From the NCBI GenBank assembly GCA_013389055.1, contig JACAEC010000146.1, positions 1 through 34,541 on the forward strand: a stretch of 34,541 bases of DNA. The letters run 5' to 3'. The stretch's first letter is position 1. The number at the start of each line of letters is the position of its first letter. The translations under genes were made by a program, and so were the position numbers. Source of the stretch: Hydrogenophilaceae bacterium. Lineage in GTDB: Bacteria; Pseudomonadota; Gammaproteobacteria; Burkholderiales; Thiobacillaceae. Positions 1-34,541 of the stretch are shown in pieces. The notes beneath the pieces were generated by a model. The model was given only the letters and a program-made list of their open reading frames with translations. It was not told the DNA's origin and did no database searches.

Positions 1-480
1 ATCATGACCCGCGTCACCGTGCCGCTGGGCGAGGATATCGGGTTCCTGCCGGGCACCGAGGAGGAGAAGATGACGCCGTGGATGGGCGCGCTGACCGACA
101 ACCTCGAAGTGCTCACCCACAACCAGGACGGCGGCGCCTGGGGCCGCGCGGCGACGAATGACCTGCTCGCCAGCCGGATCAAGATCCGCTCGCTCAACTT
201 CATGCGCGGGCGCACCTTCCTCAACCGCTGGCTGATCCTGGACGAGGCGCAGAACCTCACGCCCAAGCAGATGAAGACCCTGATCACCCGCGCCGGCCCC
301 GGCACCAAGGTGGTCTGCCTGGGCAACATCGCCCAGATCGACACGCCCTACCTGACCGAAGGCAGCTCCGGCCTGACCTATGTGGTCGACCGCTTCAAGG
401 GCTGGCCGCACAGCGGCCACATCACCCTGGCGCGCGGCGAGCGCTCGCGCCTGGCCGACCACGCGGCCAGCGCCCTTTGA
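1..480 (+). CDS. PhoH family ATPase, C-terminal part (cut by window start)
   Basis: The reading frame is open from base 1, so the gene starts before the window; the ATG at base 4 is internal. The 159 visible residues are the C-terminal part of a PhoH-type P-loop ATPase. They include a Walker B-like LILDEAQNL segment near residue 80, the following [11 protein letters not shown] helix, and a [12 protein letters not shown] segment typical of the family. The Walker A loop, and a possible N-terminal PIN domain as in PhoH2 proteins, would lie upstream and cannot be seen. PhoH proteins bind ATP, and PhoH2 members act on RNA, but the cellular role here is not shown. The stop lies 13 bases before rmlB, so co-transcription with the rhamnose genes is possible. 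Confidence 0.88.
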
Positions 481-493
481 TCGGGTCCTTGGC

Positions 494-1561
494 ATGATCC
501 TGGTCACCGGTGGCGCCGGGTTTATAGGGGCCAATTTCATCCTTGAGTGGGTTCGGGAAACCGGCGAGCCGATGCTCAACCTGGACAAGCTGACCTATGC
601 CGGCAACCTGGAAAACCTGGCGACGCTGAAAGGCGATGCCCGGCATGTCTTCGTCCAGGGCGATATCGGCGACCGCGCCCTGGTCGAGCGATTGTTGAAG
701 GAACATCGGCCGCGGGCGATCGTCAACTTTGCCGCCGAATCGCATGTCGACCGTTCCATCCACGGGCCGGAAGACTTCATCCAGACCAACGTGGTCGGCA
801 CTTTCCATCTGCTGGAAGAGACCCGCGCCTATTGGGGTGAGCTGCCGGAGGCCGAGAAGCAGGCCTTCCGCTTCCTGCACGTCTCGACCGACGAGGTCTA
901 TGGTTCGCTCGGGGCCAACGATGCGGCCTTCACCGAGACCACGCCCTACGCGCCGAACAGCCCCTATTCGGCCTCGAAGGCGGCCTCCGACCATCTGGTG
1001 CGGGCCTATCACCACACCTACGGCCTACCCACGCTCACCACCAACTGCTCGAACAACTACGGGCCCTACCAGTTTCCGGAAAAGCTGATCCCGCTGATGA
1101 TCCTCAACGCCACCCGGGGCAAGCCGCTGCCCATCTACGGCGACGGCATGAACGTGCGCGACTGGCTCTATGTCGGCGACCATTGCACGGCGATCCGCGA
1201 GGTGCTGGCCCGCGGCCGGTTGGGCGAGACCTACAACATCGGCGGCTGGAACGAGAAGCCCAACATCGAAATCGTGCAGACGGTCTGCGCCTTGCTCGAC
1301 GAGCTGCGGCCCGATCCGGCCGGCCCGCACGCGCGGCTGCTGACTTATGTGAAGGACCGGCCCGGCCACGACCGGCGCTATGCCATCGATGCCCGCAAGA
1401 TCGAGCGCGAACTGGGCTGGCGCCCGGTCGAAACCTTCGAGAGCGGCATCCGCAAGACGGTGCAGTGGTACCTGGGGCACATGGCCTGGGTCGAGCATGT
1501 CGCCAGCGGCGAATACCGGCACTGGCTGGAGAAGAACTATCAGGCGAGGGAATCGGCATGA
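494..1561 (+). CDS. rfbB: dTDP-glucose 4,6-dehydratase (RmlB)
   Basis: Converts dTDP-glucose to dTDP-4-keto-6-deoxyglucose, the second step of dTDP-L-rhamnose synthesis, in the cytoplasm. The 355-residue product is a full-length extended SDR enzyme. It has the NAD-binding GGAGFIG loop at residues 6-12, the catalytic [10 protein letters not shown] segment near residue 130, and the YSASK (Tyr-x3-Lys) motif near residue 158. The ORF track extends upstream to 380, but that part overlaps phoH in another frame, and the family N-terminus begins at [10 protein letters not shown], so the ATG at 494 is chosen. The stop overlaps the start of rmlA as ATGA, which implies translational coupling. Confidence 0.96.
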
Positions 1562-2436
1562 GGAAGGGCATCATCCTGGCCGGCGGCTCCGGCACCCGGC
1601 TCTACCCGGTGACCCATGCGGTGTGCAAGCAGCTGCTGCCGGTCTACGACAAGCCGATGATCTATTACCCGCTGTCGACGCTGATGCTGGCGGGGGTGCG
1701 CGACATCCTGATCATCTCGACACCCGACGACACCCCGCGCTTCGAGCGCATGCTGGGCGATGGCAGCCAGTGGGGCCTCAACCTCTATTACACGGTGCAG
1801 GCGGCGCCCGAGGGCCTGGCCCAGGCCTTCATACTCGGTGAGGGCTTCCTCGACGGCAGCCCCAGCGCCTTGGTGTTGGGCGACAACATCTTCTACGGCC
1901 ACGATCTGGGTCAGGACCTGCAGCAGGCCATGGCCAAGGAAAAGGGGGCGACCGTGTTCGCCTATCCAGTGCAGGACCCGGAGCGTTACGGCGTGGTCGA
2001 ATTCGACGGCCAGGGTCGTGCGGTCAGCATCGAGGAGAAGCCCGCGCTGCCGAAGTCGCGTTATGCCGTCACCGGCCTCTATTTCTACGATGACCGGGTG
2101 GTCGACATCGCCAAGAGCCTCAAGCCCTCGCCGCGCGGCGAACTGGAGATCACCGACGTCAATCGCCAGTATCTGGAATGGGGCGAACTCGACGTCTCGG
2201 TCATGGGTCGCGGTCATGCCTGGCTCGACACCGGCACCCACGAGTCGCTGTTGGAGGCGGCCCAGTTCATCGAGACCATCGAGCGGCGCCAGGGCCTCAA
2301 GATCGCCTGCCCGGAAGAGATCGCCTATCGCCTGGGCTACATCACGGCCGAGCAGGTCGAGCGCCTGGCCGAGCCCCTGAAGAAGAACGCCTACGGCCGG
2401 TACTTGCTGGCCATGCTCAAAGACCAGGTGTTCTGA
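1558..2436 (+). CDS. rfbA: glucose-1-phosphate thymidylyltransferase (RmlA)
   Basis: Joins glucose-1-phosphate and dTTP to give dTDP-glucose, the first step of the dTDP-rhamnose pathway, and is commonly feedback-inhibited by dTDP-rhamnose. The product has 292 residues, the usual length. The nucleotide-binding [11 protein letters not shown] signature lies at residues 8-18, followed by [16 protein letters not shown]. The ATG at 1558 overlaps the rmlB stop by four bases; the longer ORF in the track runs through rmlB in a shifted frame and is not real. There is a six-base gap to rmlC. Confidence 0.96.
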
Positions 2437-2442
2437 TTCCGC

Positions 2443-2985
2443 ATGAAGATCATTCCTACCGAGATCCCGGATGTGATCCTGCTCGAGCCCAAGGTGTTCG
2501 GCGACGAGCGCGGCTTTTTCATGGAAAGCTACAACAAGCGGGTGCTGGCCGAGGCCGGCATCCAGGGTGAGTTCGTCCAGGACAACCACTCCCGCTCGGC
2601 CAAGGGGGTGCTGCGCGGTCTGCATTATCAATTGCAGCAGGCCCAGGGCAAGCTGGTGCGGGTGGTGGCCGGCCGGGTGTTCGACGTGGCGGTGGACCTG
2701 CGCCGCAGTTCGCCGACCTTCGGCCGCTGGGTCGGCTTCGAGCTGTCCGCCGAGAACAAGCAGATGGCCTGGATTCCACCCGGCTTCGGCCACGGCTTCC
2801 TGGTGCTATCCGACTCGGCCGATTTCCTCTACAAGACGACGGACTACTACGCGCCGGAACACGAGCGCTGCGTGCTTTGGAACGATCCGGCCATCGGTAT
2901 CCAATGGCCCCTCGATGGTGAGGCGCTGCTTTCCGCCAAGGATCGTAACGGCGTGTTACTGAAAGATGCCGAGGTCTATCCATGA
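2443..2985 (+). CDS. rfbC: dTDP-4-dehydrorhamnose 3,5-epimerase (RmlC)
   Basis: A cupin-fold enzyme that epimerises C3 and C5 of dTDP-4-keto-6-deoxyglucose. The 180-residue product has standard length. It carries the KGVLRGLHYQ segment with the catalytic histidine, the DVAVDLRRSSPTFG strand, the IPPGFGHGFLVLS cupin segment and YKTTDYY with the family's active-site tyrosine. It sits third in the rml cluster, and its TGA overlaps the rmlD ATG by four bases. Confidence 0.96.
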   Translation: MKIIPTEIPDVILLEPKVFGDERGFFMESYNKRVLAEAGIQGEFVQDNHSRSAKGVLRGLHYQLQQAQGKLVRVVAGRVFDVAVDLRRSSPTFGRWVGFELSAENKQMAWIPPGFGHGFLVLSDSADFLYKTTDYYAPEHERCVLWNDPAIGIQWPLDGEALLSAKDRNGVLLKDAEVYP

Positions 2986-3857
2986 GTTTACGTATCTTGC
3001 TGATTGGGGCGAACGGCCAGGTCGGTTGGGAGTTGCGGCGCACCCTGGCCTGCCTGGGTGAGGTGAGGGTGCCGGATCGAGAGGTCCTGAATCTGACTAA
3101 CGCCGGGTCGATTCGGCAGGCCGTACGCGACTGGTGGCCCAATGTCGTCGTCAACGCCGCCGCCTATACCGCCGTAGACCGCGCCGAGACCGATGTCGCA
3201 TTGGCCGAGGCGATCAACGCGACTGCCCCTGGCGTCCTGGCCGAAGAGGTGGCGCAGATCGGCGCCTTGCTGGTGCATTACTCGACCGACTACGTCTTCG
3301 ACGGCGCCAAGGCCGAAGCCTATGTCGAGGACGATCCGGTGAACCCGCTGAACGTCTACGGCCGGACCAAGTGGGCGGGGGAGGAGGCCGTGCGTCGGGC
3401 CAATTCGCAGCACCTGATCCTGCGTACCAGTTGGGTCTATGGTCGGCGCGGGGCCAATTTCCTGCTCACCATGCAGCGCCTTATGCGCGAGCAGCCTCAA
3501 CTCAAGATCGTCGCCGACCAGATCGGTGCGCCGACCTGGGCCCGATTGATCGCCGAGGCCACGACGCAAATATTGATACAGTGTGTCGGGCCCAATCGGT
3601 GGCCGGGGCGCACACCTTGGGGAACCTACCATCTCACTTGCGGCGGCGAGACTTCGTGGTTCGGTTTTGCCCAGGCCATCGCCGAACTGAGCGGCATCGC
3701 CCCGATGCCTAAACTCCTGCCCATCCCCAGCGCAGACTATCCCACTCCCGCCAAAAGACCTGCCAACTCGCGCCTGTCGAATGCCAAGTTGGCGGCGACC
3801 TTCGGCCTGCGCCTGCCCGATTGGCGGCACGCCTTGGAACTCTGTCTGGGCGATTGA
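2982..3857 (+). CDS. rfbD: dTDP-4-dehydrorhamnose reductase (RmlD)
   Basis: Reduces dTDP-4-keto-L-rhamnose to dTDP-L-rhamnose, the sugar donor for O-antigen or other surface glycans. The product has 291 residues. It shows the N-terminal GANGQVGWEL nucleotide-binding loop (residues 9-18), the VNAAAYTAVDRAE segment, HYSTDYVFDG and the YGRTK catalytic motif. The central part has an insertion (GPNRWPGRTPWG) before the YHLTCGGE strand, as in many family members. It is coupled to rmlC, and the stop is one base before the start of the arfA-like gene. No glycosyltransferase genes accompany the cluster inside the window. Confidence 0.95.
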   Translation: MSLRILLIGANGQVGWELRRTLACLGEVRVPDREVLNLTNAGSIRQAVRDWWPNVVVNAAAYTAVDRAETDVALAEAINATAPGVLAEEVAQIGALLVHYSTDYVFDGAKAEAYVEDDPVNPLNVYGRTKWAGEEAVRRANSQHLILRTSWVYGRRGANFLLTMQRLMREQPQLKIVADQIGAPTWARLIAEATTQILIQCVGPNRWPGRTPWGTYHLTCGGETSWFGFAQAIAELSGIAPMPKLLPIPSADYPTPAKRPANSRLSNAKLAATFGLRLPDWRHALELCLGD

Positions 3858-3858
3858 T

Positions 3859-4059
3859 ATGTCCAAGCGCGTGTCCGGCCCGCCGCGTCGTCCCCGCAAC
3901 CCGGTGGCCAAGGCCGTGCGCACCCCGGCCTTCCGCATGCAGGTGGTGCCGGACAAGCGGAAAAAATGGCCAAAACACCCCGCGCAAGACGAAACGGATC
4001 AGACCTTGCTTGATGAAAAAAACGGGCCAAACCCGGACGATGCGGATTCTCAGGATTAA
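3859..4059 (+). CDS. arfA: probable alternative ribosome-rescue factor A (ArfA-like)
   Basis: A 66-residue basic protein with an acidic tail. Residues 14-36 can be laid without gaps on the core of E. coli ArfA: Asn, eight residues, Pro-x-Phe-Arg, then Val two residues later, then a Lys/Arg cluster (here NPVAKAVRTPAFR followed by KRKK). ArfA binds ribosomes stalled on mRNAs without a stop codon and recruits RF2. The ATG at 3859 begins one base after the rmlD stop; the longer track ORF runs back into rmlD. The acidic tail (DETDQTLLDEKNG onward) has no counterpart I recognise. In several bacteria arfA mRNA is itself cut or terminated before its stop codon, but I see no clear hairpin with a U-run in the plus-strand reading here. 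The assignment rests on a remembered motif, so it is probable rather than certain. Confidence 0.68.
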   Translation: MSKRVSGPPRRPRNPVAKAVRTPAFRMQVVPDKRKKWPKHPAQDETDQTLLDEKNGPNPDDADSQD

Positions 4060-4184
4060 TCAATAAGCAATTGTTTAATAAAAATAAAAGCCAGCAATTT
4101 CATGTCGTTTCTCAGGCGGTTCGCCCTCGCGATTAGCGGTAGAATGCAGGCTGATCAGAACGCTGCTTCGAGACCATCCCCAGC
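4060..4184 (+). promoter_or_regulatory. AT-rich spacer upstream of dnaE, possible promoter
   Basis: This 125-base spacer begins with an AT-rich stretch (4061-4090) unlike the surrounding DNA. It contains a TAGAAT hexamer at 4140-4145 that could serve as a -10 box, about 40 bases ahead of the dnaE ATG. No matching -35 box at 16-18 bases is convincing. No strong Shine-Dalgarno sequence precedes the dnaE start. Confidence 0.3.
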
Positions 4185-7100
4185 ATGACCCAGCCCCAGT
4201 TCGCCCACCTGCGCCTGCACAGCGAGTACTCCATCCAGGACAGCTTGTTGCGCATCGGCGAGGCGGTGAAGCAGGCCAAGGCGGATGCCATGCCGGCACT
4301 GGCCCTGACCGACCTGGCCAATGTGTTCGGCATGGTCAAGTTCTATTCGGCCGCGCGCAAGGCGGGCATCAAGCCGGTCTGCGGCTGCGATGCCTGGATT
4401 GCCGGGCCCGATCAACTCGACAAGCCGCATCGGCTGTTGTTGCTGGTCCAGCACCGCGAGGGCTACCGGCGACTGTGCGAGCTGCTGACCCGGGCCTATC
4501 GGGAAAACCTGCACCGGGGCCGTGCCATCATCGATCCCCGCTGGTTCCGCGATCAGGGCACGGACGGACTGATTGCCTTGTCCGGCGCCCAATGGGGCGA
4601 TGTCGGCCAGGCCCTGCTGGCCGAGGCGCAGGACAACGCCCGCGAGCTGGCACAATCCTGGGCCAGCCTGTTTCCCGACCGCTATTACCTGGAGATCCAG
4701 CGCGACGGCCGGCCCGAGGCCGAGCCGCATCTGGTGCGGGCGGTGGAACTGGCGGCCGAGATGGGCCTGCCGGTCGTGGCCACCCATCCGGTCGAGTTCC
4801 TCAAGCGCGACGACTACAAGGCCCACGAGGCGCGGGTGTGCATCGCCGAGGGCGGCATCCTGGCCGACAAGCGCCGGCCCAAGGTGTTCACCGAGGACGA
4901 CTATTTCAAGAGCCAGGCCGAGATGGCCGGGCTGTTCGCCGACCTGCCCGAGGCCTTGGCCAATTCCCTGGAGATCGCCCGGCGCTGCAACCTGACCCTG
5001 GAGTTGGGCAAGAGCAAGCTGCCGCTGTTCCCTACCCCGGACGGCATGGGCCTGGACGACTACCTGCAGCAACGCGCGGCCGAAGGTCTGACCCAGCGGC
5101 TGGAACTGCTCTACCCGGACGCCGCCAAGCGGGCGGCGCAACTGCCCATCTATCAGGAACGGCTTGAGTTCGAGCTGGGCACCATCATCCAGATGGGCTT
5201 CCCCGGTTACTTCCTGATCGTGGCCGACTTCATCAACTGGGCCAAGAACAACGGCGTGCCGGTCGGGCCGGGCCGTGGTTCCGGCGCCGGCTCCCTGGTC
5301 GCCTACTGTTTGGGGATTACCGACCTCGACCCCTTGCGTTACGACCTGCTGTTCGAGCGCTTCCTCAACCCGGAGCGGGTGTCCATGCCCGACTTCGACG
5401 TGGACTTCTGCCAGGACGGCCGCGACCGGGTGATCGATTACGTCAAACGCAAATACGGCGCCGAGAGCGTGTCGCAGATCGCCACCTTCGGCGCCATGGC
5501 GGCCAAGGCCGTGGTGCGCGACACCGGCCGGGTGCTCAACATGTCCTACGGCTTCGTCGATTCCCTGGCCAAGCTCATTCCCATGGAGCTGGGCATCACC
5601 CTGGCCGATGCCAAGGCGAAGGAGCCGCTCATCGTCGAGAAGATGGAAGCAGAAGAGGACGTCAAGGAACTGTTCGAGCTGGCCGAGCGGCTGGAGGGCC
5701 TGAGCCGCAACGTCGGCATGCATGCCGGCGGCGTGCTGATCGCGCCGGGCAAGCTGACCGATTTCTGCCCGCTCTACCGGGCCGACGGCTCCGAGGCCAT
5801 GGTCTCCCAGTTCGACAAGGACGACGTGGAGAGCGCCGGCCTGGTCAAGTTCGACTTTCTCGGTCTGCGCACGTTGACCATCATCGATTGGGCGGTGCGC
5901 TACATCAAACGGCTGCATCCCGAGGTCGAGCTCTCCATGGAGACCCTGCCGCTGGACGACGCGGCCACCTACAAGCTGCTCAAGGCCTGCAACACCACCG
6001 CCGTGTTCCAGCTGGAATCGCGCGGCATGAAGGACCTGATCCGGCGCCTGCAGCCGGATTGCTTCGAGGACCTGATCGCCCTGGTCGCCCTGTTCCGCCC
6101 CGGCCCGCTGCAATCGGGCATGGTCGACGACTTCATCAACCGCAAGCACGGCAAGGCCAGGGTCGACTACCTGCACCCCAAGTTGGAGACGGTGCTCAAG
6201 CCGACCTACGGCGTCATCGTCTACCAGGAACAGGTGATGCAGATCGCGCAGATCCTGGCCGGCTACACCCTGGGCGCCGCCGACATGCTGCGCCGCGCCA
6301 TGGGCAAGAAGAAGCCGGAGGAGATGGCCAAGCAGCGCGAGATCTTCGTCGGCGGCGCGGTCGAGCGCGGGGTGGACAAGGAGCAGGCCACGCACCTGTT
6401 CGACCTGATGGAGAAGTTCGCCGAATACGGCTTCAACAAATCGCACTCGGCCGCCTATGCCCTGGTCTCCTATCAGACCGCCTGGCTCAAGGCGCATTAC
6501 CCCTCGGCCTTTTCGGCGGCGACCCTGTCCGCCGACATGGACGCCACCGACAAGGTGCGCAACTTCTACGAGGACGCCATCGCCAACGGCCTGGAGGTCC
6601 TGGCGCCGGACATCAACCTGTCCGACTACCGCTTCGTGCCCATCGACGCCAAGCGCATCCGCTACGGTCTGGGCGCGATCAAGGGCACCGGTGAGTCAGC
6701 CATTTCCACCATCCTCAAGGCACGGGAGGAGGGCGGCCAGTTCAGTGACCTGTTCGACTTCTGCCGCCGGGTCGATCGCCGCGTCGTCAACCGCCGGGTG
6801 ATCGAGGCCTTGGTGCGGGCCGGCGCCCTCGACGGACTGGACCCGAACCGGGCCCGCCAGTTCAACAGCGTCGGCCTGGCCATGGAGTGGGCCGACACCA
6901 TCCAGCGCAATGCCGCGCAGGACAGCTTGTTCGGTGAAGCGATCAGCGAGGCCCCGCCCAGCCTGCCGGACAGTGGCGAATGGCCGCTCAAGGAGTTGCT
7001 GGCGCAGGAAAAGGGCGCCCTCGGTTTCTATTTCAGCGGCCACCCCTTCGACGCCTACCGTCAGGATCTGGCCGGCATTGTCGACAAGGGCCTGAACCAA

Positions 7101-7637
7101 CTCACACCCCAGCAACAGCCGGTCTGGATGGCCGGCATCGTGCTGGCCGTACGCACCCAGATGACGCGGCGTGGCAAGATGGCCTTCGTGACGCTCGATG
7201 ACGGCGGCGGCCAGATCGACGTCGCGGTGTTCAACGAGAAATTCGAGGCGCGGCGCGATCTCTTGAAAGAGGATGCCTTGCTCATCGTGCAGGGCAAGGT
7301 CAGCCACGACGACTACTCGGGCGGCCTGCGGGTGACGGCGGACGAGTTGTATGACTTGGAGGGTGCGCGCAGCCGGCACGCGGATCGGCTGCGACTGTCC
7401 ATGAACGGCGAGGCCGATGCCGAGCGGCTGCGCCGCCTGTTGCAGCCCTATCGGCAGGCAGTTGGCGGGCAGGGCTGTCCCATCGCCGTGCATTACCGAA
7501 ATCGGGACGCGCAATGCGTGATCGAATTGGGCGATGAGTGGCGGGTGCGCTTGAGCAATGAACTGCTCGACGATCTTCGCAACTGGTTGCGCCCGGAAAA
7601 TGTCAGGATCAATTACCCGCGCAGCCGAGTGGGCTGA
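4185..7637 (+). CDS. dnaE: DNA polymerase III alpha subunit
   Basis: The catalytic subunit of the replicative polymerase. The 1150-residue product is close to the usual proteobacterial length. Domains in order: an N-terminal PHP domain (residues 1 to about 280) opening with HLRLHSEYS; a polymerase core with the catalytic aspartates in PDFDVDF near residue 401 and KFDFLGLRTL near residue 560; an HhH/fingers region; a clamp-binding motif QDSLFG near residue 911; and an OB-fold (VWMAGIVLAVRTQ onward, residues about 980-1060) followed by the tau-binding tail. The ATG at 4185 matches the family N-terminus MTQPQFAHLRLHS. The antisense 780-residue ORF in the track is a shadow of this gene. It stands alone between an AT-rich spacer and a non-coding spacer. 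Confidence 0.97.
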   Translation: MTQPQFAHLRLHSEYSIQDSLLRIGEAVKQAKADAMPALALTDLANVFGMVKFYSAARKAGIKPVCGCDAWIAGPDQLDKPHRLLLLVQHREGYRRLCELLTRAYRENLHRGRAIIDPRWFRDQGTDGLIALSGAQWGDVGQALLAEAQDNARELAQSWASLFPDRYYLEIQRDGRPEAEPHLVRAVELAAEMGLPVVATHPVEFLKRDDYKAHEARVCIAEGGILADKRRPKVFTEDDYFKSQAEMAGLFADLPEALANSLEIARRCNLTLELGKSKLPLFPTPDGMGLDDYLQQRAAEGLTQRLELLYPDAAKRAAQLPIYQERLEFELGTIIQMGFPGYFLIVADFINWAKNNGVPVGPGRGSGAGSLVAYCLGITDLDPLRYDLLFERFLNPERVSMPDFDVDFCQDGRDRVIDYVKRKYGAESVSQIATFGAMAAKAVVRDTGRVLNMSYGFVDSLAKLIPMELGITLADAKAKEPLIVEKMEAEEDVKELFELAERLEGLSRNVGMHAGGVLIAPGKLTDFCPLYRADGSEAMVSQFDKDDVESAGLVKFDFLGLRTLTIIDWAVRYIKRLHPEVELSMETLPLDDAATYKLLKACNTTAVFQLESRGMKDLIRRLQPDCFEDLIALVALFRPGPLQSGMVDDFINRKHGKARVDYLHPKLETVLKPTYGVIVYQEQVMQIAQILAGYTLGAADMLRRAMGKKKPEEMAKQREIFVGGAVERGVDKEQATHLFDLMEKFAEYGFNKSHSAAYALVSYQTAWLKAHYPSAFSAATLSADMDATDKVRNFYEDAIANGLEVLAPDINLSDYRFVPIDAKRIRYGLGAIKGTGESAISTILKAREEGGQFSDLFDFCRRVDRRVVNRRVIEALVRAGALDGLDPNRARQFNSVGLAMEWADTIQRNAAQDSLFGEAISEAPPSLPDSGEWPLKELLAQEKGALGFYFSGHPFDAYRQDLAGIVDKGLNQLTPQQQPVWMAGIVLAVRTQMTRRGKMAFVTLDDGGGQIDVAVFNEKFEARRDLLKEDALLIVQGKVSHDDYSGGLRVTADELYDLEGARSRHADRLRLSMNGEADAERLRRLLQPYRQAVGGQGCPIAVHYRNRDAQCVIELGDEWRVRLSNELLDDLRNWLRPENVRINYPRSRVG

Positions 7638-7797
7638 GGCCGGTACATCAATACTAAATCAGCCGTTGCGCACAAGATTTACCAATTAAATCATATTGTT
7701 GTGTTTATCTGACCTGGCTCGGCATGTGGTTTGCCCGGTATTCCCATCGCTTGGCCGCAAAATAATACTTGCGCAACGTTTCATAATATTAGAAACT
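7638..7797. other. non-coding AT-rich stretch after dnaE
   Basis: This stretch has no credible gene. The track ORF starting at 7696 is an upstream extension of the next gene, reading through a strong terminator. The stretch has several AT-rich patches (for example around 7678-7700 and 7760-7800), in contrast to the GC-rich coding DNA, and so could hold promoters. The best -10-like hexamer is CATAAT at 7782-7787, with no good -35 box at normal spacing. Confidence 0.5.
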
Positions 7798-7907
7798 TTT
7801 AATAACACTGATGCCGACGCTACTCCCTTAGCGTCATCAGTGTTGTCTCCTCCATCCTCCTCCTTTGGTGGATTTCTAAGCCCGGTCACAGACCGGGCTT
7901 TTTTTTT
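7798..7907 (+). ncRNA. probable CU-rich small RNA or structured 3' leader
   Basis: Three parts read in order. First is a long hairpin at 7804-7844: a 10-bp stem (AACACTGATG with CATCAGTGTT), a three-base bulge on one side, a 6-bp stem (ACGCTA with TAGCGT) and a CTCCCT loop. Second is a linker whose bases 7846-7866 are all pyrimidines except one A and contain CCTCCTTT, the same as the anti-Shine-Dalgarno core at the 3' end of 16S rRNA. Third is a perfect 10-bp terminator hairpin with a nine-T run. Hairpin loop and linker CU motifs plus a U-rich Rho-independent end are typical of Hfq-dependent base-pairing RNAs. The 5' end is a guess, since no promoter was resolved; the element could instead be a processed dnaE 3' end. 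Confidence 0.55.
7878..7907 (+). terminator. strong Rho-independent terminator
   Basis: AAGCCCGGTC pairs perfectly with GACCGGGCTT across an ACA loop and is followed directly by T's (nine in a row, 7899-7907). It ends transcription coming from dnaE and/or the putative small RNA, and lies 50 bases ahead of the next start codon. Confidence 0.93.
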
Positions 7908-7956
7908 GCCGACTGCCCAGGGTTACAATGCAGGCGTTATCACGTGCGCCGATACT

Positions 7957-9033
7957 ATGACCCATCACCGCTGGTACGTCCGCAGGAACAACAAGGTCGC
8001 CGGTCCCTTCCCCCAAGCGCAGCTCCAGGAGTATCTGTCTCGCGGCCAGCTCGTGCGCAGCGACGAAATCAGCCACGACCGCGAGGCCTGGGTCAGCATC
8101 GAACAGAGCGGCTATTTTCCGCATGAATCGAATGCACCCCAGTTGACTCCCCAGACCCATCATCGCTGGTACGTCCGCAAACACGGCAAGGTTGCCGGCC
8201 CTTTTCCGCATGCCCAAATCGATGAATATCTGGTGCTAGGGCGGCTGCTGCGAAGCGACGAGATCAGTCTTGACCGGGAAACCTGGGTGAGCATTCAGGA
8301 CAGCGGTTATTTTCCCGAAGGGCCGAGCATGGTGCAGGCCGTCGAGCCGGGCGAGGAAAATGCCTGGGAGGTCGAACGCGCCCGCGCCCGTCACCGCTGG
8401 CTGGATGAACGCTTGTATGCCACGCCCGAGGCCGAGGCGGAGCGGCGCCGGGCTGAACCGGAACCGGAGCCCTTGCAGGCCCTGCGGCATGATCATCAAG
8501 TGACCAAGGAGATGATCCTGGCGGAGCGCAGGCAAGGACCCAAGGTATGGCTGGGCCTGTTGACGATTGTGGCCATCGCCGCCGCCGCGGGCGGCATTTG
8601 GTATGGCCAGGGGGAGGGCATGGTACTGGTGAAATCGCAACTGGGGCCACCCGATTGCAACGCCAGCGGTCCCGGCGTGAATTGGACCGGCTGTGTCAAA
8701 ACGGCGGTGAACCTGCAAGGGGCGCGGCTCAGGCACAGCCATATGGATGGCAGCAAGCTGGATGAGGCGAATTTGCGTGTTGCCGATCTCAGTTTTTCCA
8801 CGCTGACCCGTGCCAGTTTGCGCGCCGCCAATCTCGAGGGGGCCGCCCTGCGGGCAGCCGATTTCACTGGCGCCGACCTGACTGGCGCCAACCTCGGGGC
8901 GACCGATCTCACGTATGCCACCTTCACCGGCGCCAAAGTCGATGGCGTTCGCCTCGAAGGGGCCCGACTCGACAAGGCGGCCTGGGTCGATGGCCGAATC
9001 TGTGCCGAAGGATCCGTCGGCGCATGTCGGTAA
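7957..9033 (+). CDS. membrane protein with two GYF_2-type domains and pentapeptide repeats
   Basis: A 358-residue protein. Residues 3-55 and 68-120 are two copies of one domain (HHRWYVR, KVAGPFP, AQ..EYL, RSDEIS.DRE.WVSI, SGYFP), which resembles the GYF_2/DUF4339 fold. A charged linker with DERLYATPEAEAERRR follows, then one membrane segment at about 196-216 (VWLGLLTIVAIAAAAGG). The C-terminal part (about 250-345) is a run of pentapeptide repeats of the A(D/N)Lxx type, closed by WVDGRICAEGSVGAC. Basic residues before the membrane segment suggest the N-terminus is cytoplasmic and the repeats periplasmic. All four cysteines lie after the membrane segment, as expected for periplasmic disulfides. 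The ATG at 7957 is chosen because the domain begins at once and the upstream frame crosses a terminator. Its function is not known to me. It overlaps the next gene by ten bases. Confidence 0.85.
   Translation: MTHHRWYVRRNNKVAGPFPQAQLQEYLSRGQLVRSDEISHDREAWVSIEQSGYFPHESNAPQLTPQTHHRWYVRKHGKVAGPFPHAQIDEYLVLGRLLRSDEISLDRETWVSIQDSGYFPEGPSMVQAVEPGEENAWEVERARARHRWLDERLYATPEAEAERRRAEPEPEPLQALRHDHQVTKEMILAERRQGPKVWLGLLTIVAIAAAAGGIWYGQGEGMVLVKSQLGPPDCNASGPGVNWTGCVKTAVNLQGARLRHSHMDGSKLDEANLRVADLSFSTLTRASLRAANLEGAALRAADFTGADLTGANLGATDLTYATFTGAKVDGVRLEGARLDKAAWVDGRICAEGSVGACR
7963..8121 (+). repeat. first copy of duplicated GYF_2-type domain
   Basis: A 53-codon unit (HHRWYVR to SGYFP) repeated at 8158-8316 with identical length and clear similarity in both DNA and protein. 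This indicates an internal gene duplication. The two copies are joined by a 12-residue linker. Confidence 0.85.
8158..8316 (+). repeat. second copy of duplicated GYF_2-type domain
   Basis: Partner of the unit at 7963-8121. The conserved core KVAGPFP and RSDEIS is shared; differences are mostly third-position or conservative, so the duplication is not brand new. Confidence 0.85.
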
Positions 9034-9809
9034 AGGCCATCCACTCACGCGATAATGCCGAATTCCGTTTCTTGCTGAGCCTGGCCGAGGAGGCCAAGGC
9101 GCGGCGCGAATCCGGTCTCACTCTGCTGGATGGTTGGCACCTGATCGAGGCGGCGGTGCAAGCGGGCCTGCGCCCGGGAAAACTGATTTATGCCGAGGGC
9201 TTGGCCTTGCCGGCCGCCGCACAGGAACTGGCCGAGACCATCCCTGTGCTGACTCTATCCGAATCGCTGATGCGCGCCTTGTCGCCGGTGAAGACGCCGA
9301 CCGGGCTGATGGCCTTGTTGCCGATTCCTCAGCCGGCCAAGACCACTGGCGACTTTGCCATTCTGCTGGAAGACATCCAGGACCCGGGCAATCTGGGTGC
9401 CGTGTTGCGCTCGGCGGCAGCGGCGGGGGTGCAAGTCGCCTATCTGTCCAAGGGCTGCACGGACGCCTGGTCGCCCAAGGCCTTGCGCGGTGGCCAAGGT
9501 GCCCAGTTCCAGTTGGCCATCGTGGAAAAGGCGGACCTGGCGGCGGCGGCATCCGGCTTTCCCGGCAGCGTCCATGCCGCCGTGCTGGGGGCCGAGGCCA
9601 CGCTCTATCAACTCGACTTGGGCGGCCCTGTCGCCTTTGTCTTCGGCAATGAAGGCGCCGGCCTCAGCCCTGGGCTACAAGACCAGTGCCGCCCCTTCGT
9701 AATCCCGATGCCGGGGCGGATGGAGTCGCTCAACGTCGCGATGGCAGCCGCGGTTTGCCTGTTCGAGCGGGTCAGACAGAGCCAGGCGCAGGGCTCAACC
9801 CGGCTCTAG
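9024..9809 (+). CDS. TrmH/SpoU family RNA 2'-O-methyltransferase
   Basis: A SPOUT-class methyltransferase of 261 residues, using S-adenosylmethionine to methylate a ribose in tRNA or rRNA. The N-terminal third is a substrate-binding domain (IHSRDNAEFRFLLSLAEEAK, LLDGWHLIEAAVQAG). The C-terminal SPOUT domain carries three family motifs: QDPGNLGAVLRSAAAAG, FVFGNEGAGLSP and PMPGRMESLNVAMAAAV, which form the knotted SAM site. The exact RNA target (for example 23S or tRNA G18) cannot be read from sequence. The start lies inside the end of the pentapeptide gene (ten-base overlap), so the two may be coupled. The 3' end overlaps the convergent ppsR gene by 15 bases. It ends in TAG. Confidence 0.9.
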   Translation: MSVKAIHSRDNAEFRFLLSLAEEAKARRESGLTLLDGWHLIEAAVQAGLRPGKLIYAEGLALPAAAQELAETIPVLTLSESLMRALSPVKTPTGLMALLPIPQPAKTTGDFAILLEDIQDPGNLGAVLRSAAAAGVQVAYLSKGCTDAWSPKALRGGQGAQFQLAIVEKADLAAAASGFPGSVHAAVLGAEATLYQLDLGGPVAFVFGNEGAGLSPGLQDQCRPFVIPMPGRMESLNVAMAAAVCLFERVRQSQAQGSTRL

Positions 9810-10607
9810 GGATTGCTTGAGCAGGGCCGCGATTTCTTCTATCGAGCGCTGGGTGGTGTTGGTAATCGGAATGCCTTGGGCTCGCAGCATCCGCTCGGCG
9901 ATTTGGAGTTCCTGCTGACAGGTGGCCAGGCTGGCGTAGTTGCTGTTGGGCCTGCGCTCTTCGCGAATCTGCGCCAGCCTTTGCGCCGAGAGCGTGAGCC
10001 CGCGCAGCTTCGCGCGATGCGCTTGCAGGCTGTCGGGTAATTCGCTCTTTTCCAGGTCTTCCGAGGTCAAGGGGTAATTGGCGACTCGCAGGCCATACTG
10101 CATGGCCATGTAGAGAGAAGTCGGGGTCTTGCCGCTGCGCGACACCCCAACCAGGATCAGGTCGGCCTGGCCATAGCGCTCGGTGGCCATGCCGTCATCG
10201 GCGGCGAGGGCGTAGTTCACCGCCTCCATGCGCGCCCGATACTGAGGCAAATCGCTCATGCCATGGGCCTGTCCGAGGGCAGGGGTCGCCGGGCAGGCCA
10301 GCTCGGTTTCCAGCGCCTCCAGAAAACACGGGAAGATATCGAGGAACAGACTGTCGGTCTGGCTGATGCAGTGGCGCAGACTCGGCTGGGTCAGGGTCGA
10401 GATTACCAGTGGGCGCAGGCCGCTGTGAGAGCGTTCGGTCTGAATGCGCTGGGCTACTTTTTCTGCTTTTTCTTCGCTGTCGATGAAGGGTAGACTGATG
10501 AAGGAAAAAGACTGTCTTGGAAACTGCGACAACAGGCTCTTGCCGATCAGTTCGGCGGTGATGCCCGTGTGGTCGGAGACGAAGAAAACCGGGCGCGAGT
10601 CGCTCAT
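9795..10607 (-). CDS. ppsR: PEP synthase regulatory protein (DUF299 kinase/pyrophosphorylase)
   Basis: A 270-residue DUF299 protein. Family members both inactivate PEP synthase by ADP-dependent phosphorylation of a threonine next to its catalytic histidine and reactivate it by phosphate-dependent removal. The N-terminus [12 protein letters not shown] and the P-loop-like [14 protein letters not shown] (about residues 152-165) are family signatures. The track ORF extends upstream through ppsA DNA; the ATG at 10607 ([12 protein letters not shown]) matches the family. It is divergent from ppsA with only 26 bases between the start codons, the expected functional partner. The end overlaps the convergent methyltransferase gene. 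Confidence 0.93.
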
Positions 10608-10633
10608 GGCGGGTGTGTTTGGCAGGGGTTGAG

Positions 10634-13000
10634 ATGGACTATATCTTGCGTTTTCATGAGTTGTCCATGCACGACGTGGACAAGGTCGGCGGCAAGAATG
10701 CCTCCTTGGGCGAGATGATTCGTAGTCTGCAGGATGAAGGGGTGCGGGTGCCTGACGGTTTTGCCACCACGGCCGATGCCTTCCGGGAACTGCTCGCCAG
10801 GGACGCATTGGATCAACGCATTGTCGAGCGGATGAAGGGTCTGGACGTGGCCGACGTCCAAGCCTTGGCTCGTTGCGGCAAGGAGATCAGGCAATGGATC
10901 GTGGCGGCGCCCTTGCCGGCCGGTCTGGAGGCGGCCATCCGCACGACGCACGAGGCCTTGTGCCAGGAGGCCGGCGGCGATGTGGCCTTTGCCGTGCGCT
11001 CTTCGGCCACGGCCGAGGATTTGCCGGATGCCTCCTTCGCCGGCCAGCAGGAGACCTATCTCAACATCCGTGGCATCGACAATCTGTTCGATGCGGTCAA
11101 GCGCTGCTTTGCCTCGCTCTACAACGATCGCGCCATCGCCTATCGCGTCCACCACGGCTTCGAACATAGCCATGTCGCCCTGTCGGCCGGCATTCAACGC
11201 ATGGTGCGCTCCGATACCGGCGCCGCGGGGGTGATGTTCACCCTCGATACCGAATCCGGATTCCCCGACGTGGTGTTCATCAATGCCGCCTATGGCCTGG
11301 GCGAAACCGTGGTGCAGGGCTCGGTCAATCCCGACGAGTATTACGTGCACAAACCCGGTCTGGCGGCGGACAAGCGCGCGGTGATCCGCAGGAAGCTGGG
11401 CGAAAAGGCCATCCGCATGGTCTTCACCGATCAGGTGCGGGCCGAGGCCTCGACCCGGATCGAGGCGGTGCCGGAAGAGATGCGCCACCGCTTCGCCTTG
11501 AGCGAGGCCGAGATTCTGGAACTGTCCCGCTATGCCGTGGTCATCGAGCGGCATTACGGTCGGCCCATGGACATCGAATGGGGCCGAGACGGCGAGGACG
11601 GCCGACTCTATATCCTGCAGGCGCGGCCGGAGACGGTGAAGTCGCGCGCAGGCCAAGTGCTGGAGCGCTACCAGCTGCAGGAGCGCGGCCCGGTGCTCGC
11701 CGAAGGCCGGGCGATCGGGGCCAAGATCGGTCAGGGCCGGGCACTGGTCGTGCGCAGCGCGGCCGACATGTACTTGGTGCAAGACGGCGATGTCCTGGTC
11801 ACCGAGATGACCGATCCGGACTGGGAGCCGGTGATGAAGCGGGCCGCGGCCATCGTCACCGATCGCGGCGGCCGTACCTGTCATGCCGCCATCGTCGCGC
11901 GTGAGTTGGGCGTGCCGGCGGTGGTCGGCGCGGGGAATGCCACCAGCAAGGTATTAACTGGCCAAGCGGTGACCGTGTCCTGTGCCGAGGGGGAGGATGG
12001 CCGCATCTATGAAGGGCTGCTGCGTTTCCAGCACAGCACGATCGAGCTGACCGCCATGCCGGCCTTGCCGGTGAAGATCATGATGAACGTGGGCAATCCC
12101 GAGCAGGCCTTCCATTTCGCCATGCTGCCGCACGAGGGCGTGGGGCTGGCGCGGCTGGAATTCATCATCAATACCGCCATCGGCATCCATCCCAACGCCG
12201 CCTTGGATTACCCGCGACTGCCCGATGAGGTGCGCGCGCAGATCGAAATTCGGGCCCGGGGCTATGACGACCCGGTCGCCTTCTATGTCGGGAAACTGGC
12301 CGAGGGCATCGCCACCATCGCCGCTGCCTTCTGGCCCAAGCGGGTCATCGTGCGTCTGTCGGATTTCAAATCCAACGAGTATGCCAATCTGATCGGCGGC
12401 AAGCTCTATGAGCCGCAGGAGGAAAACCCCATGCTCGGCTTCCGCGGCGCCGGTCGCTACGCCCATGCCATGTTCCGCCGGGCCTTTGATTTGGAGTGCC
12501 GGGCCATCCGCCAGGTACGCGAAGAGATGGGGCTCACCAATGTCGAGGTCATGCTGCCCTTCGTGCGCACCTTGCAGGATGCCGATGCCGCCTTGGCGGT
12601 GATGGCCGAAAACGGCCTGAAACGGGGCGAACAAGGGCTCAAGGTGGTGATGATGTGCGAAATCCCGGCCAACGTCCTGCTGGCCGACGAGTTCCTGCAG
12701 CGCTTCGACGGTTTTTCCATCGGCTCCAACGATCTGACCCAGCTGACCCTCGGGGTCGATCGCGATTCCAGTCTGGTGGCGGCCGCCTTCGACGAACGCA
12801 ATCCTGCCGTGAAGAAACTGCTGCATGAGGCCATCGCCGCCTGCAAGCGCCAGGGCAAGTATGTCGGCATTTGCGGTCAAGGGCCGTCGGACCACCCGGA
12901 CCTGGCGGAATGGCTGGTGGCGAAGGGCATCGACAGCCTGTCGCTGAACCCGGATACCGTGGTGAATACCTGGCTCAGGCTGGCGGGCAAGCCTGTCTGA
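10634..13000 (+). CDS. ppsA: phosphoenolpyruvate synthase
   Basis: Makes phosphoenolpyruvate from pyruvate with ATP converted to AMP and phosphate, an entry to gluconeogenesis. The 788-residue product is full length. It has an N-terminal ATP-grasp-like domain starting [11 protein letters not shown] and containing [19 protein letters not shown], a central phosphohistidine domain with [17 protein letters not shown] (His417), and a C-terminal barrel ending with [16 protein letters not shown] and [17 protein letters not shown], whose cysteine is the expected acid/base residue. The ATG at 10634 with a GGGGTTGAG upstream stretch is chosen over the track start seven codons earlier. It stops 15 bases before the convergent HDOD gene. 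Confidence 0.95.
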
Positions 13001-13015
13001 CTGAACTGAGGCGGC

Positions 13016-14440
13016 CTAGTCGGCCTTGACCTTGGCCAGGCCGCGTGCGGCCTGCAGGCAGAGCATCTTGAAGTCGGTATAGGTCAGCCCATCCAGGCCA
13101 CAGATGCCGTGGCCGCGGTCGGCATAGATCAAGCCGATCGGCTTGCCGCCGGCGTGCAGCGACATCGCGTAGAAATCGCCGATCCCGATCATTTCCCGCA
13201 AGCTGGGCTGGACCAGGGGCCAGAGCCGCTCGCGGTTGTCGGCGCTCATCCAGATTCCCTGCATCTTGCCCATCAACTGACCGAACAGGTCCTTGCCATC
13301 CAAGTTGAACTCGAAATGGCGCAGGGCATCTTCATGGGCGATGCCGAGGGTGAAGCGGCATTTCACCCGCTTGCCGTCGGGCGTGATCATGGCGAACAGG
13401 ATGCGCGACAGCCCCAGGCCGGTGTGCAGGCCGCGCAGAATCTGGGCACTCATTTGCGGCAGGGTCAGCGTACCGTCCTGATGGCCTTCGATCGCCTTGA
13501 GGCTTTCCCGGAAGACCTGCTTGTCGGGCAGCGGGCAGGCCTCGCCGAGCTCATCCTCGTCCGGTTCCGGGGGCCATTCGCCAGGCAGCAGCGGCAGCCA
13601 GCGTGCGGCAGGCAGGGCCGGCACCCAGCGATTGGCGCGGGCGGCATGGACGGCATTGTTGTGGACAATGGCGGCGATCCGCTCAGGCGGCTGCCCCAGC
13701 AGTTCGGACAAGGTAGCGTAAACCTCGTTGAGCGGATCGGCCCACCAGCCTTCTTCGGCATTGCGACTGATGGCCAGAGCCGCACGCAGCATGGTGTGGC
13801 GCGACCTGGCCGGTATGGTCGCATCGAGCAGATCGCGGGTCATCTCCGGCACATGCCAAGCCTCGAGCACGGTTTGCTGCAGTTTCTGGAACGAACCGCC
13901 GATCGCTTCCAACTCGGCCTCGGCGGCGGCCCTCTTCCGGCGCAGCCCTTGCAGCTTGAGCGCGGTATCCGGCGTCAGCACACAGAGGAGCAGTTCGCTG
14001 ATCTCGCCGAGCAGGGCGGCCACCTGGACTTCTTCGGCCCGGATATCCACGTGCAGCACCGCAAAGTCCCGCGCCTGCCAAGCCGCGTGCAGGCAGCGTT
14101 GCAGGCGCATATAGGCAGTCTGCAGGGCCCGGGGTTGGTTGCTCAAGGCGTCCTCGACGGTTTTCAGACCCTGGTAATTCTTGAAGAAGATATTGACCCC
14201 GATCATCATCAGGGCATGGTCGACGGTGGTGATTTCGGTATCGAAGTGTCTGGACTTGCGGCTATTGGCATCGTGGATGATGCGCAAGGTCATCAGCGGG
14301 TCGGCCAGGACCACGGCTGCGATATCGCCGGTCTTGACCCCGTCGATTTCTTTCGCCAACAAGGCAAGGCGGCGTTCCGTTTGCCGGAACACCGGCAGAT
14401 CGGTCGGCCCGAGGAGTTCGATCCACTGTTTGGGCGTCAT
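13016..14440 (-). CDS. HDOD domain protein with C-terminal GAF-like region
   Basis: A 474-residue protein. The N-terminal half is an HDOD domain (a catalytically inactive HD-type fold): VVLADPLMTLRIIHDANS followed by ITTVDHALMMIGVNIFF, the family pattern. The C-terminal part from about residue 310 (FRESLKAI, GLSRILFAMITPDGKRV, GKPIGLIYADR) looks like a GAF-type sensor domain. Such proteins often act in signalling linked to motility, cyclic-di-GMP or stress, but the specific role is unknown. Its start overlaps the stop of the upstream methyltransferase as ATGA. It is last in a chain that begins with motA, so a link to motility is possible by context only. It ends in TAG. Confidence 0.8.
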   Translation of the reverse strand: MTPKQWIELLGPTDLPVFRQTERRLALLAKEIDGVKTGDIAAVVLADPLMTLRIIHDANSRKSRHFDTEITTVDHALMMIGVNIFFKNYQGLKTVEDALSNQPRALQTAYMRLQRCLHAAWQARDFAVLHVDIRAEEVQVAALLGEISELLLCVLTPDTALKLQGLRRKRAAAEAELEAIGGSFQKLQQTVLEAWHVPEMTRDLLDATIPARSRHTMLRAALAISRNAEEGWWADPLNEVYATLSELLGQPPERIAAIVHNNAVHAARANRWVPALPAARWLPLLPGEWPPEPDEDELGEACPLPDKQVFRESLKAIEGHQDGTLTLPQMSAQILRGLHTGLGLSRILFAMITPDGKRVKCRFTLGIAHEDALRHFEFNLDGKDLFGQLMGKMQGIWMSADNRERLWPLVQPSLREMIGIGDFYAMSLHAGGKPIGLIYADRGHGICGLDGLTYTDFKMLCLQAARGLAKVKAD

Positions 14441-15222
14441 GATAGCCGCCAGAGCAGCAGTCGACCGCGATTGAGGTCGTTGAGATCGATCACGGCATCG
14501 GGCGCAACCCCAGGCACTGCGAAGGAGTTGCTGATGAACAGGCTGCCGGGTTTCATCTCGCGGCGGACTTTGTCCCAGAGCCGGGCCATGGGTTCGGGCG
14601 ACAGGAAGGCATAGACCACGTCGTAGCGCGAGAGATCATGGCGCCAGAGGCTGCCGAATCGGATATCCGCTCGCTTGCCCAGCCGAAGACGGCTGACGAG
14701 CCAGAGCAGGGGGGCGGATTCGACCCCGGCCAAGCGGAGATCGGGACGGGCTTGGGCCAATTGCGCCAAGAGGCCGCCCGTGCCGCTGCCGATATCCAGC
14801 AGTCGCAGGCCCTGCGTATGCGGCAGCAGGTGGGCCAGTTCAGTCTTGGCCCGGTGGCTCGACAGGTACAGGGGCACCCGGCTGCGCAGGGCACCGAATT
14901 GGGTGAGCAACAGTAGGCAAAGGGCCAGCAGATACCATTCCGGCCTGAGGTCCAGTTGCTGGCCCAGGCCAATCATTGGGAAAAAGGCCAGATTGATGGC
15001 CAACCACCAGCCGGGCAGGCCGAGGACAAAACTGAGGGAACCGGCAATGGCCCCTTGCGCGACCAAGAGCCACCGCCAGGCGACGACGACATGGAATTGC
15101 TGCGAGAACGCTGCCAGCCCGAGGACGACGCCCCATGCCAGCAGGTGAATCAGCGCCGCCTGAACCGGCAGCGGCAGGCTCAGGTGCCGGAGGCCGGCGT
15201 GATCATGGCTTGATCTTGCCAA
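14437..15222 (-). CDS. membrane-anchored SAM-dependent methyltransferase
   Basis: A 261-residue protein with hydrophobic segments at about residues 21-39, 50-69, 71-88 and 96-110, followed by a class I methyltransferase domain with motif I LLDIGSGTGGLLA from residue 141 and a later YDVVYAFLSPEPM motif. The substrate is unknown. The start is inferred as TTG at 15222: no ATG or GTG lies near the N-terminus in frame, and GGGGA sits about eight bases upstream. This gives a 20-base overlap with the end of motB. The stop overlaps the HDOD gene start. Confidence 0.75.
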   Translation of the reverse strand: MARSSHDHAGLRHLSLPLPVQAALIHLLAWGVVLGLAAFSQQFHVVVAWRWLLVAQGAIAGSLSFVLGLPGWWLAINLAFFPMIGLGQQLDLRPEWYLLALCLLLLTQFGALRSRVPLYLSSHRAKTELAHLLPHTQGLRLLDIGSGTGGLLAQLAQARPDLRLAGVESAPLLWLVSRLRLGKRADIRFGSLWRHDLSRYDVVYAFLSPEPMARLWDKVRREMKPGSLFISNSFAVPGVAPDAVIDLNDLNRGRLLLWRLS

Positions 15223-16108
15223 GCTTTTCCCCGACTTGCTGAGCGGTCATGGCCTCGATTTGCTGGCTTTCCTTGGTGATGGCCTCTTCCGCCTGCTTGT
15301 TCATCACGATGATGGAGATGCGCCGGTTGACCGGGTCGTTGGGGTCGTTTTTGTTGAAGGGCACGGCTGAGCTCAAGCCGACCACGCGGAGGATCTTGCC
15401 TTCCTCCAGGCCGCCCATGAGCAGCTCGCGGCGCGAAGCATTGGCCCGATCGGCCGACAGTTCCCAGTTGCTGTAGCCGCGCTGCCCGGAGGCATACTGC
15501 ACGGCGTCCGTGTGGCCCGACAGGCTGATCCGGTTGGGCACCTCGTTCAGGGTATGGCCGATCTCGCGCAGGATGTCGCGGGTATAGGGCTTCATCACGG
15601 CGCCGCCGGAATCGAACATCGGCCGGTTCTGGTCATCGACGATCTGGATGCGCAGCCCTTCGGTGGTGATGTCGATCTTCAGTTGCTTCTTGAACTGCTG
15701 GAGTTTCTGGTTGCTCTCGATCAGCTTTTCCAGCTTCTCCTTGAGATCGCTCAGACGGGTGGCCTCCTGGAGCTTGTTTCGTTGAGGCACTTCGGGTTGT
15801 TCCGGTTCGCCGCGCTTGATTTCGCCGGCCTTGCGGGTGACGTCCTCACCGCCGCCCTTGATGATGCTGGTCTGGTCGCCGGCGCCGACACCGCCTTGCA
15901 GGGCGACCTTGAGCGGGGTCTTGAAGTACTCGGAGATGCCAAACAGTTTGGAGGTATTGACCGAGCCCAACAGCCACATGAGCAGGAAGAACGCCATCAT
16001 CGCGGTGACGAAGTCGGCATAGGCGATCTTCCAGGCGCCGCCGTGGGCTGCATGGCCGCCTTTCTTGATGCGCTTGATGACTATGGGGCGCTGGGTATCG
16101 TCAGCCAT
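15203..16108 (-). CDS. motB: flagellar motor stator protein MotB
   Basis: A 301-residue inner-membrane stator subunit that anchors the flagellar motor to peptidoglycan. The N-terminus has one membrane helix containing the proton-binding aspartate in AYADFVTAMMAFFLLMWLL (about residue 32). A plug/linker region follows, then a C-terminal OmpA-like peptidoglycan-binding domain with LSGHTDAVQ, NWELSADRANASRREL and NRRISIIVM. It follows motA at a gap of 45 bases. The conserved aspartate and absence of unusual insertions fit a proton-driven motor, which is inference. Confidence 0.95.
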   Translation of the reverse strand: MADDTQRPIVIKRIKKGGHAAHGGAWKIAYADFVTAMMAFFLLMWLLGSVNTSKLFGISEYFKTPLKVALQGGVGAGDQTSIIKGGGEDVTRKAGEIKRGEPEQPEVPQRNKLQEATRLSDLKEKLEKLIESNQKLQQFKKQLKIDITTEGLRIQIVDDQNRPMFDSGGAVMKPYTRDILREIGHTLNEVPNRISLSGHTDAVQYASGQRGYSNWELSADRANASRRELLMGGLEEGKILRVVGLSSAVPFNKNDPNDPVNRRISIIVMNKQAEEAITKESQQIEAMTAQQVGEKLGKIKP

Positions 16109-16153
16109 ATCAGTGCTCGATCAGGCCATTGCTACATGCCACCCGCCCGATTT

Positions 16154-17014
16154 TCATTTGCCTTTGCGCGCCTTAAGGTCTTCTTCGAGTTCGCGGAAGG
16201 TCGGGCGCTCGGTGGAGTAGAGCACCTTGCGGACGAACTCGACGCTGACCTGGGGGGAAAAACCGTTCAGGCTGGCAAGCAACACCGTCTTCACTGTCTG
16301 CAGGACCTTGCCGTCCTCCTCGGCCCTGTTCTCGAGCACGGTGGAAACCGGCGAGACGAAGCCGTAAGAGAGCAGGATGCCGAGGAAGGTGCCGACCAGG
16401 GCGTGGGCGATCAGCACGCCGAGTTCGGTCGGCGGCAGGTGCAGCGACTCCATGGTGTGCACCACGCCCATGACCGCCGCCACGATACCGAAGGCCGGCA
16501 TCGCATCGGCCATGCGCTGCACGGCGTGGGCCGGCACCATGGCCTCGTGGTGGTGGGTCTCGATCTCATTGTCCATGAGGTTTTCGATTTCCAGCGCATT
16601 CAGGTTGCCGCCGACCATCAGGCGCAGGTAGTCGGTGATGAATTCGATCAAATGATGGTCGTGCTGGATGGCGGGGTACTTGCCGAACAGGGCGCTGTTT
16701 TCCGGTTCTTCGACGTCGGGCTCGATCGACATCAGGCCCTCGCGGCGAACCTTGGTCAGGATCTCGAACAGTAAGGCGAGCAACTCCATATACAGCGCCT
16801 TGTTGAACTTGGAGCCCTTGAACACCTTGCCGATGCTGCCGATCGAGGCCTTCATGCCCTTGGCGCCGTTGGCCGCCACGAAGGCACCCAGGGCGCCGCC
16901 GCCGATCATGACCAGTTCCAGGGGTTGGAAGAGCGAAGCGAGATGGCCGCCTGCTGCGGCAAAACCGCCGAACACGCCCGCCAAGGCGATGATCCAGCCA
17001 ACGATCACCAGCAT
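16154..17014 (-). CDS. motA: flagellar motor stator protein MotA
   Basis: A 286-residue polytopic membrane protein forming the ion channel with MotB. There are two N-terminal hydrophobic segments (VGWIIALAGVFGGFAAAGG and LVMIGGGALGAFVAA), a large cytoplasmic loop with charged residues for rotor contact, then the two conserved C-terminal helices (AFGIVAAVMGVVHTM and LIAHALVGTFLGILLSYGF). A clear GAGGAG ribosome site precedes the ATG. It starts only 31 bases after the rnhB stop, with no terminator seen between them. Confidence 0.95.
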   Translation of the reverse strand: MLVIVGWIIALAGVFGGFAAAGGHLASLFQPLELVMIGGGALGAFVAANGAKGMKASIGSIGKVFKGSKFNKALYMELLALLFEILTKVRREGLMSIEPDVEEPENSALFGKYPAIQHDHHLIEFITDYLRLMVGGNLNALEIENLMDNEIETHHHEAMVPAHAVQRMADAMPAFGIVAAVMGVVHTMESLHLPPTELGVLIAHALVGTFLGILLSYGFVSPVSTVLENRAEEDGKVLQTVKTVLLASLNGFSPQVSVEFVRKVLYSTERPTFRELEEDLKARKGK

Positions 17015-17045
17015 GCTTTGTCACTCCTCTGTCGAATCGCTTGCT

Positions 17046-17636
17046 TCATGCACTGTCTTGTTGGGTCAGTACCCGTTTGACCGGTCCGAAAGACTTTCGA
17101 TGCACCGGCGAAGCGCCGTGTCTTTGCAAGGCTTGAATGTGTTCCGCCGTAGGATACCCGCTGTGACGGTCGAAACCATAGTCCGGATAATACTTAGCCA
17201 GTTGCAGCATTTCCTTGTCGCGTTCGGTTTTAGCCAGGATCGATGCCGCCGATATTGCCGGCTCCAGGGCATCGCCTTTGACGATGGCCAGACAAGGGTA
17301 GGGTAGTGCAGGACAGGTATTGCCGTCCACCCAGACCTCGCCAGGTCGGGTGGCCAGATTCAACACACTGCGGCGCATGGCCAACAGTGTCGCTTGCAGG
17401 ATATTGAGGGCATCGATCTCCTCGACGCTGGCCCAGGCCACGGACCAGGCCAGGGCCTTCTGCCGGATTTCCGCGGCCAGGCGCAGCCGGTTGGCCGCCG
17501 ACAGTTTTTTCGAATCCTTCAGCCCGCCGATCGGCCGATGGGGATCGAGAATGACTGCCGCGGCGCAGACCGGCCCGGCAAGCGGGCCGCGGCCGGCCTC
17601 GTCGACCCCGCAGATCAGGGGAGTTTGCCGCGTCAC
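17046..17636 (-). CDS. rnhB: ribonuclease HII
   Basis: Removes ribonucleotides misincorporated in DNA and RNA-DNA hybrids. The 196-residue product has normal length. The catalytic DEAGRG motif (Asp12, Glu13) is near the start, with VWVDGN and later conserved segments following. The start is GTG at 17636, overlapping the lpxB TGA as GTGA; the track ORF extends 96 codons back through lpxB in another frame and is not real. It is the last gene of the fifteen-gene block that starts at rpsB. Confidence 0.93.
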
Positions 17637-18832
17637 TTGAGATAGGGAGTGAGCGCCTCGGCGATGAGGCGTGGGGTATCGCGCCTGAGCGAGCGACGCA
17701 TGGCCTCGAAGGCATCGAGCATGGTTTCGCGGGCAAGGCGGTTTTCCAGCAGGCCCAGCATCTCTTCTGCCAGCAGGTCGGGCTGGGCCTGCTTCTGAAC
17801 CAGCTCGGGCACGACCATGCGGCCGGCCAGGATATTGGGCAGGCCGATATACGGCAGGTAGGCCTGCCGGCGCATGATCTGGTAGGTGAGCCAGGGCACC
17901 TTGTAGGTGATGACATGCGGGCACTTCAGCAAGGCCGCTTCCAAGGTCGCGGTGCCGGAAGCGATCAGGGCCGCGTCGGCTGCCTGCAGGGCGTCATGGG
18001 CATGGCCGAACAGGATGCGGATCGGAATGTCATGGGCCTGGAGACGGTAGATGGCCTCCTCGAAGTGCAGGCGGGTTTCCCGAGTGATGAGGGGAATCAG
18101 AAACTGCACATTGCCCCTGCGCTCGTGGATCTTGCGCGCGGTCTCGATGAAGGTGTCCGCCATGAGCTTGAGTTCGCTCTGGCGGCTGCCCGGCAATAGG
18201 GCCACATATTCTCCATTCGGCCTCAAGCCGAGCCGCTCGCGGGCGCCCTTGCGGTCGGGCTGTTCGGGCAAGGCGTGGGCGAGCGGATGGCCGACATAGG
18301 TGGCCGGAATACCGGCCTGGGCATAGAGGGCCTCTTCGAATGGGAAGATCAGCAGCATGTGGGAGACCGCCTTGCGGATCTTCTTGATCCGGCCGCGGCG
18401 CCAGGCCCAGATCGACGGGCTGACGAAGTGCACGGTGGGAATCCCCTTGCGCTTGAGCCTGGCTTCAAGGGCGAGGTTGAAATCGGGCGCGTCGACGCCG
18501 ATGAACAGTCGGGGGCGAGCGACCAATATTTTCTGTGCAAGCTGGCGCCGGATGGCGAGAATCTGCCGCAGGTTGGACAGCGCCTCGACATAGCCGCGGA
18601 CGGAGAGGGCTTCCATGGGGAACAGCGAGCGCGCGCCCAGGCTTTGCATCTTGGCCCCGGCGATGCCTTCAAAGCAGGCAGGCAGGCCGGCTTGCTGGAC
18701 GGCCTTGATCAGCAGGCTGCCAAGCAGGTCGCCGGAGGCCTCGCCGGCGACGATGCCGACAGTGGGGGCGTGGGGCAAGGGGCTGGGGACCAGGGACGGC
18801 GTGGCTACGGCCTCATTGATTTCTCGTTTCAT
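17633..18832 (-). CDS. lpxB: lipid-A-disaccharide synthase
   Basis: A GT19 glycosyltransferase that joins UDP-diacylglucosamine and lipid X to form the lipid A disaccharide at the inner membrane. The product has 399 residues with the conserved [11 protein letters not shown] start of the fold at about residues 25-35, then [32 protein letters not shown] and [13 protein letters not shown]. An N-terminal extension of about 23 residues ([19 protein letters not shown] and so on) precedes the family core. It is proline-rich and encoded by a 7-base-periodic C-rich tract. GAAGGAA abuts the ATG at unusually short spacing. No in-frame ATG or GTG lies closer to the core. Confidence 0.94.
18764..18800. 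repeat. heptamer-periodic G-tract with G-quadruplex motif in lpxB 5' end
   Basis: Plus-strand units GGGCGTG, GGGCAAG, GGGCTGG, GGACCAG and GGACGGC follow each other with exact 7-base period from 18766. Together with the preceding bases they form G5-N3-G4-N3-G4-N2-G4 (18764-18788), a canonical four-tract quadruplex motif. The G-rich strand is the template strand of lpxB. The tract encodes only the non-conserved N-terminal extension. Confidence 0.75.
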
Positions 18833-18840
18833 TTCCTTCG

Positions 18841-18882
18841 CCTCTTGCCTCTCGCCACAAGCCTGCTGCCATTCACCGAATA
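18841..18882. repeat. heptamer-periodic CC-N5 tract between lpxA and lpxB
   Basis: Six consecutive 7-base units each begin with CC: CCTCTTG, CCTCTCG, CCACAAG, CCTGCTG, CCATTCA, CCGAATA. The last two fall in the end of lpxA. The period matches the tract at 18766-18800 but in the opposite strand orientation (CTTGCC here, GGCAAG there), so the two flank the lpxB start as imperfect inverted elements. It resembles the short tandem heptamer repeats known from other bacterial genomes. Confidence 0.6.
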
Positions 18883-19643
18883 ATGCCGCGGCCTGGCGCC
18901 GCCAGGAACGCAGCCAACAACTTGAGCTCCTCTTGCGACTCGGCTTCCTTGCGGATGGCCTCGCCGGCTTCGTTCAAACCCAGCCCCGACTTGTACAAGG
19001 TCTTGTAGGCACGCTTGATTGCAGCGACGGCCTCGCCACTGAAACCCCGCCGCTTGAGGCCCTCGGCATTGATGCCATAAGGGGCGGCCGGGTTGCCGGA
19101 GGCGGTGACGTAGGGCGGGATGTCCTGGCGCACCACGGAAGCGATGCCGGTGATGACATGGGCACCGATGCGGCAGAACTGGTGGACGCCGGTAAAACCC
19201 CCGAGGATGACATGGTCGGCGATGTCGACATGGCCGGCCAGAGAGGCATTGTTGGCGAAGATGGTGTGGTCGCCGACGCTGCAATCGTGGGCGATATGGA
19301 CGTAGGCCATGATCCAGTTGTGATTGCCGATGCGGGTGACGCCCTTGTCCTGCACGGTGCCGGTGTTGAAGGTGCAGAACTCGCGGATGGTGTTGTGGTC
19401 GCCGATCTCCAGCCGGGTCGGTTCGCCGGCGTACTTCTTGTCCTGGGGCTCTTCGCCCAGGGAGACGAATTGGAAGATGCGATTGCCGCGGCCGATGCGG
19501 GTGTGGCCGGTGATCACGGCATGGGGGCCGATGCGGCAGTCATCGCCGATCTCGACATGTTCGCCGACGATGCTGTAGGGACCGATCTCGACGTTGGCGC
19601 CGATCTTGGCCTGGGGATGAACGATGGCGGTGGGGTGGATCAT
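18873..19643 (-). CDS. lpxA: acyl-ACP--UDP-N-acetylglucosamine O-acyltransferase
   Basis: The first step of lipid A synthesis, a trimeric left-handed beta-helix acyltransferase in the cytoplasm. The 256-residue product has family length. Hexapeptide repeats run from the start ([20 protein letters not shown]). The catalytic histidine lies in [10 protein letters not shown] (His119), and a helical C-terminal bundle ends in the conserved GIIR. The ATG at 19643 is 13 bases after the fabZ stop. It is 40 bases ahead of lpxB. Confidence 0.96.
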
Positions 19644-19656
19644 CGGACGGGCTCGT

Positions 19657-20136
19657 TTACTCCACGATACGCAAGGTGCACATCAGCTCGGCTTCGCAGG
19701 CAAGCTGGCCGTCGACCAGGGCCTGGGCGGTGAACTTCCAGATGCCGCGCATGTTCTTGGTGATGGCGACTTCCATGCGCACTTGATCGCCCGGGGTGAC
19801 CGGACGTTTGAAGCGGGCGTTGTCGATGCCGACGAAATAGACCACGGTGTTTTCGGTCACCGGCATGTCGGCGCTCTGGAAGGCGAGGATGCCGGCCGCC
19901 TGGGCCAGGGCCTCGATGATCAGCACGCCGGGCATGACCGGGTGGTGCGGGAAATGGCCCGGGAAGAAGGGCTCGTTCATGGTGACGTTCTTCAAGGCGA
20001 CGATGCGCTCGCCCTTGTGGATTTCCATTACCCGGTCGACCAGCAGGAAGGGGTAGCGGTGGGGCAGGTGGCGCATGATGTCCTTGATATCCATGCTCGT
20101 GCCAGGACTTGTGCCAGGGCTTGTCTCGTTGCTCAC
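19657..20136 (-). CDS. fabZ: 3-hydroxyacyl-ACP dehydratase FabZ
   Basis: Dehydrates 3-hydroxyacyl-ACP in fatty acid elongation and competes with LpxA/LpxD for 3-hydroxyacyl-ACP. The hot-dog fold is recognised by [23 protein letters not shown]-type sequence with catalytic His61 and Glu75 (numbering from the GTG start). Two starts are possible. GTG at 20136 overlaps the lpxD stop as GTGA and has AAAGGAA about six bases upstream. ATG at 20094 ([15 protein letters not shown]) matches the usual family N-terminus but has a poor ribosome site. GTG is favoured, giving 159 residues with a SPGTSPGTS leader made by a 12-base tandem repeat. Confidence 0.93.
20101..20124. repeat. two 12-base tandem repeats in fabZ 5' end
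   Basis: GCCAGGACTTGT is followed at once by GCCAGGGCTTGT (11 of 12 identical). On the fabZ strand they encode repeated Thr-Ser-Pro-Gly ahead of the conserved MDIKDIM start. Confidence 0.8.
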
Positions 20137-21173
20137 GGGGATTTCCTTTCCAATTCAGAGAGTATTTTCTCGAGCTGCTTGAGGCGCTCGTGCATGTGGT
20201 CCAGGTGCCGCAGGTGGGCGGCATTGCGTTTCCAGTCGGCATGCGCCATAAACGGCTGGACCGAGGTGTAGGTGCCGGGCTCGCGGATCGACTTGCCGAC
20301 GAAGGTGCCGGCCGAGATGGTTACCCGGTCGGCAATCTCCAGGTGGCCGATGATCATGGCGGCACCGCCGATCTGGCAGTAGGCGCCGATCCGGGTGCTG
20401 CCGGCGATGCCGACGCAGGCGGCGATGGCGGTGTGGGCACCGATGCGGACGTTGTGCGCCACCTGGATCAGGTTGTCCAGTTTGGCGCCGCGTTCGATCA
20501 CCGTATCATCCAGCGCACCGCGGTCCACCGTAGTGTTGGCACCGATCTCGACGTCGTCTTCCAGGACGACGCTGCCGACTTGGGGCACTTTCAGCCAATG
20601 GTCGTCTTCCCAAGCCAGGCCGAAGCCGTCGGCCCCGATGACGCAGCCCGAGTGCAGGATGACGCGGTCGCCGATGCGGCAGCCGGCATAGAGGGTGACG
20701 TTGGCGTGCAGGCGGCAGTTCGCGCCGATGGTCACGCCCGGCCCGATCACGCAGCCGGCATCGATGCGGCTCTGGGGGCCGATCCGCGCCCTCTCGCCGA
20801 TGACTGCATGGGCACCGATGTGGGCGTCCACCGCAATGTCGGCCCCCTCGGCGATGCTGGCGCTGGGATGGATGCCGGGTGCAGCAACAGGCTCCGGGTG
20901 ATACAGACCGATGGCGCGGGCGAAGGCAGCGTGGGGATTGGCGACGATCAGGCGCGGTTGGCTGATCCGCTCGGCGAGGGCGGCAGGAACCAGCAAGGCC
21001 CCGGCCTTGCTGGCCCGTGCTGCGGCCAGGTGCTTGTCACTGACGAGAAAGCTGATCTGGTGCTCGTCGGCATGTTCGAGTGAGGCGACACCGCTATAGC
21101 GGCGGCTCGTATCGCCCAGTGCCTCGCCGCCCAGATGGGCCTTCAGTTCGGCCAGGGTATAGCCAGACGACAT
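20133..21173 (-). CDS. lpxD: UDP-3-O-(3-hydroxyacyl)glucosamine N-acyltransferase
   Basis: The third step of lipid A synthesis, a trimeric acyltransferase. The 346-residue product shows an N-terminal uridine-binding domain ([26 protein letters not shown]), a long left-handed beta-helix of hexapeptide repeats, the catalytic histidine in [11 protein letters not shown] (about residue 245), and a C-terminal helix ([18 protein letters not shown]) that binds ACP. It lies 18 bases after skp and overlaps fabZ by four bases. Confidence 0.96.
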
Positions 21174-21191
21174 CAGGTTGGGCTCGTGGTA

Positions 21192-21683
21192 TTAGCGCTC
21201 GAGCGCCTTGAGGACCTTGTCGGTGATGTCGATGCGCGAACTGGCGTAGACCGCGTTTTCAACGATGAGATCGAAATCCTCTTTTTTGGCGATCTCCAGG
21301 ATCAACTTGCGGGCCTTCTCGTGAATGCCGGCAAATTCCTCGTTCTTGCGTTGGTTGAGGTCTTCGCGGAATTCGCGCTGGGCACGCTGGATATCTCGAT
21401 TGAGGTTGGCCAGATCGCGTTCCTTCTTGGCGCGCTCGGCCTCGGGCAGGGTCAGGGCCTCTTTTTCCAGAAGGGCCTGAAGGTCACGTGCCTGCTTGAC
21501 CTGTTTCTGGATTTCCTGCTCGCGGCTGGAAAATTCCTTTTCCAGTTTCTTCTGGGCCTTCACCGACAAGGCCGAATCGCGGAACACGCGCTCGGTGTTG
21601 ACGAAGCCGATCTTCAGTTCCGCAGCGAACGCGGGCTGTAACAGGGTCAAGCCCATGAGCAGTGCGGTGGCGATGATTTTCAT
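21192..21683 (-). CDS. skp: periplasmic chaperone Skp/OmpH
   Basis: A periplasmic holdase that carries outer-membrane proteins to the BAM complex. The 163-residue product has a Sec signal peptide (MKIIATALLMGLTLLQPAFA, cleavage after AFA), then KIGFVNTERVF and a long charged coiled-coil (VKAQKKLEKEFSSREQEIQ onward) that forms the tentacles. The track starts three codons earlier at 21692, but GGAG directly touches that ATG, while it is nine bases before the ATG at 21683, so the latter is chosen. It follows bamA by 18 bases, the usual arrangement. Confidence 0.94.
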   Translation of the reverse strand: MKIIATALLMGLTLLQPAFAAELKIGFVNTERVFRDSALSVKAQKKLEKEFSSREQEIQKQVKQARDLQALLEKEALTLPEAERAKKERDLANLNRDIQRAQREFREDLNQRKNEEFAGIHEKARKLILEIAKKEDFDLIVENAVYASSRIDITDKVLKALER

Positions 21684-21701
21684 GTACTGCATCTCCTGCT
21701 A

Positions 21702-24023
21702 TCAGAATACCGAGCCCATCTGGAACTGGAATACTTGGGTCTTGTCGTCTTCCTTGGCGTTGATGGGCTTGGCCAGGGAAAACTTCAGCGGGCCGAAAGG
21801 CGAGAACCAGGTGACGCCGAGGCCAGCCGAGTAACGCAGGTCGCTGAAAGAGATCTCGCTGTAACGACCCTGGGCATCATAGGGGCCGAAGGCGGCGCCG
21901 ACATCCATGAATACGCTCATGCGGAGGGAGCGGTCCTTGCCCGAGCCGGGCAGGGGGAACAGCAACTCGGCATTGCCGACCAGTCGCTTGTCGCCGCCGA
22001 TGGCGTTGCCCAAGGTGTCCTTCGGGCCCAGGGTGCCCGAGTCGAAGCCGCGCACCGAGGTGTTGCCGCCGGCGAAGAAATTGCGGAAGAAGGGCATGGG
22101 CTTGCCGCCGTAGCCACCGCCGTAGCCGACCTCGCCGTTGAGCAGCAGGGTGAAGGTCCGGCCGAGCGGGAAGTACTGCTGGTACTGGTAGCTCAGCTTG
22201 TAATATTCCAGGTCGCCCACCGGGGTACCCAGTTCGCCATAGGCCCGCTGGAAATAGCCCTTGGTCGGGTAGGTCAGGCTGTCGCGGGTATCCCGGGCCC
22301 AGCCGGCATCCAGGCGCAGGCTGTTGGTGGTGACGCCGCTGGCCGTGCCGCCGAAGTCGGTGGCGAACTGGATGTAGTTGCTGGGACTCGATGAGTTCAA
22401 CTCCAGGGTGTATTGCTCGGCGGCGACACCCAGGTTGATGCTGTCCAATTCGTTGATCGGCACGCCCAGGCGGACGCCCAGGCCGAGGGTCGAGGTGCTG
22501 TAGGTACTGACGGCATCGAGGTTGCTGGTATCGGTGTCGCGGCGGTAGATGTCGTAGCCCAGGCTGACGCCGTCCTGGGTGAAATAGGGGTTGGTGAAGG
22601 ACAGGGCATAGACGGTGTTGACGCTGCCGCTGTTCATCTGCAAGGACAGGCGGTTGCCGGTGCCGAACAGGTTGTTCTGGGAGACGGAGCCCGAGAGGAT
22701 CAGGCCTTCGCCGCTGGAGAAGCCGGCGCCCAGCAAGATGCTGCCGGTGGATTTTTCTTCCACTGCGACGTTCATGTCCACCTGGTCGGTCGTGCCCGGC
22801 ACCGGCGGGGTCTCGACGTTGACCTCCTTGAAGTAGCCCAGGCGATCGACCCGCTCGCGGGAGCGGTTGATCTTGTCGGCGGCATACCAGCCGCCTTCCA
22901 ATTGCCGCATCTCCCGGCGGATCACCTGGTCCTGGGTCTTGGCGTTGCCGGCGATATTGATCCGGCGGACGTAGACCTTGCGGCCCGGGTCGACCAGGAA
23001 GGTGAAGGCCACTTGGCGTTTTTCCTTGTCGACTTCCGGGGCGGCGTTGACGTTGGCGAAGGCGTAGCCGTCGTTGCCGAGGCGATCGGCCATCTTCTTG
23101 ACCGACTCGTTCAGTTTCTCGCGCGAGAAGACATCGCCGGCCTTGAGGGAGACCAGGGCGCTCAATTCATTTTCTGCCACGGGCAGGTCGCCGGCCACCT
23201 TGAAGCCGGACACGGTGTATTTCTCACCCTCGGTGATGTTGACGGTGATGTAGATGTCCTGCTTGTCGGGGGTGATCGAGACCTGGGGCGAATCGATGGT
23301 GAATTCCAGGTAGCCCTGGTTCATGTAATGCGAACGCAGGGACTCCAGGTCGGCCGTCAGCTTCTGCTTGGAATACTGGTCGTTCTTGGTCCACCAAGTC
23401 AGCCAGCCCGGCGTGCGCAGAGCGAACAGGTCGAGCAGGTCCTTCTCCTTGAAGGCCTTGGCGCCGACGATATTGATGGCGCGGATCTTGGCGATATCCC
23501 CCTCGTTGACCTCGAAGTTGACCGCGACGCGGTTGCGCTCCAAGGGCGAGGTGCGGGCGGCCACCTCGACCGCATACATGCCGCGGTTGTAGTACTGGCG
23601 CTTGAGTTCCTGCTCGGCCTTGTCGAGCAGCGACTTGTCGAGGATGCGGCCTTCGGCCAGGCCCAATTGCTTGAGGCCGGCCTTAAGTTCGTCCTTGGAG
23701 AATTCCTTCATGCCGACGAAATCGATTTGGGCGACGGCGGGGCGCTCCTCGACTTGCACGATCAGCACGCCTTCCAGCACTTCGAGGCGCACGTCCTTGA
23801 AGAAGCCGGTGGCGAAGAGGGCCTTGATCGCGGCGGCCGCCTTGTCGTCGGTCAGGGTATCGCCGACCTTGACCGGCAGATAGCTGAAGACCGTACCGGC
23901 TTCGGTGCGCTGGATGCCTTCAACGCGGATGTCTTTGACTTCGAAGGGATCGAAGGCCTGGGCCTGGGTGGAGATGAGCGCTGCTGTGAGCGCGGCAATG
24001 CCGGATAGGTGTTTTTTCTTCAT
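21702..24023 (-). CDS. bamA: outer-membrane protein assembly factor BamA
   Basis: An essential outer-membrane insertase. The 773-residue product has a signal peptide (cleavage after TQAQA, about residue 22), five POTRA domains in the periplasm (about 23-420; the first begins FEVKDIRVEGIQR), and a 16-strand barrel with the L6 signature VRGFDSGTLGPKD near residue 655. It ends in the aromatic C-terminus GSVF typical of barrel proteins. The ATG at 24023 overlaps the rseP stop as ATGA; the track start at 24617 lies within rseP in another frame. It sits between rseP and skp, as in many proteobacteria. Confidence 0.96.
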   Translation of the reverse strand: MKKKHLSGIAALTAALISTQAQAFDPFEVKDIRVEGIQRTEAGTVFSYLPVKVGDTLTDDKAAAAIKALFATGFFKDVRLEVLEGVLIVQVEERPAVAQIDFVGMKEFSKDELKAGLKQLGLAEGRILDKSLLDKAEQELKRQYYNRGMYAVEVAARTSPLERNRVAVNFEVNEGDIAKIRAINIVGAKAFKEKDLLDLFALRTPGWLTWWTKNDQYSKQKLTADLESLRSHYMNQGYLEFTIDSPQVSITPDKQDIYITVNITEGEKYTVSGFKVAGDLPVAENELSALVSLKAGDVFSREKLNESVKKMADRLGNDGYAFANVNAAPEVDKEKRQVAFTFLVDPGRKVYVRRINIAGNAKTQDQVIRREMRQLEGGWYAADKINRSRERVDRLGYFKEVNVETPPVPGTTDQVDMNVAVEEKSTGSILLGAGFSSGEGLILSGSVSQNNLFGTGNRLSLQMNSGSVNTVYALSFTNPYFTQDGVSLGYDIYRRDTDTSNLDAVSTYSTSTLGLGVRLGVPINELDSINLGVAAEQYTLELNSSSPSNYIQFATDFGGTASGVTTNSLRLDAGWARDTRDSLTYPTKGYFQRAYGELGTPVGDLEYYKLSYQYQQYFPLGRTFTLLLNGEVGYGGGYGGKPMPFFRNFFAGGNTSVRGFDSGTLGPKDTLGNAIGGDKRLVGNAELLFPLPGSGKDRSLRMSVFMDVGAAFGPYDAQGRYSEISFSDLRYSAGLGVTWFSPFGPLKFSLAKPINAKEDDKTQVFQFQMGSVF

Positions 24024-25372
24024 TGTGTCAGCAAGCGCTGGAGGTCGTTGAACAAGGCGAAAAACATCAATACGCCCAACAGGGCCATGCCGATTCTTTG
24101 CCCGATCTCCTGCACCCGCTCGGGAACCGGCCGGCCGGTTACAACTTCGACCAGATAATACAGTAAATGCCCACCGTCCAATAGTGGAATGGGCAGCAGA
24201 TTCAACACCGCCAAGCTGATGCTGATGAGGGCGAGAAAGGCGATGAAGCTGCTCATGCCGCTGCGGGCGGACTGCCCGGCGTAATCGGCGATGGTGATCG
24301 GGCCGGCGATGTTGTCGAGCGAGGCCTGGCCGATCACCATGCGGCCCAACATCTCCAAGCTGAAGCTCGACAATTCCCAGGTCTTGCTCAGTGCACGGGT
24401 TACCGCCTCGCCCGCCGAATAGCGCACGCTGGTCTGCAAGGCCTCGAAGGTGCCCGCTGGAATCTCCGGCGCGGCGCCGACCTTGCCGACGCGCTGACCG
24501 GCTTCGTCGACCGCGGCGGGGGTGACTGCCACGCGCAGCGTCTGCCCCTGGCGTACCAATTCGAATGCCAGCGTTCGGCCCGGTGCGTTGCGCACCTTCC
24601 GCACCACCTCGTCCCAATGATCGACGGGGGCGCCGTCCACGCTCAGGATACGGTCACCCGAACGCAGCCCGGCGCGCTCGGCCTGGCCATCGGCGACGAC
24701 CTCGCCGATCACCGGCGCGATGGCCGGCAAGTAGCGCATCAAGCCGGCGGCGCGGGCCAGGTTGGCTTCCTTGTCGCCCTCCGCCAAGCCGGTCAGGTCG
24801 ATATTGCGGAAGAAGAGGTGGCCGGCTTCGTCGCGCGTCTCCAGGGTCATTCGATCCGAGCCCAGGCCGTGACGTAGCAGCGACCAATGCAGGTCCTGCC
24901 AGCTTTCCACTTTTTCACCATCGATGCTGAGCACGGTCTCGCCATTGCGGATGCCGGCGGCATGGGCGGGCGTAGCTATAGGTGGCTCGCCCAGGATGGG
25001 CTTCAAGGCCGGCACGCCGGTGAGATAGAGGCCCCAGTAGATCAGGATGGCCAGCAGCAGGTTGGCGACAGGGCCGGCGGCGACGATGGCGCTGCGCTTC
25101 CAGACGTTCTGCCGGTTGAAGGCATAGGGCAGGTCCCGCTCGGCGACCTCGCCTTCGCGTTCGTCCAGCATCTTCACGTAGCCGCCCATGGGGATGGCGG
25201 AGAGCGCCCATTCGGTGCCGTGACGGTCCTGGCGACGGGCGATGACCTGGCCGAAACCGACGGAAAACCGCAGCACCTTCACGCCCATCAGTCGGGCCAC
25301 GCTGTAGTGGCCGAGTTCATGGATAACGATCAGGATCGCGAGGGTGACGAGGAAGGCGAGGACGGTAGTCAT
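24020..25372 (-). CDS. rseP: site-2 intramembrane protease RseP
   Basis: An inner-membrane zinc metalloprotease that in E. coli cuts the anti-sigma factor RseA during envelope stress. The 450-residue product has the zinc motif HELGH at residues 18-22 in the first helix, two PDZ domains (about 115-290; [18 protein letters not shown] and [18 protein letters not shown]), and the second zinc-ligand segment [12 protein letters not shown] near residue 397. It is coupled by four-base overlaps to dxr upstream and bamA downstream. No rpoE or rseA gene is in the window. Confidence 0.96.
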
Positions 25373-26550
25373 GCGGTGTGGCCGGCAATGAATTGACGGG
25401 CTACGGCGCGGGCCTCCTGGTCGATGGCGACCAAATCGTCGAGCGAGTCGGCGCGGGCGATAGCCAATCGATGCAGGGCGTTATCCAATGTGGCCGGGAT
25501 CGCCAAATAGGGAATGCGGTGATCGAGAAAGGCGGCGACCGCCTCCTCGTTGGCGGCATTGAGCACGGTCGGCGCCGTGGTGTCGGCCTGCAGGGCGTCG
25601 AAGGCCAGCTTCAGGCAGGGGAAGCGCCGGGTGTCGGGGGCCTCGAAGGTGAGCGTACCGGTCTTGGCCAAGTCCAGCCAGGGCACGCCGGCCGCTATCC
25701 GGTCCGGATAGGCCAGGGCGTGGGCGATCGGGGTGCGCATGTCGGGATGCGACAACTGCGCCAGCACCGAGCCGTCCAGGTATTCGACCATCGAGTGGAT
25801 GATGCTTTGCGGGTGGATCACCACCTCGATCTGCTCGGGTCGGGCATTGAACAGCCAATGCGCCTCGATCACCTCCAGGCCCTTGTTCATCATGGTGGCG
25901 GAGTCGACCGAGATCTTCTTGCCCATGACCCAGTTGGGGTGGGCGATGGCCTCTTCCGGCGTCACTGTGGCCAGGGTCTCGATGGCGCGGGTGCGGAAGG
26001 GGCCGCCGGAGGCGGTGAGCAGGATGCGGCGGACGCCGTGGCGGGCCAGGTCGCCGTCGTAGCCGGCCGGCATGGCTTGGAAGACTGCGTTGTGCTCGCT
26101 GTCGATCGGCAGCAAACTGGCACCGCCATCGCGCACGGCCTGCATGAAGAAGCGGCCGGCCATTACCAAGGTTTCCTTGTTCGCCAACAGGATGCGCTTG
26201 CCGGCCTTGGCCGCGGCCAGGGCCGGCTTCAGGCCGGCGGCGCCGACGATGGCGGCCATGACGCTGTCGACCTCGGGCAGGGCGACCACCTGCTCCAGGG
26301 CGGTCTCGCCGTGGAGCACTTCGGTCTTGCCGTTGTCGAGCAGTCCCCGCAAGGACTCGGCCCGCACGGCATCCGGCACCACGGCATAGCGCGGCTGGAA
26401 TTGCCGGCACTGTTCGGCCAGCTTGTCGATCTGGTTGAAACCGGTCAGGGCGACGACGCGGAAACGGTCCGGGTGGCGGGCCACCACGTCAAGGGTGTTG
26501 ACGCCGATGGTGCCGGTGGCGCCGAGGATGGTCAGGTTGTGCAGGGTCAT
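25369..26550 (-). CDS. dxr: 1-deoxy-D-xylulose 5-phosphate reductoisomerase
   Basis: The committed step of the MEP isoprenoid pathway, NADPH-dependent. The 393-residue product has the dinucleotide motif GATGTIG at residues 10-16, the [10 protein letters not shown] segment, the metal and substrate motif DSEHNAVFQ and [14 protein letters not shown]. The ATG at 26550 matches the family start ([12 protein letters not shown]); the longer track ORF enters cdsA. It is eight bases after cdsA. Its product feeds undecaprenyl phosphate made by the neighbouring uppS. Confidence 0.96.
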
Positions 26551-26558
26551 TTGTGTGC

Positions 26559-27377
26559 TTATCCGTGCAGCCACAGCCAGAGCAGGGCGGCGATCGGCAG
26601 CACGGCGAGATGGCTGTCGACCCGGTCGAGTAGGCCGCCATGGCCGGGCAAGAGATTGCCGCTGTCTTTCACGCCGGCCACCCGTTTGCACCAGGATTCG
26701 AACAGATCACCTTCGATGCTGAGTGCGAACAGCAAGCCGCTCGCCGCGATCAGGCTCAGCAGGCATTGGCTGTCACATGCGTAATACCAGCCGACAAGCA
26801 GGGCGAACAGGCTGACGGTAATACCGGCGCCGATGGCGCCCTCCCAGGTCTTGCCCGGACTGATCCGCGGCGCCAACTTATGCCGACCGAAGGCCCGGCC
26901 GGCGAAATAGGCCGCGCTGTCGGCCACGGCGGAGATGGCAATCGCGCCGAGCAGCAGGCCGGCACCCTGCTCGCGCAGGTAGAGCAGGGCCAGGCCGGCC
27001 GGCAGCAATAGCAGCCAACCGAGCAGCCAACCCAGAATGCGACCGGGCAGGGGCCAGGCGCGGGCCAGCCAGAGCGGCACGAGCAGGAGCCAAAAACCCA
27101 GGGACGCCAGATAGGCTTGAGGCAGGAACTGCACCTGGCTCATGGCCAGGGCCGTGCCCAGGATCGCGGTGAAGCCGACGAAGAGGTGGCCGAACACCGG
27201 GCCGAATTTCAGCAGCCGGGCCCATTCCCAGGCGGCAGCGGCCAGGAACAGCACGACCAGACCGAGCCAGAGTGGCGCCGGCGCGGCGAATACCGCCAGC
27301 AGAAGGGCGACGAGCAGCCCTAAGCCGGTGACGACGCGGCGGCTAGTGCCGGAGGAGCTGTTCGCTGGTGCGGCCAA
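26559..27377 (-). CDS. cdsA: phosphatidate cytidylyltransferase (CDP-diacylglycerol synthase)
   Basis: Makes CDP-diacylglycerol for phospholipid synthesis in the inner membrane. The 272-residue product has about eight hydrophobic segments. The signature near the C-terminus reads [20 protein letters not shown], with [12 protein letters not shown] before it. The start is TTG at 27377 (no ATG or GTG in frame near the family N-terminus [16 protein letters not shown]), giving a 35-base overlap with the end of uppS. The start assignment is less sure than the product. Confidence 0.93.
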
Positions 27378-28095
27378 AGCGGCGCTCGCGTTTCTGGTAC
27401 CAGGCGATGGCCTGTTCCAAGGACTTGGCGCCGAAATCGGGCCAGAGGGTGTCGGTGAAATAGAGCTCGGTATAGGCCAGTTGCCAGATCAGGTAGTTGC
27501 TGATGCGCTGCTCGCCGCCGGTGCGGATGAACAGATCGGGCTCCGGGGCATAGGCCATGGAGAGAAACTCTGTCAGCCCCGCCTCGTCGATCTGCCTGGC
27601 ACCGGGATTGGCCTCGAGCCAGCGGTTCATGGCGTTGAGGATATCCCAGCGGCCGCCGTAATTGGCGGCGATGGTCAACACCAGACGGTCGTTGCCGGCG
27701 GTCAGGGTCTCGCCCTCGCGAATGAGCTCCTGCAATTGCGGGCTGAATTGCTTGAGATCGCCGACCACCTTGAGGCGGATGTTGTTGCTGTGCAGCTTGT
27801 CGACCTCGCGCTCCAGGGCCATGACGAAGAGCTCCATCAACTTGGATACCTCTTCCTTGGGCCGGCGCCAGTTCTCGGAACTGAAGGCGAACAGGGTCAG
27901 GTATTCGACGCCGTGCTCGATGCAGGCCTGGATGACGTCGCGCACCCGCTCGACGCCGCGCTGGTGGCCGGCGACCCGAGGCAGCATCCGCTTCTTCGCC
28001 CAGCGCCCGTTGCCATCCATGATGATGGCGATATGGCGCGGGATGGCCGAGGTTTCCGGCACCCTGGCGGTGGAGCTGAAGAATTTTCGGAGCAT
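27343..28095 (-). CDS. uppS: undecaprenyl diphosphate synthase (cis-prenyltransferase)
   Basis: Builds the C55 lipid carrier for peptidoglycan and O-antigen assembly. The 250-residue product has the active-site [16 protein letters not shown] (Asp27, Asn29, Arg31), [11 protein letters not shown] and the C-terminal [19 protein letters not shown]. The ATG at 28095 is 15 bases after frr. It ends in TAG. Confidence 0.96.
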
Positions 28096-28110
28096 GCGGC
28101 GCTCGCTTGC

Positions 28111-28668
28111 TCAGACCGCCAGCAGTTCTTTTTCTTTTTCCGCCAGGGCCTTGTCGATCTCGGCGATGTATTTGTCGGTCAGTTTCTGGATGTCGTCCTC
28201 GGCACGGCGGTTGTCGTCTTCGCCGATTTCCTTGTTCTTCAAGAGGTCCTTGACGTGGGCGATGGCATCGCGGCGGATGTTGCGCACGGCGACCTTGCCG
28301 TTCTCCGATTCGCCCCGAACCAGCTTGACCAACTCCTTGCGGCGTTCTTCGGTCAGCGGCGGCATGGGCACGCGGATGATGTCGCCCATGGTCGCCGGGT
28401 TGAGGCCGAGGTCGGCGTCGCGGATGGCCTTCTCGACCTTGGCCACCATCGGCTTTTCCCAGGGCTGCACGCCCAGGGTGTGGGCATCGAGCACAGAGAT
28501 GTTGGCAACCTGGTTGATCGGCATGGGGCTGCCGTAATAGTCGACCTTGACGTGATCGAGGATGCCGGTATGGGCACGGCCGGTCCGGACCTTGGCGAAG
28601 TCCGTCTTGAGGGACTCGATGGACTTCTTCATCTTGTCTTCGGCGGATTTCTTGATGTCGTTGATCAT
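28111..28668 (-). CDS. frr: ribosome recycling factor
   Basis: Splits the post-termination ribosome with EF-G. The 185-residue product has exact family length, with the signature [19 protein letters not shown], the VQPWEKPM segment and the C-terminal helical [17 protein letters not shown]. An AGGAG ribosome site precedes the ATG at 28668; the track extension to 28788 overlaps pyrH. It is 14 bases after pyrH. Confidence 0.97.
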
Positions 28669-28682
28669 GGTTGTCTCCTGAT

Positions 28683-29402
28683 TTAGAGCGTAACCCGGGT
28701 ACCTTCGGTTTCGCCATGGACGATGCGCTTCAGGGCACCGGCCTTGAAGATGGAAAAGACCTGCAAGGGCATCTTCTGTTCCCGGCAAAGCGCAAAGGCG
28801 GCGGTGTCGAGCACGCCCAGGTTCTTGGCGATCGCCTCGTCGAAGGTCAGCGTGTCGTAGCGGGTGGCGCTCGGGTCCTTTTTCGGGTCGGCGGTGTAGA
28901 CGCCGTCGACCTTGGTCGCCTTGAGCATCAAGTCGGCGCCGATCTCCACGGCGCGCAGGGCCGCCGCGGTATCGGTGGTGAAGAAGGGGTTGCCGGTGCC
29001 GCCGCCGAAGATCACCACGCGGCCGGCCTCGAGGTGGCGCACGGCGGCGTCGCGCTCGAAGGCCTCGCCGACATGGGCGATGGTCACCGCGGTCATCACT
29101 TGGGCCGGCACGCCGGCCGCCATCAAGGCGTCCTTGAGCGCCAGTGAATTCATCACCGTAGCCAGCATGCCCATGCTGTCGGCGGTCGCCCGGTCCATGC
29201 CCGAGAGGGCGCCGGTGGCGCCGCGGAACAGGTTGCCGCCGCCGACCACGATGCCGATCTGCACGCCCAGCGCGGCGACTTCATCGATCTGCTTGACGAT
29301 GCCGGCGATGGTGCCGCCGTGAAAGCCGAAGGCATCCGGCCCCATCAGGGCCTCGCCGGACAGCTTCAGCAGGATGCGGCGGTGGGCGATGGTGGCGGCC
29401 AC
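28683..29402 (-). CDS. pyrH: UMP kinase
   Basis: Phosphorylates UMP to UDP; a hexameric amino-acid-kinase-fold enzyme. The 239-residue product has [11 protein letters not shown] near the start, [11 protein letters not shown], and the [16 protein letters not shown] and [13 protein letters not shown] motifs. The start is GTG at 29402, only three bases after the tsf stop, with AAGGT upstream. No ATG lies near the family N-terminus. Confidence 0.96.
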
Positions 29403-29405
29403 GGC

Positions 29406-30284
29406 TTAGACCTTGGCAGCCGCAGCCACCTCGGCCGCGAAGTCGCTGACCTTCTTCTCGATGCCTTCGCCGACCACATACAGGGTGAAGCCGCCCATGC
29501 TGGCGCCTTTGCCCTTGAGCACTTGCTCGACGGTCTGCTTGTCGTCCTTGACGAAGGGCTGGCCCAGCAGGGTCACTTCCTTCAGGTACTTGGCGACGGA
29601 GCCTTCCACCATCTTCTCGACGATGTTGGCCGGCTTGCCGGACTCGGCGGCCTTCTCGGTCGCGATGCGGCGCTCGGTCTCGATCAACTCGGGGGCGACG
29701 CCGGAGGCGTCCAGCGCCTTGGGCTTGGCTGCGGCAATGTGCATGGCGATGTCCTTGGCCAATTGCTCGTCGCCGCCGACCACGTCGACCAGCACGCCGA
29801 TCTTGGAGCCGCCGTGGACATAGCTGGCCAGGGCGCCCTTGGCCGCGACGCGGACGAAGCGACGGATGGACATGTTCTCGCCGATCTTGCCGACCAGCAG
29901 GGTGCGGGTTTCTTCGACCGTGGCATCGCCCAGTTTCATGGCGGACAGGGCCTCGACGTCGGCCGGGTTGTTCTTGGCCACCAGCTCGGCCAGGTTCTTG
30001 GCGAAGGCGAGGAAGTCGTCGTTCTTGGCGACGAAGTCGGTTTCGCAGTTCACTTCGATGATGGCGCCCAGCTTGGCATCGGGGGCGATGTAGATGCCGA
30101 CGATACCTTCGGCGGCCACGCGGCCGGCGGCCTTGCTGGCCTTGCTGCCGAACTTGACGCGGATGATCTCTTCGGCCTTGGCCATGTCGCCGCCGGCTTC
30201 ATTCAGGGCCTTCTTGCAGTCCATCATCGGGGCGTCGGTGCGCTCCCGCAGTTCCTTGACCATGGATGCGGTGATTTCCGCCAT
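29406..30284 (-). CDS. tsf: translation elongation factor Ts
   Basis: Guanine nucleotide exchange factor for EF-Tu. The 292-residue product starts [26 protein letters not shown] (UBA-like domain), with the EF-Tu-contacting [11 protein letters not shown] at residues 81-91 and a C-terminal module. AGGAG lies before the ATG at 30284; the track start at 30353 lies in the intergenic hairpins and is rejected. It is separated from rpsB by a terminator-like hairpin and a second perfect hairpin. Confidence 0.97.
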
Positions 30285-30315
30285 TTTATTTCTCCTGATA
30301 ACGCTTAGATTGCAA

Positions 30316-30337
30316 CACGCCCCGAGATCGGGGCGTG
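30316..30337 (-). other. perfect inverted repeat before tsf
   Basis: CACGCCCCGA pairs perfectly with TCGGGGCGTG around a two-base centre. It has no T-run, so it is not a normal terminator. It lies between the rpsB terminator hairpin and the tsf ribosome site, and may protect or separate the tsf part of the transcript. Confidence 0.7.
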
Positions 30338-30351
30338 GATATTCTTTAAAC

Positions 30352-30374
30352 AAAAAAGGGGCTTGCGCCCCTTT
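30352..30374 (-). terminator. terminator or attenuator between rpsB and tsf
   Basis: On the minus strand AAAGGGG pairs with CCCCTTT around CGCAAG, and the T-run continues to six. It begins 12 bases after the rpsB stop. With no obvious promoter between it and tsf, it probably terminates only part of the transcripts and so sets the S2 to EF-Ts ratio. Confidence 0.75.
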
Positions 30375-30385
30375 ATCGCGCCTGC

Positions 30386-31123
30386 TTAAGCCGCGGGATT
30401 GTCCTCGACCTCGACGTACTCGTCCTGGCTGGCGGCGACGATCTCCTCGATCACCTGCGACTTGCCTTCCAGCACGGCATCGGCGATGGCACGGGCATAC
30501 AGGCGGATGGCACGGCTGGAGTCGTCGTTGCCGGGGATGACGTAATCGATGCCTTCCGGGGTGTTGTTGGAGTCGACCACACCGATCACCGGGATGCCCA
30601 GCTTGTTGGCCTCGGTGATGGCGATCTTCTGGTAGCCGACGTCGACCACGAACAGGGCGTCGGGCAGGCCGCCCATCTCCTTGATGCCGCCCAGGCTCTG
30701 CAGCAGCTTGTCGTACTCGCGCTGGATCTTGAGCGATTCTTTCTTGGACAGGGTGCCCTCGGCCAGCAGGGCCTCGAGGTCCTTCATGCGCTTGACCGAC
30801 TGCTTGACCGTCTTGAAGTTGGTCAGCATGCCGCCTAGCCAGCGGTGGGAAACATAGGGCATGCCGCTGCGGGCGGCTTCTTCGGCCATGATGTCGCGGG
30901 CCTGGCGCTTGGTGCCGCCGAACAGGATGCTGCCCTTGCGCTGCGCCAGCTGGCGAGCGAACTTGGCCGCTTCTTCGAACAGCGGCAGGGTCTTTTCCAG
31001 GTTGATGATGTGGATCTTGTTGCGATGGCCGAAGATGAACGGGGCCATCTTGGGGTTCCAGTAGCGGGTCTGGTGGCCGAAATGGACACCGGCTTCCAGC
31101 ATTTGACGCATGGTTACGGACAT
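30386..31123 (-). CDS. rpsB: 30S ribosomal protein S2
   Basis: The 245-residue product is full length. It starts [25 protein letters not shown], contains [12 protein letters not shown] and FVGGTKRQA-like [13 protein letters not shown], and later [19 protein letters not shown] and [17 protein letters not shown] lies nine bases before the ATG at 31123; the track start at 31177 lies in the leader. It is the first gene of a long block, preceded by a structured leader and strong promoter. In E. coli S2 represses its own operon through the 5' leader; the same may hold here. Confidence 0.97.
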
Positions 31124-31131
31124 TACAAAAA

Positions 31132-31239
31132 CTCCTTGGTTAAGGTTGAGCCTCCATCCGCCAAACATCCTTGCCAAAATATTGAAGCGGCCAGGACACC
31201 TTAACGGGGCGGATGTGTGGATTTCCCCAGGATTTGGGG
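31132..31239 (-). promoter_or_regulatory. structured rpsB leader, possible S2 autoregulatory pseudoknot
   Basis: In minus-strand order the leader has a CCCC/GGGG hairpin (31239-31225), then element A CATCCGCC (31215-31208), element B GTTAAGGT (31205-31198), element A' GGCGGATG (31162-31155) and element B' ACCTTAAC (31146-31139), followed one base later by the AAGGAG ribosome site (31137-31132). Each pair is perfectly complementary over eight bases. The order A-B-A'-B' is that of an H-type pseudoknot. Between B and A' a smaller hairpin TCCTGGCC/GGCAAGGA (one mismatch) is possible. On this numbering, strand positions run downward. Confidence 0.6.
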
Positions 31240-31246
31240 ATCGCGG

Positions 31247-31276
31247 ATTCTAGCATTGCCTATGGGGACGGGACAA
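31247..31276 (-). promoter_or_regulatory. sigma-70 extended -10 promoter of the rpsB operon
   Basis: Minus strand: -35 TTGTCC (31276-31271), an 18-base spacer ending in TGC, and -10 TAGAAT (31252-31247). The TGn before the -10 makes it an extended type. Transcription would start near 31240, leaving a leader of about 117 bases. Confidence 0.75.
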
Positions 31277-31655
31277 GTCGGAATGCTCTGTATCGATTTG
31301 ATCGCACGGAATTATCTGTCGGATAGGCTGGCTCACATGCAAGGGGCGGCTCCGGGCACGAATCACCCCCTTCACGGCCTTGGCGCCCCGGGTGCCAGGC
31401 AAGTCCAGCCAAGCCCGGCGACCGATCGGGCGGCTGCAACAAATTTGCAGAGTCTCTTTTCGCCAGTAAGAAAAAGTTCTTGCCGCTGCAATAGTTGTGT
31501 TGCCAAACGGAAACAGTGGCTTCCTAGGATTCTCGATGTGTAGCACGGAGGGGTAGTAATCCGAGCCACATCCCCGGATCGACCTGAAAGCGCATGCCGG
31601 TCGGCAATGACAATCGGCATATCACTCCATTAACTATAGAGCAGGAGAATACCGA
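31277..31655. other. 379-base intergenic region upstream of phoX
   Basis: Short track ORFs on both strands here have no recognisable family features and conflict with each other, so I call none. Small inverted repeats exist (for example CTGCAA-CAAAT-TTGCAG near 31434-31450). A PhoB box would be expected ahead of a phosphatase gene, but no pair of CTGTCAT-like half-sites at 11-base spacing was found. An AGGAGA ribosome site lies just before the phoX ATG. Confidence 0.5.
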
Positions 31656-33803
31656 ATGAGCAGCACACTCCATCCCGATGGGAAACTGAATCCCCAAGAT
31701 ACCGTTGCCAATGCCTCCGGCAACGATTCCATCCTTGACCTGATCGAGCAGCGCCAGATCAATCGCCGCGGCTTTCTGAAGACCTCCCTCGGCGCCACTG
31801 CCGGGGTCACTGCTGCCGCTGTGCTGGGCAGCAATCTCGTGGACGGCATGACCAATGTCGCCGAGGCCAAACCGTTCGGCAAGGGCGTTTCTTATGGCGA
31901 AATCGGCTTCACCTCGGTCCCCCCCAATGTCGTGCCGATGACCGACGCGATCACGGTGCCCGATGGCTACAAGGCCGAGGTGCTGGTGTCCTGGGGCGAT
32001 TCCCTGAACAAGGAGCCCCATTGGGACCCGGCCGGGGCCATGACGAAAGAAATCCAGGAGCATTGCTACGGTGCCCATACCGACGGCATGCACTACTTCC
32101 CCTTCCCAGGCTTCATGGGCAACAGGCGGGGCCTGCTGGTCACCAACAGCGAGTATTGCGATCCGGGCCTGGTGTGCAACACCACCACCTACGCTACCGA
32201 TACCATCACCCAGGACATGGTGGATGCCCAGCTGGCCGCCCACGGCGTCAATGTGGTCACCATCGGCCAGCAATTCCGCGGCAAAAACAAGGGCAAGTGG
32301 GAGATCTAGCGCCATTCTCCCTTTAACCGCCGCATCACCGGGTACACCCCGTGCAAGATCAGCGGCCCCGCCGCCGGCCACCCCCTGATGCAGACCGCCG
32401 CCGATCCCACCGGCACCCAGGTGCTGGGCACCCTGAACAACTGCTCCATGGGCCACACGCCCTGGGGCACCTACCTGGCCTGCGAGGAAAACTGGAACGG
32501 CTATTTCGGCGCCAACGGCACCTTTGCCCAGAACACCATGGAAAAACGCTACGGCCTGGTCGCCGTCGGTTTCGGCTACCGCTGGCATGAGGCCGATCCC
32601 CGTTTCGACATGAACGTCAACCGCAACGAGCCCAACCGCTTCGGCTGGATCGTTGAGATCGATCCCTGGGACCCGGACTCCACCCCCATCAAGCGCACCG
32701 CCCTGGGCCGCACCAAGCACGAAGGCGCCACCGTGGTGGTGGGCGACGACAACACCGTCGCCGTCTACTCGGGCGATGACGAGCGCAACGACTACGTTTA
32801 CAAGTTCGTCTGCGCGAAAAAGCTGAACCGCCACAACAAGAAGGCCAACCGCGACCTGCTGGACAAGGGCACCCTGCACGTGGCCAAGTTCAACAACGAC
32901 GGCTCCGGGCAGTGGATCCCCCTGCTGCCGGGCACCATCGGCGTGGACGGCGTCGCCCTGCGCGACAATCCCAACTTCGCCGGCGCGGACGATGCCGAAG
33001 TGCTGGCGAACATCCTCATCAAGACCCGCATGGCCGCCGACGCCGTAGGCGCCACCATGATGGACCGCCCCGAGTGGGTCACCGTGCATCCCACCACCCG
33101 TGAGATGTACATGACCCTGACCAACAACAGCCGTCGCGGCAACACCCCGGCCTCCAATAACAAGCCCGACGGTTCCTCCGGCGCCGCCAGCACCAATCCC
33201 CCCGTGGACGCCGCCAACCCCCGTCCCGACAACGACTACGGCCACATCCTCCGCTGGCGCGAGAACGGCGGCGACGTGGCCGCCACTGGTTTCGAGTGGG
33301 ACATCTTCGTGCAGTGTGGCGACAAGAACACCACCAAGACCCTGGGCGCCAGCTACACCCCCGGCGAGTACGGCGGCCAGACCGTCGGCTACCAGGGCAA
33401 CATCGTCGGCGACGACTACGGCGCCCCCGACGGGGTCTGGATCGACAAGGACGGCCGCCTGTGGATCGAGACCGACCAGGGCGGCGACGCCAAGGGCGAC
33501 TGGGCCAACATCGGCGGCAACATGCTGCTGTGCGCCGATATTGCCTCCGGCGAGACCAGGCGCTTCCTCACCAGCGTGCCCTACTCCGAAGTGACCGGCG
33601 TCATCACCACCCCCGACGGCCGGACCATGTTCGTGGGCATCCAGCACCCGGGCGAGGACTGGAAAGACAGCTTCACCGCCAATTCCACCTGGCCCGACAG
33701 CGGCGTCAACGGCCCGACCACGTTCAAGGGTACAACGCCGCAGAAGCCCCGTTCCTCCGTGGTGGTCATCACCAGGAACGACGGCGGCGTGATCGGTACT
33801 TGA
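31656..33803 (+). pseudogene. phoX: PhoX-family (DUF839) alkaline phosphatase with in-frame TAG
   Basis: A Tat-exported, metal-dependent phosphatase family. Residues 1-217 contain a twin-arginine signal (NRRGFLKTS, about residues 37-45, with a long N-terminal lead) and the start of the mature domain. A TAG at 32307-32309 stops translation at codon 218. The same frame then continues uninterrupted for 497 codons with strong family sequence: SPFNRRIT, SGPAAGHPL, GHTPWGTYLACEENWNGYF, GRTKHEGATVV, YSGDDERNDYVYKF, APDGVWIDKDGRLWIETDQ and FVGIQHPGED. There is no net frameshift; one codon separates the halves. This is either a recent nonsense mutation, a base-calling error, or a read-through site. 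The gene has its own terminator. Proline codons are mostly CCC here, whereas dnaE uses CCC and CCG about equally in the part I tallied, a mild hint of foreign origin. Confidence 0.85.
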
Positions 33804-33859
33804 TGGGGGTCGGTACGAGGGGCGAGTCAACATGCCCCCGTGCCCCATGATTCGATTCG

Positions 33860-33883
33860 AGCCCGGCCTGGCCGGGCTTTTTT
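33860..33883 (+). terminator. Rho-independent terminator after phoX
   Basis: AGCCCGGC pairs with GCCGGGCT around CTG, followed by six T's. It lies 57 bases after the phoX stop, suggesting a single-gene transcript. It does not have a T-run for the convergent rarA. Confidence 0.9.
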
Positions 33884-33929
33884 CTTGCCAGACGGCCGAC
33901 AGGGCAGTCGATGGCGGCCCCGGACCGGC

Positions 33930-34541
33930 TCAATCCTCGTGGTCGCGTGCCTGGGTGTCCAATCGCTTCAGATGCGCCAGTTTCTCCGCGATCTTGGCCT
34001 CCAGGCCGCGCGGGGTGGGCTGGTAGAAGTTGACCTCGGGCAGGTCATCCGGGAAATAGGTCTCGCCGGCGGCATAGGCCTCGGGCTCGTCGTGGGCGTA
34101 GCGGTAGGCGCGGCCGTAGCCCAGCTCCTTCATCAGCTTGGTCGGCGCGTTGCGCAGGTGGATGGGCACCTCGCGCGAGCCGTCCTCGCGGACGAAGGCG
34201 CGGGCCGCGTTGTAGGCCATGTAGCCGGCGTTCGACTTGGGCGCACAGGCCAGGTAGATCAAGGCTTGGGCCAGGGCCAGCTCGCCCTCGGGCGAGCCCA
34301 GACGCTCGTAGGTCTCGGCCGCGTTGAGGGCGATCTCGGCCCCGCGCGGGTCGGCCAGGCCGATGTCCTCCCAGGCCATGCGCAGGATGCGCCGGGCGAG
34401 ATAGCGGGGGTCGGCGCCGCCGTCGAGCATGCGGCAGAACCAGTAGAGCGAAGCATCCGGGTTGGAGCCGCGCACCGATTTGTGCAGGGCCGAGATCTGG
34501 TCGTAGAAGGCCTCGCCGCCCTTGTCGAAGCGGCGCAGGGC
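33930..34541 (-). CDS. rarA: replication-associated recombination protein A, C-terminal part (cut by window end)
   Basis: The frame is open to base 34541, so the N-terminal AAA+ ATPase part lies outside the window. The visible 203 residues are the C-terminal helical and tetramerisation region of RarA/Mgs[54 protein letters not shown], then [19 protein letters not shown] and [14 protein letters not shown]. RarA acts at stalled replication forks and is linked to SSB and RecA in E. coli. The M at 34475 in the track is an internal GTG. Confidence 0.94.

Follow-up and report, generated by a model that had tools for sequence, protein, structure and literature searches.

The window, a 34,541-nt stretch of DNA from a Hydrogenophilaceae bacterium, carries one copy of a compact structured RNA element between dnaE and a gene whose product, from our own reading of its sequence, we take to be GYF-domain-like (Table 1). 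The parts described for this region in the initial annotation, namely a long bulged hairpin with a CTCCCT loop, a pyrimidine stretch and a terminator with nine T's, are all present, and the fold goes beyond chance, the 110-nt region giving a folding z of -9.85 with 0 of 200 shuffled sequences as stable. The pyrimidine stretch, which extends from 7844 to 7866 and holds both CTCCTCC and CCTCCTTT, had been read as a linker; the stretch is real, but it is not single-stranded throughout, since the 3′ part of it is folded into a second hairpin, in which CCA (7852-7854) pairs with UGG (7869-7871), together with CC and GG, and the second CU motif is placed in the loop. The modelled RNA folds into three stem-loops, the linker and the second loop each bearing an anti-Shine-Dalgarno motif, and its precursor, beginning at the predicted start A7805, is predicted to be ~103 nt long.

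Table 1. Features of the sRNA locus and its neighbours in the window. R1 is a covariance model built on the core of this RNA, NmsR not included.
Feature	Position	Strand	Basis and remarks
dnaE, upstream neighbour, outside the sRNA	4185..7637	+	ORF; tblastn synteny in relatives; name from the initial annotation and the conserved ORF
Predicted sigma-70 promoter	7769..7797	+	-35 TTGCGC 7769-7774, 17-nt spacer, -10 GAAACT 7792-7797; within the conserved TATTAGANAATNCT block
Stem-loop 1	7805..7843	+	Predicted fold; bulged; starts at the predicted +1 (A7805); loop CUCCCU 7823-7828
Linker UGUCUCCUCC, putative anti-SD site 1	7844..7853	+	Invariant or nearly so among relatives; S17 site 1 by analogy (PMC11722255)
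RF02278 match	7844..7906	+	Model positions 1-64 of 64, 64.0 bits
Stem-loop 2 with putative anti-SD site 2 (UCCUCCUCCUUU, 7855-7866)	7852..7871	+	Rfam and R1 consensus pairs; near-invariant sequence
Intrinsic terminator	stem 7878-7900, T-run 7899-7907 (nine T's)	+	Stem pairs covary across relatives
GYF-domain-like gene (presumed), downstream neighbour, outside the sRNA	7957..9033	+	ORF

The RNA matches the full model of RF02278, catalogued as 'Betaproteobacteria toxic small RNA', well above the cut-off (50 bits; E = 7.6e-11 over 34.5 kb), and it has the layout of that family, in which the linker and the loop of the first hairpin each hold a CU-rich site that complements ribosome-binding sites, and a terminator follows. 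The matches to NmsRb (RF02877; 31.2 bits, cut-off 52) and to anti-hemB (31.7 bits, cut-off 49.5) stay below threshold. By model score and layout, the window RNA is a member of RF02278, a family already catalogued, and the feature is in this way largely explained. Published members include ncS03, ncS05, ncS27 and ncS62 of Burkholderia (PMC4603805, PMC5688073) and four RNAs of Herbaspirillum (PMC7011215), and S17 of Bordetella bears a close likeness to members of the family (PMC11722255). The Burkholderia RNAs have in common with the window RNA the two CU-rich sites and the double hairpin with terminator; the window RNA differs from the RF02278 model in its additional conserved stem-loop 1, ncS27 also having a longer form, and from the Burkholderia RNAs in its position by dnaE and in its copy number, which is one in most same-family genomes against three to five in Burkholderia.

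RF02278 is present in 49 of the 61 genomes compared, a set made up of the window's own assembly and 60 relatives; among the 36 same-family relatives, 34 have it, and in most family genomes dnaE lies upstream. Among named records, those that contain the exact core of 29 nt mostly belong to Thiobacillus, Thiobacillaceae and Hydrogenophilus, which points to an origin of the window in or near Thiobacillaceae. From GTCTCC to GGATTT the core is invariant or nearly so in 37 family sequences, and the CU core of ~31 nt is nearly invariant among Thiobacillaceae-like relatives, whereas the terminator stem is variable, its changes being compensatory. In 34 sequences, other orders included, changes on both sides are seen at 7 of the 8 terminator pairs and 94% of the cells are paired, a percentage biased upward by the choice of these sequences with models of the same structure, the double changes themselves being real. 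In stem-loop 1, the lower stem has 168 of 176 cells paired; the highest count in 2000 partner shuffles, which ignore relatedness, was 155. Only 11 of 30 sequences retain the CUCC motif in the loop of this hairpin; the 5′ loop CUCCC is, on this comparison, clade-specific, which speaks against the part in the mechanism formerly given to it. The initial annotation had named retention of the terminator with loss of the CU motifs as the pattern adverse to its reading; the linker displays the reverse, and the first loop partly fits that adverse pattern. The near-invariance of the ~31-nt core raises the question of which constraint freezes the sequence, whether many targets, Hfq or ribosome contact.

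Directly before stem-loop 1, nearly all family members carry TTGNNN, 17 nt and GANAAT within the block TATTAGANAATNCTNATA, and a strict pattern of this block is found in 19 of 37 genomes, each with a single match, which lies at the sRNA. The -10 of the window, GAAACT, is weaker than that of most relatives and was left unflagged by a simple consensus scan. This weakness, and the same-strand position of the sRNA behind dnaE in most family genomes, would suit an RNA without a promoter of its own, one that is simply the terminator and 3′ untranslated region of the dnaE transcript or is released as an sRNA from the dnaE mRNA. Nevertheless, the conserved promoter block stands between dnaE and the RNA, the dnaE match ending ~120-360 nt before the core in most family genomes (tblastn), and the RNA is kept without dnaE in several genomes. 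In two of these (L058 and L062) an opposite-strand gene, EF-G-like in our own reading of its translation, takes the upstream place with the GYF-like gene still downstream; in a third (L029) the sRNA lies instead by a gene that we likewise take to be rplI-like; and homologues in other orders lie by rplM. Since the sRNA is retained where dnaE is absent and a conserved promoter block lies upstream, it is not simply the terminator of dnaE, and derivation from the dnaE transcript is very unlikely. The earlier proposal of a base-pairing sRNA with anti-Shine-Dalgarno motifs, separate from dnaE, is supported.

Many family members have a strongly conserved dyad, TATTAG-N6-CTAATA, that covers the -10; in the window (7787-7804) it is degenerate. 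Its interpretation as a repressor operator was considered and rejected: matching genomes have a single copy of the block, found nowhere but at the sRNA, and other orders do not retain the second half of the dyad; for these reasons the dyad is treated as promoter plus discriminator. At the other side of the locus, the GYF-like gene downstream of the sRNA gives two overlapping tblastn matches in two same-genus genomes (L015, L016), as if duplicated or extended.

A second copy of the sRNA in the assembly (contig C112, L002) follows a different dnaE, 61% identical, on which ground it was rejected as a paralogue and is probably contamination. The assembly is mixed, with 5.64% contamination, and the contigs C112, with the second dnaE end and the sRNA copy, and C87 and C128, with the two hfq genes, hint at the same (G000); hfq is present in the assembly, although one of its two genes may be foreign. 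A mobile origin was considered as well and rejected: no copies were found by blastn in plasmids, phages or E. coli, a weak result, as the low-complexity filter may hide CU-rich cores.

Among studied RNAs, S17 of Bordetella pertussis, with its forms S17L and S17S, shares with the window RNA a conserved 27-nt region, sites 1 and 2 and a terminator, and has a long precursor and its own sigma-A promoter with a 17-bp spacer (PMC11722255), equal to the spacer of the predicted window promoter. The differences concern the length of the precursor, S17L being 190 nt long against the ~103 nt predicted here, the neighbouring gene, which is coq7 for S17 and dnaE for the window RNA, and the Bvg control of S17, which is not expected for the window RNA. 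The kinship with the Neisseria sibling RNAs that had been suggested is borne out by the same three-stem-loop arrangement in NmsRA/NmsRB (RcoF, NgncR_162/163; RF02877), where the linker carries anti-SD1 and the loop of stem-loop 2 carries anti-SD2 (PMC5362039). The NmsR siblings are encoded in tandem, between dsbB and lrp, whereas the window RNA is one copy and not tandem; it resembles NmsR in layout and presumably in working, yet is not filed under RF02877.

These likenesses, together with the family membership, predicted structure and covariation, conservation, promoter block and hfq presence computed here, make it very probable that the window RNA is an sRNA of the RF02278, S17 or NmsR type, one that acts in trans, probably depends on Hfq, has its own sigma-70 promoter and lowers translation by pairing with ribosome-binding sites. 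The RNA would be transcribed from that promoter up to the intrinsic terminator and would expose two CU-rich anti-Shine-Dalgarno sites, in the linker and in the loop of stem-loop 2, through which, aided by Hfq, it would pair with a subset of mRNAs at their ribosome-binding sites and reduce their translation. RNase E probably removes stem-loop 1, a cut near the start of the linker being one that would yield the short form, and the stable, processed RNA is likely to be ~64 nt long, after the example of S17. Transcription, Hfq binding, processing, repression by pairing, and metabolic and transport targets are carried over from the studied relatives, because the sites and layout are as in S17 and NmsRA and hfq is present in the assembly. 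In these relatives, S17S is an Hfq-binding RNA generated by RNase E cleavage, and the deletion of S17 raised ~92 genes, 70 of the 92 with complement at or near the ribosome-binding site, one target having been shown directly by reporter (PMC11722255); mutation of either anti-SD site of NmsRA lifts the repression of nearly all tested targets (PMC5362039), and the gonococcal NmsR siblings control central metabolism (PMC9973317).

The range of possible targets was surveyed in a 357-kb sample of DNA with 302 genes, for which starts were called crudely and several per gene. GGAGG or AGGAG occurs at an early start in 30 of the 302 genes, and a contiguous complement of at least 8 nt near an early start in 9, against 18 of 3020 random windows, an enrichment that is modest and inflated by the multiple starts. 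These counts, and the limited response to S17 deletion (PMC11722255), indicate that the initial annotation overstated the case in proposing a global repressor of many GGAGG sites. A related explanation places the action at the ribosome itself, where the RNA would either imitate the 16S tail as a decoy, titrating mRNAs or initiation factors across all genes, or halt growth as a toxin. The identity of CCTCCTTT to the 16S tail would favour it, as would the slower growth on overexpression of family members (PMC4603805, PMC5688073), although toxicity to E. coli from a cloning vector, a trait linked with RF02278, is not universal, S17S being not toxic in exponential growth (PMC11722255); against this, the identity amounts to just 8 nt, partly paired within a hairpin, deletions affect a limited gene set, and long complement is found in few genes of the 357-kb sample. 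The identity was measured against GGATCACCTCCTTTCT of a same-genus genome, as no 16S gene is found in the window's own assembly. A general effect through the ribosome is therefore highly improbable, and the suggestion of a ribosome mimic is unsupported, the studied relatives acting on restricted sets of mRNAs.

Beyond the family, RF02278 gives matches at E up to 1e-3 in 83 of 274 genomes of a class-wide sample, only 3 of them above the cut-off. The sub-cut-off relatives share CTCCTCCATCCTCCTTTGGTGG or close variants and a terminator, and the weaker matches are, judging from these shared features, more than mere noise. The class concerned we take to be Gammaproteobacteria in the GTDB sense, from kinship labels, named core records and general taxonomy. 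R1 matched 124 of 370 class genomes, mostly once, some of these matching by construction, and gave 12 matches in 199 phylum-sampled genomes, all within the class, which also dominates that sample. As regards CcsR/CuckooS of Rhodobacter, R1 has no matches outside the class in the phylum sample, and no such family, should Rfam include one, appears among the Rfam matches of the window at E up to 1; these RNAs presumably share CU-rich pairing motifs with the window RNA, which makes them a lead only.

The loci in other orders have a recurrent setting, with rplM within ~400 nt downstream in 16 of the first 18, often with coq7 or osmC upstream; among 18 further loci outside the model building, counted by eye from a table, 9 have rplM there and one has osmC/crp. 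The sRNA also lies between osmC and rplM in three same-order genomes (L021, L022 and L028). Many other-order loci carry the TATTAGA block with TTGACA, although this block is absent from both search models. In many genomes the RNA precedes rplM by ~140-420 nt, which might suggest a role in cis, as leader or attenuator of the gene that follows, but that gene varies by clade (GYF-like, rplM and others) while the core stays constant, and the strong terminator is always kept, which renders such a role extremely improbable. We consider it rather probable that RF02278, NmsR and the sub-cut-off gammaproteobacterial RNAs form one ancient, mostly single-copy family, found in about one third of the sampled class genomes and often with the promoter block, whose old home was likely between osmC/coq7 and rplM-rpsI and which moved to dnaE in Thiobacillaceae. 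Bordetella S17 likewise lies beside coq7 (PMC11722255), and R1 matched a same-order genome (L159, 1003-1294) with tandem NmsR (RF02877, 106.7 and 77.5 bits).

The window element alone is only one more member of a known family, and the novel part is the wider range; the conserved predicted promoter and the dnaE locus are new points for the element itself, and the gammaproteobacterial distribution and the link to NmsR might be new to a specialist. The literature searched, with most subscription papers outside it, held no report of gammaproteobacterial orthologues by rplM or coq7; an Aeromonas paper lists a 'tsRNA' (PMC8780938). If the wider family is real, many gammaproteobacterial lineages possess an anti-Shine-Dalgarno regulator that has escaped notice, and the RNA could then be studied in them. 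The comparison suggests a common origin of S17, ncS27 and NmsR despite their different names, and that 'toxic' and 'Betaproteobacteria' describe the family too narrowly.

Some further observations concern the individual loci. The sub-cut-off RF02278-like RNAs of the series L068-L087 and L089-L117 often lie between osmC/coq7 and rplM-rpsI-tRNA-Gln, and at one locus the Crp/Vfr protein is nearest to Vfr. One fold (L113) and one alignment row (L112) drew on an incorrect stretch or strand and are left out of account. In two genomes of other families (L160:614-1162 and L161:480-904), core and terminator are repeated in tandem, with three to four copies, similar in this to the NmsR siblings.
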